A stretch of 64,000 nucleotides of DNA, from positions 62,001 through 126,000 of the forward strand of contig CAJXQC010000002.1 of assembly GCA_913058495.1 (NCBI GenBank), given 5' to 3'. Made by a program: the position numbers and the translations under genes. This document shows, one piece after another, positions 1 to 64,000 of the stretch (the stretch's first letter is position 1; every line of letters begins with the position of its first letter). The notes beneath the pieces were generated by a model. The model made no database searches. It saw nothing but the letters and a program-made list of their open reading frames with translations, and was not told where the DNA came from. This DNA is from an uncultured Balneola sp. (GTDB taxonomy: Bacteria; Bacteroidota; Rhodothermia; Balneolales; Balneolaceae).

Positions 1-2
1 TA

Positions 3-401
3 GGTGGGGAAGCTAATGCAATTGAACCGGGAAAAAGAATGCTTAGCAGCATGACTCCGGCCATTGTTACTAAAGATGGTAAAGTAAGAATGATACTTGG
101 AGCTGCCGGTGGACCCAGAATTATAACTTCAACATTGCAAAGCTTTTTAAATCTGGCTGTTTTTGGGATGAATGCTCAGGAAGCTATAGCTGCAAACAGA
201 GTTCATCATCAATGGTTGCCTGATATCCTTTTTTATGAAAATTACGGATTGAGTCCGGATACCATTCGTTTATTAGAACAAAAAGGACATCAGCTCCGGA
301 CCATGTCAATTGCACGGGGACATATTATTTATGTAGATCAGGAAGGAAAAAAATCAAGCGGTGTAGATCCACGAGGAGATGGACACGCCGCAGGTTATTG
401 A
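3..401 (+). CDS. ggt: Gamma-glutamyltransferase, C-terminal fragment (5' end outside window)
   Basis: The reading frame is open from base 3, before the ATG listed in the ORF track, so this is the 3' end of a gene that starts outside the window. The fragment begins GGEANAIEPGKRMLSSMTPAIV. The SSMTP motif corresponds to the two serines that hold the gamma-glutamyl group, and GAAGGPRIIT corresponds to the oxyanion-forming glycine pair in this family. The protein cleaves gamma-glutamyl bonds of glutathione-like compounds, normally in the periplasm. The catalytic threonine would lie upstream and cannot be checked. The pxpABC operon further on could consume 5-oxoproline derived from such compounds. 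It converges on ytxJ with an 8-base gap. Confidence 0.93.
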   Translation, partial: GGEANAIEPGKRMLSSMTPAIVTKDGKVRMILGAAGGPRIITSTLQSFLNLAVFGMNAQEAIAANRVHHQWLPDILFYENYGLSPDTIRLLEQKGHQLRTMSIARGHIIYVDQEGKKSSGVDPRGDGHAAGY

Positions 402-409
402 TTTGTAAT

Positions 410-805
410 CTAAATATGGCTTAATACATTCTTCGCACTTACTGAATTATGTGAATCGTGCCAGATCACCTCTCCCTGATTCAAGACAAATATTTGGGGT
501 GATTCATGTCTCACATTAACTTTTTCTGCAAAATTTTTTGAAACAGAACGCTCGCTGATTACATCTATTAAATGAAAATCAATATCCGGATTTTCAAGAA
601 GTTGGGGATCATTTAAATTTCGAAGAGCGAAATAGCTTACTCCACAACTCGGGCTATGTTTGTACACTATTTGCAATCGATTAAAAGAGCTTTTTATTAC
701 AGCATTGATATCATCTTCAGTATGAATAATATTCCAGACAGTACTTTCCTCAGAAGGTGGCTCCACTCCGGTAAATGCTTTAGTTATTGTATCAAAAAAG
801 CCCAT
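410..805 (-). CDS. ytxJ: Bacilliredoxin-like protein YtxJ (DUF2847)
   Basis: This 131-residue protein has no signal peptide and a thioredoxin-like fold pattern. The motifs KHSPSCGVS near residue 50, HESPQIFVL near residue 100 and WHDSHNSV near the end match the YtxJ family, which is linked to bacillithiol redox systems. It has a single active-site-type cysteine (SPSCGVS), as expected for a monothiol member. Its likely role is removal of bacillithiol from mixed disulfides on proteins in the cytoplasm, inferred from the family. It is transcribed divergently from the MBL hydrolase at 909. No bacillithiol biosynthesis gene is in the window. Confidence 0.82.
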   Translation of the reverse strand: MGFFDTITKAFTGVEPPSEESTVWNIIHTEDDINAVIKSSFNRLQIVYKHSPSCGVSYFALRNLNDPQLLENPDIDFHLIDVISERSVSKNFAEKVNVRHESPQIFVLNQGEVIWHDSHNSVSAKNVLSHI

Positions 806-908
806 ATTCCTCTTTTTTCGTTAATATATTACAAATCAATGTATTAATGGAACTTGTAAAAGGATTCTGCCATTGTAAAGAGTATAACAAATAAATTACT
901 TACTGATT

Positions 909-1613
909 ATGGATACAAACTTAAAAGGATACTGGTTAGGTCATTCGGCATTTAAATTTATAAGCCAAAGCGGTAGCATAATTTATGTCGACCCCTTTCT
1001 TAAAGACAATCCTTCTACTCCTGAGGAATACAAAGAAATTACAGAAGCTGATTTTATACTTCTTACACACGGACACGAAGACCATGTAGGAGATACTTTA
1101 GAAATTGCAAAGAATACCGGATGTAAAGTAGTAGGTATAGTTGAGCTGATCGGTCTCTTACAAAAGAAAGGGCTAAGTGAAGAACAGGCAGTTCCTTTTA
1201 ATAAAGGCGGCACGGTTCGTTTTGATGATTTTTCTGTAACTATGGTTTCAGCTAATCACAGTTCTTCTTTTGACGGGGAATACGCCGGCGACCCAGCAGG
1301 CTTGGTTCTATCCTTTGAAGATGATCTATGTATTTATCATATGGGTGATACCAATATCTTTTCTGATTTAGCTTTATATGGAGAATTATATGAACCACAT
1401 GTTGTATTGGCTCCGATTGGCGATCATTTCACTATGGGACCGCAGGAAGCTGCATATGCAGTAGAAATGGTAAATCCAACTATCGCCGTTCCAATACACT
1501 ATGGAACCTGGCCTCCCATCGATTCAGATCCGAATGAGTTTAAAGAAATTCTTGAGGATATTTCTGAAGTGGAAGTGATTGTAGCTACAGCAGGAAAGGA
1601 TTTCTTAAACTAA
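909..1613 (+). CDS. UPF0173-type metallo-beta-lactamase-fold hydrolase
   Basis: The 234-residue protein carries the metal-binding HGHEDHVGD motif near residue 57, HMGDTNIF near residue 145 and IPIHYGTWPPID near residue 200. These are the hallmarks of the UPF0173 (YtkL-like) branch of the metallo-beta-lactamase superfamily. No signal peptide is visible, so it is probably cytoplasmic. The exact substrate is not known for the family. Length is normal (about 225-240 residues). The ATG at 909 follows an A/T-rich stretch without a Shine-Dalgarno sequence, as for most starts here. It converges on the retropepsin-like lipoprotein with 12 bases between stops. Confidence 0.88.
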   Translation: MDTNLKGYWLGHSAFKFISQSGSIIYVDPFLKDNPSTPEEYKEITEADFILLTHGHEDHVGDTLEIAKNTGCKVVGIVELIGLLQKKGLSEEQAVPFNKGGTVRFDDFSVTMVSANHSSSFDGEYAGDPAGLVLSFEDDLCIYHMGDTNIFSDLALYGELYEPHVVLAPIGDHFTMGPQEAAYAVEMVNPTIAVPIHYGTWPPIDSDPNEFKEILEDISEVEVIVATAGKDFLN

Positions 1614-1625
1614 GATAAATCAAAT

Positions 1626-3041
1626 TTAAGGGACGCTGTAGTCTAGCTTTAAAATATCTTCTAATTCCAGTTTAAAATTTATAAAAGTAGAGTTTCGCTT
1701 TACATTTATGATGATATTTTTTTTATCGAACGTATTTATTTTGTCAAGCAGTTCACTTAGTGAATATTGATAAACATTTTTGTAGTCTACTTTTATAATT
1801 ATATCGTCTTTTTGTAAGCCTGCTTTATCAGCGGGTGAATCCGGTCTTACTTTAGAAACCACATAAAATGGTAATTCTAAAACCGGTGTTATTATTTCCA
1901 AACCACTAATATTGTACTTAAATTTTTCCCGGAATCTTCTATTCCTTCTTATCAACATACTCTCATCTCTGTAATTGTATATTATATCAAACCTTTTTAA
2001 AAAGTCTGCTCCTAGACTTCCATTTCTAGAGCCTCTATCAATAGCCAAATCCACTGCCTCTAAATCCGGGAAAGCTAGTATCGGTTCTTTAACTTCAAAG
2101 CCCTTCAGCTCAACTTTTCTGGCTTTTCCTATCTTTCCATAAATCTCCCCACTTAATCCGCTACCTAAATAGGTTTCTATGTGGTTTGAAGGAATCACAA
2201 CATTCTTTGAGATCTCCGGATACAAAAAAATTGTATGACTTGCCCCCGAGTCAATCAGTAACCTCGCATCAAGTTTAGTATTGTTACTTTGAGTAATAGT
2301 AAGATCTGCGTAAACTTTATTGTCTTGACTGTGTAAAGGTACGTACGTCCATGACTCATCATTTTTTCTTTCTAAATATTTTTCTTCAAAAGCATCCGGG
2401 TCATGTAAATAAATTTTCTTTCTTTCATAATCAGCTTCAACTATAAAGTTTTTAAATATATCATAACCTAGTAGCCCGTTGATCTGTGTTCCCATAAAGT
2501 GAGAAAGGTTAAAAGTGTCTTCCAGAAGAACCACAATAGTTTGATTCTCACCTTCAATGCCATCAAGGAAAATTTCGTTACCTCTCGAAATTAAAGCTGA
2601 AATTGAACCAGAGTTTCCAAGTCCATTTAATTCTACATCTCCCTGATAAGAAATTCTAAAACTTTGGTCACTACCCAATTCCGTGATGATGGTTCTACCT
2701 GCCCCGGTATCAAGAATAAATTTTAATTCTTCAGAGTCATTAATCCTTAAAGAAATTACAATTAGATTGTTAATCAATTCAAAAGGAACTGAAATAGTGC
2801 CTTTATATGGGTCAACGATACGGATATCTCTGTTTTCACGATCACCTTCTAAAAGTTCACGATTTCCCTGAAAAAGTTTACTTGAACATCCTACTAAAAA
2901 TATAACCGCAATAAACAGAGCAACCGAGTTAAGGAAATTTTGCCTTACTTGATGTCTGAACAGATACTTACTTATTGCAGATATTTTTAGCATAACTGAA
3001 AAGTTCTTTACTCTATTTACTAAAAAAATACATCTGTACAA
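1626..3041 (-). CDS. Lipoprotein with two retropepsin-like aspartyl protease domains and a PDZ domain
   Basis: The N-terminus has a hydrophobic stretch ending FLVGCSS, a lipobox with Cys at residue 52. A start at Met17 (about base 2993) would give a more normal signal. Two aspartyl protease-like halves follow, with DTGAGRTI near residue 110 and IDSGASHTIF near residue 265; both keep the D-[ST]-G-A core. A PDZ domain near residues 390-460 contains DSPADKAGLQKDDIIIKVD. Having both half-sites in one chain suggests an intramolecular active site like pepsin's rather than a retropepsin homodimer. It is probably attached to an envelope membrane. Substrate unknown. The 3' end converges on the MBL gene. 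Confidence 0.8.
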   Translation of the reverse strand: MYRCIFLVNRVKNFSVMLKISAISKYLFRHQVRQNFLNSVALFIAVIFLVGCSSKLFQGNRELLEGDRENRDIRIVDPYKGTISVPFELINNLIVISLRINDSEELKFILDTGAGRTIITELGSDQSFRISYQGDVELNGLGNSGSISALISRGNEIFLDGIEGENQTIVVLLEDTFNLSHFMGTQINGLLGYDIFKNFIVEADYERKKIYLHDPDAFEEKYLERKNDESWTYVPLHSQDNKVYADLTITQSNNTKLDARLLIDSGASHTIFLYPEISKNVVIPSNHIETYLGSGLSGEIYGKIGKARKVELKGFEVKEPILAFPDLEAVDLAIDRGSRNGSLGADFLKRFDIIYNYRDESMLIRRNRRFREKFKYNISGLEIITPVLELPFYVVSKVRPDSPADKAGLQKDDIIIKVDYKNVYQYSLSELLDKINTFDKKNIIINVKRNSTFINFKLELEDILKLDYSVP

Positions 3042-3126
3042 AACCTATTGGATTTAATCCTATCGGTTTTTAAAATTTCTCACCCAATATTCCGTAAGTA
3101 TTTTCAACCTGAATGAAATACCATTC

Positions 3127-4704
3127 TTAAAATCTAGAACCTCTTATCCAGGTATCTGACCTTTTCCAGCTGTTTTGAAACTGTAGATTTAATTCTGAGT
3201 CATTCTTACCCTGAGCTTTTAAAGCTTGCTGGATTCCAAATAAAGACCAGCCGTTATTCGGATGATTTTCTAACTCTTCTTTATATACTTCTGTTGCACG
3301 TTCATATTCTTCTATTTCCAGTAAAAATGCTCCATACCAATGTCTTGGAGAAAATGGTATCGGTTCGGGTTCATCATACGCTAAAGAATCATAGTATTTG
3401 ATTGCCTGCTTAAATGATTCTTCAGCTTTTACAAGCTTTCCCCTAGACCATAAAATTTCTCCTTCTAAAATATATCCTACTGTACTCAACAGATTTTCTG
3501 CGGAATGAAACCTGAATCTCGCTGAAGAAGATGACGCTTCTTCTAAAATTTTTTCTTTCATCTCCGTTGCTTTCTCTTCATCACCACTTTTTAAAGAAGC
3601 ATATCCCTGTGCAAAATCCCACATTCCACCATGAATGGAATGAGAGGGTCTTTTTTCAATAGCCGGTACTTCATCAAATCTTCCAAATCGGATCAATGTC
3701 AGTACATGATACATGTTATTTCCGGTTAGTTTTGCGTAATCCTTCCCTGCTTGTATTGCTACTGCTCCTTGTCCGTCCATACTTGCAGCAAAAGCAAGCA
3801 TATGAAGATTATGAGAAGGATAAATTGCAAACCCTTCCCCAACCGAAGCTTTCATATCAGAATGCCAAGCCATGATATTTGCAGTCACAGCATCTCCCCA
3901 ACGTCCGATTTCATTCCATGTATGCGAAGGCATATGATTTATATGACTGGCTCCCGGAATTGAGGTCCCAATATATTCAGCGCATGGTTCAGCCCATTCA
4001 GGATTTTGAGTTGATTCTGTTGCATGGATGTACAAATGACAAGCTCCCGGATGTTTGATATCTGTTTCTAAGATCTCTTCCAGCACCGAATGGAGTTTTT
4101 CCACATCAGGATCATTTACATCTCTGGTTCCTCTTCTGGGCTCTAGTAAAAACAAAGATTCAGCATACAAAGTAGCTATATCAAGATCATTCGGATATTT
4201 GCGAGACAAATCCGCCATTCTTTTTGAGTAAATAGTGTCCTGAACCGCTCTGTTTTCCCTGTCATAATCTTTAATATATCTAACCGAAAAGGCTTTTATA
4301 AGATCTTTTTCTTTTTCACTTCCGTTATTCTGAGAAATGTCAATAGCTTCCTGAATTTTCTCATAAGCTCTGGGAGCCTCAGCATCGGTCATCGCACCAT
4401 TCAGATACGATCCCCACGCCCATGCTTCTCCCCAATAACAAACTGCGCAATCAGGATCAGCTTTTTGAGCTTCCCTAAAGGAACGGGCTGCATCAACTTT
4501 TGTGAATGCATACATCATCTGAAAACCCTGATTGAAATAGGCTTGAGCTTTTTCGTTCCCGGATGAGATCGGATATTCAAAATCTCCCAAAGCGACATCA
4601 AAAAGAGGAATCGATTCATCAAAACTAGAAGGATAATTTACATCCTGAGACATCACGATAATCGGAAAGACAGAAATCAACATTAAAAGAATAACTTTTC
4701 TCAT
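3127..4704 (-). CDS. Exported tetratricopeptide-repeat protein
   Basis: The 525-residue protein starts with a signal peptide (MRKVILLMLISVFPIIVMSQ). TPR-like helices follow: AYFNQGFQMMYAFTKVDAA near residue 55, EESFKQAIKYYDS near residue 430 and ERATEVYKEELENHPNNGWS near residue 470. DPDCAVCYWGEAWAWG near residue 83 is typical of a broad family of secreted TPR proteins in environmental bacteria. A histidine-rich middle part (CHLYIHATES, HINHMPSHTW) may bind metal or form a catalytic site, but no function is established. It appears monocistronic and is divergent from terC. Confidence 0.75.
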   Translation of the reverse strand: MRKVILLMLISVFPIIVMSQDVNYPSSFDESIPLFDVALGDFEYPISSGNEKAQAYFNQGFQMMYAFTKVDAARSFREAQKADPDCAVCYWGEAWAWGSYLNGAMTDAEAPRAYEKIQEAIDISQNNGSEKEKDLIKAFSVRYIKDYDRENRAVQDTIYSKRMADLSRKYPNDLDIATLYAESLFLLEPRRGTRDVNDPDVEKLHSVLEEILETDIKHPGACHLYIHATESTQNPEWAEPCAEYIGTSIPGASHINHMPSHTWNEIGRWGDAVTANIMAWHSDMKASVGEGFAIYPSHNLHMLAFAASMDGQGAVAIQAGKDYAKLTGNNMYHVLTLIRFGRFDEVPAIEKRPSHSIHGGMWDFAQGYASLKSGDEEKATEMKEKILEEASSSSARFRFHSAENLLSTVGYILEGEILWSRGKLVKAEESFKQAIKYYDSLAYDEPEPIPFSPRHWYGAFLLEIEEYERATEVYKEELENHPNNGWSLFGIQQALKAQGKNDSELNLQFQNSWKRSDTWIRGSRF

Positions 4705-4834
4705 AGCAAAAATTTAGAATGACATTTACAGATTATAATAGATAAACACCTTCTAAAAAGTAAATGTTTGTACCCTGACATTTGACCCTATGTTGTATAT
4801 CTTCAGACAAAACTAATTTTTTAAACAAACTTCA

Positions 4835-5554
4835 ATGGCTGATCTGATAGGTGTTTTTGCTTTAATTGTAGGACTTGAGCTCGTTCTGGGTGTTGATAAT
4901 ATTCTTGTTATTACAATCCTTGTAAGTCGGCTTGAGGAAAAATACCAACAACGCGCAAGAGTAATAGGGCTTGTTCTTGCCATGGTTGCACGAATTGTTT
5001 TACTCTTTTTACTCCTTCAGCTTACCGAACTAACGAACCCAATTGTGATGGGTTTATCCGTCAGAGATCTGATACTAATTTCCGGTGGTTTGTTTCTACT
5101 CTATAAAGCCGTTAAAGAAATTCACAATACAATTGAACTAAAAGACGAACATGACGCAGCTAAAAATGTCAAGGACTCATTCAGCTCGGTAATTACACAA
5201 ATTGTATTGCTGGATATGGTTTTCTCCGTTGATTCTGTAATAACAGCAATCGGCTTAACGGATGTAGTCTGGGTTATTGTTACAGCAGTGATCTTAGCAT
5301 TTGTTGTGATCTTAATTTTTGCTAAACCAATTGGTGAATTCATTCTGGATAACCCCGCTTTAAAAATTCTTGCGCTCTCATTTTTGATCACCATTGGAAT
5401 AACTATTTTTATGGAAGGCTTGCACAAAGAAGTCCCTAAAGCGTATATCTACCTGCCCATGGGCTTTGCTCTATTTGTGGAACTGCTTCAAATGCGGTAT
5501 TCGAAAAATAAACAAGATTATAATCAGGAACTCAAAGACAAACTTCCTGATTAA
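4835..5554 (+). CDS. TerC-family integral membrane protein
   Basis: The 239-residue protein is almost entirely hydrophobic with about seven membrane segments. It has the two symmetry-related acidic motifs of the family, GLELVLGVDNILV near residue 12 and LLDMVFSVDSVITAIG near residue 127. Members of the TerC/Alx/YgdQ group are linked to manganese export or metal loading of exported proteins, so a role in cation efflux is likely but not shown. It is not in an operon with tellurite-resistance genes. The start at 4835 follows an A-rich stretch. Confidence 0.9.
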   Translation: MADLIGVFALIVGLELVLGVDNILVITILVSRLEEKYQQRARVIGLVLAMVARIVLLFLLLQLTELTNPIVMGLSVRDLILISGGLFLLYKAVKEIHNTIELKDEHDAAKNVKDSFSSVITQIVLLDMVFSVDSVITAIGLTDVVWVIVTAVILAFVVILIFAKPIGEFILDNPALKILALSFLITIGITIFMEGLHKEVPKAYIYLPMGFALFVELLQMRYSKNKQDYNQELKDKLPD

Positions 5555-5668
5555 GTATTATTGATCAGAAAATTGTCCGGCATAGATTTCAGCCGATGAG
5601 CAAACTTTTACTTTTTTAAAGAACGCACATCAGTATAATTCTTCAAATACTAACCATCACTTTTACCC

Positions 5669-6961
5669 ATGAGATTCTTTTTAATTCCTGTTCTGTTTCT
5701 TCTAATTCAATGCCAATCGCAACCTTACGAATTCAACGAAGATAATTCTTCTGAAATTCTCAGAACTTTAAGCTCTGATGATATGCGGGGACGACAAGCT
5801 TTTACTCCTGACATCGACAAGGCAGCTGATTATATAAGCGACAAGTTTAACCAAATGGATCTGGATAAACTTGATAGTGAATCTGATTATCTACAAAACT
5901 TTGAAGTTCTGTCTATAAAAATAAAAAGTGCTGACATCGAAGTTGGAGGAACTCAGGTAAGCCCAACTGACTTTTTTATCCTTGGTGATACTTCAACTAT
6001 AGAATGGGCTGAGACCAACCAAATTGAAACTATGCAAATTGCTAAGGGTGAGAACTTTCAGCAAAGATTTAACGAGATACGTGAAAATACTGCTGAAGCT
6101 TTTGTTTATGTAGACGAAAGTCATGAAGCAATTTTCAGACGATACCAACCTTTTTTCTCCAGAGCATCCAGAACGTTCCCAGATGATCAGTCTCCAAATA
6201 AGATCTTTGTACTATCGTCGAAATCTTCAGAAACTGCATTTAATGCATATATCACAAAAGAGACTGAGCGCCTTGAACTCGCCAATGTTGTTGGCAAGAT
6301 TGAAGGAAATCGAAAAGATGAATATGTGGTTTTTTCAGCTCATTATGATCATATCGGTGTGAGACAGCCAAATGCTGCAAATGCAGATTCTATTGCGAAC
6401 GGTGCAAACGATAACGCATCGGGAACCACAGCTGTGATAGAATTGGCTAAGTATTTTAAAAGTAAGGGTACTCCTGAAAGAACTTTATTATTTGTTGCTT
6501 TCACTGCCGAAGAATCAGGTGGTTATGGTTCTCAATATTTTTCCAAACAACTAGAACCTGAACAGATCATGGCAATGTTTAATATCGAAATGATCGGAAA
6601 ACCGGCAGTTGAAGGACCAAACACTGCCTGGATAACCGGATTTGAAAAATCGAGTTTTGGAGAGCTGTTGCAAAAAAGTGCAGAAGGCACAATTTACGAA
6701 TTTTATCCGGATCCTTACCCGAATCAGAACCTTTTTTATCGTTCAGATAATGCCACTTTAGCAAGATTAGGAGTTCCTGCTCATACAATAAGTACAACTC
6801 CAATTGATGTAGATCCCGATTATCATCAGGTTTCTGATGAATTTGAAACGATTGATATTGCTCATTTAACGAATACAATTCGTGCTATTTCACAGGCAGC
6901 CGTAGGTATAGTTTCAGGTCAGGATACTCCAACCAGAGTAGATGCTTCTCAATTAAACTAG
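5669..6961 (+). CDS. M28-family zinc aminopeptidase, lipoprotein
   Basis: The N-terminus MRFFLIPVLFLLIQCQSQ is a lipoprotein signal with the lipid-carrying Cys at residue 15. The peptidase domain spans roughly residues 205-415. Metal-ligand motifs are visible: FSAHYDHIG, GANDNASGTTAVIELA, AFTAEESGGYGS with the catalytic Glu pair, NIEMIGKP, and YHQVSDEFETID with the last His. All expected two-zinc ligands seem present, so it is probably active. It likely removes N-terminal residues from peptides in the periplasm or at the outer membrane. It stands next to a secreted hydrolase in the same direction, with a 54-base gap. Confidence 0.9.
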   Translation: MRFFLIPVLFLLIQCQSQPYEFNEDNSSEILRTLSSDDMRGRQAFTPDIDKAADYISDKFNQMDLDKLDSESDYLQNFEVLSIKIKSADIEVGGTQVSPTDFFILGDTSTIEWAETNQIETMQIAKGENFQQRFNEIRENTAEAFVYVDESHEAIFRRYQPFFSRASRTFPDDQSPNKIFVLSSKSSETAFNAYITKETERLELANVVGKIEGNRKDEYVVFSAHYDHIGVRQPNAANADSIANGANDNASGTTAVIELAKYFKSKGTPERTLLFVAFTAEESGGYGSQYFSKQLEPEQIMAMFNIEMIGKPAVEGPNTAWITGFEKSSFGELLQKSAEGTIYEFYPDPYPNQNLFYRSDNATLARLGVPAHTISTTPIDVDPDYHQVSDEFETIDIAHLTNTIRAISQAAVGIVSGQDTPTRVDASQLN

Positions 6962-7015
6962 ACTTTATCCTTTCAAAAAAGTAAAATGAGGCTTTCGTAA
7001 CTTAATGATACTACA

Positions 7016-7822
7016 ATGAAAGCTTCATTTTCTTTATTCCTTTTTTCTCTCCTCTCAATAAGCTTGTTTGCGCAGGGTTATGCAATTCAACAACTGGAAA
7101 ACTCACCTAGACACCACGAATGGGTTGAAATTCAGTCAAGTGGCAGAACAATGCACAACTTTGTGGCTTTCCCTGAAAGATCTGACAAAGCTCCTGTTTT
7201 CATTGTTATTCATGAAAATCGTGGGTTAAATGACTGGGCCAGAAGCTTTGCAGATCAGTTAGCAGAAAAAGGGTTTATTGCTATAGCTCCGGACATTATA
7301 TCCAATACTGTTGATGGAATTGAAAAAACCAGTGACTTTGAAACTTCTGATGCGGCACGTTCTGCAATTTATGCTTTGGATGCTGATAATGTGACCCAAG
7401 ATTTAAAATCTGTTTTAAAGTATGCCAAATCTATAGAAGCAGGGAATGGAGAGGTTTATGTAGTAGGATTTTGTTGGGGTGGTTCACAATCATTTCGCTT
7501 TGCAACCAATGCAGGCGATGAGATCGAAGCTGCTTTGGTTTTTTATGGCACAGGGCCTCAGGAAGCTGAAGCTTACTCAGCTATTGAAGTGCCGGTTTTT
7601 GGTTTTTATGGCGGAGCAGATAACAGAGTAAATGCCACTATCGAAAATTCAGAAGAAGCCATGAATTCTTATGATAAAATATATAACTATGAGATCTATG
7701 AAGGTGCAGGTCATGCATATATGAGACGTGGAGATGATCCTGAAGCCTCTGAGGACGATCCAAATGTAAAAGCCAGAAATGCTTCCTGGGAAAGGTTGAT
7801 GAACATTGTAAAGGATAATTGA
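7016..7822 (+). CDS. Secreted dienelactone hydrolase-family protein
   Basis: A signal peptide (MKASFSLFLFSLLSISLFAQ) is followed by an alpha/beta-hydrolase domain. The nucleophile motif is GFCWGGSQ, using cysteine as in dienelactone hydrolases; HENRGLNDW is the oxyanion/lid region, YGGADNRV supplies the acid and GAGHAYMR the histidine. The full Cys-Asp-His triad is therefore present. The substrate of secreted members is usually unknown. The motif TTCGTAACTTAA lies 12-20 bases before the ATG and resembles a -10 box, which would leave a very short leader. It is followed after one base by a DinB gene and is probably co-transcribed with it. Confidence 0.88.
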   Translation: MKASFSLFLFSLLSISLFAQGYAIQQLENSPRHHEWVEIQSSGRTMHNFVAFPERSDKAPVFIVIHENRGLNDWARSFADQLAEKGFIAIAPDIISNTVDGIEKTSDFETSDAARSAIYALDADNVTQDLKSVLKYAKSIEAGNGEVYVVGFCWGGSQSFRFATNAGDEIEAALVFYGTGPQEAEAYSAIEVPVFGFYGGADNRVNATIENSEEAMNSYDKIYNYEIYEGAGHAYMRRGDDPEASEDDPNVKARNASWERLMNIVKDN

Positions 7823-7823
7823 A

Positions 7824-8348
7824 TTGAAATCCAGAGATCAAATAGAGTTGGAAATTCATCAGGCGTTCGATGAAGTGATCAACTTTATTCGGCAACAGGA
7901 TGACTCTCTGTTTGATCGCCCAAAAGCAGAAGGAAAGTGGAGTACAGGTCAACAACTTGATCATTTGATCAAAAGCGTAAAACCACTTAGCACGGGAATG
8001 GGGTTGCCAAAGTTCTTACTGAAATTTCGGTTCGGGATCAGAAACAGGCCTGAAAGAACTTTTGATGAACTGGTTAGCAAATACCAACAAAAACTGGAAG
8101 AAGGCGGACAGGCAAGCTCTGCTTTTATTCCACCTGAAATTTCTACAAAACAGAAAGATCAACTTTTGGCAAACTACGAAAAAGAAAAAATAAAGCTTGT
8201 TAAGGTGCTTCAAAAATGGTCTGAAAAGCAATTAAGTACAAATGTTGCCCCACATCCTCTATTAGGAAAATGTACGGTTCGTGAGTTGTTGTATTTTACT
8301 ATTCATCACAACTATCATCACCTGGAAAGCATTAAAGATATTCCTTAA
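7824..8348 (+). CDS. DinB-family protein
   Basis: The 174-residue protein begins at a TTG codon one base after the stop of the preceding hydrolase gene, which suggests translational coupling. It is mostly helical and has the spaced histidines of the DinB four-helix-bundle fold: LDHLIKS near residue 48 and a C-terminal IHHNYHHLESI (HxxxH). These would bind a divalent metal. Members include thiol transferases using bacillithiol or mycothiol, so a thiol S-transferase role is possible given ytxJ nearby, but this is only inference. No signal peptide. Confidence 0.75.
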   Translation: MKSRDQIELEIHQAFDEVINFIRQQDDSLFDRPKAEGKWSTGQQLDHLIKSVKPLSTGMGLPKFLLKFRFGIRNRPERTFDELVSKYQQKLEEGGQASSAFIPPEISTKQKDQLLANYEKEKIKLVKVLQKWSEKQLSTNVAPHPLLGKCTVRELLYFTIHHNYHHLESIKDIP

Positions 8349-8443
8349 TTCTTTTTTTTTGGGGATTTTATAGTTAATTGGAATTGGGCTTGTTTGGTTT
8401 TCTGATAAAGGGATCAAATAATTAACAACTTAAAATAAAGTGA

Positions 8444-8675
8444 AGATTAAATTCCTTCGTTTTATTTAATCTACTACTTCCTCAAGAAATTATTCCTCTA
8501 ACTTTCAAAGGTATAATCTGAAAATTACCAACTCTGGGATGTCCTCTAATCAGTTTCTCTTCTTCGATCAAATTTACTGAGGACAAAACCGATATAGTTT
8601 ATTGATCTGCAATTCTTGTTTTCGAAACCTGACCCCACCACATGTTTATGTGGTTTTATTTCAATCACTTGAAAT
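8444..8675 (+). promoter_or_regulatory. Hairpin-rich intergenic region / putative structured 5' leader
   Basis: The 366-base gap before the large secreted protein holds no convincing gene but four inverted repeats in series. They are AGATTAAAT/ATTTAATCT (8444-8472, perfect 9 bp), TGTCCTC...GAGGACA (8540-8585, with AGT/ACT extending it across a bulge), ACCACAT-GTTT-ATGTGGT followed by TTTATTT (8637-8657, terminator-like), and ATTTCAA-TCAC-TTGAAAT (8658-8675). The third could be the terminator of the dinB transcript or an attenuator in the leader of the next gene. Whether the region is transcribed is not known. Confidence 0.45.
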
Positions 8676-8765
8676 TAAATCTGAAATTCAACTTTTTAGA
8701 AATAATCGATTTCATTGAATATGAAATTCATTGGGTTTAAAAATAATTTTAATTCGGGTACAATC

Positions 8766-11700
8766 ATGAAACATTCAAAGATATTCATACCATTTCTTCT
8801 ATGCCTTATTTTAAGTGTAGACAGTTTTTCTCAGCAAATAAGCACATCCTTTAGTGGATCAAGGGAATATGTAAAAGCAGATTCTTTGCTATATATATCC
8901 GGCAATAGTCAGATCAGTGTTTTTAAAATCCAACAGAATGGTTCTGCATTTCCTATTGGTGAACCAATTTTTCAACAGATTTATAACTCTTCTGTTTCTG
9001 AGCCTTTAAACGGTTATGTTTTTTATTCTGGAGATAATGGATTTGTTGCAAAAATAGAAGTTTCTGATGCAATAAGTGAATCTGGAGAAAACCTTTTTGA
9101 TTATCAAGTTGTTCAGTTTCCCTTCGATGTAGATCTAACTGATATCGAATTAGTTGGAACAAGGTTAATAGTTGCCGGTGTGGATGGTTTTTTTGCCTAT
9201 TCAGATGATGAAGGACAAAGCTGGAATAAGATCCGTATCGGTACCACTGCCCATCTTACAAATATTATTGAAGGCTTTAACAAGCTCTATGTAACTGGTC
9301 ATAACGGAAACCTTTTCATATCTGATAATAACGGAGAAAGTTGGACCAAATCCATAACCAAAACCGACCGGGACATTCATGATTTATATATCCTCAGCGA
9401 TGGAACGGGTTATGCAGTTGGAAGTAATGGAATAGTACTTTATACCACAGATGAAGGCCAAAATTGGGAACAAATTAGAAACTTTGGATTATACACTGAT
9501 TTAAGAACTATCGATTTCTATAACGACGAATACGGTGTTTTAGCAGGTGAAAGCGGAATAGCTTACATGACGACTGACGGAGGAGAAACATGGGGTTCTT
9601 TTGTCCAGTCGTCTACTGATAATCTACTCAACGTAGACATGATCAATCCTTTTGTAATTGAATTCGCTCATAATACTGGTATCTATACGGAAGAGATTCC
9701 TTTAGAGGATGTAATTTATGATGCAATGGTTGGTTTATGGCAGTCAATGGTGAATACAGATAATATTGGATTACTTGTTGGTTCTGACTGGTCTACCTCG
9801 TCATGGGGAAATTTTGGAATGAGATTATTGGGTGGAGAGCCCAGAACCAGTTATCCGAATGATATCTCACAAAGCTCTGATATTAGAGGGATAAGCGAAC
9901 GACCTTGGGACGGAGCTTATACAGCTATTGTACAAGCAAAAGAAGGCATGGAAAATGTAACATCCGAATGGTCTACTCTCGATCAAAGCGAAATAGATCT
10001 TTATATAGCTCTATCTAATTTTACTCAAGGACTTGCATATGCTCAGCTTGGATTAAAATTTGATCAGGCTGAAATTTATGGTGAAGATATTCTAAGTACA
10101 GCTAAAGCCGTTCCGATTAAGAGAACAGGATTAGGCTTTACACCTGGTCTGACTCCACAATACGCTAACGAAATCTTACAACCTGATGGTAAAAGCAATA
10201 ATAAGGTCTCGAACAGGATTCCTGCTTTATTCGCCAATAACAATATAGAATTATCGACTAGCACTTCTTTCGCTCCTTACAGCGATGTAATTGATGTAGC
10301 CAAAGCAAAGCTTCAAGATGCAATTTCAGCCTTTAATTCCTCTGGTTTAACTATGCCTGATGGCTTTATTAACGGGTTTGGTGGAATATCCAACACAGAA
10401 TTCTCCAACATGGTACATACCTTAATTGCCGAACTTGAGGTCATGAAAGCCCGAACGGCTTCCGAAAATAATACTGGAGTTGACTGGAATGAAATCATGA
10501 CATTAACTAGCAATGGAACTACAAAAGATTATCACCCTCAAGGGGATGATTCTTTCTGGTTTAGCTATGTATTACTTTATCATAATTTAGATAATTGGTT
10601 AAGAGTAGATCAAAAAAATATAAATTTATTAGACCCTTCTCAGCCTTCTTCTTATCCACAAGATGGATCGGATCCCGGGATAGCTTCTTCAGATGATAAT
10701 AGATTTTCTACCGATTTTACTTATTCTGGAGTTGCCCCATTCCGACCTGAAAGGGGTTACTATTTCTTTGGAAACTACACATGGACTAAGTACCCTGAAC
10801 ATAGCTTTTTTGAAGGAGCCTTTGGTCCTATGCCCTTCATCTTTAAAGCTTCAAACAATCTGTTAAGAGCCGAAGCAATAGTAAGAACAGGTGGCGATAA
10901 AACAGAAGCGGCCAATCTTATTAATTTAACAAGATCAGATAATGGCGGATTACCAATGTTATCAGGTTCTGAAACTGATCAGGAAATACTTGATGCCATT
11001 TATTACGAATGGATGATTGAAGTTGGCCCAACAGGAAATGGTCCAATCGCATGGTACAATAATCGTCGTTTCGATGAGCTTCAAGAAGGCAGCCTTACTC
11101 AGCTTCCGGTACCTGCCAGTATACTTATAGAAAATGGAATGGAAGTATATACCTTTGGAGGAGATCAAGAAGCAAATCTTGACTTTTTTGTATATCAGCC
11201 TTCTGATGATACTACATTTGTATCTCTTGAGCCCACTATTAAGTGGCACAGTGATGCTGATGCCGCTTCTTATAATTTGACGTTTATAAACGGTCCAAGT
11301 GCTGCCGACGAAGTCCTGTTTGAGAAAGAAGGGCTCACTGAAACAAGCTATACTTTAACAGAAGCAGATGCAGAACTGGATTATTTTACAGAGTATTCTG
11401 TAATTGTTTCAGCCCTTGATAGTAATGGAGAAATATATCTATCAAGTAATGCGACTTCGTTTACAACTATAGATACATTAACGAATGCGCCTGAGTTAGT
11501 AAATCCCTCCAATAATGTCATAAATACACCCAACCGGATTACTTTCTTTTGGGAAATGGATATTGGAAATGCCCGATCTATGCAATTTGGTTTTACTGAA
11601 AATGATTTTAATCATCTTCAAATAAGTACCTCTACTGACTTTAACTCAACTGTAATTGATACTTTAATTGCAGGAACAGGCGTCTATTTTTGGACTCATA

Positions 11701-12683
11701 CAACCACAATCTCAGGTCTCGAATATGATACTCAATACTATTGGAGAATGGCTTCTGTAAATGAAGCCGGACAATCTGATTGGTCTCAAACATTTAACTT
11801 CACAACTATGCCCGAAAATAATGAAGGAATTCTACAGCTTGTTTCTCCGGCTAATGAAGGAAATGATGTTAGTATTCCTGTAGAGTTTGAATGGACGGCT
11901 TCTTCTAGTGCGATTGGTTATGAGCTACAGGCTTCATTTGATACAGGTTTCAAACAATCTATAACAGTTTCAGGAATTGGAGATACTACTGCGACGACTA
12001 TCTCTCACATACTCCCGGATACAACTTATTATTGGAGAATGAGACCCATATATGTTAGTGGGAACGGAGATTGGACAGTAGTTCAAAGTTTTACAACAGA
12101 ATTACCAATACCGGATACTCCATCCTGGGAGCCTGCAAATGGAGCGATTGTTGAATCTTCTGCAGTTCAATTTACATGGGGGGAAAGCAGCTTTGCTCAA
12201 TCTTATAATATTCAGGTTTCGGATAACAATGATTTCTCAAATATTATAGCCCAAGCTTCCGAATTAAGTGAAACTGGTTTTGAACTTAAAGACCTGGAAA
12301 CAGGAACTTATTACTGGAGAATATCGGCTACCAATGCTTCCGGAACAAGTGATTGGTCAGAACATTTAAGTTTTCAAGTTAACCTCGGCATTTCTAATGA
12401 ATCTGATGGAAATCTTCCCAAGAACTTTACTTTAAAACAAAACTATCCAAACCCATTCAATCCTACTACAACTATTGAATATGGAGTTCCTGTAAATGCA
12501 GAAGTTCAACTTACAGTATTTAATATGCTTGGTCAAAGTGTCACAACTCTTGTTTCTGAAAAGAAATCCCCTGGCGTTTATACCGTTTCATTCGATGCCA
12601 GCTCACTCTCAAGTGGTATTTACATATATGTATTAAAAGCAGGGAATTTTACTGAAACAAGAAAACTAACATTGATTAAATAA
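8766..12683 (+). CDS. Secreted chimera: BNR-like repeats, SusD-like region, FnIII domains, T9SS sorting domain
   Basis: The ORF opens at a TTG at 8715, but the ATG at 8766 gives a clean signal peptide (MKHSKIFIPFLLCLILSVDSFSQ), so that start is preferred (1,305 residues). Using ORF-track numbering, residues about 150-300 contain BNR/Ycf48-like repeats (DEGQSWNKI, NNGESWTKS, DEGQNWEQI, DGGETWGSF). Residues about 330-815 look SusD/RagB-like (LWQSMVNTDNIGLLVGSDWS, NNLLRAEAIVRTGGDKTEAA, AWYNNRRFDELQEG). Four FnIII-like units follow to about 1,225 (YYWRMASVNEAGQSDWS, YYWRISATNASGTSDWS). The C-terminus (NYPNPFNPTTTIEYGVP, MLGQSVTTL, SSGIYIYVLKAG) is a T9SS sorting domain. There is no lipobox, unlike ordinary SusD, and no SusC gene adjacent. 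Probably surface-anchored or released; ligand unknown. Confidence 0.8.
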   Translation: MKHSKIFIPFLLCLILSVDSFSQQISTSFSGSREYVKADSLLYISGNSQISVFKIQQNGSAFPIGEPIFQQIYNSSVSEPLNGYVFYSGDNGFVAKIEVSDAISESGENLFDYQVVQFPFDVDLTDIELVGTRLIVAGVDGFFAYSDDEGQSWNKIRIGTTAHLTNIIEGFNKLYVTGHNGNLFISDNNGESWTKSITKTDRDIHDLYILSDGTGYAVGSNGIVLYTTDEGQNWEQIRNFGLYTDLRTIDFYNDEYGVLAGESGIAYMTTDGGETWGSFVQSSTDNLLNVDMINPFVIEFAHNTGIYTEEIPLEDVIYDAMVGLWQSMVNTDNIGLLVGSDWSTSSWGNFGMRLLGGEPRTSYPNDISQSSDIRGISERPWDGAYTAIVQAKEGMENVTSEWSTLDQSEIDLYIALSNFTQGLAYAQLGLKFDQAEIYGEDILSTAKAVPIKRTGLGFTPGLTPQYANEILQPDGKSNNKVSNRIPALFANNNIELSTSTSFAPYSDVIDVAKAKLQDAISAFNSSGLTMPDGFINGFGGISNTEFSNMVHTLIAELEVMKARTASENNTGVDWNEIMTLTSNGTTKDYHPQGDDSFWFSYVLLYHNLDNWLRVDQKNINLLDPSQPSSYPQDGSDPGIASSDDNRFSTDFTYSGVAPFRPERGYYFFGNYTWTKYPEHSFFEGAFGPMPFIFKASNNLLRAEAIVRTGGDKTEAANLINLTRSDNGGLPMLSGSETDQEILDAIYYEWMIEVGPTGNGPIAWYNNRRFDELQEGSLTQLPVPASILIENGMEVYTFGGDQEANLDFFVYQPSDDTTFVSLEPTIKWHSDADAASYNLTFINGPSAADEVLFEKEGLTETSYTLTEADAELDYFTEYSVIVSALDSNGEIYLSSNATSFTTIDTLTNAPELVNPSNNVINTPNRITFFWEMDIGNARSMQFGFTENDFNHLQISTSTDFNSTVIDTLIAGTGVYFWTHTTTISGLEYDTQYYWRMASVNEAGQSDWSQTFNFTTMPENNEGILQLVSPANEGNDVSIPVEFEWTASSSAIGYELQASFDTGFKQSITVSGIGDTTATTISHILPDTTYYWRMRPIYVSGNGDWTVVQSFTTELPIPDTPSWEPANGAIVESSAVQFTWGESSFAQSYNIQVSDNNDFSNIIAQASELSETGFELKDLETGTYYWRISATNASGTSDWSEHLSFQVNLGISNESDGNLPKNFTLKQNYPNPFNPTTTIEYGVPVNAEVQLTVFNMLGQSVTTLVSEKKSPGVYTVSFDASSLSSGIYIYVLKAGNFTETRKLTLIK

Positions 12684-12708
12684 GTTTATAAACCAAAATT
12701 CGGGAGTA

Positions 12709-12745
12709 AAAAGAGCCTTCCTATTTCAAGCAGGCTCTTTTATAT
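12709..12745. terminator. Rho-independent terminator between convergent genes
   Basis: A 9-bp stem AAAAGAGCC / GGCTCTTTT with a 15-base loop follows the stop of the large secreted protein by 25 bases. T-rich flanks lie on both sides, so it can also end the pxp operon arriving from the other strand. Confidence 0.8.
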
Positions 12746-12782
12746 TCGAACTTGAATAAAGTTTTATTTATCGCCTCAATTC

Positions 12783-13664
12783 TTAAATAAAATCTTTCAC
12801 TTCTTTGAATTTGATAGTTCCATTTATTGGCACTTGAGCAATTCGGTTTAAATGAATGTCTAAAATTTTACCGATTCTCGGATAGCCACCCACCGTTTGC
12901 CCGTCTTTCATCAAAATAATGGGCAAACCATTTGGTGGAAGTTGTATGATTCCCGGTATTACTCCCGAGGATTTCATATCAACCTGATTCATCGCAATGG
13001 GCTTTTCTGATTCCAATCTTATACCCATTCGGTTACTTTTCGAACTTACCCTGAAAGACGAATTCAAAAATCTATCTTTCTCCTGATCATTCAATTGATC
13101 CCATTCCGGTCCGGGTATAAATTCAATGGTTCTTTTAGAACTGTAATAAGGAATCTCATCATTTTGTAATGTTCGGGTCTCTAAGCTTTCCGAAATTTCC
13201 TGCCAGCTTATCTGATCACCTTTTTTCAACTGAGTTCCATTCAGGCCTCCAAATTTCCCCAATGTAAAAGTGGAACAGCTACCCATAACTTTATCAATAT
13301 CCCAACTACCTCTTATCGCCACATAAGCCCGACATCCTTTTTTGGCGAATCCCAATTCCAGTGTTTCTCCAGCTCTGACCTTAACAGAAGTGTTCATTTC
13401 TATTCCGTTATCGTTAATACCGGGATTCATTAAAGCCCCTGTTATCGCTATAGTGGCATCAGTATTAAATTGATACTTCCCTCCCTTTAATGTGCATTCC
13501 AGAACCGGTGCATTTTCAGAATTTCCCGCTAAGAAATTAGCTTTTTTATATGCAGAGATATCCATTACTCCGGAAGCAGGAACTCCAAATTTTCTATATC
13601 CTGATCTTCCTTTGTCTTGTATAGTAGTGAACAAGCCTCCATCCAGTACAGTAAGTTTACCCAT
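12783..13664 (-). CDS. pxpC: 5-oxoprolinase subunit C (biotin-dependent carboxyltransferase family)
   Basis: This is the larger subunit of the prokaryotic ATP-dependent 5-oxoprolinase, formerly YbgK/KipA. The start MGKLTVLDGGLFTTIQDKG matches the family start; the ORF track begins seven codons earlier at 13685. Either start overlaps the end of pxpB. Family motifs include GRSGYRKFGVPASGVMD near the N-terminus, ECTLKGGKYQF, and a C-terminal GIIQLPPNGLPIILMKDGQ and GGYPRIG. With PxpA and PxpB it opens 5-oxoproline to glutamate using ATP. It is the last gene of a four-gene operon. Confidence 0.9.
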   Translation of the reverse strand: MGKLTVLDGGLFTTIQDKGRSGYRKFGVPASGVMDISAYKKANFLAGNSENAPVLECTLKGGKYQFNTDATIAITGALMNPGINDNGIEMNTSVKVRAGETLELGFAKKGCRAYVAIRGSWDIDKVMGSCSTFTLGKFGGLNGTQLKKGDQISWQEISESLETRTLQNDEIPYYSSKRTIEFIPGPEWDQLNDQEKDRFLNSSFRVSSKSNRMGIRLESEKPIAMNQVDMKSSGVIPGIIQLPPNGLPIILMKDGQTVGGYPRIGKILDIHLNRIAQVPINGTIKFKEVKDFI

Positions 13665-14349
13665 TTCTATTCTCCCGGGTTTCAAATTCCGTTTTGGTTA
13701 TTCGGACAAACTTTACTTTGTCACCGAGTCTAAACTGTGTTGGAGGCTCAGAAGTTATATCAAAAAAAGAAGATGGAGATCTGCCAATAATTTGCCATCC
13801 TCCAGGACTTTCAAGAGAGTAAATTCCGGTTTGATGTCCTCCAATCCCGACAGATCCTGCCGGTATTTTTGTTCTGGGATTTTCTTTTCTTGAAACTGAA
13901 ATACGATCATCCAGCCCATCCAGAAATATAAACCCGGGCAGAAAACCCATCATAGCAATTGTGTATTCCTGCGAAGAATGAATGGAAATTATCTCTTCTT
14001 TTGTAAGTCCGGTTTTGGTTTCCATCTCCTTCCAATCCATTCCCAATTCATAACAAACATTTATTTCATGAGTTTTCGAATTTAACTCGGACTCAATATT
14101 TTTTGTCTCAAGGCCGGAAAGAACTTCTTTAGCATTGATATCAGAAGAGCTAAAAATAACAGTCAGCGATTCATATGCAGGAATCACATCTGTTAATCCT
14201 TGTATTTCCGAAAATTCTAAAAGAAAAGCAGCTTGATGTATAACATCTAATAATCCTTTCTCTGCATTTGGCTGCAGTAGCCAGGTAGTTTCACCCATCC
14301 TGAAAACAGTCCAGGAAATCCCATTAAGTTGCAGTGATCCTAACTCCAT
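13657..14349 (-). CDS. pxpB: 5-oxoprolinase subunit B (allophanate hydrolase subunit 1 family)
   Basis: The 230-residue protein matches PxpB (YbgJ/KipI): HEINVCYELGMDWKEM, GFLPGFIFLDGLD, IPAGSVGIGGHQTGIYSLE and GGWQIIGRSP are diagnostic. It forms a complex with PxpC that works with PxpA. The start at 14349 overlaps the end of pxpA by 26 bases and its end overlaps the start of pxpC, indicating tight translational coupling. Length is in the normal range. KipI homologues also inhibit a sporulation kinase in Bacillus, but a 5-oxoprolinase role fits this gene order. Confidence 0.92.
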   Translation of the reverse strand: MELGSLQLNGISWTVFRMGETTWLLQPNAEKGLLDVIHQAAFLLEFSEIQGLTDVIPAYESLTVIFSSSDINAKEVLSGLETKNIESELNSKTHEINVCYELGMDWKEMETKTGLTKEEIISIHSSQEYTIAMMGFLPGFIFLDGLDDRISVSRKENPRTKIPAGSVGIGGHQTGIYSLESPGGWQIIGRSPSSFFDITSEPPTQFRLGDKVKFVRITKTEFETRENRNG

Positions 14350-15082
14350 GATTTTTTAGAAATTGATGAATATTTCTGGCCAGCTCCTCGGAACCTTTTG
14401 TGTCGCTGTGTAAACAAATAGTTTCAGCCTTGATAGGTAACTCCTTGCCTGAGTATGCGATAACCTTTTCTTCGATCACCATTTTAAAAATTTGTGTCAA
14501 TACTTCTTCTTTTTTATGAAGAACGGCCCCTTCTTGTCCGCGAGATCGTAATCTTAAGTCATCTTCATACGCGCGATCTGCAAATACTTCAGCGCAAAAT
14601 TTCAGCTCATTCTTCAGAGCTGCTTTTTCGAACTCTGATCCTGATTGTCCATAAACAACAACATCCAGACTCAATTCTTTGATAGCTTCAGCTACCGTTT
14701 TAGCAATGTCTCTGTATGCTGAAGCCGCATTATATAATGCTCCGTGGGGTTTTATGTGATGAAGCTCCACTCCTTCTCTGTCTGCAATTTCTTTTAAGCT
14801 TAGTATTTGGTCTTTGATACTGTTCTTAAGTCGATCCTGGCTCATTTCGAGCTGTCTTCGCCCAAACCCTGCCCGGTCCGGATAAGAAGGATGTGCTCCT
14901 ACCTTCACTTTATTTTTTTTAGCTAGAATTACTGTCCATCGCATACTGATTTCATCACCAATATGGCCACCACAAGCAATATTACACGATGAAATGTAAG
15001 GCATAATAGCTTTATCAAGATCAGGACCATCTTCTGATATCCATTCTCCCAGATCACAATTTAAATCGATGCTTGTTTTCAT
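14324..15082 (-). CDS. pxpA: 5-oxoprolinase subunit A (LamB/YcsF family)
   Basis: The 252-residue protein has the LamB/YcsF signatures DLNCDLGEW at the N-terminus, SSCNIACGGHIGDE near residue 31, VGAHPSYPDRAGFGRR near residue 61 and VELHHIKPHGALYN near residue 105. Together with PxpB and PxpC it makes the ATP-dependent 5-oxoprolinase. The ATG overlaps the stop of the upstream transporter gene by four bases (ATGA), so the transporter and enzyme are co-translated. Length is normal. Confidence 0.93.
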   Translation of the reverse strand: MKTSIDLNCDLGEWISEDGPDLDKAIMPYISSCNIACGGHIGDEISMRWTVILAKKNKVKVGAHPSYPDRAGFGRRQLEMSQDRLKNSIKDQILSLKEIADREGVELHHIKPHGALYNAASAYRDIAKTVAEAIKELSLDVVVYGQSGSEFEKAALKNELKFCAEVFADRAYEDDLRLRSRGQEGAVLHKKEEVLTQIFKMVIEEKVIAYSGKELPIKAETICLHSDTKGSEELARNIHQFLKNHGVRITAT

Positions 15083-16311
15083 AAGAACTGAAATACACTA
15101 TTTAAACTTCTGAAGCCAACCAATAACGCCACTAAAACTACTACGAGACCCAAAATATTCTGAATGGTTGTATTCACATAATCCCCCAACACTTTCTTTT
15201 GATTTACGATATACATCAAAAATATTGCTACCATTGGAAGTAATATTCCATTGGCTACCTGAGCAAACTGGATAATGCTTACAGGACTAAAACTCAGCAT
15301 TGAAAACAAAACGCCAATAGCCAGAATGATAATCCAGACTGCTTTGAATTTTGGATGCTTCATATCTATTTCCCAACCCAGAATTCCTTTTGCTGCAAAT
15401 GCCGCTGCCAGTGGTGCTGTTATAGCAGACGAGATTCCTGCAGCCACCAAACCCAATCCTAAAAAGCCTTTTGCCCAACTGCCCAGTAATGGCTCAAGCT
15501 GTACAGCCATATCAGCGGCGTTCTTGATTTCTGAACCTGAACTTCCTGATGCCGCACTTGTTATCACAATACACATAGAAATAATTCCACCTAAAATAAT
15601 GGCAACCATATTTTCTTTTCTCAAATCCGAAAGCTGACCGGTTTCGGAATATTTTTGTTGTACGGATGACGCATGCAGAAACAGATTATATGGAACTACT
15701 GTCGTTCCTATTAAAGCCATAACCAATAGAATCTCGTCGGCTGAAACAGTTGGAATAAATAACCCTTTAACTACTTCTGAAAGATCAGGAGCGATCATAA
15801 TTGCTGTTGCCAGAAACACCACACTCATTACTACAACCAGACCGACCAAAAAATTCTGAATTCGCTTAAAATTTCCTGAATAGAGTAACCAAAAGGCAAT
15901 CCCGCCTATAATCAGTGGAACTAATCTGATTTCTACTCCTTCTATTATAATATTTACAGCAGGTAAAACTTCGTTCCAACCAAGAACAGCGCCGGATATA
16001 TTTCCTCCTTCATATGCTGCATTACCAATTACAATTGCACCCAAAACCAATGTGATCCCTAAGATTCTTAATAACGGGTTTTGCAGTTCGCCACGAATTG
16101 CTTCGCCGAATCCCTTTTGAGTTATTAAACCCAAGCGGGCGGTCATTTCCTGTAAAACAATGGTCGCTATCACCGAAAAAAGTAATGCCCAAAGCAACGT
16201 ATAGCCCGAATTTACTCCTGCGAGAGTGCATACGGTAACCGTTCCGGGACCGATGAAAGCCGCTGTAACTAAAGTACTTGGACCAAAATATTTTTTAACT
16301 TGCAATTTCAT
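15079..16311 (-). CDS. NRAMP-fold transporter of the pxp operon, metal-site residues replaced
   Basis: The 410-residue protein has about 11 membrane segments and clear NRAMP/MntH-type sequence (KYFGPSTLVTAAFIGPG, ALIGTTVVPYNLFLHASS). In metal-transporting NRAMPs, segment 1 carries DPGN and segment 6 carries an MPH motif; Asp, Asn and Met bind the metal. Here the same places read GPGT and VPY, so the metal-coordinating side chains are missing. It is the first gene of the operon and overlaps pxpA by four bases. Bacillus has an NRAMP-like gene, ycsG, beside ycsF. A role in uptake of 5-oxoproline or a related organic acid is inferred; manganese transport seems unlikely. Confidence 0.85.
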   Translation of the reverse strand: MKLQVKKYFGPSTLVTAAFIGPGTVTVCTLAGVNSGYTLLWALLFSVIATIVLQEMTARLGLITQKGFGEAIRGELQNPLLRILGITLVLGAIVIGNAAYEGGNISGAVLGWNEVLPAVNIIIEGVEIRLVPLIIGGIAFWLLYSGNFKRIQNFLVGLVVVMSVVFLATAIMIAPDLSEVVKGLFIPTVSADEILLVMALIGTTVVPYNLFLHASSVQQKYSETGQLSDLRKENMVAIILGGIISMCIVITSAASGSSGSEIKNAADMAVQLEPLLGSWAKGFLGLGLVAAGISSAITAPLAAAFAAKGILGWEIDMKHPKFKAVWIIILAIGVLFSMLSFSPVSIIQFAQVANGILLPMVAIFLMYIVNQKKVLGDYVNTTIQNILGLVVVLVALLVGFRSLNSVFQFL

Positions 16312-16366
16312 GGTTAAGAATATAGAATGTACCGTTTACAATCACGAATTCAGATCAAAGATTCTT

Positions 16367-16798
16367 ATGGCTAAAGCAAACAACAAAACTGTACCAACTC
16401 AACTTAAGGTACAGGATTACCTGAATGCTATTGAAGATCCTCAAAGAAAAGAAGATTGTATCAGAATTCATGATATGATGAAAGAAATTACAGCGAGAGA
16501 ACCAAAAATGTGGGGAACTTCCATCGTTGGCTTTGGAACCTATCATTACAAATACGAAAGCGGCCGTGAAGGTAATATGCTTATGACGGGCTTTTCGAAC
16601 AGGAAGCAGTCTATTACTTTATATATACTTGGCGGATTAAAGAAAAGAGAGGAACTTTTATACAAACTCGGACCTTATAAAACCGGAAAGTCATGTTTAT
16701 ATATAAAACGTTTATCAGACATTGATATTAATGTGCTTGCTGAAATGATTACAGAGGATTTTGATCACGTCCGAAAAAAATATGAAGTTATTGATTAA
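16367..16798 (+). CDS. DUF1801-domain protein
   Basis: The ORF track starts at 16226, but that part overlaps the divergent transporter gene. The ATG at 16367 (MAKANNKTVPTQLKVQDYL) gives a 143-residue protein that matches the DUF1801 family: VQDYLNAIEDPQRKEDC, MWGTSIVGFGTYHYKYESG, and GKSCLYIKRLSDID near the end. Some relatives are described as iron chaperone-like (frataxin-type fold), but function is not established for this branch. No signal peptide. It is divergent from the pxp operon across about 55 bases. Confidence 0.82.
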   Translation: MAKANNKTVPTQLKVQDYLNAIEDPQRKEDCIRIHDMMKEITAREPKMWGTSIVGFGTYHYKYESGREGNMLMTGFSNRKQSITLYILGGLKKREELLYKLGPYKTGKSCLYIKRLSDIDINVLAEMITEDFDHVRKKYEVID

Positions 16799-16885
16799 TG
16801 TGAGTTATTATTCTAAACTTTTGAATACAAATATCGTCTAAATCATCAATTTTAAATTCTTCAATGAACCATTCTTAACTGAGTA

Positions 16886-17815
16886 ATGACTCTCAACGAT
16901 TTCACTAAACAGACGCTGGAATTCCCTGATGATTACGAAGGAAAAGTAATTGCTACTTTGATTCGTTCTAACGAAAACATCAAGGGAAGAAAGTCAGTGC
17001 TCTATATTCATGGTTTTAATGATTATTTTTTTCATCCCCATTTAGCTGAAGGGTTTCATAAAAACGATTACAATTTCTTTGCACTTGATCTTAGGAAATA
17101 CGGGCGATCACTTCTCCCGCATCAGCATCCTAACTATTGCAAAGATATATCAGAATATTACGAAGAGATTACAGAGTCTCTCAACATCATACACAAAGAG
17201 AATGGAAATGAAGTTGTGATACTTGGTCACTCTACCGGTGGTTTGATTGCAAGCATGTATGCGAATTTTGGTGAAAAAAGTGATTTGATTTCTGCATTGA
17301 TTTTGAACTCCCCTTTTTTCGAGTTCAACCTTTCTAAAGCAGAACGAGATATAAATCTGTTTTTTGCCCGGATAATTTCTTTTTTTATGCCCTATGCTAA
17401 TAAAAGTAAACCTTTATCAAGTTTATATAACCGAAGTTTGCTGAAATCATATTATGGAGAATGGGAATTCAATGAAAACTGGAAACCCGAACGTGGTTTC
17501 CCGGCATATTTTAAGTGGTTGATTGCTGTTTTTAATGCTCAGCAAAAAGTGAGATCAGCATCAGATATTTCAAAACCGATATTGGTTATGCATTCTACAC
17601 GATCTGATAAAGCTAAAAAGTGGTCTCCTGAGGTTCTGGGAATGGATATGGTATTAAATGTTGAAGACATAAAAGAAACTGGAAAGAAATTGGGAAAAAA
17701 AGTTACCTTCATCCCTGTGGAAAATGCAATCCACGATATTTTTCTATCTAAAAAAGAGGTTCGTGAAAAGGCCTTTAATGAAATGATTAACTGGTTAAAT
17801 AAGACGATTAAATAA
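16886..17815 (+). CDS. Alpha/beta hydrolase, serine aminopeptidase S33 / monoglyceride lipase-like
   Basis: The 309-residue cytoplasmic-type protein has the hydrolase pattern VLYIHGFNDY (oxyanion region), LDLRKYGRS, the nucleophile elbow VILGHSTGGLIAS near residue 117, a likely acid in MHSTRSDKAKKW and the histidine in AIHDIFLS. This layout matches S33-type esterases and lysophospholipases. Substrate is not predictable. It lies five bases upstream of an AHSA1-like gene and probably shares its transcript. Confidence 0.85.
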   Translation: MTLNDFTKQTLEFPDDYEGKVIATLIRSNENIKGRKSVLYIHGFNDYFFHPHLAEGFHKNDYNFFALDLRKYGRSLLPHQHPNYCKDISEYYEEITESLNIIHKENGNEVVILGHSTGGLIASMYANFGEKSDLISALILNSPFFEFNLSKAERDINLFFARIISFFMPYANKSKPLSSLYNRSLLKSYYGEWEFNENWKPERGFPAYFKWLIAVFNAQQKVRSASDISKPILVMHSTRSDKAKKWSPEVLGMDMVLNVEDIKETGKKLGKKVTFIPVENAIHDIFLSKKEVREKAFNEMINWLNKTIK

Positions 17816-17820
17816 TCACT

Positions 17821-18261
17821 ATGGAAAACAGTATAGTTTTTGAAACTACAATCGATGCATCTGCAGAAAAAGTTTGGGAAACACTTACAAATCCCGATAA
17901 AATTGAACAATATATGTTTGGCTCTCGTTGCGACAGCAACTGGACTCCGGGAAGTAAAGCCAACTATTATATCAAACAAGACGAAAAAGAGATTACTGTT
18001 GTAAAAGGAGAGGTAATTCGATCCGTTCCTAACAAACTATTGGAACACACGCTTTTTCCTGCTAATTCAGGAATCGAAGATACTTTGGAAAACTATCTTG
18101 TGATCATTTATGAAATGGAAGAAGAAGATGGCAAAACTGAATTAACCATCACTCAAAAAGGCTATAAATACGTAGAAAATGGTCAGGAACGATACATCGA
18201 TACTCAAAAAGGTTGGAAAGCAGTTCTCCCTAAATTAAAGGAAACTGCCGAAAAAGCGTGA
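17821..18261 (+). CDS. SRPBCC / AHSA1-like domain protein
   Basis: A 146-residue single-domain protein of the START/Bet v1-like superfamily: [20 protein letters not shown] at the N-terminus, [11 protein letters not shown] in the middle and a C-terminal amphipathic helix ([16 protein letters not shown]). Such proteins bind small hydrophobic ligands or act like the Hsp90 co-chaperone domain; no specific role can be given. Its stop overlaps the next gene's GTG start (GTGA). Confidence 0.85.
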
Positions 18262-18479
18262 GTCAGGAACAACCTAATAATCCTCTGCATGGTGTAAAAT
18301 TAGCCCAAATTGTAGAGGATTTGGTCGACTTTTACGGGTGGGAGCAGTTGAGCTTTCACGTTGACATAAATTGTTTTAAAAACGACCCAAGTATAAAATC
18401 CAGCCTTAAATTTTTACGCCGACATCAATGGGCTAGAGATCAGGTTGAAGAACTATGGGTTGATGTTTATGGGAATTAG
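18258..18479 (+). CDS. VF530-family small protein (DUF2132)
   Basis: A 73-residue protein starting at GTG and overlapping the previous stop by four bases. The sequence [20 protein letters not shown] and [20 protein letters not shown] is characteristic of the VF530 family, described structurally as a DNA-binding-like helical fold. Function unknown. It ends tail to tail with the phosphatase gene below, their stop codons interlocked by four bases. Confidence 0.87.
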
Positions 18480-19393
18480 ATCGCGATCTTTATAATTACC
18501 GGAAAATGATCTGAACCGATATCAGCGCCTACCCTTCTGTCTGTCACTTCTATTTCTTTACTGACCAGTACATGATCAATAGCTACAGAAATAAACGGAA
18601 TTTGTGCGTTCCAACTTGGCTGTAAACCGAAGCCCAGTCTTGAATCTCTCAGGCTCGTTCCCGCAGTAATTCTGCTAAAATTGGGAGAAAAGCTGGTTGT
18701 ATTCAGGTCTCCTATCAAAACCGTTCTACCATTTAGAGTTTTAACCATTTCGTTTAGGTTTGTAAACTGCTCATTCCGGTAATCGAAATAATCGGTTCCA
18801 ATTGGTGGCAAAGGATGAGTAGCGATCAATTGTGTTTTTTTACCATTCTTGTTTATTCTAAAATAAAATGATGGAACGCCACTATTCGACAGAATTATCT
18901 TTTCCGGATCTATTAACTCTACCTTACTCAGCACTACTAATCCAAAGTTATCTTCTCTTATTTCTGTTAGCTTAAATGGGAACGTTGGTCCTAAAGAAGA
19001 CAGATAAGTTTCCCATTTTTGATTTACTTCTTGTAAAACAATTAAATCGGGGTCTTCATTTATGATAAAGTCTAAAACTTCAACAGAATTGTTATTTGAT
19101 GATAATAGATTTATAGAAAGGATCTTGATATCAGTTACTGAATCGGCTTTATCTATCGGGACATAATATTTAACCAACCCAATTCCGCTAAGTAAAAAGA
19201 AAACCAATCCTGCTATTGCTTCCTTTTTCATTTTCAAACTTAAAGCCCCGACTCCTAAAAACATAAAATAGAAGCAGTAATAAACTCTGAAATGTGAAAA
19301 CCCGTCTAAGACCCAATGATATTTTCCTAAGAAGCCTAAAAGAAAAGGAAGCAGACCTAAAACAAACATCCCCCAAAACACTTTTGCTTTCAA
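18476..19393 (-). CDS. Membrane-anchored endonuclease/exonuclease/phosphatase-family protein
   Basis: Three N-terminal hydrophobic segments (about residues 5-25, 32-52, 58-80) precede an EEP catalytic domain. Metal and catalytic motifs are LIVLQEVNQ near residue 120, [19 protein letters not shown] near residue 225, IDHVLVSKE and GSDHFPVII at the end. All expected catalytic residues are present. This arrangement is common in bacterial membrane EEP proteins of unknown substrate. The start overlaps the end of the glycosyltransferase gene by four bases, so the two are translationally coupled. Confidence 0.85.
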
Positions 19394-20502
19394 TACAGCT
19401 TCTCCATTTTTTCGTCGTACTTCTCAACTAACTCACCCCAATCGTATTTCTTAACTATGCTTTGGTAATCTACCTGACGAATTCCCATTACACTTTCGAT
19501 GGCAGTTTCTAATCGGGCTGGAAGTTCTCCTTCTTCATATAAAAATTCTCTGTCCAGCTCTTCCGGTAAATGTTCAGGATACGCTAATCGATTAGGCAAC
19601 AATGGAAAACAATCACAATACATCGCTTCGATCACACTTCCTCCAAAAAAATCCTGATTTGAAGTTACAGGAAGAATATCCGCGCGCCAGAGCCATTTCG
19701 CGTATTCCTCAAAAGAATCAGCATAAGCCCAATGTAAAATCTCATCTTTGAGTTTTTCTTTTGCTTCATCAAATATTGGAGGGTTTACATCATTTTGTTC
19801 TCCCAGCACAACCAATTTGAATGCGACCTCTTTTTCCTTTAACTCAAATAAGGTCTCGAAAAATTCTTCCGGGTTTTTGTCATACTCCCATCTGTGATTC
19901 CATAAAATGGTAGCCTCGGATTGTTTTTCTCTATCTGATGAACGGAAATCTTCAAATCTTTTCAGATCTAATCCTAAATGCAGTACTTCACTTTTCTCTC
20001 TGATAACTTCGATATTATCTCTTTCTCTCTTATCCGGAAACTGTTTTAAGAATTTGGGTAAAGCTCCCAAAAAAGAATCCATATGATATTTAGAATTGAA
20101 GAACACTTTATCAGCAGCAAGTGCTGAAGCGTAATTGATAAAGGAATAGTGGTTATTTCGCTTCTTCTTTACATCTCTGTCCTGTGGCGACCATGGATAA
20201 GTCAACTGGTTTTCATGAAAGTACATGGCTACCGGAATGTTTGCCGATCTCTTTCTGGTCAGAGAAAGAAAAGTAGTCAAGTCCAGCATTGAAGTAGCGA
20301 GAATTAAATCGGGAGAATCTTCTAATTCATTGAATTCTTTTGCTAAAGAAATCGCACCACCGTGCATTCGCCACTTCCAGTGTCTACCGGGCAAACTAAG
20401 AATTTGTATGTTGTGCTTAGAATGTTTCTGTAACCCTTCCGCCCATTGCTTATGAGATCCGGAGAAAAAAGGTTCAAGGAGTGTGATTTTTATTCCTTCC
20501 AT
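19390..20502 (-). CDS. DUF3524 glycosyltransferase, tRNA-queuosine mannosyltransferase-like
   Basis: The 370-residue protein opens with LLEPFFSGSHKQWAEGL and LPGRHWKWRMHGG, the signature of the DUF3524 N-terminal domain found in animal GTDC1/QTMAN, which mannosylates queuosine in tRNA-Asp. A GT-B-type C-terminal half follows with WNHRWEYDKNPEEFFE near residue 210, VVLGEQND and GGSVIEAMYCDCFPLLP near residue 290. Length suits a bacterial homologue. Whether it modifies tRNA here is inference from homology. It is divergent from the AAA ATPase gene across a palindromic spacer. Confidence 0.8.
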   Translation of the reverse strand: MEGIKITLLEPFFSGSHKQWAEGLQKHSKHNIQILSLPGRHWKWRMHGGAISLAKEFNELEDSPDLILATSMLDLTTFLSLTRKRSANIPVAMYFHENQLTYPWSPQDRDVKKKRNNHYSFINYASALAADKVFFNSKYHMDSFLGALPKFLKQFPDKRERDNIEVIREKSEVLHLGLDLKRFEDFRSSDREKQSEATILWNHRWEYDKNPEEFFETLFELKEKEVAFKLVVLGEQNDVNPPIFDEAKEKLKDEILHWAYADSFEEYAKWLWRADILPVTSNQDFFGGSVIEAMYCDCFPLLPNRLAYPEHLPEELDREFLYEEGELPARLETAIESVMGIRQVDYQSIVKKYDWGELVEKYDEKMEKLY

Positions 20503-20515
20503 TTACTAAACTAAT

Positions 20516-20544
20516 TGAGTAAATTTACTCATTCCATTGAGTAA
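20516..20544. promoter_or_regulatory. Palindromic operator candidate between divergent genes
   Basis: The 51-base spacer contains the perfect 16-bp palindrome TGAGTAAATTTACTCA (20516-20531). A repeated half-site TGAGTAA follows at 20538-20544, ten bases before the ATPase ATG. This suits a dimeric repressor site controlling one or both divergent genes; no cognate regulator is adjacent. Confidence 0.45.
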
Positions 20545-20553
20545 TTCGTTATT

Positions 20554-21741
20554 ATGATTTATAGAGCTGAGAAAAATATCCTCCAAAACAGAATTTTAAA
20601 TGAGCCAAGAGCTTTTTTACAAGTAGTTTATGGCCCGAGACAAATTGGCAAAACTACTTTGGTTTCTCAAATAATTAATGACATATCTATAGTTTCTCAT
20701 TTCGCTTCAGCTGATGCTGTTTTAAGTGGCCAGCAGACTTGGATAGAGCAACAATGGGAAACAGCTAGGATAAAATTAAACAGATCTGATAATGCTGAAG
20801 GTTTATTAATTCTTGATGAAATACAAAAAATTGAGAACTGGAGCGAAGTTGTAAAAAAAGAATGGGACGCCGATTCCAAAAACAATATACCGTTAAAAGT
20901 AATATTGCTTGGTTCTTCCAGACTAATGCTGCAACAGGGGTTAACAGAGAGTTTAGCGGGAAGATTTGAAAATACTTATTTGGGGCACTGGTCATATTCC
21001 GAAATGAAAGAAGCATTTGGAATTAGTGAGCGTGAGCATGTGTGGTTTGGGGGGTATCCCGGAGCAGCCGAACTTTTCCATCAGGAAGAAAGATGGAAAA
21101 AATATATTCGTGACTCTCTGATTGATACTATCATATCAAAAGATATTCTAATGCTTAACAGGGTAGAAAAACCTGCTTTAATGAAAAGGCTTTTTGAACT
21201 TGGTTGTGAATACTCAGGTCAAATACTATCCTACAACAAAATGCTTGGTCAACTTCAGGATGCGGGAAATACTACTACTTTATCTCATTATTTACACTTA
21301 TTAGATACTGCGGGACTACTTGGTGGAATTGAAAAATTTTCACCAAATTTAATCAGACAAAGAGCTTCAAGCCCAAAATTTCAGGTTCACAATACGGCAT
21401 TTATTTCTGCGCTGTCATCTTATTCTTTTGATGAGCTTACTGCTAAACCTGATATCTGGGGACGTTGGGTTGAGTCTGCTATTGGTGCTCATCTTCTGAA
21501 TGCTTCCTTATCAGAAGATTTCTCGCTAAAATATTGGCGTCACCGAAATGATGAAATTGACTTTGTTATAGAGAAAAATGAAAAAGTAATCGGTATCGAA
21601 GTGAAAAGCGGGAAAACCCAGACTGCAAAAGGCATGGAAACATTTAAGAAAGAATTTAATCCTCATAAAATTCTGTTAGTTGGCAAAACCGGGTTACCGT
21701 GGGAAGAATTTTTGGCGATCAATCCTGCTACATTGTTTTAG
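20554..21741 (+). CDS. AAA ATPase with C-terminal DUF4143 domain
   Basis: The 395-residue protein has a Walker A motif YGPRQIGKTTLVSQ near residue 26, Walker B LLILDEIQKI near residue 84, and a sensor-type GSSRLML. The C-terminal DUF4143 part includes YWRHRNDEIDFVIEKNEK and GIEVKSGK near residue 340, a PD-(D/E)xK-like arrangement (E-ID-EVKSGK). This family is widespread and often mobile, with unclear role. The neighbours do not reveal one. It converges on the GNAT gene with interlocked stops. Confidence 0.9.
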   Translation: MIYRAEKNILQNRILNEPRAFLQVVYGPRQIGKTTLVSQIINDISIVSHFASADAVLSGQQTWIEQQWETARIKLNRSDNAEGLLILDEIQKIENWSEVVKKEWDADSKNNIPLKVILLGSSRLMLQQGLTESLAGRFENTYLGHWSYSEMKEAFGISEREHVWFGGYPGAAELFHQEERWKKYIRDSLIDTIISKDILMLNRVEKPALMKRLFELGCEYSGQILSYNKMLGQLQDAGNTTTLSHYLHLLDTAGLLGGIEKFSPNLIRQRASSPKFQVHNTAFISALSSYSFDELTAKPDIWGRWVESAIGAHLLNASLSEDFSLKYWRHRNDEIDFVIEKNEKVIGIEVKSGKTQTAKGMETFKKEFNPHKILLVGKTGLPWEEFLAINPATLF

Positions 21742-22187
21742 TTCTCAACATCCCATGTGTAAAAATTGTGGTCTTTATCTAAAGCCCATCCTGTAGCCGG
21801 ATAAAGCTGATTTCCAACGTGATTGTCCTTCGCCGTTTCCAGCATCATACCACAAGCACCGGTTTCACCACAAAGCTCTTTAGATCTTTCAATTAGCGCT
21901 TTCGAAAATCCTTGACCTCGATAAGCTTGATCAACATAAAGATCATTCAACAACCAAAATCGTTTCATTCTGGTTGACGAAAACAATGGATACAACTGAA
22001 CAAAACCGGTAGCAACGCCGTCATTATTTCGGGAAATAAAAATAACAGACTCATTTTGTTCTATACGTTCTTTCAAAAACGCTTTACTTGATTTCTTATC
22101 TGATTCCTTTTCATAAAAAACTCTGTACCCATCAAATAATTCATTGAGTTCTTCTAAATCTGATAATGTGGCTTTTTCAATCTTCAT
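21738..22187 (-). CDS. GNAT-family N-acetyltransferase
   Basis: The 149-residue protein has the GNAT acetyl-CoA-binding motif DLYVDQAYRGQGFSKALIER near residue 88, an N-terminal IEKATLSDLEELNELFDGYR and a C-terminal YPATGWALDKDHNFYTW. It resembles small-molecule or ribosomal-type acetyltransferases; the acceptor is unknown. It ends with stop codons interlocked with the ATPase gene. Confidence 0.88.
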   Translation of the reverse strand: MKIEKATLSDLEELNELFDGYRVFYEKESDKKSSKAFLKERIEQNESVIFISRNNDGVATGFVQLYPLFSSTRMKRFWLLNDLYVDQAYRGQGFSKALIERSKELCGETGACGMMLETAKDNHVGNQLYPATGWALDKDHNFYTWDVEN

Positions 22188-22229
22188 ATTCCCCTATTCC
22201 TAATTCTCATATTCCCAATTCAAAACCTC

Positions 22230-22523
22230 TCACTCACCTGCAATATCGATTTCAGTCCCACTTGGTTTTCCATCAATAATAGGCATTGCTTTCTCGATCA
22301 ATTCTCGCACTCCGTCAATGCTTAGTGAATCATCGTGGTCTTTTTTTGAATCCCAAACCTCAAAAACATGCACGATGTCTTTATCATCAGACTGCTGGCC
22401 TACAATATAGATCAAACATCCCTTTGCTGATTTCATCAGGTTCGCTGCTTCTTCTAAGATCGAAGCCAGCTCATCCCCTTTCCCTTCAACTGCTGTAAAA
22501 CTTCCGGAAAGCCCGTATTTCAT
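22230..22523 (-). CDS. Antibiotic biosynthesis monooxygenase (ABM)-domain protein
   Basis: A 97-residue ferredoxin-like fold protein with AVEGKGDELASILEEAANL, GCLIYIVGQQSDDKDIVHV, and EVWDSKKDHDDSLS. It resembles YgiN-type quinol monooxygenases and similar cofactor-free enzymes; some members are only small-molecule-binding proteins. The 106-base stretch upstream holds a small ACCC-TGAT-GGGT hairpin and AATTCTTAATT repeats. Confidence 0.85.
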   Translation of the reverse strand: MKYGLSGSFTAVEGKGDELASILEEAANLMKSAKGCLIYIVGQQSDDKDIVHVFEVWDSKKDHDDSLSIDGVRELIEKAMPIIDGKPSGTEIDIAGE

Positions 22524-22629
22524 AATTTTGGTTTTTATAAGTACTGCGACCCTGATGGGTCTTACTTGTTTAAAGTTGATTTAAAATCTTGTGATATAAA
22601 TTAATTTCAAATTCATAATTGTGAAATTC

Positions 22630-24192
22630 TTAATTCTTCATTGAGTAATTCTTAATTGCCATCGCACATTTCCTTCCATCAATAGCTGCAGACACAATTC
22701 CGCCCGCATAGCCTGCTCCTTCTCCACAGGGAAATAAACCTTTTATCCTGACATGTTCTAATGTTTTATGATCTCTGGGAATTCTTACCGGACTGGAAGT
22801 TCTGGATTCCGGTGCATGAACTACTGCTTCATTAGTTAAGTATCCTTTCATGGTTTTACCAAACTCAAGAAACCCGTTTTTCAAAGCTCTATACATAAAA
22901 TCAGGAAAAACCTCCTGCAGGTTGGCGGATGTCAAGCCCGGAGTATACGATGTATTCGGTAAGTCTTTGGATACAACTCCTTTGGTAAAATCAACTAATC
23001 TTTGAGCCGGGACTTTCTGAGTCTTTCCTGCCACTTCCCACGCTTTTTGTTCAATGGCTTTTTGGAACTCCATCACTTTCAGCGGACCATGTTCTTCAAA
23101 TTCCTTGAAATCATCCATCTCAAGTTCCACAACAATTCCGGAATTAGCTGTCGGGCGAGATCGTTGAGAACCTGACCAGCCGTTTGTGACCACTTCACCG
23201 GGTTTTGTCGCACAAGCTGCTACCACTCCTCCCGGACACATACAAAAGGAATACACTCCTCTTTCATTAACCTGCTTCACGATCTTATAAGGCGCCGGGG
23301 GCAAATACTCTCCACGCTCATCACAATTGTACTGAATTGAGTCGATCAAAGATTGTGAATGTTCTACTCTAACCCCGATCGCAATAGGCTTAGCTTCAAT
23401 TTCAATTTCTTTTTTATGAAGCAATTCGAATATATCTCTGGCTGAATGTCCTGTTGCAAGAATTACGAATTTTGCATTAAAAACTTCAGCATTAGCCAAC
23501 TGAACTCCAATGATCTGATCATTCTCGATCAACAGATCAGTAACTTTCGAATTGAAATGAATTTCTCCACCGTGTTCCAATATGAATTCACGGATCTTTG
23601 CGATGATTCTTGGCAGCTTGTTCGTCCCAATATGTGGATGAGCATCTACCAGGATATCCTTTTTTGCACCGAACGCCACCAACAATTCCAGAATTTGATT
23701 AACATCTCCTCTTTTCTTCGAACGTGTGTATAATTTTCCATCAGAGTACGTTCCGGCACCTCCTTCTCCAAAGCAGTAGTTTGAATCAGGGTTCACAATG
23801 TGATTTACATTGATGTTTTTCAGATCCTTGATCCTGGACTTCACATCTTTTCCTCTATCCAGAACTACGGGCTTCATCCCCAACTCAATGCATTTCAAAG
23901 CAGCAAATAATCCTGCAGGTCCTGCCCCAACAATGATTACAGCTTCCTTGTTGTGTACATTGTCAAATTTCGGAGGAGTTACTTTCTCTTCCTCAAATGC
24001 CTCTCCTATATAAACTCGTACTTTTAAATTGATCTTTACCTGTCGTTGGCGGGCATCAATAGAACGCTTCAGAATTTCAATATGATTGATTTCTGATGCA
24101 TCAATTTCTGTGGTTTTGGAGATATAGGCTTTTAACTCATCTTGCTGAGCAGCAGCTTCCGGTATAACTCTGAGCTGTAATTCTTTTTTCAT
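22630..24192 (-). CDS. FAD-dependent dehydrogenase (COG2509-type)
   Basis: The 520-residue protein has a conserved N-terminal domain (about residues 1-80), an FAD-binding Rossmann motif VIIVGAGPAGLFAALKCIE near residue 89, FGEGGAGTYSDGKLYTRSKK near residue 145, ATGHSARDIFELL near residue 247 and FPCGEGAGYAGGIVSAAIDG near the end. These match the COG2509 group of uncharacterised FAD-dependent dehydrogenases found in many bacteria. Substrate unknown. It follows a hypothetical lipoprotein gene by three bases and is likely co-transcribed with it. Confidence 0.9.
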   Translation of the reverse strand: MKKELQLRVIPEAAAQQDELKAYISKTTEIDASEINHIEILKRSIDARQRQVKINLKVRVYIGEAFEEEKVTPPKFDNVHNKEAVIIVGAGPAGLFAALKCIELGMKPVVLDRGKDVKSRIKDLKNINVNHIVNPDSNYCFGEGGAGTYSDGKLYTRSKKRGDVNQILELLVAFGAKKDILVDAHPHIGTNKLPRIIAKIREFILEHGGEIHFNSKVTDLLIENDQIIGVQLANAEVFNAKFVILATGHSARDIFELLHKKEIEIEAKPIAIGVRVEHSQSLIDSIQYNCDERGEYLPPAPYKIVKQVNERGVYSFCMCPGGVVAACATKPGEVVTNGWSGSQRSRPTANSGIVVELEMDDFKEFEEHGPLKVMEFQKAIEQKAWEVAGKTQKVPAQRLVDFTKGVVSKDLPNTSYTPGLTSANLQEVFPDFMYRALKNGFLEFGKTMKGYLTNEAVVHAPESRTSSPVRIPRDHKTLEHVRIKGLFPCGEGAGYAGGIVSAAIDGRKCAMAIKNYSMKN

Positions 24193-24195
24193 AAA

Positions 24196-24951
24196 CTACT
24201 TTTCTAGAATTTTCATCTTTGCATAGCTAGATTTCAATGATGAATTATTCTCATATAAACTGTGTAAATAATAAAGCTCATCAGGGTGCTTAAAAAAAGC
24301 AAAGGTAGCAAACCATTTGCTTTTGATTGTAACTAGGTTTATTAAACTATCATTTTCAATTTGATACAAAGAAGTCTCTGTTGAATCCCTTAGTTCATTC
24401 AAAAAATTATCTGAATAAAATACTATTTCTTCATCCGGGTAAGTTGCTACTGAAGCTCCCCATTTTGTATAAACTGCTTTTCCATTTTTTGAACTTATGA
24501 AATAAGTATTTATATCTTCAAATTCCATAGCTTGAATAATGTGCAAGTTTCCTATTCTACCCTCGTAAAAGTATTCATCTCTTACATTTTCAGTGAGTAT
24601 ATAGTTCTTATAGTTACCAAGTAATATTAACGAGTCATTCTTACGATTGGCATTTTGACCAAAGCCTTCATTTGTCTTTTCTTTTCGTGAAAAATGTTTC
24701 TGCAAATAACCTACAGATTCAAAAGCTTCATAATATTCTTCTGGTGGTACTGAAAAGTATTCAACTAACAAAGAATCATTTCCAAAACTACCATTTACGT
24801 CTATTTCGTTTTCTTCTACCAAAATATAATTACCACTTTTTAAGTGGTCGATGAGTTCTTTGTTTTCCTGACGGATTCTATTTTTTTCGCCATCACAAGT
24901 TGTGAAAAATAAGGATAAGCTAATAAGAAGTATTAAAAGGGCGACCCGCAT
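24196..24951 (-). CDS. Hypothetical lipoprotein
   Basis: The 251-residue protein begins MRVALLILLISLSLFFTTCDG, a lipoprotein signal with Cys at residue 19. The remainder is rich in charged and aromatic residues (PPEEYYEAFESVGYLQKHFS, VRDEYFYEGRIGNLHIIQA, YPDEEIVFYSDNFLNELRDS) and has no family I recognise. It is probably attached to an envelope membrane. It lies in the same operon as the FAD-dependent dehydrogenase but no functional link is clear. Confidence 0.7.
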   Translation of the reverse strand: MRVALLILLISLSLFFTTCDGEKNRIRQENKELIDHLKSGNYILVEENEIDVNGSFGNDSLLVEYFSVPPEEYYEAFESVGYLQKHFSRKEKTNEGFGQNANRKNDSLILLGNYKNYILTENVRDEYFYEGRIGNLHIIQAMEFEDINTYFISSKNGKAVYTKWGASVATYPDEEIVFYSDNFLNELRDSTETSLYQIENDSLINLVTIKSKWFATFAFFKHPDELYYLHSLYENNSSLKSSYAKMKILEK

Positions 24952-24970
24952 AAATGAATATTTATTTAAA

Positions 24971-25009
24971 TAAAAAACCCCGATGCAGAGTAAAACTACA
25001 TCAGGGTTT
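24971..25009 (-). terminator. Rho-independent terminator after the LVIVD gene
   Basis: On the minus strand, AAACCCTGATG and CATCGGGGTTT form an 11-bp stem (one G-U pair) followed by TTTTTTATTT. It lies 28 bases after the LVIVD-protein stop and just before the hypothetical lipoprotein start, separating the two transcripts. Confidence 0.85.
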
Positions 25010-25036
25010 AAAATAACTAATTATAAATGCTATCGC

Positions 25037-27037
25037 TTATTGATTTGAAGCCAAACCACGTACTGATTCTGCAAGCATTTTTACTTTTTCATTACTTGAA
25101 TCCATACCATCCATTCTATCAGCAAGCTCAGTAAGAATTTTCTTTCTCATCTTTGGATTTGCTGCTTCAGCATTGGCTAATACTTGTCTTAACCTGTTAA
25201 CTCTAGTAGTATTCATTTCTTTATCTCTGTCAAGTTGATCTAAATATGCTTTTGAAAGAGCAAAGGTATTCGGCCAAACAAACTTAGGCTGACCTTGAGC
25301 ATTCAGATAGTCAAGCTTAACTGTATTCGCTGCGTCAATTTCATTTTGAGTGATGTATGGATTGGCTTCTAGTTCAAAGATGTCAAGTCCACGAGCGATC
25401 TCTGAACTTACTATAGCGCCGTTATACCAATAAACTGACCAACTTCCACCGCTAGCCATTCGGTCTGCAGCAACAGGCCCGTAATCCTGAAATGCGATCT
25501 CAACCGGATTATTAGGATCTGTCCAGTCAAATACTGAAATTCCACCCTGATACCATGACTGAACCATGATTTCACGTCCGGGAACCGGGATCAATGAACC
25601 ATTATGAGCAACACAGTTTTCCTGTGAAGTTTGAGGAGCAGGCATCTTATAATATTCCTGGAATTTCATTTTTCCATTTTCAATAGTAAAGATCGCATTT
25701 GCTCCCCATTCCATTGGATCACTTTCACGACATTTAGGTTGGCCACCGCCACCCCACTCATCCGTAAATAATACTTTCTTTCCGTCATTGCTGAATGTTG
25801 CAGAATGCCAGTATGAAAAATTTGAATCGGCTACTGCATCAATTCGTGTCGGATTTGCAGGATCTGAAATATCCAGCAAAAGACCATATCCTTCACAAGC
25901 TCCGCCTGCTAAACCGATTTCAGGATACAAAGTAATATCATGGCATTGATTTGGCCCTTTTCTTCCTGAGTCGTCGCCACCACCAAACATTTGATTTACC
26001 AGTTCAGTACCTCTTTCTCTTAATGCAGCACTATCAGCAGCTGTTGGTTCTCCTGCAGTTCCTCCCCTTTCTTCAATTAGTACATTCAGTAATCTTTGGG
26101 TTAAACCGTTAGACATTACTCTTTCGGAGCCGCTAAATTCGAAAGTGAAAGCGCCATTCGCTTTTGCTTCAGCAAGAGCTTCTCTTTCAGCCGGAGCTAA
26201 ACCGTGTGAAGGGGGTTCTTCCAGATCTTCAAAAATTCTTGGTGAACTTACAATAGCTGCGGATTCAGGATTTGAAAGAGGCACTTTTATTACTTCAATT
26301 CGGAATAAAGCTGAATTAGGATCTTCATCAGGAGATACACTTTTACATCCCGGTAATTCTTCCTCAGGACGAACAGGAGCTGATCCTGATACATATACAT
26401 ACACGTTATCATCGTCACTCGGATCTTTAAGGACAGAGTGTGTATGTGAACCACGACAAGTCTGGACATTTGCTAAATATTCAGGCTCTTCAATATTAGT
26501 AATATCAAAAATTCTGATACCTCTCAGTCTTTTTTCACTTACTGCAGTTTGTACTCCTTCTGTACCGCAATCAAGTCTGCCACTATAGCCTTCACCTGAT
26601 ACAAACATCAAGTTGCCGTATACAGAAACATCACTTTGTGAAGCAGGACATAAATAATCTTTTACCAAAACCGGATTTGAAGGATCCGAAATATCCCAGA
26701 CAATTACTCCATTATAATTTCCCTGAATGGCATAATTTCCTTTAAATGCCAGATCTGAATTAGTTACTCCCAAAAAATCTTTCGGGGGAGGAGTGCTGGA
26801 TAATTTCTTAAGGTTCCAAAGTGCCTCTTCAGCATCAAAAAGTCCGGCCCCTAATCCCACTCTTGGGTCAGGTGAAGGAGATTCAACGTTTGAAAGTGAA
26901 GTTACATTTGGTGATGAATACTCTACATCCATCATCTGCTCAGTGGATGAACAAGCATAAGTAACCAAAGCTGCTGCAATCAGAAAAACCCAAAAGCTTT
27001 GCAATGGTTTGCGTGAAAAAAATCTGTTCTTTTTCAT
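25037..27037 (-). CDS. LVIVD-repeat lipoprotein
   Basis: The 666-residue protein starts with a lipoprotein signal (FWVFLIAAALVTYACSS). Several LVIVD-type beta-propeller blades follow: WDISDPSNPVLVKDY near residue 131, IFDITNIEEPEYLANV near residue 175, DISDPANPTRIDAV near residue 390 and VFDWTDPNNPVEIAF near residue 505. It has extra segments such as a histidine-containing CRGSHTHSVLKDP and a C-terminal helical tail after residue 580. Such proteins are probably surface or periplasmic. The gene is next to a DUF305 lipoprotein in the same direction, a recurrent pairing in environmental bacteria by my recollection. Function unknown. Confidence 0.82.
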   Translation of the reverse strand: MKKNRFFSRKPLQSFWVFLIAAALVTYACSSTEQMMDVEYSSPNVTSLSNVESPSPDPRVGLGAGLFDAEEALWNLKKLSSTPPPKDFLGVTNSDLAFKGNYAIQGNYNGVIVWDISDPSNPVLVKDYLCPASQSDVSVYGNLMFVSGEGYSGRLDCGTEGVQTAVSEKRLRGIRIFDITNIEEPEYLANVQTCRGSHTHSVLKDPSDDDNVYVYVSGSAPVRPEEELPGCKSVSPDEDPNSALFRIEVIKVPLSNPESAAIVSSPRIFEDLEEPPSHGLAPAEREALAEAKANGAFTFEFSGSERVMSNGLTQRLLNVLIEERGGTAGEPTAADSAALRERGTELVNQMFGGGDDSGRKGPNQCHDITLYPEIGLAGGACEGYGLLLDISDPANPTRIDAVADSNFSYWHSATFSNDGKKVLFTDEWGGGGQPKCRESDPMEWGANAIFTIENGKMKFQEYYKMPAPQTSQENCVAHNGSLIPVPGREIMVQSWYQGGISVFDWTDPNNPVEIAFQDYGPVAADRMASGGSWSVYWYNGAIVSSEIARGLDIFELEANPYITQNEIDAANTVKLDYLNAQGQPKFVWPNTFALSKAYLDQLDRDKEMNTTRVNRLRQVLANAEAANPKMRKKILTELADRMDGMDSSNEKVKMLAESVRGLASNQ

Positions 27038-27092
27038 ATTTATATTACTGGTTTATGTTTTGTTTAGATAGCGTAAAAATAGTTCCGTACTT

Positions 27093-27806
27093 TTATTGGG
27101 ATTCTGATTGAATCTCACTCAGCATACGTTTCATTCGTTCAATTTCTGTAATCTGGTCTACATTTATGTCCGTAGATAACCTGAATGCTTGCTCGTCTTG
27201 CGCCGCTCCATCCGTATTGATCAAAGTTTGCACCATGGTAACTGCACCCTGATGATGCTGAATCATATATTTAAGATACAATTCATCAAATAGCTTTCCT
27301 TTTGCATTACTCAGTTCCACGAGTTGTTCCTGACTTAACATCCCTGCCATATTCATATGATCTGAATGATCCATATCAGTACCATGAATCATTAAATTTA
27401 AACCATCTATGTGTACTTCCGGTACTGGTTGATCCCTATCGCGCAACCACGTTTGCATAGTAGCAATCTCATCTTTTTGAGCATTAATTATTCGCGCTGC
27501 TAATGTACGAACCTGAGGACTTGCTCCATTTTCCGGAGCCAATCGCGACATAATCAATGCCTGAGCATGATGACCGATCATTCCAGTCATGAATTTTACA
27601 TCCGCTTTTGTGAAATTCATCTTTGAGCTGTCAATTCTGGCCCAATAAATTTCTTCTAATTCTGCTTTGCTGGGTTGTTCAGCTTTTTGTTGAGAAACTC
27701 TTTCCGAATTTGGTGAACTTGTATTCTTACTTGAAGAACAAGCACTAAAGATCAGTGTTGAAAACACCAATGAACTAATCAATAAAGTCTTTTTTGCCGT
27801 AGGCAT
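27093..27806 (-). CDS. DUF305 lipoprotein
   Basis: The N-terminus has a lipobox (LIFSACSSS). The mature part is a DUF305 ferritin-like bundle with two histidine/methionine motifs, FMTGMIGHHAQALIMS near residue 74 and KYMIQHHQGAVTMVQ near residue 182, separated by an Asp/His-rich linker (HGTDMDHSDHMNMAG). These residues suggest binding of copper or another soft metal, but no function is proven. It lies upstream of the LVIVD gene with a 55-base gap and probably shares its transcript. Confidence 0.88.
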   Translation of the reverse strand: MPTAKKTLLISSLVFSTLIFSACSSSKNTSSPNSERVSQQKAEQPSKAELEEIYWARIDSSKMNFTKADVKFMTGMIGHHAQALIMSRLAPENGASPQVRTLAARIINAQKDEIATMQTWLRDRDQPVPEVHIDGLNLMIHGTDMDHSDHMNMAGMLSQEQLVELSNAKGKLFDELYLKYMIQHHQGAVTMVQTLINTDGAAQDEQAFRLSTDINVDQITEIERMKRMLSEIQSESQ

Positions 27807-27999
27807 AGAATTTTAAAATTTACCTGTGAATAGTCTTAATTCTAAAAGTATAGATTAACCAATAGTGTATTAAAAGACAAAACAAAACCTCTATAAAGCC
27901 TGGTAAATATATGTTTAAAAAACGGACTAATTTTTTGGCCTGGTTTGAATTAAAAAAGATTCGTCATTGTTGACTATACAACCAATAAAAAAGATAACT

Positions 28000-28752
28000 A
28001 TGAAAAAGTCCTTATCACTTCTAATAATTTTTGCGTTTGCAACCATCTCAGTTGTAGCTCAACTATCAAGTACGGCTGACACTTATGACACTGAAAAAGG
28101 TGAATTAACTGTACACCCGGTAAATCACGGAACTGTAGCTTTCACTTTTGATGGTAAAACAATTTTCGTAGATCCATATGGTGGGGCAGATAAATTCGCT
28201 GATTTTAATGCCCCTGATCTCATTTTGATCACAGACATCCATGGTGATCACCTGAATTCAGAAACTATTACGGGATTAGATACTAAAAACACAATATTTG
28301 TAGTTCCGCAAGCTGTTGCTGATCGATTGGGAGATAATTTACAGGATCAAATTGTAGTCATAGGAAACGAAGAAACTACTACTCAAATGGGAATTCCGAT
28401 TACAGGTGTGGCCATGTATAATTTACCGGATGATGAGTCTTCCAGACACAAAAAAGGAAGAGGAAACGGCTATGTGATCGATTTTGGAGGAACGAATGTA
28501 TATCTGTCGGGAGATACCGAAGATATTCCTGAGATGAGGAATCTGGAAAATATTGACATAGCTTTTGTTTGCATGAATTTACCTTACACGATGGACATTT
28601 ACCAAGCTGCAAGTGCTGTGATCGAATTTTCCCCAACTACAATGTACCCTTATCACCATCGTGGGCAAGACATCGAAAGATTTAAAGAAATAATGTCTGT
28701 TGGCAACCCTGAAGTAAATGTGATTTTAAAAGATTGGTATCCAAGTAACTAA
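28000..28752 (+). CDS. Secreted metallo-beta-lactamase-fold protein
   Basis: The TTG at 27967 is a track artefact; the ATG at 28000 starts a signal peptide (MKKSLSLLIIFAFATISVVAQ). The MBL domain includes FVDPYGGADKFADFN and the metal motif ITDIHGDHLN, where the first histidine of the usual HxHxDH is Asp. Other motifs are YLSGDTEDIPEMRN and TMYPYHHRGQDIERF. It is related to the UPF0173-like group but exported. The altered metal motif may still bind metal. No enzyme function is known. It lies 35 bases upstream of an alcohol dehydrogenase gene. Confidence 0.85.
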   Translation: MKKSLSLLIIFAFATISVVAQLSSTADTYDTEKGELTVHPVNHGTVAFTFDGKTIFVDPYGGADKFADFNAPDLILITDIHGDHLNSETITGLDTKNTIFVVPQAVADRLGDNLQDQIVVIGNEETTTQMGIPITGVAMYNLPDDESSRHKKGRGNGYVIDFGGTNVYLSGDTEDIPEMRNLENIDIAFVCMNLPYTMDIYQAASAVIEFSPTTMYPYHHRGQDIERFKEIMSVGNPEVNVILKDWYPSN

Positions 28753-28787
28753 ATTCAATTAACAACCTATAACCATTTATCTATTCT

Positions 28788-29948
28788 ATGCTGAACTTCG
28801 AATTTCAAAATCCAACCAAAATCATTTTCGGGAAAGATCAGATCTCTAAACTTTCTTCTGAAATTCCTGAAAACTCAAAAGTGCTGATGGTTTATGGAGG
28901 CGGAAGCATTAAAAAGAACGGGGTGTATGATCAGGTAACCCAAGCTTTAAAAGAATTTGATGTTACAGAATTTGGCGGAGTTCCTGCGAACCCGGAATAC
29001 GCGGTATTATTAGAAGCTTTAGATATTATCAAAACTAAAGACATAGATTTTATACTTGCTGTAGGTGGAGGTTCCGTAATTGATGGAGTTAAATTTCTGT
29101 CAGGCGCAGCAACTTATGAAGGAGATGAACCCTGGGACATTCTTGCAAAAGGAATCAGAACTTATGAAGGATTGCCATTTGGTACCGTTTTAACTCTCCC
29201 GGCAACAGGTTCAGAAATGAATTCCGGATCTGTTATCACGCGGAAAGAAACCAAAGAAAAACGAGTTATGGGCGGGCCCGGATTATTTCCACAGTTTTCG
29301 ATTCTTGATCCACAGGTCGTTCATTCAATCCCTAAAAGACAAATAGCTAATGGTTTAGTGGATTCCTTCTCCCATGTAATTGAACAGTACATGACTTACC
29401 CGGTAGCTGCCAGACTTCAGGACAGAATTGCTGAAAGCGTTATGCAAACATTAATTGAAGTAGCTCCTAAAGTAATGGAAGATCCATCAGACTATGATTC
29501 TGCTTCTGATTTTATGTGGAGTTGTACTATGGCTTTGAACGGGTTGTTAAGAGTAGGTACTCCAAACGATTGGTCGACACATATGATGGCTCACGAATTG
29601 ACTGCCCTTTATGGAATCGATCATGCACGGACATTAGCCATTATTCATCCAAGTCAATTGAGGTATAAACTAGAAGACAAAAAGGAAAAACTTGCTCAAT
29701 ATGCGGAAAGGGTTTGGGGAATTTCAGAAGGTTCTTTAGAAGAAAAAGCGGAAGCCGGAATCAGAAAAACTGAAGAATATTTTCATTCATTAGAAATGGA
29801 TACAAAACTTTCTGAATACACTGCTGAATATGAAAAAACATCTGATATTATTAAAGAACGTTTCGAAGAGAGAAACTGGAAGGGATTGGGAGAAAAGCAG
29901 AACATAACACCTGATGACGCCAAAAAAATAGTTGAAATGAGCTATTAA
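28788..29948 (+). CDS. Iron-containing alcohol dehydrogenase, YqhD/BDH-like
   Basis: The 386-residue cytoplasmic enzyme has the nucleotide-binding motif AVGGGSVIDGVKFLSGAA near residue 97. The metal ligands expected for group III dehydrogenases are all visible: GLVDSFSHVIEQY (Asp and His) near residue 190, HMMAHELTALYGIDH (two His) near residue 265. The N-terminal FEFQNPTKIIFGKDQI is typical of YqhD and butanol dehydrogenases. It would reduce aldehydes with NADPH. Length is normal. The secreted neighbour upstream does not suggest a pathway. Confidence 0.92.
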   Translation: MLNFEFQNPTKIIFGKDQISKLSSEIPENSKVLMVYGGGSIKKNGVYDQVTQALKEFDVTEFGGVPANPEYAVLLEALDIIKTKDIDFILAVGGGSVIDGVKFLSGAATYEGDEPWDILAKGIRTYEGLPFGTVLTLPATGSEMNSGSVITRKETKEKRVMGGPGLFPQFSILDPQVVHSIPKRQIANGLVDSFSHVIEQYMTYPVAARLQDRIAESVMQTLIEVAPKVMEDPSDYDSASDFMWSCTMALNGLLRVGTPNDWSTHMMAHELTALYGIDHARTLAIIHPSQLRYKLEDKKEKLAQYAERVWGISEGSLEEKAEAGIRKTEEYFHSLEMDTKLSEYTAEYEKTSDIIKERFEERNWKGLGEKQNITPDDAKKIVEMSY

Positions 29949-30030
29949 CTTATTGACTATATACACATGTTAAATAATTTCAGTTGCTATTCAATTTTTA
30001 CGAGTAACCGATCAATGCAGAAATTAAATT

Positions 30031-30083
30031 GAGCAACTTTTACTAAAGTTTGCTCGTGTAAAGTTAAAAAAGACGTAATTTTG
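30031..30083 (+). promoter_or_regulatory. Hairpin and TAnnTTTG promoter candidate before the TonB receptor
   Basis: The hairpin GAGCAACTTT-TACT-AAAGTTTGCTC (one bulged T) spans 30031-30055. Its right arm overlaps TTTG (30049-30052), and TAATTTTG follows at 30076-30083, 23 bases later. TTTG plus TAnnTTTG is the Bacteroidota-type promoter pattern. The inverted repeat would be well placed for a repressor. Spacing is at the edge of the known range. Confidence 0.38.
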
Positions 30084-30148
30084 CACAATTTTATGAGCTC
30101 AGAGTAATTATATATCTTTAAGCTTAATTCATCTGCATACATTTTTAT

Positions 30149-32560
30149 ATGAGGGAACTGCTACTACTAAGCATATTTATTGGGTTGTCATCAATAGCAA
30201 ACGCTCAAACCATTACGGTTACGGATAACACAACCGGACTACCGATTGAATTTGCTACCATTTACGATGGTAAAAATCAGATATCAGCTATAACAGATAT
30301 TCAGGGACAGGCTGATGTTTCAGCGTTTAAAGACTCTGAAATTATTTCTATTCGCTATGTCGGATACAGAGAAAAAATGTACAAATTCAAAGAGCTTGAA
30401 GAACTGAAATTCATGGTGACTCTATCTCCTTCTGATATTGCGCTTAATGAAGTTGTAGTGTCTGCTTCTCACTGGAAACAGGAAACCAGAGAAGTTCCAT
30501 TGAAAGTAACATCCATTAGTCCTGAAAATATTCAGCTTCAAAACCCTCAAACCGCGGCAGATTTACTAACAGTTTCAGGGGAAGTCTTTGTTCAAAAAAG
30601 TCAACTTGGTGGCGGCAGCCCAATGATTAGAGGATTTGCTACCAATCGGGTTCTTATTGCTGTAGACGGAGTTCGAATGAACACAGCTATATTCAGAAGC
30701 GGAAATGTTCATAATGTTATATCTCTGGATCCCTTTGCGATTCAAAATACGGAGATCATATTTGGACCGGGGTCAGTAATTTACGGAAGTGATGCAATCG
30801 GGGGTGTTATGAGTTTTTATACCTCAAAACCCGTTTTCTCAACCAATAGTGATTTATACGCTAAAGGTAATAGTACTGCCAGAGCTTCATCTGCAAATAA
30901 TGAGCGAACTGTTCATGTTGATGTAAATTTAGGCCGTGAAAAATTTGCCTCCCTCTCTAGTATCAGCTATTCAGATTTTGATGATCTGAAAATTGGTGCC
31001 AACGGTCCTAATGAATACCTGAGAACTTTTGAGGTAACACAGGATCAAAATGGTGATTCTGTAATTTCAAATTCTAATCCAAGAGTGCTTACCCCCACCA
31101 GATTCAATCAATTGAATTTGATGCAGAAACTTCGTTATTCCCCTAACGAAAGTTGGGACATAAATTTTGGCTTTCACTATTCCGAATCTTCAGATCTGGA
31201 TCGTTTTGACCGCCTTACTCTTATTAATGACAATGGAGAACCTAGTTATGCAGAATGGTATTACGGCCCTCAAATTTGGCAAATGAATAACCTCAATATT
31301 CTTCGAAAATCTGAAGGAAAATTCTTTGATCAGGCTAGTCTTACACTTTCACAACAGTATTTCAGAGAAAGCAGACATACCCGACGATTTCAATCTAACC
31401 AAAAGGTATCAAGAGAAGAAAATGTAGATGTTTTTACACTGAATTTGGATCTTGAAAAAAACATAAACACAGCAAACAGAATTTTTTACGGTGGCGAAGT
31501 TGTATTGAATAATATTTCTTCATTCGGATTTAATGAAAATATTGAAAACAACACCACTACTCCAACTTCAACCCGATACCCTGACGGATCAGATTGGAAT
31601 TCATTTTCCGGTTACATCAGCCATAGATTAAAGTTCTCTGAAAAGATAAACATTCAAAGTGGTCTCCGTTACAGCCACTTCTTTCTTGATGCTACTTTCG
31701 ATCAAACTTATTATCCGGTTCCATTTAATGATATATCTATAGATGAAGGTGCTTTTACAGGTAGCTTAGGCTTGGTGTATTCATTTGATGAAAGCTTACA
31801 AGTAAATGCGAATTTATCGACGGGCTACAGGGCACCAAATATAGATGATGCCGCTAAAGTATTTGATTCTGAACCCGGGTCAGTAGTTGTACCTAACTCA
31901 AACCTTAAACCTGAGTATGCTTATAACGCTGATCTTGGATTCACCAAAGTATTTAGTGACATAGTAAAGATTAACTTAACCGGCTATTATACGATATTAA
32001 AAGATGCTCTTATCCGCAGAGATTTTATGATAAATGGTCAGGACAGTATTCAATATGATGGGAGATTAAGTAGAGTACAAGCAATTCAGAATTCTGCTCA
32101 AGCTCGGGTTTATGGTTTACAAGCGGGTTTAAAATTAGAGCTCCCGTCAGGATTCCGATTTTCCAGTCAAATCAATATACAGGAAGGTGAAGAAGAACAA
32201 GAGGATGGCACATATGCCCCACTCCGACATGCTGCTCCTACTTTTGGAGAAACTCATCTAAGTTATATCTACGATAAATTAGAAATAGATGTATATGCTG
32301 AATATAATGGTGAACTTTCTAACTCAGAACTCGCACCATCCGAAAAAGGTAAAGCTTACCTATATGCAAAAGATAAAAATGAAAACCCCTACTCACCAAG
32401 TTGGTATACTTTAAATCTGAATTCCGCTTACCAAATAAATTCCACCGTAAAATTAAGTGCTGGCGTTGATAACATTACCGACCAAAGATATCGTCCATAT
32501 TCATCAGGAATAGCAGCACCCGGAAGAAACTTTTTTATAGCAGTTCGAGCGAATTTCTAA
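30149..32560 (+). CDS. TonB-dependent outer-membrane receptor, haem-receptor-like
   Basis: The 803-residue protein has a signal peptide (MRELLLLSIFIGLSSIANAQ), a carboxypeptidase-like regulatory domain at about 20-100, a plug domain (VVVSASHWKQETREVPLKV, SPMIRGFATNRVLIAVDGV) at about 105-225 and a 22-strand-type barrel. TGYRAPNIDDAAKVF and PNSNLKPEYAYN resemble the FRAP/NPNL box of haem receptors, and the plug resembles that group. Haem or a related iron source is therefore the favoured ligand, with moderate certainty. No haem uptake genes flank it. Confidence 0.88.
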   Translation: MRELLLLSIFIGLSSIANAQTITVTDNTTGLPIEFATIYDGKNQISAITDIQGQADVSAFKDSEIISIRYVGYREKMYKFKELEELKFMVTLSPSDIALNEVVVSASHWKQETREVPLKVTSISPENIQLQNPQTAADLLTVSGEVFVQKSQLGGGSPMIRGFATNRVLIAVDGVRMNTAIFRSGNVHNVISLDPFAIQNTEIIFGPGSVIYGSDAIGGVMSFYTSKPVFSTNSDLYAKGNSTARASSANNERTVHVDVNLGREKFASLSSISYSDFDDLKIGANGPNEYLRTFEVTQDQNGDSVISNSNPRVLTPTRFNQLNLMQKLRYSPNESWDINFGFHYSESSDLDRFDRLTLINDNGEPSYAEWYYGPQIWQMNNLNILRKSEGKFFDQASLTLSQQYFRESRHTRRFQSNQKVSREENVDVFTLNLDLEKNINTANRIFYGGEVVLNNISSFGFNENIENNTTTPTSTRYPDGSDWNSFSGYISHRLKFSEKINIQSGLRYSHFFLDATFDQTYYPVPFNDISIDEGAFTGSLGLVYSFDESLQVNANLSTGYRAPNIDDAAKVFDSEPGSVVVPNSNLKPEYAYNADLGFTKVFSDIVKINLTGYYTILKDALIRRDFMINGQDSIQYDGRLSRVQAIQNSAQARVYGLQAGLKLELPSGFRFSSQINIQEGEEEQEDGTYAPLRHAAPTFGETHLSYIYDKLEIDVYAEYNGELSNSELAPSEKGKAYLYAKDKNENPYSPSWYTLNLNSAYQINSTVKLSAGVDNITDQRYRPYSSGIAAPGRNFFIAVRANF

Positions 32561-32566
32561 ATTTAG

Positions 32567-33268
32567 TCAGGCTTTTATCCAATCGATCAAAGTTTCAAAA
32601 TCATCAAAGACCAGATCTGCTAATTTCTCGCTCTCTTTAGCTGGGTTTGAAGTATACCAGGCTACTTTCCAACCTGCAGCTTTTCCACCTTGCACATCTG
32701 AAGTAAGAGAGTCTCCTACGTATAAGATATCTGATCTGTCTAGTCCTACAAGTTCAGTACTATAATCAAAGATCTTTGGATGGGGTTTCATAACTCCCAC
32801 TTCTTCAGAAATAACTATCTGAGAAACCATTTCTTCAAACCCAAATTGCTTGATCTTCATCCACTGTGTTTCGGCGAAACCATTTGTGATAATGCCAACA
32901 TCATATTTTGATCTGATTCTATCGAATGCTTCTTTCGCACCTTCGATCCACTCCCAATGATTTCGGTAGTAATTCATATACACTTTCCCGGCTTCTTCAT
33001 ACAACGAAGAATTAATTCCAAGCTCAATGAAGGTTTCTTCAAATCTTCTGCGGTGGAGAATATGCCTGTCGATCTCTCCTCTCCCATATTCTTCCCAAAG
33101 CCCCTTATTAATTTTATGATAAGTTGATTTAAGTTCGTCTAGCGAAATGTCATTAAATTCTTCAAAATGACTATGGATATCTTTAAGTCCGTTTTGTTCT
33201 GCCTTTTTGTGATCTAAAAGAGTGTCATCTAAGTCGAAATAAATAAATTTTGGTCTAAGCTCTGACAA
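32567..33268 (-). CDS. yjjG: HAD-family phosphatase, YjjG-type
   Basis: A 233-residue HAD hydrolase. Motif I is FDLDDTLLDH with both aspartates, motif II is GIITNGFAETQ, motif III is the Lys in MKPHPKIF and motif IV is YVGDSLTSDVQGG. The pattern and length match YjjG-type pyrimidine 5'-nucleotidases, which remove non-canonical pyrimidine nucleotides. The 6-base gap to the converging TonB-receptor gene has no space for a terminator. Confidence 0.85.
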   Translation of the reverse strand: MSELRPKFIYFDLDDTLLDHKKAEQNGLKDIHSHFEEFNDISLDELKSTYHKINKGLWEEYGRGEIDRHILHRRRFEETFIELGINSSLYEEAGKVYMNYYRNHWEWIEGAKEAFDRIRSKYDVGIITNGFAETQWMKIKQFGFEEMVSQIVISEEVGVMKPHPKIFDYSTELVGLDRSDILYVGDSLTSDVQGGKAAGWKVAWYTSNPAKESEKLADLVFDDFETLIDWIKA

Positions 33269-33359
33269 TGGAATGATTTTTGATTAATGTAATAATGAAT
33301 GAACCAAAATAAATTTAGGCTCGTAAGCGGGCTTAAGTTAAACAACTAAATACAAAATC

Positions 33360-33950
33360 ATGAAAGGTAAATTAATTATAGGGCTTGTTGTTGTAGGCTT
33401 ACTCGTTTTTTTTGGAATAAGCGTCAATAACGGATTGGTAGAGAAAGAAGAAGCAGTTGAGGGAGCTTGGGCTCAGGTTGAAAATCAATATCAAAGAAGA
33501 GCAGACTTGATACCAAACTTGGTAAATACAGTAAAGGGAGCAGCAAACTTTGAGCAAGAAACATTGACTTCAGTTATAGAAGCAAGAAGCAAAGCAACTT
33601 CTGTAAATATTAGTGCCGGCGATCTTAGTGATCCTGCAAAATTTCAACAGTTCCAACAGGCACAAGGTGAGTTAAGCGGAGCATTATCCCGATTATTGGT
33701 TTCTGTTGAGCGCTATCCTGAGTTGAAGGCAAATTCTAATTTCAGAGATTTACAAAGCCAGTTAGAAGGTACTGAAAACAGAATTTCTACTGAGCGTAAA
33801 CGATTTAATGATACAGCTCAGAATTACAATAGTTCTATCAGGAAATTCCCTACAAGTATCTTTGCTTCTATCGGTGGATTTGAAAGAAAGGCTTATTTCG
33901 AAGCAGATCAGGGTGCAGAAAACGCTCCAACCGTAGATTTTGGTAATTGA
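33360..33950 (+). CDS. lemA: LemA-family protein
   Basis: The 196-residue protein has an N-terminal membrane anchor (KLIIGLVVVGLLVFFGIS) and the LemA helical domain: EGAWAQVENQYQRRADLIPN near residue 33, NLVNTVKGAANFEQETL, LLVSVERYPELKANSNFRDL near residue 115 and NRISTERKRFNDTAQNYN. LemA proteins face the periplasm with unknown role and are often followed by TPM-domain genes, as here. It is the first gene of a LemA-TPM-TPM operon. Confidence 0.93.
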   Translation: MKGKLIIGLVVVGLLVFFGISVNNGLVEKEEAVEGAWAQVENQYQRRADLIPNLVNTVKGAANFEQETLTSVIEARSKATSVNISAGDLSDPAKFQQFQQAQGELSGALSRLLVSVERYPELKANSNFRDLQSQLEGTENRISTERKRFNDTAQNYNSSIRKFPTSIFASIGGFERKAYFEADQGAENAPTVDFGN

Positions 33951-33966
33951 AAAGACACAAGAACTA

Positions 33967-34018
33967 AGACATAAGATGTAAGATGTAAGACATCAGAACA
34001 ATCTTACATCTTATGTCT
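33967..34018. repeat. Perfect 18-bp inverted repeat inside the lemA operon
   Basis: AGACATAAGATGTAAGAT (33967-33984) is repeated as its exact reverse complement at 34001-34018, with a 16-base loop. Direct repetition of GATGTAAGA lies within it. There is no T-run, so it is not a standard terminator. It could slow decay or reduce expression of the downstream TPM genes, or be a dispersed repeat. Confidence 0.85.
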
Positions 34019-34038
34019 AATATCTCACTACTATTCCC

Positions 34039-34488
34039 ATGAAAGAATTCCTTAACGAAGATCAAGAGAAAGCAGTAATCCGTGCAATCAGGGAGGCCGA
34101 AACATCTTCTTCCGGAGAAATCCGTGTACACTTAGAAGCTAAATGCGGTAAAGAAGATCCTATTGAAAGAGCAAAGGAAGTTTTTGCAGAACTCAATATG
34201 CATGAAACAGAACTGCGAAACGGGACCATCATCTATGTAGCTTCCGAAGATCATAAAATTGCAATTTGGGGAGATGAAGGAATCCATTCAAAAGTTGGAC
34301 AGAATTTCTGGGATGACGAGCTTGAACTCCTTACCAAATATTTCATGGCTGATGATTATGAAACAGGTTTAAGAGAAGCTGTTCTGAAAATAGGTGACAA
34401 ATTAAGTGAATTTTTTCCCTATCAAGGTGAAGATGACATCAATGAATTGCCGGATGATATAAGTTATGGAGATAATAAAGATGCGTAA
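34039..34488 (+). CDS. TPM-domain protein
   Basis: A 149-residue soluble TPM-domain protein without signal peptide. It has the family pattern VIRAIREAETSSSGEIRVHL, RAKEVFAELNMHETELRNG, IAIWGDEGIHSKVGQNFWDD and LREAVLKIGDKLSEFF. TPM domains are found with LemA and in plant and bacterial membrane-repair or phosphatase contexts; no firm function. Its end overlaps the next TPM gene by eight bases (ATGCGTAA). Confidence 0.88.
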   Translation: MKEFLNEDQEKAVIRAIREAETSSSGEIRVHLEAKCGKEDPIERAKEVFAELNMHETELRNGTIIYVASEDHKIAIWGDEGIHSKVGQNFWDDELELLTKYFMADDYETGLREAVLKIGDKLSEFFPYQGEDDINELPDDISYGDNKDA

Positions 34489-35269
34489 ATTATTTTTAGT
34501 TATAACGATCTTATTTATCTCATTGAGTGCTTTAGGTCAGGATATTCTTCCTGAGCGCGCACAAGGAATGGTTAACGATTATGCCAATATGCTTTCAAGT
34601 TCTGAGGTTAACAGACTTGAGCAAAAACTCCGAAATTATAGAGACACCACAACGAATGTAATCGCTATAGCTACCATTGAATCGCTTGATGGTAACGCGA
34701 TACAACCTCTTGCAACTGAAACTTTTTCGAAATGGAAAATGTGGGAAGGGGATCGATACAACGGGGTTTTAATACTAATTTCAGAAACAGATCAGGAAAT
34801 TTGGATCGAGGTTGGTTATGGACTTGAAGGAGCAATCCCCGACGTCATGGCAAATCGTGTCTATGAAAACATACTTCGACCAAATTTTAGAAATGGAGAT
34901 GTATACAGTGGCTTAGACAGAGCTATTGATGCACTCATTGCACTTGCTGCCGGCGAGTTTGAAGGTGTACCTGAATTACAGTCTAATTCAAACGATGGTT
35001 CATTTCCTGTAGAAATAGTCATTTTTATAATTGTGATCATCTTTGTTCTTATAAGAAAAGGAAGAGGCGGTAATCACGGTGGAGGAAAAAGAACACTAAG
35101 TGCCGGTGAAGTTCTCTTTTGGGGAAGTTTATTAGGTGGTGGACCACGAAGAGGTAGTGGTGGCTCGTCATTCGGAGGCGGTTTTGGTTCCGGAGGAGGC
35201 GGGTTCGGTGGCTTCAGCGGAGGTGGCGGATTCGGTTCCGGAGGCGGTGGTGCCGGTGGAGGCTGGTAG
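34481..35269 (+). CDS. TPM-domain protein with signal peptide and glycine-rich tail (YgcG-type)
   Basis: The ATG at 34481 (MRKLFLVITILFISLSALGQ) is the better start than the track's 34466; it gives a signal peptide and an eight-base overlap with the previous gene. The TPM domain covers about residues 30-155 (MVNDYANMLSSSEVNRLEQK, EIWIEVGYGLEGAIPDVMAN). A membrane segment (VEIVIFIIVIIFVLI) near residue 180 precedes a glycine/serine-rich tail. This is the YgcG-type layout seen beside LemA. Confidence 0.9.
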   Translation: MRKLFLVITILFISLSALGQDILPERAQGMVNDYANMLSSSEVNRLEQKLRNYRDTTTNVIAIATIESLDGNAIQPLATETFSKWKMWEGDRYNGVLILISETDQEIWIEVGYGLEGAIPDVMANRVYENILRPNFRNGDVYSGLDRAIDALIALAAGEFEGVPELQSNSNDGSFPVEIVIFIIVIIFVLIRKGRGGNHGGGKRTLSAGEVLFWGSLLGGGPRRGSGGSSFGGGFGSGGGGFGGFSGGGGFGSGGGGAGGGW

Positions 35270-35271
35270 CG

Positions 35272-35454
35272 CCAAGCCTTCGGCTTGGAATTAGGAATGT
35301 AGAATTTAAAATTAAGAATTCTTTGTGATTTCGAATTAAAACAGAGCCTGTAGAATATTAAAGGTCTCTCTCAGCAATGTTTAGATTTCTCCCATCGGTC
35401 GAAATGACAAATCTAATTCTTAATTTTCCATTTTGAATTTTTAATTCCTAATTC
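35272..35454. repeat. Compound palindromic element between tpm and methionine gamma-lyase genes
   Basis: The 184-base gap is built of nested repeats. A tight hairpin CCAAGCC-TTC-GGCTTGG (35272-35288) comes three bases after the TPM stop. Two arm pairs follow: GAATTAGGAAT (35288-35298) with ATTCCTAATTC (35444-35454), and AAAATTAAGAATT (35308-35320) with AATTCTTAATTTT (35415-35427). The outer arm reaches the stop codon of the lyase gene. No coding sequence is visible. It may be a dispersed non-autonomous repeat. Confidence 0.75.
35383..35409. repeat. REP-like dispersed repeat copy
   Basis: The stretch AGATTTCTCCCATCGGTCGAAATGACA contains the imperfect palindrome ATTTC...GAAAT. It resembles short intergenic repeats (GAGATTTCTC...GAAATGACA) I recall as common in Bacteroidota-type genomes. 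It sits in the loop of the larger inverted repeat. Confidence 0.5.
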
Positions 35455-36674
35455 TAAAGTGCTTGCTCCAGATCAGCAATAATATCATCAGCACTTTCAA
35501 TTCCGACTGACAATCTCACCAATCCATCCGAGAGACCCGCGTCACACCGCAGCTGCTCGTCAACAACAGAATGTGTCATTGAAGCAGGATGCTGTATTAA
35601 GGTGTCTACTGTTCCTAAGCTTACAGCCAGAGTACAAAGCTTAACATTATTCATCAGAGATTTTCCCGCTTCCAAACCATCTTTCAATTCGAAAGAAATC
35701 ACTCCACCGAAACCCTTTGTCATAATTGAGCTGGCAAGAGAATGTTGGGCATGAGATTCCAAACCGGGATACCAAACTGTTTCTACATTTGGATGTGACT
35801 CTAAAAATTCAGCGACTTTCATCGCATTTGAAGAGTGCTTTTCCATCCGTAAAGCAAGCGTTTTAACTCCATTCAATGTTATCCAGGCATCCATAGGACC
35901 AGAGATCCCTCCTAGATTTTTTCTGAACAGATAGACACCGGTTTCATCTAATAATTCATTCTTTGCCACCAATGCTCCGCCAATAATTGTTCCATGTCCA
36001 CCCATATACTTTGTAGTGGAGTGAACAACAACATCAGCGCCAAATTTCAGCGGCTGCAAATGATAAGGAGTAGCAAAAGTATTATCAACCATAACCAAAG
36101 CGCCATGTTCTTTAGCCAGTTTTGAGATTGCTTCAATATCGCTCACTTTCATAGTTGGGTTAGCGATACTTTCTAAATATATAAGTGCGGTATCAGGATT
36201 TTTCTTCAATTCCATTTCCAACAGGAATAGATCTGTCATATCAATAAAAGAAGTGCTCATCCCAAGCATTTCAGTTTCTTCTTTTAAGAATTGACTGGTG
36301 CAACCATAAAGTGCATCCTGAGCAATAATATGCTTTCCTTTAGCAATACTGATTATTCCTGTAGTTATAGCAGCCATACCACTTCCGAAAGCTACACCCG
36401 AAAAAGATTTCGAATTTTCCATTCCATAGGTTTCCAGCTCACAAATAGCACGTTCTAAATGCTCAACCGTTGGATTTCCTAATCTTGAATAAATATGAGA
36501 AGCTCCTCCTTCTTCATGGGCGAAAGCTTTTGATCCTTCATCAACATTCTTAAATACGAAAGTAGAAGTCTGATAAATTGGTGTGGTATGCGAACCATAT
36601 TGATCCTTTTTTCCGGATCCGGCATGTACTGCACTTGATTCAAATGAAAGTTGTTTAGCTTTTGTGTCTATCAT
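35454..36674 (-). CDS. Methionine gamma-lyase-like PLP enzyme (Cys/Met metabolism family)
   Basis: The 406-residue enzyme belongs to the trans-sulfuration family. PLP lysine is in VVHSTTKYMGGHG near residue 210, with SRLGNPTVEHLERAICELE and ALYGCTSQFL. The cysteine in LYGCT matches the active-site Cys that favours methionine gamma-lyase over cystathionine enzymes. It would split methionine to methanethiol, 2-oxobutyrate and ammonia, but cystathionine gamma-synthase or lyase activity cannot be excluded. The start overlaps the end of the Lrp-like gene by four bases, implying control by that regulator. Confidence 0.88.
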   Translation of the reverse strand: MIDTKAKQLSFESSAVHAGSGKKDQYGSHTTPIYQTSTFVFKNVDEGSKAFAHEEGGASHIYSRLGNPTVEHLERAICELETYGMENSKSFSGVAFGSGMAAITTGIISIAKGKHIIAQDALYGCTSQFLKEETEMLGMSTSFIDMTDLFLLEMELKKNPDTALIYLESIANPTMKVSDIEAISKLAKEHGALVMVDNTFATPYHLQPLKFGADVVVHSTTKYMGGHGTIIGGALVAKNELLDETGVYLFRKNLGGISGPMDAWITLNGVKTLALRMEKHSSNAMKVAEFLESHPNVETVWYPGLESHAQHSLASSIMTKGFGGVISFELKDGLEAGKSLMNNVKLCTLAVSLGTVDTLIQHPASMTHSVVDEQLRCDAGLSDGLVRLSVGIESADDIIADLEQAL

Positions 36675-37132
36675 AATACTGGAATCACTGTTTCGTCTTT
36701 AATGGTATTTAATACAATATTGGTATGAAGCCTTTGCACATCAGGTAATGTTGTGAGCTTTGTTCTCATCAACTGCTCATAATCTTTGGTGTCTTTAGCT
36801 ACAACATGAAGTAAAAAATCTCCTTCACCTGTTGTATTGTAGCAAGCTAATATTTCAGGAATTGCTTTAACTGCTGAAGTAAACTCTTTCATTCGGTTTA
36901 ACTGGTGCGCACTTAATGTAACTGTGACAAAAACCGTAAGTCCTTTTTCAACCGCTTCACGATTTATCTTAGCAGAGTATCCTTCAATTACTCCATCTCG
37001 TTCCAAACGCTTTACACGCTCAAGAGTAGGAGTAGTAGTTAACCCTATTCTGGAAGCAAGTTCATTATTAGCTATTCTCCCTTCTTTTTGAAGGATATCC
37101 ACTATTTTAAGATCCGTTGTGTCCAGCTTCAT
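36671..37132 (-). CDS. Lrp/AsnC-family transcriptional regulator
   Basis: The 153-residue protein has an N-terminal winged HTH (LKIVDILQKEGRIANNELA, LTTTPTLERVKRLERDGVI) and a C-terminal ligand-sensing RAM domain (AIPEILACYNTTGEGDFLLH). It is the first gene of a two-gene unit with the methionine gamma-lyase-like enzyme, overlapping by four bases. It most likely senses an amino acid such as methionine and controls this operon; the ligand is inferred from context. Confidence 0.92.
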   Translation of the reverse strand: MKLDTTDLKIVDILQKEGRIANNELASRIGLTTTPTLERVKRLERDGVIEGYSAKINREAVEKGLTVFVTVTLSAHQLNRMKEFTSAVKAIPEILACYNTTGEGDFLLHVVAKDTKDYEQLMRTKLTTLPDVQRLHTNIVLNTIKDETVIPVL

Positions 37133-37204
37133 GGTATTATTTGGTTGAATTAACCTAATATTTTACTATTCATTAAATATAATGCTATGTATTAAGAAAT
37201 CCGA

Positions 37205-37217
37205 AGAATAATATTCT
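37205..37217. promoter_or_regulatory. AT-rich palindrome upstream of the Lrp gene
   Basis: AGAATAATATTCT is a 13-base odd palindrome located 73 bases before the Lrp start, with another AGAATATT at 37235. AT-rich palindromes of this size suit an Lrp-family autoregulatory site. The assignment is positional only. Confidence 0.3.
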
Positions 37218-37244
37218 AAATTTATAATTTATGCAGAATATTAA

Positions 37245-37282
37245 ACTAAAAAAGCCCCTCAAGAATTAACCTGAAGGGCTTT
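37245..37282 (-). terminator. Rho-independent terminator after fadE
   Basis: On the minus strand AAAGCCCTTCA and TGAGGGGCTTT form an 11-bp stem (one G-U pair) with a 10-base loop, followed by TTTTAG. It lies 25 bases beyond the fadE stop and protects the Lrp promoter region. Confidence 0.85.
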
Positions 37283-37306
37283 AGATGTAGAGTAAAAATC
37301 AGACAG

Positions 37307-39811
37307 TTATACCAAGCTATCCACTTCTTTGGTTTTTAACCCTTCACCTGCCGGTGAGGTTGGAGTGGCATCCATATATTCATCTAAAGTAAACTCATCT
37401 ACCTGAATGGCATCATTTCTGGCTGCTTCTGCTTTTTCAACCATTTCAGCTTCTGCTTTTGTGATTATATTTTTCTCCAAAGCTGGCTTCAATAAGTTCA
37501 GAAACGAATCTTTAGGAAGCTCACGCTTTTTCATTGCTGTATAGAGCTTTTTGTATATAGGATTCGTGTTTGTTATCAAAGTTAAAGCATTTTCATAGCG
37601 TCCAACAGCCTCAGTCGGATCAGAAGGTATATACATGCCGTCTGTCATACGATCTCTTGCCAGACCGGGCTCTTGCATAGCCTGAGCTACTCGGTGACCT
37701 AGATCATCAGATGGGTATGTTCCAATTGGATTTAAACGTGACCAGACACCTACTAACCTAAATCCCCAACTAAGTCCCGGAACTTTGATCTCTCTTAAAA
37801 TACCATCAAAAGCTTCCTGAATTCTATAGAAAACATAATCCATCGACCATTTGAAATAATCGAGATCTTCTTTACGTCTTCCTTCGGCTTCAAATCTTCT
37901 GAGTGTAGCCGTTCCCAGATACATAAAGCTAAGGATATCAGCATATCGTCCAGCGATCTTCTCTTTCATTTTCAAACCACCGCCGTAAGAACCTAAAGCT
38001 ATATCAGCAAAAAATGCAAACGACGCTGAAGCCCAAGCCATTTTTCGATAATACTTTGCAGCAGGACCACTTACAGGAGACCCGGCCAGATATCCACGCG
38101 TAATGCTAAGCATAAACGAACGGGCTTTGTTTCTTCCAACATGTCCAATATGCGCCCAAAAATTATCGTCAAATCCTTTTACATCCTTATCCATCAAGGC
38201 ATTTATCTCATTGAGAGCGTATGGATGGCAACGAATAGCTCCCTGTCCGAATATCATCAATGTTCTTGTAAGAATGTTTGCGCCTTCCACTGTAATAGCG
38301 ATCGGCAAAGAAATATATCCATGAGCAAACACATTTCGTGGCCCTCTGGAAATTCCCGCACCACCCACTATATCCATCGCGTCATTTATGATCTCGCGGG
38401 TATGCTCTGTGAAATTGTATTTTGCGATCGCTGTTACAACAGCAGGCTTCTCTCCTTGATCCAGCCCTCCGGTAGTATATTTTCGGGCAGCTTCCATAAA
38501 ATAGGTGTACCCGCCAATACGAGCCATTGGCTCTTCAATACCTTCAAATTTTCCAATATTTAAACCAAATTGTTTTCTGATCGCCGCATAAGCTCCAACA
38601 ACTCGGGTGGATAGTTTCGCGCCCGCCAAACTGGATGCGGGTAGTGAAATACCTCGACCAACCGCTAAAGATTCCATCAGCATTCTCCATCCATTACCTG
38701 CACCTTCTTTTCCGCCAATTATTGCGTCAATAGGCACAACTACATCATGGCCATGAGTTGGGCAATTATAAAACGGAACCCCAAGTGGGTCATGACGCTT
38801 TCCCAATACAACTCCCTCAGTATCTGATGGAATTAATGCACAAGTAATTCCCAAGTCTTCACCTTTGCCAAGCAAATTCTCCGGATCACGAAGTTTAAAT
38901 GCTAATCCCAAAACAGTTGAAATAGCTGCTAAAGTAATATATCTCTTATTCCAGTTTAGCCTCAGATAAAGTTCTCCATCTTCTCCTTTAAATACCTCGC
39001 CATCTGAAGTCATTCCTCCTGCATCAGAACCTGCGTTTGGCTCCGTAAGTGCAAAACAAGGCATTTCAACTCCTGCCGCTAATCTGGGTAAATAATAATC
39101 TTTCTGCTTTTGAGTTCCGTAGTGATTTAACAGCTCTGCAGGCCCTAAAGAATTAGGTACCATAACGGTAGTTCCGAGCGGACCGCATCTGGATGATAAT
39201 TTTGCTACTATCGCAGAGTGCGCTGTTGCTGAAAATTCAAGCCCACCATACTTTTTGGGGATAATTAATCCGAAAAAACCTTCTTTCCTAAGAAAGTCCC
39301 ATGTTTCTTCAGTAAAATCTTTTCTTACAAAGACGTCCCAATCATTCACCATCTCGCAGATTTTTTCAACCGGACCGTCTAAAAACTCTTGCTCTTCTTT
39401 AGTCAGATCGGGATAAGGTTGCTCGAGAGTTCTTTTAAAATTCGGTTTTCCTGAAAATAATTCGCCTTCGATCCAAACATTTCCTGCTTCTATTGCGGTT
39501 TGCTCAGTTTGAGATATTGTGGGCAGGAAGTTAAGGGCATCCAATAACTTCATAATTGGTCCACTTAATAATACCCTTCTTACCGGTTTGATATTAAAAA
39601 CTAGGACAGGCACTGTGTAAGCGATATATAACCATTGCGGAGCGTCAAGACCTATCAATCCCGCATAACCCGCTATAGCCCATAGCCAAAGTGGTGCGCC
39701 TGTATAGGCAAAACCAATAGCTATTATTACCGTTGCAGTGATCGAAGCCCAAAGTGGTACTTCGCTAAAAAATCCGAATAATTCTGATAATGCTTCCATA
39801 ATGCTCTCCAA
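37307..39811 (-). CDS. fadE: FadE-type acyl-CoA dehydrogenase
   Basis: The 834-residue protein has the long FadE layout: two to three N-terminal membrane segments (about residues 17-75), the acyl-CoA dehydrogenase core (ETWDFLRKEGFFGLIIPKKY, CFALTEPNAGSDAGG, MDIVGGAGISRGPRN) and a C-terminal DUF1974-like extension after about residue 570. FadE performs the first step of fatty acid beta-oxidation at the membrane. Length is close to E. coli FadE (814). The gene starts three bases after a TetR-type regulator gene and forms an operon with it. Confidence 0.93.
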   Translation of the reverse strand: MESIMEALSELFGFFSEVPLWASITATVIIAIGFAYTGAPLWLWAIAGYAGLIGLDAPQWLYIAYTVPVLVFNIKPVRRVLLSGPIMKLLDALNFLPTISQTEQTAIEAGNVWIEGELFSGKPNFKRTLEQPYPDLTKEEQEFLDGPVEKICEMVNDWDVFVRKDFTEETWDFLRKEGFFGLIIPKKYGGLEFSATAHSAIVAKLSSRCGPLGTTVMVPNSLGPAELLNHYGTQKQKDYYLPRLAAGVEMPCFALTEPNAGSDAGGMTSDGEVFKGEDGELYLRLNWNKRYITLAAISTVLGLAFKLRDPENLLGKGEDLGITCALIPSDTEGVVLGKRHDPLGVPFYNCPTHGHDVVVPIDAIIGGKEGAGNGWRMLMESLAVGRGISLPASSLAGAKLSTRVVGAYAAIRKQFGLNIGKFEGIEEPMARIGGYTYFMEAARKYTTGGLDQGEKPAVVTAIAKYNFTEHTREIINDAMDIVGGAGISRGPRNVFAHGYISLPIAITVEGANILTRTLMIFGQGAIRCHPYALNEINALMDKDVKGFDDNFWAHIGHVGRNKARSFMLSITRGYLAGSPVSGPAAKYYRKMAWASASFAFFADIALGSYGGGLKMKEKIAGRYADILSFMYLGTATLRRFEAEGRRKEDLDYFKWSMDYVFYRIQEAFDGILREIKVPGLSWGFRLVGVWSRLNPIGTYPSDDLGHRVAQAMQEPGLARDRMTDGMYIPSDPTEAVGRYENALTLITNTNPIYKKLYTAMKKRELPKDSFLNLLKPALEKNIITKAEAEMVEKAEAARNDAIQVDEFTLDEYMDATPTSPAGEGLKTKEVDSLV

Positions 39812-39814
39812 ATT

Positions 39815-40417
39815 TTAAGAAACCTTAGTTCTCACCAAGAATCCTTCAATAATATGTTGAATAGATTTTTCGATAAAATGTTCTCTGTTAATCCTGTTAT
39901 CTAATCTTTGATTTAATACTACCGATATTACACCATGCAGTTGAGCCCAAATAGAATAAGCTGCAGTTAGCGGGTCTTCTTCTTCCATCAATCCTTCACG
40001 AACTCCCGATTCAATAATTTTTACTAAAAGTTCATATGATCTTCGTGCCCTTCTGAATTTTTCTTTCGGGTAACGAGCCATTGATTCTGACTTTACCATA
40101 TATATGATCTGGTATTTCTCAGGATGCGCAAACGCAAAATCTGCATAACTTCTGATCACAGATTCAAACTGTGCTATTACCCCTGAGTTGGCATCTACTT
40201 TTTGTTCTATTGATACACTCAAAGCTTCAACTGATTCTTCAATCAATGTATGCAGAAGGTGATCTTTGTTATCAAAATAGAGATAAATACTGGTTGCAGA
40301 TACACCTGCTTCTTTTGCTATTCCACGCATTGAAAGTGCAGTATGTCCGTCATTGTATAAAAGATGACGACTTATATCTAATATTTTTTCTCTTAAAGGG
40401 AGTTCTTTTTCGCTCAT
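39815..40417 (-). CDS. TetR-family transcriptional regulator
   Basis: A 200-residue TetR/AcrR regulator. The N-terminal HTH reads ALSMRGIAKEAGVSATSIYL with the usual YLYFDNKDHLLHTL following helix. The C-terminal ligand domain contains YADFAFAHPEKYQIIYM and AAYSIWAQLHGVISV, like TetR_C_33-type domains. It lies three bases upstream of fadE and has GTTAAC boxes in front of it, so it is probably an acyl-CoA-responsive repressor of fatty acid degradation, comparable in role to FadR of Bacillus or Thermus. The ligand is inferred. Confidence 0.93.
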   Translation of the reverse strand: MSEKELPLREKILDISRHLLYNDGHTALSMRGIAKEAGVSATSIYLYFDNKDHLLHTLIEESVEALSVSIEQKVDANSGVIAQFESVIRSYADFAFAHPEKYQIIYMVKSESMARYPKEKFRRARRSYELLVKIIESGVREGLMEEEDPLTAAYSIWAQLHGVISVVLNQRLDNRINREHFIEKSIQHIIEGFLVRTKVS

Positions 40418-40428
40418 TTTAAAGATTG

Positions 40429-40457
40429 GTTAACAGTGTTAACTAGACGAAGTTAAC
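40429..40457. promoter_or_regulatory. TetR operator candidate: three GTTAAC boxes
   Basis: Three copies of GTTAAC lie at 40429, 40438 and 40452, starting 12 bases before the TetR gene. The last two form a 20-bp inverted repeat GTTAACT-AGACGA-AGTTAAC. Size and symmetry fit a TetR dimer site for autoregulation and control of fadE. Confidence 0.6.
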
Positions 40458-40564
40458 TAATCTGAGGCGAAAATCAAGCAATTGGAAAATAAAATTCAGT
40501 TTTACTTTTTTTCACCCCTATTAATTACAGGAAACACTTAATTATATATGAAATAATATATGTC

Positions 40565-41515
40565 ATGAATTTCTGCTTGATTTACAAAGCTAAATCCTTT
40601 TTTGTATTAGCATTACTAACCTTATGCATGCCGCCATTGCTTGAATCCCATCCCTGGGGAGGCTTGGTGATTGATCAGGATGGAAATATATATTTTACTT
40701 TTATCTGCCCTATTGACGATGATGCGAATCATTATGCCTGTGTTTGGAAAATAACGCCAAATAATGAAATGATTCATGTTCTGAGAGCTCAAAGATCTCC
40801 AAGCGACATTATACTTTCAAGAAATTCAATCAGAGAAATATTCGCTGCAGAACGAACTGGTCAAAACCCACATCATAACAATACACTTTGGATAATTGAT
40901 CATCCTAAAAATCAAGTCCTGATTCCAAGCACCACTGCTCAAAACCAATTTCATATTCAATCGATTGCGGTTAACGAAGAACATGAAATCTACTTTACCA
41001 AAGACTCTAATATTTTTTTCCGAGACAGCCTGAATCAAATAACTAAAATAGATACACCTGATTTTGAACGAATAAATCTCACGGCTTGGGGGCCTGACCA
41101 ACAACTTTACATGATGTCCGGTGACGATATTTATATTTATGATGGTGTGGATTATAAATTACTAGCTTCAAATTTAAAGAAGCGAAATCCGGAAGACATT
41201 CCATTTTCAGGAGCAAATATTTTTTTCGATATGATAGTTGATGAATCTAAAAATGTTTACCTGGCATACTATGGAAACAGAGAAGTGATAAAGATTTCGC
41301 CTGATGGTTCTGCTAGAACAATTTTGAAATCTGAAAAGCCATGGTCTCCACATGGAATAGATATCTATAATGGAGAAGTTTATGTATTGGAATCCACTAT
41401 TGGGGATGGCAAGTGGTGGAAGTTTTGGGAAGAAGATCAGGGCATAATACCAAGAGTTAGAAAAATATCAACAGACGGAACTGTAAGTACCATCTATAGT
41501 TTTGAATCTCGTTAA
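40565..41515 (+). CDS. Exported NHL/SMP-30-like beta-propeller protein, unknown role
   Basis: The 316-residue protein has an N-terminal signal-like segment (FFVLALLTLCMPPLLESHP) and repeated propeller-type strands: WGGLVIDQDGNIYFT, SIAVNEEHEIYFTKDSN, DMIVDESKNVYLAYYGNREV, WSPHGIDIYNGEVYVLES. This resembles NHL or SMP-30-like six-bladed propellers. No catalytic pattern could be assigned. Its stop codon is interlocked with that of trmB by four bases (TTAA). Confidence 0.65.
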   Translation: MNFCLIYKAKSFFVLALLTLCMPPLLESHPWGGLVIDQDGNIYFTFICPIDDDANHYACVWKITPNNEMIHVLRAQRSPSDIILSRNSIREIFAAERTGQNPHHNNTLWIIDHPKNQVLIPSTTAQNQFHIQSIAVNEEHEIYFTKDSNIFFRDSLNQITKIDTPDFERINLTAWGPDQQLYMMSGDDIYIYDGVDYKLLASNLKKRNPEDIPFSGANIFFDMIVDESKNVYLAYYGNREVIKISPDGSARTILKSEKPWSPHGIDIYNGEVYVLESTIGDGKWWKFWEEDQGIIPRVRKISTDGTVSTIYSFESR

Positions 41516-42165
41516 GGCCTGAACGAAATAAATTTAATTAATTTCCCTTTCTCTAAGTGCATCTTTTCGTAGTACGTTTTAATTGAAAGCTCGGGATCTT
41601 CCGGGCATTCTTTATGAACGTCTTTTATATCTCTTAACAGCTTTAAGTTCTGTTCTTCGATCACTTCTTTGGTAAACTCATAAAGTTCCACGCTATCCGT
41701 TTTCAAGTTGATGGTTGCTCCGGATTTTAACAGAGGTCTATACAATTTTAAAAATTTTGGAGATGTAAGTTTCTTCCTGTCCTTCTTTAGTTGCGGATCC
41801 GGAAATATGATCCATATATCTGAAACTTCTTCCTTTTCAAAAAACTGATCCAGATGATCTATGTAAGCTCTGAAAAACCTAACGTTTTCTAAATCCTGAT
41901 CAAGTGCACGTTGGGCTCCAACCCACAAACGATTTCCTTTTAGATCAAAACCGACAAAATTTTTATCGGGATAGAGTTTTCCCAAACCCGTAGAATATTC
42001 TCCCTTTCCACATGCCAACTCCAGAACAATAGGATTTTCATTTTTAAAAATATCAGTATTCCAGCTTCCTTTCGGAAACGGATTCTTGCTGTTATAGTCA
42101 TGCCAGTCGAAAGTATTTTCGAATGTCCTAACTTCCTCCATCCTTTTTTCTTTAATCTTCGGCAT
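41512..42165 (-). CDS. trmB: tRNA (guanine-N7)-methyltransferase
   Basis: The 217-residue enzyme has the SAM-binding motif IVLELACGKGEYSTGLG near residue 48, NFVGFDLKGNRLWVGAQRA near residue 72, IWIIFPDPQLKKDRKKL near residue 118 and NLKTDSVELYEFT near residue 157, all typical of TrmB. It methylates G46 of tRNA. It is the last gene of a thioredoxin-like / pdxH / trmB unit with very short gaps. Confidence 0.93.
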   Translation of the reverse strand: MPKIKEKRMEEVRTFENTFDWHDYNSKNPFPKGSWNTDIFKNENPIVLELACGKGEYSTGLGKLYPDKNFVGFDLKGNRLWVGAQRALDQDLENVRFFRAYIDHLDQFFEKEEVSDIWIIFPDPQLKKDRKKLTSPKFLKLYRPLLKSGATINLKTDSVELYEFTKEVIEEQNLKLLRDIKDVHKECPEDPELSIKTYYEKMHLEKGKLIKFISFRP

Positions 42166-42166
42166 T

Positions 42167-42811
42167 TCAGGGAGCTAATCTTTTAATGATCCAGTTCTTC
42201 TTTTCCTTCTCATACTTAATTCTGTCATGTAGTCTACTGCGTCTTCCCTGCCAAAACTCAATTGAAGTTGGCTCTACAATATACCCCCCCCAATGATCCG
42301 GCATGGGTACATGTCCTGTCGAATATAATTTAGTAAGCGCTTCAAACTTTTCTTCCAAAATTACTCTGTTCTCAATTACAGAACTTTGTTCAGAAGCCAA
42401 AGCACCTATCTGGCTTTTAACCGGACGTGAAACAAAATATTCTTCACTACTCTCTGAGCTGGTTTTTTTTGCAATACCTTCGATACGAACCTGACGTTCC
42501 AGTTCTTTCCACAAAAAGCATATAGACACATTGGGATTACTTTCTATATCTCTCCCCTTGTCACTTTTATAATTAGTATAAAAGATAAAGCCATTCTTCT
42601 CTATTCCTTTCAAAAGTACAATTCTGGAATGCGGTTTTTGTTCGCTATCCACTGTAGAAAGCGTCATTGCATTTGGCTCCGGTAGCATCGCCTTTAATGA
42701 TTCGTCCAACCAAAGTTTAAATTGTTGGATCGGATCAGCATACACATCATTCTCATCTAATGTGCTCAGAGAGTAATCTTCCCTCAATTTTCGAATATGT
42801 TTATTATCCAT
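42167..42811 (-). CDS. pdxH: Pyridoxamine 5'-phosphate oxidase
   Basis: The 214-residue protein has the FMN-binding RIVLLKGIEKNGFIFYTNYK near residue 63, CFLWKELERQVRIEG near residue 98, SRPVKSQIGALASEQS and the C-terminal FWQGRRSRLHDRIKYE. All are family hallmarks. It makes pyridoxal 5'-phosphate. Length equals E. coli PdxH (218). It overlaps the end of the thioredoxin-like gene by one base (TAATG). Confidence 0.95.
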   Translation of the reverse strand: MDNKHIRKLREDYSLSTLDENDVYADPIQQFKLWLDESLKAMLPEPNAMTLSTVDSEQKPHSRIVLLKGIEKNGFIFYTNYKSDKGRDIESNPNVSICFLWKELERQVRIEGIAKKTSSESSEEYFVSRPVKSQIGALASEQSSVIENRVILEEKFEALTKLYSTGHVPMPDHWGGYIVEPTSIEFWQGRRSRLHDRIKYEKEKKNWIIKRLAP

Positions 42812-43389
42812 TATTTAAAGTACTCCGGTTCATTACCGCTTTTCCATTTTATATTACATCCCATACTCGGTATTTGGGATTCAAAATTTTCCTCTCCTTT
42901 TATCAAAGAACTTGTTGCAGCTCTCATGTCATTCCCTGTTACAGGCTTTCCGTTTCCGGGTCTACTATCATCAAACTGACCTCGATAAAATAATTCCAGA
43001 TTTCTATCAAACAGAAAGAAATCCGGAGTACAGGCAGCTTTATAAGCTTTAGCCACTTCCTGAGTCTCATCATATAAATAAGGAAAAGGAAAATTGTGTT
43101 TCTCAGAAAGTTTTTTCATTAAATCTGGTGAATCCTGAGGATAATTCTCAACATCGTTTGAACTTATCGCGATGCACTCGATACCTTTTTGCTTGTACTC
43201 GTTAGCAAACTCGACCAGACCTTCATTTAAGTGTTTAACATAGGGGCAGTGATTACAAATAAACATCACTAATACGCCTTTATCGAACTTAAGGTCATAT
43301 AAAGAAACTTTACTTCCATCAGTATCCGGCAGTTCAAAAGATGGTGCTTTAGTTCCAATTTCCAACATTGTTGACAAAGTAGCTGACAT
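42811..43389 (-). CDS. Thioredoxin-family / AhpC-TSA-like protein
   Basis: The 192-residue protein lacks a signal peptide. It has the motif VMFICNHCPYVKH (CxxC) near residue 43, IAISSNDVENYPQDSPDLM near residue 75, and FPYLYDETQEVAKAYKAACT near residue 100 with a family cysteine. This matches the broad redoxin group with a CNHCPYV active site. A thiol-peroxidase or reductase role in the cytoplasm is likely. It is the first gene of the operon with pdxH and trmB. Confidence 0.88.
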   Translation of the reverse strand: MSATLSTMLEIGTKAPSFELPDTDGSKVSLYDLKFDKGVLVMFICNHCPYVKHLNEGLVEFANEYKQKGIECIAISSNDVENYPQDSPDLMKKLSEKHNFPFPYLYDETQEVAKAYKAACTPDFFLFDRNLELFYRGQFDDSRPGNGKPVTGNDMRAATSSLIKGEENFESQIPSMGCNIKWKSGNEPEYFK

Positions 43390-43406
43390 GTTATTAAATC
43401 CTTAAG

Positions 43407-43414
43407 TACCTTTG
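43407..43414 (+). promoter_or_regulatory. TAnnTTTG promoter-like box
   Basis: TACCTTTG lies 18 bases before the ATG at 43433. It matches the Bacteroidota -7 box. No clear -33 TTTG at the usual distance was seen, so support is weak. Confidence 0.28.
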
Positions 43415-43432
43415 TTAAAATTATAGACTACG

Positions 43433-43834
43433 ATGAATCCTACTACTAAGATATTAAATGATAGAGACAAAATTTTGTTTGAGAAAGCACTCAAATTTTA
43501 TTTTTTTGCCCGACAGGTTGATTCCAAACGACTATCAAAGGATGTTTTTGAAAGATTACACTATACAGGTTCTGTTGCTTACTCTCTGGTTATAACCTAC
43601 GCCAAAACCGGATCTCTGAAAATTGAATACATGGATTTCCTGAATCAGGAATTAAAAACCATGCTTTCATCTGACGAAAAAACCTATCAACCTCTTCAAA
43701 TTAAGCCCTCAGAAATTGATGATATCGAGTTAATGAAAGAGACTAAAATTTCATTCTTTGATGAAGACGAAGGTGCAGATTCTGAGCTAATTTATTATTC
43801 CAATCAGAATTTGCTTGAGTTGAAAAAACTATAG
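43433..43834 (+). CDS. Hypothetical protein
   Basis: A 133-residue, mostly helical protein without signal peptide (FEKALKFYFFARQVDSKRLS, YTGSVAYSLVITYAKTGSLK, ISFFDEDEGADSELIYYS). I recognise no family. Its acidic C-terminal half and absence of membrane segments suggest a cytoplasmic soluble protein. Its start is preceded by a TAnnTTTG box, which supports it being real. It is divergent from the thioredoxin-like operon. Confidence 0.65.
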   Translation: MNPTTKILNDRDKILFEKALKFYFFARQVDSKRLSKDVFERLHYTGSVAYSLVITYAKTGSLKIEYMDFLNQELKTMLSSDEKTYQPLQIKPSEIDDIELMKETKISFFDEDEGADSELIYYSNQNLLELKKL

Positions 43835-43845
43835 ACATAAAAAAA

Positions 43846-43919
43846 CCCGATATCCTTAATCTTTTTGAAAAGATGGCTACTATGTTTAAAAAGCTACTCT
43901 CTGTAGTAAGGATACCGGG
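43846..43919 (-). terminator. Branched terminator or small structured RNA after the radical SAM gene
   Basis: On the minus strand the outer stem CCCGGTATCCTTA / TAAGGATATCGGG (13 bp, one mismatch or wobble) is followed directly by TTTTTTT. The 48-base interior contains a second perfect hairpin ATCTTTT-CA-AAAAGAT and a CTAC/GTAG pairing. This is far larger than a normal terminator and may be the 3' part of a small RNA. Confidence 0.6.
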
Positions 43920-43985
43920 AAGCTACATTTAATTAGACGACACAAAAACACTAAAGTTTCTAATTCTATAGAAATTTAATAGTAA

Positions 43986-45047
43986 TTATGTAAATAGTTG
44001 CAATTGCTCACCACAAGATCTTTTAAAATGGTCTGTAGTTAGCTTATTAATATCCTGATTAAGGCCTAACTTTCTACTCTGTACTTTAAAAAGATCTTTT
44101 ATTTGTTCAGCGAAGTTTCCTTCACCTCTCATTCTTTTTCCAAATTCAGCTTCGTAAAGTTTTCCTCCTCTCATATCCCGAATTCTATTTAAAACCTTAT
44201 TCTTTCTTTCAGGAAAATTCTGTACCAACCAATCCTGAAATAGATCCTTCACTTTAAAAGGCAATCTTAAAATTATAAAACTAGCTCTTGTAGCACCTGC
44301 ATCAGCTGCGGACTTTAAAATATCAGCACATTCATGATCTGTTAATCCCGGAATTATTGGAGCAACATTCACGCCTACCGGAATTCCTGCGTTGGCTAGC
44401 TTTTCAATTGCTTTCAGTCTTCTGTAAGGTCGAGACGTTCTTGGTTCCATTACTTCTGTAATTTTATTGTCTAAAGAAGTCACTGATATAGTAGTACTTA
44501 CACAATTGTATTCATTCAGCTCTTTTAATAGATCTATATCTCTGGTTATAAGGTGGTTCTTGGTTATGATACCTACAGGATTTCTGAACTCTGCCAGTAC
44601 TTCAAGGCATTTTCTGGTGAGTAAAAGTTTGCGCTCAATTGGCTGGTAACAATCAGTTATACCACTCATTGCTATGACCTGAGGCTTCCATTTTGGTGAT
44701 TGAAATGTTTTCTTCAAAAGCTCAGGAGCTTTGTATTTAACCATTATTTTGGTTTCGAAATCCAGCCCAGCAGAAAAACCTAAGTACTCATGAAAGGGCC
44801 GTGCGTAACAATAAATACAGCCGTGCTCACATCCTCTGTAAACATTTAATCCGGCATTGAAAGGTATATCCGGACTTTTGTTATAAGAAATGATCTCCTT
44901 TGTATGATCTTTAAAGAGTTTAGTTTTAGGATTTGGTTTTTCTCCTGTTTCTTCATCCAGGTTATAATCAATATAGTTTCCTTCAAATCTGTTGATCGGA
45001 TTATCTGAAGAACCTCTTCCCTTTATTTTCTGATGTAGCTTATCCAT
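43986..45047 (-). CDS. PA0069-family radical SAM protein
   Basis: The 353-residue protein has the iron-sulfur motif YRGCEHGCIYCYARPFHEYLG near residue 70, spaced CxxxCxxC, preceded by SYNKSPDIPFNAGLNV. Later motifs are MSGITDCYQPIERKLLLTRK near residue 128 and PVGIITKNHLITRD. It belongs to the PA0069 group related to spore photoproduct lyase; the substrate is unknown. It stands alone on the minus strand with an unusual branched terminator downstream. Confidence 0.9.
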   Translation of the reverse strand: MDKLHQKIKGRGSSDNPINRFEGNYIDYNLDEETGEKPNPKTKLFKDHTKEIISYNKSPDIPFNAGLNVYRGCEHGCIYCYARPFHEYLGFSAGLDFETKIMVKYKAPELLKKTFQSPKWKPQVIAMSGITDCYQPIERKLLLTRKCLEVLAEFRNPVGIITKNHLITRDIDLLKELNEYNCVSTTISVTSLDNKITEVMEPRTSRPYRRLKAIEKLANAGIPVGVNVAPIIPGLTDHECADILKSAADAGATRASFIILRLPFKVKDLFQDWLVQNFPERKNKVLNRIRDMRGGKLYEAEFGKRMRGEGNFAEQIKDLFKVQSRKLGLNQDINKLTTDHFKRSCGEQLQLFT

Positions 45048-45092
45048 TTATACACATATTTTGTACATATAATATATATGTTTAACGAATAA

Positions 45093-45128
45093 CTACAAAA
45101 AAAAAGCCCCCGGGTTACAGGAGCTTTT
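45093..45128 (-). terminator. Rho-independent terminator after the hypothetical lipoprotein
   Basis: On the minus strand AAAAGCTCC and GGGGCTTTT pair (one G-U) around a 9-base loop, followed by TTTTTGTAG. It lies 24 bases after the stop of the lipoprotein gene at 45152. Confidence 0.85.
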
Positions 45129-45151
45129 AAAATTGTTTCTTTTTTTACTGT

Positions 45152-45949
45152 TTAGTCAGCGCAAGGAGTGTCTTCAAGATTTTCATCCCAGCAAGACTTT
45201 ATCCCTTCATTATAGTTTGGAGATATAATAAATCCGACTTTTGTTTCAGTATCAAATTCTATTGTTGTGACGTTTCCATTTGAACCATCCACATAAACAA
45301 TTGTTTTCAAGGTACCATCAAAGTCATAATCTATTTCTGAACCTTCATTTCCATTTCTGTCGCTCAGTACTGAAAAATCCAGATCAATACTTCCGTCATT
45401 ATCAATATCCCATTCAATTTCTGAAACAGGCTCATCTTCCTGAGCATCATAATAAGTCCATTCACCTTCTGTTCCGTCATATTCTGCTTCACCTGAAAAC
45501 AATAGAAAATTATTCAGAGGAGGATCGGTAGCTGATGTAGTTACGAAAAAGTTCCACTCAACATTATCTTCAGAATCTACTTCGGCAGTTAGCAAAACTG
45601 AAAATTCATTGTCTTCATTTTGAGCGGTATACATCCATTGATATTCTCCTTCTGCTACAACTTCAGGATCTTGGTTTTGAGCAGCTGAAATCAAAACCTT
45701 GGGTATGATCAGGTTTGCATCAACGATTAACTTTGCAACTCCTGCTCTGAAAAGAGCGGCATTAAAATTAGAACCGGCCTTTAACTTAGAGTTACTATTA
45801 CTATTAAAATCCGACAGATCAATAGCCATTGTTTGTGCAGATGGAATCTCAGGTGTGATTTCCGGTTTATTATCAGAATCACTGCATGATATAAAAACAG
45901 CCATAATCAGTATTATAGCTGTTAAAGATTTAAGGTTTTGAAAATTCAT
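45152..45949 (-). CDS. Hypothetical lipoprotein
   Basis: The 265-residue protein has a lipoprotein signal (AIILIMAVFISCSDSD). The mature protein is acidic, with many Asp, Glu and Asn residues (WDIDNDGSIDLDFSVLSD, EGSEIDYDFDGTLKTIVYV) suggesting a beta-rich calcium-binding or surface protein. No named family recognised. It ends with a cysteine-containing SCWDENLEDTPCAD. Monocistronic with its own terminator. Confidence 0.7.
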   Translation of the reverse strand: MNFQNLKSLTAIILIMAVFISCSDSDNKPEITPEIPSAQTMAIDLSDFNSNSNSKLKAGSNFNAALFRAGVAKLIVDANLIIPKVLISAAQNQDPEVVAEGEYQWMYTAQNEDNEFSVLLTAEVDSEDNVEWNFFVTTSATDPPLNNFLLFSGEAEYDGTEGEWTYYDAQEDEPVSEIEWDIDNDGSIDLDFSVLSDRNGNEGSEIDYDFDGTLKTIVYVDGSNGNVTTIEFDTETKVGFIISPNYNEGIKSCWDENLEDTPCAD

Positions 45950-46010
45950 TTCAGGTCTTTTTGTTCAAGTTTCTTACTTAAATCTTAAGACCTGATATTT
46001 GTTCCAAATT

Positions 46011-47672
46011 CTATTTATCTGCAGAGTATACTTTTTTACCGGCAACCCAGGTTTCCAAGACATCTATATTCCAAATTTCGCTTGCCGGAACTGAAAAATA
46101 ATCCCGGTCGATCAGAATAAAATCTGCCCACTTTCCTTTTTCAATTGATCCCAGAATATTTTCCTGATGACCTGCATAAGCGGCATCCACTGTAAATGCG
46201 CGAAGTGCTTCTTTTCTTGTTAATGATTCGTTTGGATACCAACCGCCTTCAGGATTTCCACTATGATCCATTCTTGTAACTGCAGAGTACAATCCAAAAA
46301 ATGGATTGGAATGTTCAACCGGAAAATCAGAACCGGCTGCTACTACGGTTCCTTGCTCCAAAAATGTTTTCCAGGCATAGCCACCTTTAATTCTCTGTGG
46401 TCCCACTCTGTCTTCAGCCATATTTTTATCGCTGGTTGCATGTGTTGGTTGCATGGAAGCAATAATATCGAGCTCTTTAAATCTTGGAATGTCTTCTAAA
46501 GCAACTATTTGAGCGTGCTCTACTCTGTTTCTTAATCCCTGATCTCCATGTTCATTTTGAGCTTTTTCAAGAGCATCTAGAACCTGTCTGTTTCCTGCAT
46601 CACCGATAGCATGTATATTTGCCTGAAATCCTTTGCCAACTACTTTTGATACAGCGGCATCCATTTCTTCCTGCTCCATGAACAACAAACCAACGTTCCC
46701 CGGATCATCAGAATATGGCTGTAACATAGCAGCTCCTCTACTCCCCAAAGCGCCATCGGAATATAATTTAACACTTCTCAGAGCAAGCATATCATCTGAG
46801 TATGAGTCAACCGGCCCGTTTTTAGAAAGCTCATCGAAAGTATTTCCTGAACCTGATATCATTCCATAGATCCTGGTTTTTGCCTTTCCCTGATCGGCGA
46901 ACTCTTTATATAAATTCCATGCTTTAACTCCTACTCCTGCATCATGAACTGATGTTATTCCCATTTTTGCCATTTGGGCATACGCTTTTTCTAATGCCAG
47001 TTTTTGTTCTTTTTCAGTTGGAGCTGGAATTTCGGATTCTACAAAACCTTGTGCAGCATCTATGAATACACCTGTAGCTTTCCCACTCCCATCTCTTATA
47101 ACTTTTCCGCCCTGCGGATCGGGAGTGTCTTTACTGATGCCTGCCATTCTTAATGCCAAACTATTTCCCCAGCCCGCATGGCCATCAACTCTGCTTAACC
47201 AAACCGGGCGATCAGAAATGACCTTATCAATATCTTCGGCTGTTGGAAATTCATTTTCTTCCCATAAGGTTTGATTCCAACCCCTTCCTTGTATCCATTC
47301 CAGATCGGGATTTGCTTCCGCATAATTTTTGAGTGTGTCAAGGGTAGCTTCTAGGGAGTTAATACCCATAAGGTTTACATTGAGTTGCTGGAAGCCCAAT
47401 CCCATTACATGTCCGTGAGCATCAATCAAACCAGGTAGCAGATTTTTTCCTTCACCATCAATAATTTCAGAATTGGGATAGTTTTCCGCAAGTGAAACGC
47501 TACTGATTTCCAAAAACTTACCGTTTTTTATGGCAACGGATTTAAATTCGACCAGATCTTCACCGATAATGGTATAACCATTAACGTTTTCGATTAGTGT
47601 TATATCTTCTGACGGGCTGCAAGCAAGTATTAATGCAGCTATAGTTATCAATAGTATTTGTGTATACTTCAT
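46011..47672 (-). CDS. Amidohydrolase-family lipoprotein (YtcJ-like)
   Basis: The 553-residue protein has a lipoprotein signal (LITIAALILACSPSE). The amidohydrolase domain shows NLLPGLIDAHGHVMGLG (HxH metal motif) near residue 85, KLYSDGALGSRGAAM near residue 310, IHAIGDAGNRQVLDAL near residue 358 and AAGSDFPVEHSNP near residue 450. These match YtcJ-type N-substituted formamide deformylase-like hydrolases. Substrate unknown. Being a lipoprotein, it acts outside the cytoplasm. Confidence 0.88.
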   Translation of the reverse strand: MKYTQILLITIAALILACSPSEDITLIENVNGYTIIGEDLVEFKSVAIKNGKFLEISSVSLAENYPNSEIIDGEGKNLLPGLIDAHGHVMGLGFQQLNVNLMGINSLEATLDTLKNYAEANPDLEWIQGRGWNQTLWEENEFPTAEDIDKVISDRPVWLSRVDGHAGWGNSLALRMAGISKDTPDPQGGKVIRDGSGKATGVFIDAAQGFVESEIPAPTEKEQKLALEKAYAQMAKMGITSVHDAGVGVKAWNLYKEFADQGKAKTRIYGMISGSGNTFDELSKNGPVDSYSDDMLALRSVKLYSDGALGSRGAAMLQPYSDDPGNVGLLFMEQEEMDAAVSKVVGKGFQANIHAIGDAGNRQVLDALEKAQNEHGDQGLRNRVEHAQIVALEDIPRFKELDIIASMQPTHATSDKNMAEDRVGPQRIKGGYAWKTFLEQGTVVAAGSDFPVEHSNPFFGLYSAVTRMDHSGNPEGGWYPNESLTRKEALRAFTVDAAYAGHQENILGSIEKGKWADFILIDRDYFSVPASEIWNIDVLETWVAGKKVYSADK

Positions 47673-47780
47673 ATGAGTTTTTATTAAAATATTTATCGTA
47701 ATATAGGTATTGACAATCGTTTACTTAAATCAAATTTAAAGCTTTTACAATAGCACTACAGGTGCTTAAATTTACGTTGC

Positions 47781-49790
47781 ATGAATTTTATCTGTACAAG
47801 ATCCTTTCTTTTTCTTCTTTATTTCATACTTAGTTTATTTACGATAAAATCTTACGGTCAGTCACGTTCTGTAGATAATGTTGACAGTTTAAAAGCAGAG
47901 TACAAAAAACAAAACCCGTCGAAGCAAGCTGAAACAATCATTCAAATTCTTGAATACTATCAAAATATTGATGTAGACAGCTCTGTGTTGTATGCTAACA
48001 GACTTTTAGAATTATCCGACTCACTTAAATATGAGGATGGTATCCTTGCCGGAAATACAAGTTTGGTCAACGCCGATTTCATCAAAGGAGCCTATTTTGA
48101 AGGAATTCAAAGAGCGATTCCTTTTCTAAACCAACAATTTGACAATGAAGGCTACCACCATGCCAATCTGTATTTGGTTACAGGAAACTGTTATGGCTCG
48201 CTTGGGCTTTATAAAACCGGGGTAGAATACTATTTAAAAGCCCGAAAAATTTTCAGCGAGTTGGAAGAAGAGGATAAACTGAATAAAATCTCTAACAATC
48301 TGGGTGCACTATATATACGTTTGGAAAACTTTGAATCTGCCCTTGAAGTCTTCAATAATATGAATATCTCAGCCGGGAACAGAGCACTTAAAGTTACTTC
48401 TAAAGTAAACTTTGGCTTCATTTATTTGGGGCTGAAAGATTTTAAGAAAGCTGAAAGTCATTTCCTTGATGTACTTGATTTCGGGGATGACGCTATTGAA
48501 GTACGAGCTAAAGCTATTTCCAGTTTTAAACTCGGAGACCTTTATACTCAGGAAAAAAACTATAAAAAAGCGTTATACCATTTCAATAGATCTATAGAGT
48601 TTTTCTCTCTTCTTGAAAATGAAGCCCAAACTATGAATCCGCTTAACGGAATTGCAAAAGTTCATTTTATATCGGGAGATTTAGCTTCAGCTCTAACGGT
48701 AGCATTACGGTCTGAAGAAATTGGGGAAAAAACTCAGACACTTTCTGAATTAAACTCCGTTGTGAGTCTTTTAGCAGAAATCTACAAAGCGCAGGGCAAT
48801 TATAAGAAAGCATATGAGTATTCTGTCAAAAACCTTGCTCTAAGTGACAGTTTGAATATTAGCCAAAGAAATCAGGAAGTTCAGGTTTTGGAAGCTGAAT
48901 ATAATTTTGAACGCAGAGAAGAAGAACTAAAGCTTGCTCAGAATATTAAATTCAGAAATCAAAAATTGATTCTTGGAGGAGTTAGTTCATTTCTTTTTGT
49001 CAGTCTTATTTTCATATTTGTGTTTTACAGGAGTAAAAAAAATAAAGAAAAAGCTAATCGGAGACTTGAGAGACTGAATCTTGATCTGGAAGAAACGAAC
49101 AAAATCAAAAACCAACTTTTCTCTATCATAGCTCATGATTTAAGAAATCCGTTAAGTTCACTTTATGGTTTAGTGACATTACTGGAAATGAAAGCTGCTG
49201 ATAAAGATGAACTCGATAAATTGATTCCTGAGTTGGTTTCTCAATTTAAACATACCTCCACTCTCTTAAATAATCTTTTAAACTGGTCTAAAAGTCAAAT
49301 GCAGGGCTACAAAGTAACCCCGATAAAGTTTGATATCTATGATGTTTTTATCAAGAATGTTGAGCTACTCTCTAATAGATTTGACGAGAAAGAAATTATA
49401 ATCGATCTGGGCTCTGGTAGTGGAGAAGATGTGTTTGCCGACAAAAACATGATGGATGTAGTAGTTCTCAACATTTTATCAAATGCGCTAAAGTACTGTG
49501 ACAAAGGAGATACAGTTTCTGTTAATACCCTATCAGAATCGGGTTTTTTAATTATTTCTATAAAAGATACAGGCATGGGAATTCCTAAAGATAAGATCCG
49601 ACTTTTATTCACCAGTTCATTTTACTCTACTGCAGGAACACGAAATGAAGCAGGAACAGGTTTAGGATTAATGCTTTGTAAAGAGTTTATAGAAAAGAAT
49701 GGTGGTAAAATTTGGGTTGAAAGTAAATTCTCTGAGGGCACTACTTTTTATTTTAAACTTCCCATCTATGATTCCAGAAATGACAGCTAA
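47781..49790 (+). CDS. Sensor histidine kinase with N-terminal TPR domain
   Basis: The 669-residue protein has a signal peptide (FLFLLYFILSLFTIKSYGQ), TPR-type repeats over about residues 30-370 (GVEYYLKARKIFSELEEEDK, ALYHFNRSIEFFSLLENEAQ), one membrane segment near 393-413 and a coiled linker. The HisKA motif is FSIIAHDLRNPLS near residue 450; the ATPase part has NILSNALKYCDKGD and DTGMGIPKDKIRLLF and GTGLGLMLCKEF. No receiver domain is attached and no response regulator is adjacent. Its stop is interlocked with that of the NUDIX gene. Confidence 0.9.
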   Translation: MNFICTRSFLFLLYFILSLFTIKSYGQSRSVDNVDSLKAEYKKQNPSKQAETIIQILEYYQNIDVDSSVLYANRLLELSDSLKYEDGILAGNTSLVNADFIKGAYFEGIQRAIPFLNQQFDNEGYHHANLYLVTGNCYGSLGLYKTGVEYYLKARKIFSELEEEDKLNKISNNLGALYIRLENFESALEVFNNMNISAGNRALKVTSKVNFGFIYLGLKDFKKAESHFLDVLDFGDDAIEVRAKAISSFKLGDLYTQEKNYKKALYHFNRSIEFFSLLENEAQTMNPLNGIAKVHFISGDLASALTVALRSEEIGEKTQTLSELNSVVSLLAEIYKAQGNYKKAYEYSVKNLALSDSLNISQRNQEVQVLEAEYNFERREEELKLAQNIKFRNQKLILGGVSSFLFVSLIFIFVFYRSKKNKEKANRRLERLNLDLEETNKIKNQLFSIIAHDLRNPLSSLYGLVTLLEMKAADKDELDKLIPELVSQFKHTSTLLNNLLNWSKSQMQGYKVTPIKFDIYDVFIKNVELLSNRFDEKEIIIDLGSGSGEDVFADKNMMDVVVLNILSNALKYCDKGDTVSVNTLSESGFLIISIKDTGMGIPKDKIRLLFTSSFYSTAGTRNEAGTGLGLMLCKEFIEKNGGKIWVESKFSEGTTFYFKLPIYDSRNDS

Positions 49791-50212
49791 GCCGTCCAAA
49801 ATTCTTTTTTTAAGTATTCTGGTTTTACATTCGAACCAGCAATCTCTTCTTTACTTTTAAATGACAACGCCTTTAATATTTGATCGTTCTCATTGTGTTC
49901 AGGGTCACTACCTAGTTTTAAATTTCCGGATTCATAATTAACCAAAAAGAAAAACTCGATAGCATGAAACCTGTCTTGGATAATTTCATTAATATGAACC
50001 AGCTTATTTACAGAGATAGTTAGCCCTGTTTCCTCAAGAAACTCTCTTTTAAGTGCTTCTTCCAAAGTCTCTCCAAATTTAACTCCGCCTCCCGGAGGCG
50101 TCCAGATAAGCTCATTCGATATTGGAGACAACAATTGAGCTAACAGTATGCACTCATTTTTAATGAGTATTCCACAACTGCGTACTCTGGTCTTATCCTT
50201 GTAACCTGACAA
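49787..50212 (-). CDS. NUDIX hydrolase
   Basis: A 141-residue protein with the complete Nudix box GVKFGETLEEALKREFLEE then TGL, matching GX5EX7REUXEEXGU. It probably hydrolyses a nucleoside diphosphate derivative; the specific substrate cannot be told. Its start codon lies one base after the pyrG stop, so it is co-transcribed with CTP synthase, suggesting a nucleotide-pool role. Confidence 0.92.
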   Translation of the reverse strand: MSGYKDKTRVRSCGILIKNECILLAQLLSPISNELIWTPPGGGVKFGETLEEALKREFLEETGLTISVNKLVHINEIIQDRFHAIEFFFLVNYESGNLKLGSDPEHNENDQILKALSFKSKEEIAGSNVKPEYLKKEFWTA

Positions 50213-50213
50213 G

Positions 50214-51920
<1,707 letters not shown>

Positions 51921-51957
51921 CTATTCAATGCAACTTTGAAAGTTATTTAATTTATCA

Positions 51958-52728
51958 TCAATTTTTTTTGAACAATTCCTCTACTACACCAATCAATACA
52001 TCCGGTTTATCTGTAAAAATTCCTTTTGCTCCTGATTCGATAATTGATTCCATGAGTTTTTTATCATTTACAGTATATACCAGGAATGGAATTTTACGGT
52101 CATTCAGTTGCTTAACCCAGTTTTCAGTTAATTCTTTCTTGTTCAGATTAAAAGCATCAATATTATAATCTTTGGCAAGTTTCACAGGTGCTCTACCGTT
52201 CGATTGCTTTTGTTCATATAACATTGCCATTTTCACCGGATGTCTACTTTTCTTTACTCTTTCCAACACTCTATAATCAAAACTGGAAATCAGTACTTGG
52301 TCTTCCATTTCCAATTCATTAACTAAATTCAAAACCAGTTCAACAACTCCTGACTCTTCATTATCAGTAACCGCTTCAGGTTTTATTTCTATATTTACAA
52401 GTATCTTTGCTTTTGAGTACTCAAGAATCTCTCTTAAAGTAGCAATTCTTTCATTTTTGAATTTTGGATGAAACCAAGAACCTGCGTCCAGTTTTTTCAG
52501 TTCGGAAATAGTATAATCCAAGACTAAACCGGATCCATTGGTTTTATAGTCTAACTTTTCATCATGAAATACTACCGGTATATTATCTTTTGACAGCAAT
52601 ACATCCAATTCGATCATATCTACCTTCATATCTACAGCGGCCTTGAAAGCGGACATTGTGTTTTCCGGAAAATAAGCGCTGGCTCCTCTGTGTGCTATCA
52701 CGAAAAGCTTTTTCTGAGAAAGGTTCAT
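51958..52728 (-). CDS. Glycerophosphodiester phosphodiesterase
   Basis: The 256-residue protein has the GDPD catalytic motif VIAHRGASAYFPENTMSAF near residue 10, MIELDVLLSKDNIPVVFHD near residue 38, LVNIEIKPEA and the C-terminal VYTVNDKKLMESIIESGAKG. All expected catalytic residues are visible. No signal peptide, so it is cytoplasmic (UgpQ-like). It splits glycerophosphodiesters to glycerol-3-phosphate and an alcohol. Confidence 0.93.
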   Translation of the reverse strand: MNLSQKKLFVIAHRGASAYFPENTMSAFKAAVDMKVDMIELDVLLSKDNIPVVFHDEKLDYKTNGSGLVLDYTISELKKLDAGSWFHPKFKNERIATLREILEYSKAKILVNIEIKPEAVTDNEESGVVELVLNLVNELEMEDQVLISSFDYRVLERVKKSRHPVKMAMLYEQKQSNGRAPVKLAKDYNIDAFNLNKKELTENWVKQLNDRKIPFLVYTVNDKKLMESIIESGAKGIFTDKPDVLIGVVEELFKKN

Positions 52729-52888
52729 ATTTTAAGTACCTGCATGAGATTCATGAATAAAAAGCTTTAGAATCTTAGCCTCTAACTTTCTATTGAAATC
52801 AAAATAAAATGAGTAATAACAGAAAAGTCACTCCGGTTTATTAGTCTCAGATACAGTTGAAGATTTCTAAATTAATTTAGAATAGCTA

Positions 52889-52916
52889 ATATAGTTCTAT
52901 AGATATAGAACTATAT
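52889..52916. repeat. 28-base AT-rich palindrome
   Basis: ATATAGTTCTAT and ATAGAACTATAT form a perfect 12-bp inverted repeat with an AGAT loop. It follows the membrane-protein gene at 52945 on the minus strand and has no T-run. Possibly a weak transcription or mRNA-end signal. Confidence 0.7.
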
Positions 52917-52944
52917 ATTGAGCAATAACTTTCATCCAAAAAAT

Positions 52945-53298
52945 TTAATTCTGAAACGTTATTACTCTCTTAATTGCTTTGTTAATCAACGAATTAAAAC
53001 TGTTAGTGTTTGACAATACAGAGTATGAAAAAACTAATCCCGATATAATTGATAGACAGCCAAGTAAACTCAAAGCCGTTGCAAGCCATATCGGTTGTAT
53101 CAACCCAAGAATTGAAACAGTTACTACAGTTGTTCCCAATAAAATCTGAATAAATGCTGATAAAAATTGAAAAGCATTCACCGGAGGAGCATCATTTTGA
53201 TCTGAAAACGACCTAAACTGCTTATTTAGTTTTAATTCTATCGCATTGTCAGAACTCTTTCCCAGTAAAGAATTCATCTCTTTTTCTTCATTGTTCAT
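52945..53298 (-). CDS. Hypothetical membrane protein
   Basis: A 117-residue protein with two hydrophobic segments (about residues 46-68, LSAFIQILLGTTVVTVSILG, and 72-95, LATALSLLGCLSIISGLVFS) and a charged N-terminal cytoplasmic part. No family recognised. It is divergent from rlmB. Confidence 0.6.
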   Translation of the reverse strand: MNNEEKEMNSLLGKSSDNAIELKLNKQFRSFSDQNDAPPVNAFQFLSAFIQILLGTTVVTVSILGLIQPIWLATALSLLGCLSIISGLVFSYSVLSNTNSFNSLINKAIKRVITFQN

Positions 53299-53366
53299 GT
53301 CCTTACCTTTTACTAACCACTTATATTATTACAATCTAATAAATCAGCGCTAACAAAAAAATAAAA

Positions 53367-54110
53367 ATGAGTAAAATTGATAATATTTACATCTACGGTC
53401 GCAACCCAATAATTGAAGCGTTAATAAATCGCCCCAACGAGGTTGAAAAAGTTTTTGTAAAAAACTCTATTCAACTTAGTTCTATTGATGGCTTAGCTGA
53501 TTTAATTTCAAAAAACTCAATTCCGGTATCTAAGGTTCCCCAAATTAAAATCCAGAATCTAGTAGGAAGAGTAAATGATCAGGGAATTGTTGCATTATTA
53601 AGTCAAATATCCTACACCAACTTCTTTGATTGGGTATCTGAACTTGACTTAAATTCAAATCCCGCAGTAATTTTTCTTGATGGAATAGAGGATCCATATA
53701 ACTTTGGAGCAATATTGAGAAGTGCTGTTGCAGCAGGAATTTCTGCTGTAATCGTACCTACTCAAAAACAAGCGCCTGTTAACGCTACTGTTTTTAAAAC
53801 TTCTTCTGGTACTGCAGGGAGAATTCCAATCATTAGAGTACATAATGTAAACCAAGGACTAAAAGACCTTGAATTAGCAGGGTTTGAAGTTTATGCCTTA
53901 GACGGCAACTCAGAAGCTTCCTGTTGGGATGCCGAATTCGATAATCCCACGGCTTTCTTAATTGGAAATGAAGGAGAAGGATTAGATAAAAATGTAATTA
54001 AAAAAGCTTCTAAAACTTTACGGATTCCTATGGTAAATAATGTAGAATCGCTTAATGCTTCTGTTTCTGCTGCACTTATTTGTTATGAGTGGGCAAGGAA
54101 AAGGTCATAA
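53367..54110 (+). CDS. rlmB: 23S rRNA (guanosine-2'-O-)-methyltransferase
   Basis: The 247-residue SPOUT methyltransferase has an N-terminal substrate-binding domain (IYGRNPIIEALINRPNEVEK) and the three SPOUT motifs: VIFLDGIEDPYNFGAILRSA near residue 100, FLIGNEGEGLD near residue 197 and IPMVNNVESLNASVSAALIC near the end. These match the TrmH/RlmB group with RlmB preferred by the N-terminal domain. It methylates G2251 of 23S rRNA. Confidence 0.9.
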   Translation: MSKIDNIYIYGRNPIIEALINRPNEVEKVFVKNSIQLSSIDGLADLISKNSIPVSKVPQIKIQNLVGRVNDQGIVALLSQISYTNFFDWVSELDLNSNPAVIFLDGIEDPYNFGAILRSAVAAGISAVIVPTQKQAPVNATVFKTSSGTAGRIPIIRVHNVNQGLKDLELAGFEVYALDGNSEASCWDAEFDNPTAFLIGNEGEGLDKNVIKKASKTLRIPMVNNVESLNASVSAALICYEWARKRS

Positions 54111-54147
54111 AAAAAACAGACTGAATTACCTTTAGTCTGTTTTTTTA
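54111..54147. terminator. Bidirectional terminator between rlmB and ndk
   Basis: AAAAAACAGACT and AGTCTGTTTTTT form a 12-bp stem around an 11-base loop directly after the rlmB stop. A- and T-runs on both sides allow it to act for ndk on the other strand. Confidence 0.9.
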
Positions 54148-54164
54148 CCTTCGCTAAGAAATTT

Positions 54165-54596
54165 TTAGCTGTTATTTGCTACTACTTCATATTCTGAAAA
54201 AAAGTAAGCTGCTTCTATTTTTCCATTTTCAACTGAATCTGATCCATGTATAATATTTTCACCTAGACTGTCAGCAAATTGCTCTCTAATTGTTCCTTTT
54301 TCAGCTTCTTCAGGATTAGTTGCTCCAATTAGAGTTCTGAAATCAGCTACTGCATTTTCTTTTTCCAATATCATTGGAACACAAGCTCCACTGCTCATGA
54401 ACTCACAAAGCTCTCCATAAAAAGGTCGCTCTTTATGAACTGCATAAAATCCTCCTGCAGTATCCGCTGTTAATCTTGTCATCTTCATTGCTAAAATCTT
54501 GAATCCTGCTTCCTGAATTTTTTGGGTAACTTCACCGATAAGTTCTTTACGAACACAATCAGGTTTCAAAATCGTCAACGTTCTTTCTAATGCCAT
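54165..54596 (-). CDS. ndk: Nucleoside diphosphate kinase
   Basis: Met20 of the track ORF (54596) starts [20 protein letters not shown], the conserved beginning, and gives 143 residues. The catalytic histidine is in [20 protein letters not shown]. It transfers phosphate between nucleoside di- and triphosphates through a phosphohistidine. Length is normal. The bidirectional terminator follows the stop. Confidence 0.96.
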
Positions 54597-54725
54597 TATA
54601 TTATTTATAAAATTAATTTTTTTGTAACAACCCTTTTGAAAAACTCTCTTCAAAATGGTATTTAAAGATAAGATTTAGGACATTAATTAACGAATCAAAA
54701 AAAGGGGCAGGTAACTCAACTGATT

Positions 54726-56573
54726 ATGCAGAACACCTTTGAACATAGTTTTAATTGGAGCTTTATTTTAAAAGCTAATCCAACCCAACTATGGCCCTAT
54801 ATTTCTGATACAAATAAATTTTTAAAATCCGCCGGACAGTTTTCTGTTCGAAAAGAATCTTTTTTGAGGGAAAACAGAAAAGGATTTCTTGAGTTAACCT
54901 CAACAAAAATTAATACCGGATATGCCTGGGTTGAGGAGCCTTATGCCTGGGAAAAACCTTTTAGATTTGGTACCTCAAGAAAATATAAAGCAAGCCTCAT
55001 CCAGTCCCTATCTTTTAATGTAAACCTAATACCTGAAAGATCTGGAACAAAACTCATCATTGATTTAAAGATCACTACTTCCAGAAAATTTATAAGGTAT
55101 TTTTTAGATCAGTACATTGAAAGAATAGTTAAAAGAAAAGTTCAAAAGTATGTATATGATTGCGATCAATCAGCTTTTACCAATACTCTTCCATATGAGC
55201 ATTCAAAGAAAACAAGACTTACAAGAAGAGCAAAAACTAAAATTAATGAAATTGAAGCTGATTTATTAGAAAAGACTCGCCGCCAACGAATAATAAATCA
55301 TCTTTTGGAATATATTCTGCAGGCTCAGGATGAAGATTTGAAAACAATACACCCCTACAGACTTGCAGAATATTGGGGGGAGAAAAAATACTCTGTTCTG
55401 AATGTATTCTTAAATGCAGCCAAGCTCAGGTTATTAGACTTCAGATGGGATGTGTTTTGTCCAAATTGCAAAAACACAAAACAAAGTTTCCGAAGAATGA
55501 GAGAGATACATTCCGATCTTCATTGTGATGCTTGCGATTGTAGTTATTCCATTGATTTCAACGAAAATCTTCATCTGGTTTTTAATCCAAATCCTCTTAT
55601 CCGTAAAATATCAAACAACACGTACTGCTACGGAGGCCCCCAAAATACACCTCAACGAGTCACTCAACATTTTTTAAAACCAGGTGAACGAAAATACTTG
55701 AATATCAGCCTCGAAGAAGGTACTTACCTTTTTAAAACCTCTGTAAATGAAGGATTTCTGAAACTCCATCTAAGAAAAGATATCGATGACGCTGCTACTA
55801 TCTTTATTACAGATGAAAACTTTGATGGACAGGACGCTACCGTCTCGATCAACCCCAACCTTACTATAGTAAACGATTCCGAACAAGATCTGATTTGCTA
55901 TATTGAGAAGGAAAATTGGCGACAAGAAGCGATTTATGCCACAGAGGTAACATCCTCTCACGATTTCAGAACTTTATTTGCTCAGGAAACATTAAAGGAT
56001 GGAGAAAAAGTTACTGCATCCAACGTAACTATTTTGTTTACAGACTTAATGAACTCGACTGATCTTTATCTACAGGAAGGCGACGAATTTGCAATCGGAC
56101 AGTTGATGAGTCACTTTAAAATTATACAACAGATTGTAGCTGAGGAACGGGGAGGAATCGTAAAAACCATTGGAGATTCTGTAATGGCTGTATTTAAAGA
56201 ACCTGTATCAGCATTAAAAGCGGTAGAAAGAATCCAGCAGATATTTTCTTCTTCTACTGCTATGGGAGAATCGTTTAAACTTAAAGCCGGGATTCATTTA
56301 GGAAATTGTACCGCTGTTAATTTAAATGATCGAATAGATTATTTTGGCACGACAGTAAATATTGCCTCTCGACTTGTAGATGTAGCAGAAGAAAAAGAGA
56401 TAGTAGTATCCGAGCCCTTCTATAATTTTGGAGATGCTGACTTATATTTACAAAACAATCGAAAAAGCTTATTTATTAAAACAGGTGAAAAGGAATTAAA
56501 AGGATTTTCCAAAGAAACTTTCAAGGTAAAACAGATTAGCATGGAAAGAACTTCATTACGACTTGTCATTTAA
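54726..56573 (+). CDS. Class III adenylate cyclase with SRPBCC-like and zinc-ribbon N-terminal part
   Basis: The 615-residue protein has an SRPBCC/START-like domain at about 1-145 (FNWSFILKANPTQLWPYISD), a helical linker resembling a winged helix (HPYRLAEYWGEKKYSVLNVF), a four-cysteine zinc ribbon near 245-275 (CPNC...CDAC), a beta-rich domain, then the cyclase domain at about 430-595. Both metal aspartates are present (VTILFTDLMNST; KTIGDSVMAVF). The Lys of KTIGD and Asp of RIDYFGTTVNIASR are the adenine-specifying pair, and Asn and Arg of TVNIASR complete the site, so it should make cAMP. No transmembrane segment. It may correspond to the DUF5939 cyclase group. Confidence 0.88.
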   Translation: MQNTFEHSFNWSFILKANPTQLWPYISDTNKFLKSAGQFSVRKESFLRENRKGFLELTSTKINTGYAWVEEPYAWEKPFRFGTSRKYKASLIQSLSFNVNLIPERSGTKLIIDLKITTSRKFIRYFLDQYIERIVKRKVQKYVYDCDQSAFTNTLPYEHSKKTRLTRRAKTKINEIEADLLEKTRRQRIINHLLEYILQAQDEDLKTIHPYRLAEYWGEKKYSVLNVFLNAAKLRLLDFRWDVFCPNCKNTKQSFRRMREIHSDLHCDACDCSYSIDFNENLHLVFNPNPLIRKISNNTYCYGGPQNTPQRVTQHFLKPGERKYLNISLEEGTYLFKTSVNEGFLKLHLRKDIDDAATIFITDENFDGQDATVSINPNLTIVNDSEQDLICYIEKENWRQEAIYATEVTSSHDFRTLFAQETLKDGEKVTASNVTILFTDLMNSTDLYLQEGDEFAIGQLMSHFKIIQQIVAEERGGIVKTIGDSVMAVFKEPVSALKAVERIQQIFSSSTAMGESFKLKAGIHLGNCTAVNLNDRIDYFGTTVNIASRLVDVAEEKEIVVSEPFYNFGDADLYLQNNRKSLFIKTGEKELKGFSKETFKVKQISMERTSLRLVI

Positions 56574-56624
56574 ACCCTTTGGTTCCATGCTAGTTTATGG
56601 GCATTGTTTTATATTAAAATAAAA

Positions 56625-57113
56625 ATGCCTGTTAAAAAACATCACCCTTCTATCAAGGACTCTACTTTGCATATGAAAGCAAAGAAAAATATAGCTTTGA
56701 TTGCCCACGACCACAGAAAAATGGATTTATTAGACTGGGCAGAATTCAATAGCGAGTTTCTCAAAAATCACAATTTGTTCGGAACAGGTACTACCGGATC
56801 TTTAGTTGCACAAAAATTAAATCTTCCGGTTTATACTTTTAAAAGCGGTCCCTTAGGTGGTGATCTCCAAATTGGAACAGCCATTGTGGATAATGAAATT
56901 GATATGATGATCTTCTTCTGGGATCCCCTTCAGGCTCAACCTCACGATGTTGATGTTAAAGCATTACAGCGAATAGCTATCGTTTATAACATTCCTTTGG
57001 CTTGTAACAGATCTTCGGCTGATTTTCTGATAACATCCCCACTTATGAATTCCAACTATGAGCGGTTTATTGTGGATTACAGCCAAAGATTTAAGAAAGA
57101 TTTAGACGATTAA
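56625..57113 (+). CDS. mgsA: Methylglyoxal synthase
   Basis: The track ORF begins at 56604; Met8 (56625, MPVKKHHP) or Met24 (56673, MKAKKNIALIAHDHRKMDL) are more likely starts. Family motifs are IALIAHDHRKMDLLDW, GTGTTGSLVAQKL, SGPLGGDLQIGTAI with the catalytic Asp, FFWDPLQAQPHDVDVKALQR with the His, and IPLACNRSSADFLI. It converts dihydroxyacetone phosphate to methylglyoxal when phosphate is short. Normal length is about 150 residues. It follows the cyclase gene at a short distance. Confidence 0.94.
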   Translation: MPVKKHHPSIKDSTLHMKAKKNIALIAHDHRKMDLLDWAEFNSEFLKNHNLFGTGTTGSLVAQKLNLPVYTFKSGPLGGDLQIGTAIVDNEIDMMIFFWDPLQAQPHDVDVKALQRIAIVYNIPLACNRSSADFLITSPLMNSNYERFIVDYSQRFKKDLDD

Positions 57114-57209
57114 AATTCTGATTCCGATTTATTACTATTGAAATATAAATTAGCTGTAGAACTGCTTATTTTAACATTACTCAATTAATAGTAGAATCAA
57201 ATTTTACTC

Positions 57210-59258
57210 ATGTCGCTAAACAGACTTCAATTCGAAAAAAGCCCCTATTTACTTCAACATAAGAATAATCCGGTAGACTGGTATCCATGGTGTGATGAAG
57301 CTTTTGAAAAAGCGGCATCAGAAAACAAACCCATTTTTTTATCCATTGGATATGCTACGTGCCATTGGTGTCATGTTATGGAACATGAGAGTTTTGAAGA
57401 TGAAGAGATCGCAAACTTATTGAACGATACGTTTATCAATATCAAAGTTGATAGAGAAGAGCGCCCTGATATAGATAGTACTTATATGACGGTGTGCCAA
57501 ATGGTGACGGGTCATGGAGGATGGCCCCTAACCATAATTATGACTCCAGATAAAAAACCTTTTTTTGCAGGAACCTACATTCCCAAAGAAGCTCGATTTC
57601 AGCGAATTGGATTAAAACAACTGATACCCGGAATAGCCGGAATGTGGAAATATGAGCCTGAAAAAATTAAAAAAGCTACAGAAAGTATTCAGGATGGATT
57701 TGATAAGTCGTTGCATTTTGAGAAAGGAACTTTCCCCGGGCTGGAAGCTGTAGAATATGCCGCTGAGCAGCTATCACAACGCTACGATGATGATCACGGT
57801 GGGTTCGGTTCAGCTCCTAAATTTCCCTCTCCACATAACTTAAGTTTCCTGCTCCGTCAGTGGTACGCTACAGGAGAAGATCGTTTCAAGCATTCGGTTG
57901 AACATACATTAACAGAAATGCGCCTTGGAGGAATTTGGGATCATATAGGATATGGGTTTCACAGATATTCCACAGACGAAAAATGGTTGCTTCCTCACTT
58001 TGAAAAAATGTTATATGATCAGGCTCTTTTAATGATCGCATACACAGAGGGTTGGCAGGTAACCGGAAATCCGTTATTTAAAGAAACTGTTTATGAGATA
58101 TTCGATTATATTTCAGACAATCTCGTTCACCCCGACGGAGGTTTCTTTTCTGCTGAAGATGCTGACTCCGATGGAGAGGAAGGTAAATTTTATATTTGGG
58201 AAGTTGATGAAATTCAAAAAATTTTATCAAAAGATGAAACAGAGTTTTTTCTGAATACTTTTAACCTATCGATAGAGGGTAATTATGAGGATGAAGCTAC
58301 TAAACAATTAACCGGCAAAAACATCCCACACCTGGAAAAATCTTTATCTAAAGCTGATTCCGAGAATTTTAATAATATCAGAAAGAAGCTTCTTTCCGCC
58401 AGAACCAACCGGTCCCGCCCTCTTCTTGATGACAAAGTTCTTACTGACTGGAACGCTCTTATGATAACTGCTTTGGCAAAAGCTAGTAGCGTATTTGATG
58501 AGGAGAGATTTCTCACCAAGGCTGAAGATGCATTCTCTTTCATTAAAGAGAATCTTTTTCAGAACGAAAACCTCTTACATCGTTTCAAAGATGGTGAAAG
58601 TAAAATTTCTGCCTTTGCGGATGATTACTCTTTTTTGATTTGGGCAACTCTTGAATTATACGAAACAACATATAATCCGGAATATCTAGATCAGGCAATT
58701 AAGTTTTCAAGAGTATTTATTGAGAAATTTTGGGACAAAGAAAGCAGTGGATTCTTTTTTACTAGCCATGACTCTGAAGAGTTACTTGGCAGACAAAAAC
58801 AGATTTACGACGGAGCAACTCCTTCCTCAAACTCCGTTGCAATGGTAAGTCTCATCAAGTTGAGCCGACTAACAGGAGAACCGGAGTTTGAAAACTATGC
58901 AAATTCAATTGGTGAGTTCTTTTCTGCAGATTTAATAAGATCAGGATCAAGTATAACCCAAGGCCTACAAGCAATACAATTTCTAAATAATAATCCGATA
59001 GAACTTGTTATCGTTGATAACACCCCACCAAATAAAGAAGATCTTTCGGGAATCAGGTCTGTATTTTCTCCTTTCAAAGTCTCCTTGTATAAAGATTCCG
59101 AATTAAATGATATTGGTAAGTTTTCCGGCTATACAGAGAAAATGGAACGAATCAACGATAGCATTACTTTTTACTATTGTTCAAATTTTGTTTGTGAAAA
59201 ACCATTTAATGATATTTTGCATGCAGAAGACCTTTTGAAATCGAATTCTTTAGCTTAA
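57210..59258 (+). CDS. YyaL/spermatogenesis-associated protein 20-like thioredoxin-domain protein
   Basis: The 682-residue protein begins with [20 protein letters not shown] and the thioredoxin-like DUF255 motif [17 protein letters not shown] near residue 48, followed by [15 protein letters not shown] and [10 protein letters not shown]. The rest is an (alpha/alpha)6-barrel of the N-acylglucosamine 2-epimerase-like type ([40 protein letters not shown]). No signal peptide. The enzyme activity of this widespread family is not established. Confidence 0.93.
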
Positions 59259-59321
59259 TTTATTTAACAGTTTCAATCCAGTATGAGACTTAACTCGTAA
59301 TCTTAATCAGGAACAATAGGT

Positions 59322-59936
59322 ATGTTGTTTTTTCTTATATCTGCCATAGGTAAATTTTTAAATCAGGATAATGCCAGAGATAAAGATTTACTAAAGCGAA
59401 TTGCACGGAAAGATCCTGTTGCACTTTCACTTTTATATGATCAGTATAATCGGCTTTTATTTGGTTTGCTGTTATCCATTCTAAAAAAGAAAACGGAAGC
59501 AGAAGATTTATTGCAGGAAGTATTCAGCAATATCTGGGAAAAAGCAGATCAATACGACCCGGATAGGGGAACCGGCTATACCTGGATTGTTTCATTAACA
59601 AGAAATAAAGGAATTGATAGATTGCGTTCTAAAGTTTATAAAGAACAAAAAAAGCAGTCGACAAGTCTGGATGATGACAATGTATACCACCCATTATTTT
59701 CAAGTGAGAACAATCCATTGGAGGATACAATTTTATCGGACAGAGCAGAAATGTTGAGAAACGCATTACAAAAAATTTCTGAGAAACAAAGAAAAGTAAT
59801 ACAAATCTCATATTTCGATGGATTGAGTCAATCAGAGATTTCTGATGAATATGATATCCCATTAGGGACTGTAAAAACTAGAATGCGAGACGGAATGATG
59901 AAACTAAGAGAAATTTTATCGGGAGAGGTACAATGA
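59322..59936 (+). CDS. ECF-type RNA polymerase sigma factor
   Basis: A 204-residue sigma factor with region 2 (DPVALSLLYDQYNRLLFGLL, EAEDLLQEVFSNIWEKADQY) and region 4 (NALQKISEKQRKVIQISYFD, SQSEISDEYDIPLGTVKTRM). An extended linker lies between them. It overlaps the anti-sigma gene by four bases (ATGA), the usual arrangement. The motif CGTAATCTTAAT lies about 16 bases before the ATG and may be a promoter element. The nearest downstream target candidate is the CHRD-protein gene. Confidence 0.93.
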   Translation: MLFFLISAIGKFLNQDNARDKDLLKRIARKDPVALSLLYDQYNRLLFGLLLSILKKKTEAEDLLQEVFSNIWEKADQYDPDRGTGYTWIVSLTRNKGIDRLRSKVYKEQKKQSTSLDDDNVYHPLFSSENNPLEDTILSDRAEMLRNALQKISEKQRKVIQISYFDGLSQSEISDEYDIPLGTVKTRMRDGMMKLREILSGEVQ

Positions 59937-60730
59937 GCACTACAGACAATACAAAATTTGAAGAGCTTTGCGTCGGTTTTGTACTAAGCTCCATAACAAA
60001 GGAAGAAGAAAAAGAATTTAAATCTTTACTAGATGGAGCAACTGCAGAACAGGAACAGCTTTATCAGGATATGAAAAGTATAGCATCAGAAATGGCTTTA
60101 CTTGCATACGATCAAAAACCATCCGAAAACGTTAAAGAACAATTATTAGAAATGGCTTGGGCCTCTGTTCATGCAAGAGGTGGAGGTGCTACTGTTCACT
60201 ATCTTTCCAGATATAGAATTGCAGCAGCTGCAGCAGTCTTGTTTCTTGTAAGCTCATTAGGTTTGTTTTTCTTCAATCAAAACTTAGAAACTGATCTGGA
60301 AACACAAAAGGAATTAGTAGTTCAAAAAGAAAGAGCCATCCGTTTATTAGAGACAGAAGTCGAACAAAAATCTGAATTATTAGCAATTTTAGAAGCAAGA
60401 GATGTGGATCTTGTTTTAATGGACGGACAAGATGTAAACCCAAATGGATTTGGCAAGGTGGTATGGGATAAGGATAATGGACAAGCTTTGCTTCAAGTAG
60501 CAAATATGCCTGCCGTGCCTACTGCAAAAGAATATCAGCTATGGATTTTAATCAATGGTCAACCTTTAAGCGCCGGAGTATTTGCTGTAAATAATCCTGA
60601 AAGAGATAATTTCTTCAAAATTCAGGAACTGAATCAATCTGCAAACCAAGGTGCTTTTGCAATCACACTTGAGCCCGAGGGTGGTTCTCCTCAACCTACC
60701 GGTGCTATGTATATGCTGGGTTCTATGTAG
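59933..60730 (+). CDS. Anti-sigma factor, RskA-like
   Basis: A 265-residue protein with a short N-terminal sigma-binding helix region (FEELCVGFVLSSITKEEEKE), one membrane segment near residues 89-112 (RIAAAAAVLFLVSSLGLFFF), a coiled-coil stretch (LETDLETQKELVVQKERAIR) and a C-terminal RskA-type domain (GKVVWDKDNGQALLQVANMP, KEYQLWILINGQPLSAGVFA). It would hold the sigma factor at the membrane until regulated proteolysis. It overlaps the sigma gene and is followed by a terminator. Confidence 0.9.
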   Translation: MSTTDNTKFEELCVGFVLSSITKEEEKEFKSLLDGATAEQEQLYQDMKSIASEMALLAYDQKPSENVKEQLLEMAWASVHARGGGATVHYLSRYRIAAAAAVLFLVSSLGLFFFNQNLETDLETQKELVVQKERAIRLLETEVEQKSELLAILEARDVDLVLMDGQDVNPNGFGKVVWDKDNGQALLQVANMPAVPTAKEYQLWILINGQPLSAGVFAVNNPERDNFFKIQELNQSANQGAFAITLEPEGGSPQPTGAMYMLGSM

Positions 60731-60762
60731 ATATTATATAGTATTTATTTACGAAGACTTTG

Positions 60763-60795
60763 AAAACTCCTTCCATATTGGTTGGAGTTTTTTTT
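60763..60795 (+). terminator. Rho-independent terminator after the sigma/anti-sigma operon
   Basis: AAAACTCC and GGAGTTTT form an 8-bp stem followed by TTTTTTTTATG, 33 bases after the anti-sigma stop. Confidence 0.88.
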
Positions 60796-60879
60796 ATGTC
60801 TTTTTTTAAATAAAAACCAATCCGTCTCTCAAAACCATTCGTACTTATCACTACAGAATTTATATTTAGCGATAGAGAT

Positions 60880-60914
60880 AAGGAGTTGTAGCTTGAAAGC
60901 GCAACTCCTTTTTT
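60880..60914 (+). terminator. Orphan terminator upstream of the CHRD gene
   Basis: AAGGAGTTG and CAACTCCTT form a 9-bp stem whose interior GCTT-GA-AAGC adds a second helix; TTTTTA follows. No gene lies between this and the previous terminator at 60763, so a short non-coding transcript of about 100 bases may end here. Confidence 0.8.
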
Positions 60915-60998
60915 ATATTTCAATTCCAAATCCAATCTGAACGTAAATTTCTTTCGTAATGTTAGGTAAGTATAATAATAACTTAACTTACGAGAAAA

Positions 60999-63242
60999 AT
61001 GAATATACAAAAGATACCATTTTTGGTGACTGTTTTTTGTTTACTGTTGTTTGGTACAACTCAAATAACTAATGCACAAACAGTTTTTGAAACTACGCTT
61101 AGTGGGAGTAATGAAGTACCCACTGTAACAACTTCCGCAAACGGAAATATAACCGCTACTCTTAACGGAAACGAACTAACTGTTGAAGGTTCTTTTGAAG
61201 GACTTAGCAGTACTTATGCTGCCTCTCATTTGCACGCAGGCATGGCTGGTGAAGCAGGTGGAGTTCTTTTCGCTTTAAACGCTACAGTAGACACTGATGG
61301 AATGGGCGGAACATACACTACCGCAAATAACACTTTTACTTTATCCGGCGGTCAGGTAGATACATTAAAAGCACGCGGAATTTATGTAAATATACATTCC
61401 GAAACCTATGGTGCCGGAGAGCTTAGAGGTCAATTAGCTCCTCAAGCTGATGTTGTATTCAGAACTAATGTTTCTGGTGCACAGGAAGTACCGGTAGCTA
61501 AGACTATGGCAAGCGGCGCTCTGATCCTCGAATTAAATGGTGATTCACTATTTGTATCAGGGTCATTTAATGGACTTTCAAGCAACTATGCTGCTTCTCA
61601 TTTGCATACTGCAATGGCAGGAAGTGCCGGTGGTGTAGCAGTAACTTTAAATGCCACTGTTGCAGCTGACAATAAATCTGGAGTTTATTTAGCCGCTGAT
61701 AATAGCTTTGAACTTACCACAGATCAAAAAGCGGCACTTATGGATAGAGGCGTTTATGTAAATATCCACTCTGAGAATTTTGCTTCCGGAGAGCTAAGAG
61801 GTCAAGTTACTCCTCCGGTTACAGCTTCTTTCTTTGCCAGTTTATCAGGAAGTGCTGAAATTCCTTCTGCGAATACAAATGCCGGTGGTGCAGTTGTAGT
61901 TGAACTAACTACAGATGACTCATTAGTGGTAACTGGTACATTCGCAGAATTACAAGGCGATTTTGACGCTAGTGTTGCCGGTGGATCTCATCTGCACGCA
62001 GGGCATTCCGGAACTAACGGAATGGTTGACATATTAATTAATGCAGAAGTAGAGGCTAATTTTAAAGCAGGTGCTTATTTAGCAAAAGACAATAAATTTG
62101 CTGTTGATGCTTCTCAAATTGAGACGCTACTTAACAGAGGTTACTATGTAAACATACATACTACTACGTTTGGAGCCGGCGAACTTCGTGGGCAAGTATT
62201 AGGTGATGCCTCAGCTTATTTCAAAACGAATTTAAGCGGTTTACACGAACAACCTACTCCTGTAATTACCGAAGCTTTTGGTGCAGTAAATGTAGAGATA
62301 ACAGGTGACAGAGCTATTGTTACCGGTGGTTTTGAAGCGCTTTCAAGTGCTTACACGGCATCCCATCTACACTCAGAAAGTGTAACCGGAAGCGGTGGAG
62401 TTGAAGTAACATTAAATGCTACAGTGTCTAGTGACACAAGTGGTGTATATAATGTTTCAGATAACACATATGAGTTAACAGAAGCGCAACTTGAAGCCAT
62501 GAATAGCCAAGGTTTGTATGTAAATGTACATTCCCAAGCTGAAGCGGCAGGCGAATTAAGAGGACAGCTTCTTTTTGGTGATAATTTATTTCCTTCAAAA
62601 AGTACGTTGCTAACCCCTGCTGATGATGCAATGATTAGTGTTTCCGGAGATGTTTCTACCAGCTTCCAAGCTACATGGACAACGAGTTCAGATGTTGAAG
62701 GTGACAGTCTTACGTATACTTGGCAAGCAGCTACTGACTCACTATTTACCAATACCGTCATTAACGCTAATGTTGGTTCAAACCTGAACTATAACATAGC
62801 CTTTGGTGATCTGGATACAATTTTAGTGGATCTTGGAGTTGAATCAGGTGCCAGTGCAACAATTTACCACAGAGTAATAGCTTCTGATGGTAGCGATGAA
62901 GCATCAAGTGATACAAGATCAGCAACTTTTGAAAGAGGTACATTAACATCTAATGAAAACGATGGAATAGATACTCCAAACAGGTTCGCATTAGATCAAA
63001 ATTACCCAAATCCTTTTAACCCAAGTACAAAAATAAGCTTTTCTTTAGAAGAAGCAGCGCCAACTCAATTGGTTGTTTACAACATGCTTGGACAAAAAGT
63101 TGCTACTTTGGTTAATGAAAGATTAAGTGCAGGTAACCACACCTTCAATTTTAAAGCTGACAACTTATCTTCAGGTATTTATATCTATAGATTGCAATCA
63201 GCGAATCAAAGCTTAACTAAGAGAATGACACTGATTAAATAG
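60999..63242 (+). CDS. Secreted protein with four CHRD domains and T9SS sorting domain
   Basis: The 747-residue protein has a signal peptide (FLVTVFCLLLFGTTQITNAQ), four CHRD (chordin-type) repeats over about residues 28-527, each with an ASHLHAGMAG-like and a YVNIHSETYGAGELRGQ-like motif, a beta-rich segment near 535-640 and a T9SS sorting domain (NYPNPFNPSTKISF, YNMLGQKVATLVNERL). The domain was named from animal chordin; bacterial roles are unknown. The protein is probably displayed on the cell surface. It may be controlled by the adjacent ECF sigma factor. Confidence 0.92.
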   Translation: MNIQKIPFLVTVFCLLLFGTTQITNAQTVFETTLSGSNEVPTVTTSANGNITATLNGNELTVEGSFEGLSSTYAASHLHAGMAGEAGGVLFALNATVDTDGMGGTYTTANNTFTLSGGQVDTLKARGIYVNIHSETYGAGELRGQLAPQADVVFRTNVSGAQEVPVAKTMASGALILELNGDSLFVSGSFNGLSSNYAASHLHTAMAGSAGGVAVTLNATVAADNKSGVYLAADNSFELTTDQKAALMDRGVYVNIHSENFASGELRGQVTPPVTASFFASLSGSAEIPSANTNAGGAVVVELTTDDSLVVTGTFAELQGDFDASVAGGSHLHAGHSGTNGMVDILINAEVEANFKAGAYLAKDNKFAVDASQIETLLNRGYYVNIHTTTFGAGELRGQVLGDASAYFKTNLSGLHEQPTPVITEAFGAVNVEITGDRAIVTGGFEALSSAYTASHLHSESVTGSGGVEVTLNATVSSDTSGVYNVSDNTYELTEAQLEAMNSQGLYVNVHSQAEAAGELRGQLLFGDNLFPSKSTLLTPADDAMISVSGDVSTSFQATWTTSSDVEGDSLTYTWQAATDSLFTNTVINANVGSNLNYNIAFGDLDTILVDLGVESGASATIYHRVIASDGSDEASSDTRSATFERGTLTSNENDGIDTPNRFALDQNYPNPFNPSTKISFSLEEAAPTQLVVYNMLGQKVATLVNERLSAGNHTFNFKADNLSSGIYIYRLQSANQSLTKRMTLIK

Positions 63243-63262
63243 AATTTTAATTAGTACAAACT

Positions 63263-63297
63263 AAAAGGGAGTTTGGTAATCCAAACTCCCTTTTTTT
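63263..63297. terminator. Rho-independent terminator after the CHRD gene
   Basis: AAAAGGGAGTTTGG and CCAAACTCCCTTTT form a 14-bp stem with a TAAT loop and a T-run. It is strong on the plus strand and may also act for the DUF4412 gene converging on it. Confidence 0.93.
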
Positions 63298-63325
63298 ATA
63301 TCTCTATTTTCTTAATGTCCTGAAA

Positions 63326-64000
63326 TCAGTTCCCTGACATCATCTTAAACATCAGATCTGTTACGCTGATCAGGTTAACTCCTGTTGGTATTTGAACCAT
63401 CGCTTTTGCTATACTGGACTTATTGATATTGGTAACTTCCATTACGGTTTCAGTCCCTTTTTTCCCGGTTACTTCAACAAGCATTGGAAAGTTTTTCCCT
63501 GCAAAAACCGCATCTCTTGATTGATTAACTGCTCTATCTGCTTCAGCCGGAAGGTTTTTCCATGGCTCAGCCAGCATTCCCCAGTTGATATCAATATTCG
63601 GAGTAAGCCAAACTGACATTTTTGTATCATTTTCTCTACCCGAGATAACCAGTTCGTAAGTTTTATATCCATTTATGGTTCTTTCACGGTCGGTATATTC
63701 AAAATTCATTTCGTCATTACCAGAACTCTTTGGCGAAGAACTATTACCCCATGAAAGAAACATTTTAAATAACCCTTCCACTTCTGATTTAGTGACCTGT
63801 AGTGCATCATTATTTTCCATTAACACCACAAAATCTTTTTTATCATTCCGAATCAACATTCCTCCGGAATTAAATGACTGACCAAAATTCATCTCATCTT
63901 CTCCTTTTAAAAAGATCCGATCTGCAGTTACATACATATTAAGTTGATTAACTGAAGTCTTACCACTTTCATTATCACCATAAAGGTTCATGGATATGTG
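63326..64000 (-). CDS. DUF4412-domain protein, 5' end outside window
   Basis: The reading frame continues past the listed Met to the window edge, so the start is missing. The visible 221 residues contain QLNMYVTADRIFLKGEDEMN, FVVLMENNDALQVTKSEVEG, INGYKTYELVISGREND and VWLTPNIDINWGMLAEPWKN, consistent with DUF4412 (a LolA/LppX-like beta fold). The protein is normally exported. Its function is unknown. The C-terminus ends LMFKMMSGN. Confidence 0.78.
   Translation of the reverse strand, partial: HISMNLYGDNESGKTSVNQLNMYVTADRIFLKGEDEMNFGQSFNSGGMLIRNDKKDFVVLMENNDALQVTKSEVEGLFKMFLSWGNSSSPKSSGNDEMNFEYTDRERTINGYKTYELVISGRENDTKMSVWLTPNIDINWGMLAEPWKNLPAEADRAVNQSRDAVFAGKNFPMLVEVTGKKGTETVMEVTNINKSSIAKAMVQIPTGVNLISVTDLMFKMMSGN

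Follow-up and report, generated by a model that had tools for sequence, protein, structure and literature searches.

NRAMP/SLC11 proteins constitute a textbook family of metal transporters. Several described relatives depart from this picture, among them the YcsG/PxpT proteins, for which two substrates have been proposed. Bacillus YcsG was linked to 5-oxoproline uptake by Niehaus 2017 (cited through PMC10448178 and PMC13274462), and Mack 2026 did the same for Corynebacterium PxpT, reporting that a C. glutamicum delta-pxpT strain does not grow on 5-oxoproline and that growth is restored by complementation (PMC13274462). In contrast, a 2023 paper called YcsG a Mn importer and reported that its overexpression raises cellular Mn2+ (PMC10448178). 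A second relevant group is the 'orphan outgroup' of Slc11, which the accessible parts of Cellier's two papers treat as a phylogenetic outgroup with no substrate assigned (PMC9606685, PMC10606218), and which, in the view of Shin 2014, connects metal transporters in evolution with carriers whose substrates are not metals (PMC4072509). According to Cellier 2023, a set of sites separates Slc11 from this outgroup within the same Pfam family; in the outgroup h1 has G and T, h3 has a Y and an N spaced by four together with a GYGNGG pattern, h6 has T, V and Y, and h10 has A, N and G (PMC10606218).

The locus studied here lies in the window, by which we mean the whole stretch of 64,000 nucleotides that was analysed from an uncultured Balneola sp., and consists of a transporter gene followed by pxpA, pxpB and pxpC, all running in one direction with overlapping ends:

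15079..16311, minus strand: Nramp-family (PF01566) transporter of the FIGPGT clade, the putative Slc11 'orphan outgroup', 410 aa, gene 1 of the predicted operon (ORF, Pfam, clade tree, AlphaFold model)
14324..15082, minus strand: pxpA, 5-oxoprolinase subunit A (LamB/YcsF; NF003814, 282.8 bits, cut-off 226)
13657..14349, minus strand: pxpB, 5-oxoprolinase subunit B (TIGR00370, 166.4 bits, cut-off 145.55)
12783..13664, minus strand: pxpC, 5-oxoprolinase subunit C (TIGR00724, 284.9 bits, cut-off 230.2)

The transporter ORF is intact with an ATG start, and its membership of the Nramp family is well supported (PF01566, E=1.1e-84, 284.9 bits against a gathering cut-off of 29.8). Its stop codon and the pxpA start share the bases ATGA, which bears out the four-base overlap reported in a preliminary description of this DNA. 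Since the gene upstream, a DUF1801 gene from about 16370, is divergent, the set begins with the transporter, and cotranscription with pxpABC is predicted from the overlapping genes. All three 5-oxoprolinase subunits are found together, PxpA and PxpB scoring over NCBIfam/Pfam cut-offs and PxpC over that of TIGR00724; the PxpC equivalog NF045499 also matches pxpC, under its own cut-off. The start of pxpC is an ATG at 13664, and the listed ORF begins at a TTG at 13685. Pairwise comparison with two congeners gives dN/dS values of 0.043 and 0.033, as expected of a maintained gene under strong purifying selection, and a degenerate transporter or pseudogene is ruled out by these values together with the invariance of its central site, the segments of which were located by alignment:

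16240..16251, minus strand: TM1 unwound segment GPGT (residues 21-24), replacing DPGN
15685..15708, minus strand: TM6 unwound segment GTTVVPYN (residues 202-209), replacing GATVMPHx
15979..16026, minus strand: TM3 signature G96, Y100, G103, N104, G107 and G111 (GYGNGG pattern of the orphan outgroup; cf. PMC10606218)
15247..15264, minus strand: TM10 residues A350, N354 and G355, as in the orphan outgroup

The metal positions were compared with six canonical and four NRMT sequences, and the alignments in TM1 and TM6 are unambiguous. Residues 21-24 read GPGT where canonical NRAMPs have DPGN, and residues 206-208 read VPY where these have MPH, as had been noted earlier from the letters; in DraNramp numbering the changes are D56 to G21, N59 to T24, M230 to V206 and H232 to Y208, and no intact Asp, Asn or Met is placed at the TM1/TM6 site. 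The same G, T, V and Y occupy the four metal positions in 34/34 aligned clade members, and this invariance, combined with a dN/dS of 0.03-0.04, indicates that the substitutions are not due to chance. In TM3, Asn104 is invariant in the clade, and the best ungapped register pairs it with the canonical Glu134 (mean BLOSUM 13.1 for Asn104 vs -20.2 for Glu101). Against NRMT, shifting the register by three residues, so that Glu101 faces the NRMT Glu, scores almost equally well (8.3 vs 5.4); residue 101 is E in 27 clade members and Q in the other 7 of the 34, and Cellier 2022 gives the outgroup one ancestral TM3 Glu (PMC9606685). Because the TM3 register relative to NRMT is uncertain by three residues, so that Glu101 may occupy the place of Glu134, a fully acid-free centre is not claimed, and the loss concerns the ligands of TM1 and TM6, not every acid near the site. 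A TM8 Na2-type sodium site (A291, S294-S295) was considered as a discriminator and dropped, as canonical NRAMPs carry the same pattern.

Relatives were gathered from three sources, namely 198 genomes belonging to this phylum, plasmid records and a single scan of named genomes. They place the window protein in a FIGPGT clade that forms one group in the tree (support 99/96) and spans Bacteroidota, haloarchaea, gammaproteobacteria and one SAR324 genome. The window protein carries 10/10 signature positions of the orphan outgroup, and these are kept in 34/34 clade members apart from Y100 (26 Y, 8 F), A350 (33/34) and G355 (32/34). In h1 the changes shared with the outgroup of PMC9606685 and PMC10606218 are D>G and N>T; in h6 they are A>T, M>V and H>Y, and the A/N/G of h10 is shared as well. 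Judged by this signature, as opposed to a tree with Cellier's sequences, the window clade appears to be the Slc11 'orphan outgroup', and what the present analysis adds to the outgroup as described in the accessible parts of those papers is a tie to 5-oxoprolinases.

Structural comparison gives the window protein the NRMT/NRAMP fold. An AlphaFold2 model built from an alignment of 30 sequences (pLDDT 85.5, pTM 0.85) shows helix breaks near residues 18-21 in TM1 and near 205-206 in TM6, and a Foldseek search ranked EleNRMT first (TM-score 0.85), followed by canonical NRAMPs, the YcsG model 9a52 and then APC amino-acid carriers. The canonical NRAMP/MntH proteins DraNramp and BfraNramp share the fold (TM-score 0.78-0.82, 25-30% identity), whereas the window protein lacks equivalents of their DPGN, MPH, Glu124 and His232. 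NRMT, although the best structural match and alike in the TM6 pair Thr203-Thr204, keeps a TM1 Asp and a TM3 Glu, neither of which the window protein has at the best-aligned positions. The NRMT signature of DxxG in TM1 and TxxA/T in TM6 (PMC8806188) is absent from the window protein, which reads GPGT and TTVV and falls in a separate clade. The APC carriers ApcT, a CAT homologue, AdiC and BasC have in common with it the LeuT fold and a glycine-rich unwound TM1 (TM-score 0.57-0.70) but differ in Pfam family, at 11-18% identity.

The relation to the YcsG family was examined with members located by gene order, a peptide serving only as search bait, so that the family is represented here by pxp-operon members and not by the studied YcsG/PxpT sequences themselves. 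In Bacillus badius the order is pxpA, transporter and putative hydro-lyase, and both pxpB/pxpC and an IclR regulator lie close by; the Deinococcus transporter comes after pxpA-pxpB but is separated from them by two transposase genes; and further pxp-linked members occur in Lactiplantibacillus, Paracoccus, Moraxella, Klebsiella and Thioclava. We had expected the window protein to be a YcsG/PxpT orthologue, and this was rejected by an identity of 21-25% to YcsG-family members (vs 25-30% to DraNramp, BfraNramp and EleNRMT) and by the tree, in which the YcsG group (100/100) and the FIGPGT clade (99/96) are separate and each monophyletic. As a tree holding the two branches as sisters is not rejected (p-AU 0.35), no claim of an independent origin of two 5-oxoprolinase-linked branches is made, even though the best tree separates them. 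YcsG/PxpT/PxpG (MntG) of Bacillus, Corynebacterium and Clostridioides and the A. baumannii MumT-like protein resemble the window protein in the Nramp fold (TM-score 0.79 between the PDB integrative model 9a52 and the window model), in an Asp-less TM1 GPG, a TM3 Asn and a TM6 Tyr, and in the pxp operon, while their motifs differ (TM1 IGPGFLTQT and TM6 GGTVGGY, against IGPGTVT and GTTVVPY in the window). Five residues, G21, G96, G103, N104 and Y208, are common to the FIGPGT clade and the YcsG family and absent from the metal transporters used, the single exception in the sample being G103, missing in one sequence. Such residues argue against an NRAMP-like metal site in the YcsG family too, with the reported Mn2+ effects remaining compatible, and the dispute between 5-oxoproline (PMC13274462) and Mn2+ (PMC10448178) concerns a related but different family.

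Three observations on the YcsG family may be recorded here. An A. baumannii protein (L164, NZ_CP064203.1) belongs to it, with TM1 AMGPGFLTQT, beside pxpA-like and pxpBC-like genes; going by PMC5050338 it is probably MumT, a reported Mn2+ importer that would nonetheless be an Asp-less YcsG-family member and a poor fit with an NRAMP-type metal site. Klebsiella plasmids commonly carry a YcsG-type transporter together with PxpA, a putative hydro-lyase and genes of urea-amidolyase type (L165, CP143971.1; about 93 records), and a member from Ilyobacter polytropus (L166) has no listed oxoprolinase gene nearby.

The neighbouring enzymes give a clue to the substrate. Among 80 loci of named genomes picked by transporter similarity alone, pxpA lies downstream within 1 kb in 68 and within 6 kb in 2 more, while 6 have a HyuA/HyuB-type or fused OPLAH-type ORF instead of pxpA (four haloarchaea with HyuA+HyuB and two Bacteroidia with a fused ORF) and 4 have neither in view. 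HyuA and HyuB directly follow the transporter in the haloarchaeal loci L073, L077, L102, L122, L126 and L146, three of which have an Asp/Glu-racemase-type gene, and the same haloarchaeal arrangement is seen again on Halorussus and Haloarcula plasmids, where the transporter gene abuts that for HyuA. In the Bacteroidia (L112, L148) the ORF directly after the transporter is a fused oxoprolinase of 1252 aa with Hydantoinase A and B domains; Rhodothermia-like genomes (L040, L042, L043) have split HyuA+HyuB at the transporter; and pxpA-less genomes of the window genome's own family have a fused oxoprolinase-type ORF of 1279-1341 aa beside it (L039, L065), the 1279-aa ORF of L039 overlapping the transporter gene. 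Among solved structures, those nearest to the fused protein are N-methylhydantoinase and entries that bear the name 5-oxoprolinase/hydantoinase. PxpABC, the partner in Bacteroidota and gammaproteobacteria, has no Pfam family in common with the HyuAB/OPLAH enzymes that take its place in haloarchaea, Rhodothermia-like genomes and Bacteroidia, and the clade tree requires at least two switches between these non-homologous enzyme types. The lactam ring is the only thing common to the partner enzymes.

The co-occurrence survey proposed in the preliminary description gave a concordant answer. The clade is present in 48/198 genomes of the phylum, all 48 of which carry PxpA (36) or Hydantoinase_B (12), vs 28 of the 150 clade-negative genomes; counted by genus the figures are 24/24 and 19/78. 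The corresponding p-values (Fisher 2e-26; 6e-12 by genus) ignore relatedness, and their literal size should not be relied on. The counting was done by hand from tables, and 4 of the 48 genomes were assigned by score with the motif unread, one of them (G128) having a copy broken by a stop at the contig end. Because relatedness is uncorrected in these p-values, enzyme replacement under a conserved transporter is the stronger argument.

A point against a tie to 5-oxoproline is that some clade members lack an oxoprolinase next door, among them group B (VVTYN), members in G053, G194, G076 and G111, and loci L117, L127, L131 and L145, although wherever the genome could be checked, it holds one. A subgroup with FVGPGTV and TTVVTYN (L034-L036 and L038, from G163, G175, G179 and G030) likewise has no adjacent oxoprolinase, with PxpA or Hydantoinase_B elsewhere in each genome. 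The Natrononativus clade member (L075) has no listed oxoprolinase gene nearby, and in L145, from the SAR324 cluster, the next gene after the transporter is a DUF2848 gene, shortly beyond which the contig ends. In most Flavobacteria loci the gene immediately upstream of the transporter is a DUF2891 (PF11199) gene, and the two often share a few bases (examples among L078-L157, and L117:6857-8008, L131:6887-8008 and L057:4415-5572); in these last three it is paired with the transporter while the pxp genes are not adjacent, and in L117 it has an apparent lipoprotein-type N-terminus. Its product is possibly an enzyme releasing or forming 5-oxoproline. The window genome has no DUF2891 gene.

Taken together, the clade-wide loss of the metal site and the tie of the clade to two unrelated lactam-hydrolase families make an organic substrate the best reading, most simply 5-oxoproline. 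This agrees with the suggestion, made in the preliminary description from the missing site, that an organic compound is carried, with the correction that YcsG is not an orthologue of the window protein. Import of Mn2+ or another divalent metal through a rebuilt site, for instance to supply the enzyme, as claimed for YcsG (MntG) and MumT, is in our judgement very improbable. Mn2+ phenotypes are indeed reported for B. subtilis YcsG (PMC10448178), a report that counts against the importer reading, and for A. baumannii MumT (PMC5050338); NRMT offers a precedent of a site rebuilt for Mg2+ (PMC8806188), and Glu101, kept or replaced by Gln, might contribute. However, NRMT retains its two acids, whereas the clade has no acid at the aligned TM1 site and neither His nor Met; cofactor supply would leave unexplained why a lactam hydrolase is always the partner even as its family changes to an unrelated one; and two ZIP-family matches in the genome could serve metal uptake. 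A metal-supply role is thus disfavoured, since the metal ligands are lost and the partners follow lactam chemistry across unrelated enzymes.

We consider it probable, on the strength of the residues and the gene neighbourhoods, that the transporter is a coupled importer of 5-oxo-L-proline (pyroglutamate), although substrate, import direction, binding pose and H+/Na+ coupling are inferred. Under this proposal a LeuT-fold secondary carrier would bring 5-oxo-L-proline into the cell, with uptake coupled to H+ or Na+, and PxpABC, made from the same mRNA, would open the ring at the expense of ATP, yielding glutamate as a source of carbon and nitrogen. The helix-breaking GPGT of TM1 could hold the carboxylate through free backbone amides and the Thr hydroxyl, as GxG motifs do in APC carriers, while Tyr208 of TM6 and Asn104 of TM3 would replace His232 and the Glu134/Asp131 region and hold the ring; this pose, with the carboxylate on GPGT and the ring near Y208 and N104, is taken by analogy from the APC carriers. 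The importer proposal is supported by the distant YcsG-family relatives, similar in their Asp-less GPG, TM3 Asn and TM6 Tyr, which are needed for growth on 5-oxoproline (PMC13274462).

Two further readings share the organic substrate. The main substrate could be another small cyclic amide or imino acid (a hydantoin, a substituted 5-oxoproline, a pyroglutamyl peptide or a proline-like compound), as suggested by HyuA/HyuB homologues that include hydantoinases and a caprolactamase, by the racemase-type gene at some haloarchaeal loci, as in hydantoin utilisation, and by a TM6 residue that differs by group (VPY, VGY, VTY); we regard this as unlikely for the window protein, whose partner PxpABC has 5-oxoproline hydrolysis as its described reaction (PMC13274462), 5-oxoproline being also the simplest substrate common to PxpABC and OPLAH-type enzymes. 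HyuAB-type enzymes do act on hydantoins and caprolactam too, and haloarchaeal members may carry another lactam. Export of 5-oxoproline or of glutamate-derived waste is the least credible reading and hardly to be expected: 5-oxoproline forms spontaneously in cells, and detoxification could be the purpose of a link to a disposal enzyme, but an exporter would be redundant beside a hydrolase acting on the same compound, and deletion of PxpT, in a distant relative, abolishes growth on external 5-oxoproline (PMC13274462).

An organic substrate in the Nramp fold has been proposed before, for YcsG in 2017 and PxpT in 2026, and is not categorically new; a substrate switch in this fold, which the preliminary description rated a notable discovery, has a precedent in these two proteins, both already linked to 5-oxoproline (PMC10448178, PMC13274462). 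What is new is that the subfamily is a different one, that it is identified with the 'orphan outgroup' and that it is paired with two unrelated lactam-hydrolase families; no earlier report of such an NRAMP pairing with 5-oxoprolinase or hydantoinase/pyroglutamate was found in the literature covered, which left out most subscription papers. Databases label every NRAMP/SLC11 member a divalent metal transporter, and automatic annotation will mislabel this clade, because the window protein scores above the threshold of the 'Nramp family divalent metal transporter' model, NCBIfam NF037982 (88.3 bits, cut-off 50). A wider proposal, which we advance tentatively and would not yet favour, is that the orphan outgroup as a family imports 5-oxoproline/lactams, that the YcsG-like site is ancestral or convergent, and that the divalent-metal transport of NRAMP/SLC11 evolved from a cyclic-amide or amino-acid carrier. 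Should the branch closest to SLC11 be shown to carry an organic lactam, these labels would be corrected. The finding, if true, would also bear on the conflict between 5-oxoproline and Mn2+ over YcsG, and it would offer a concrete starting point for tracing the origin of metal transport within the LeuT fold. For marine Bacteroidota and haloarchaea, it names a candidate route of 5-oxoproline uptake.
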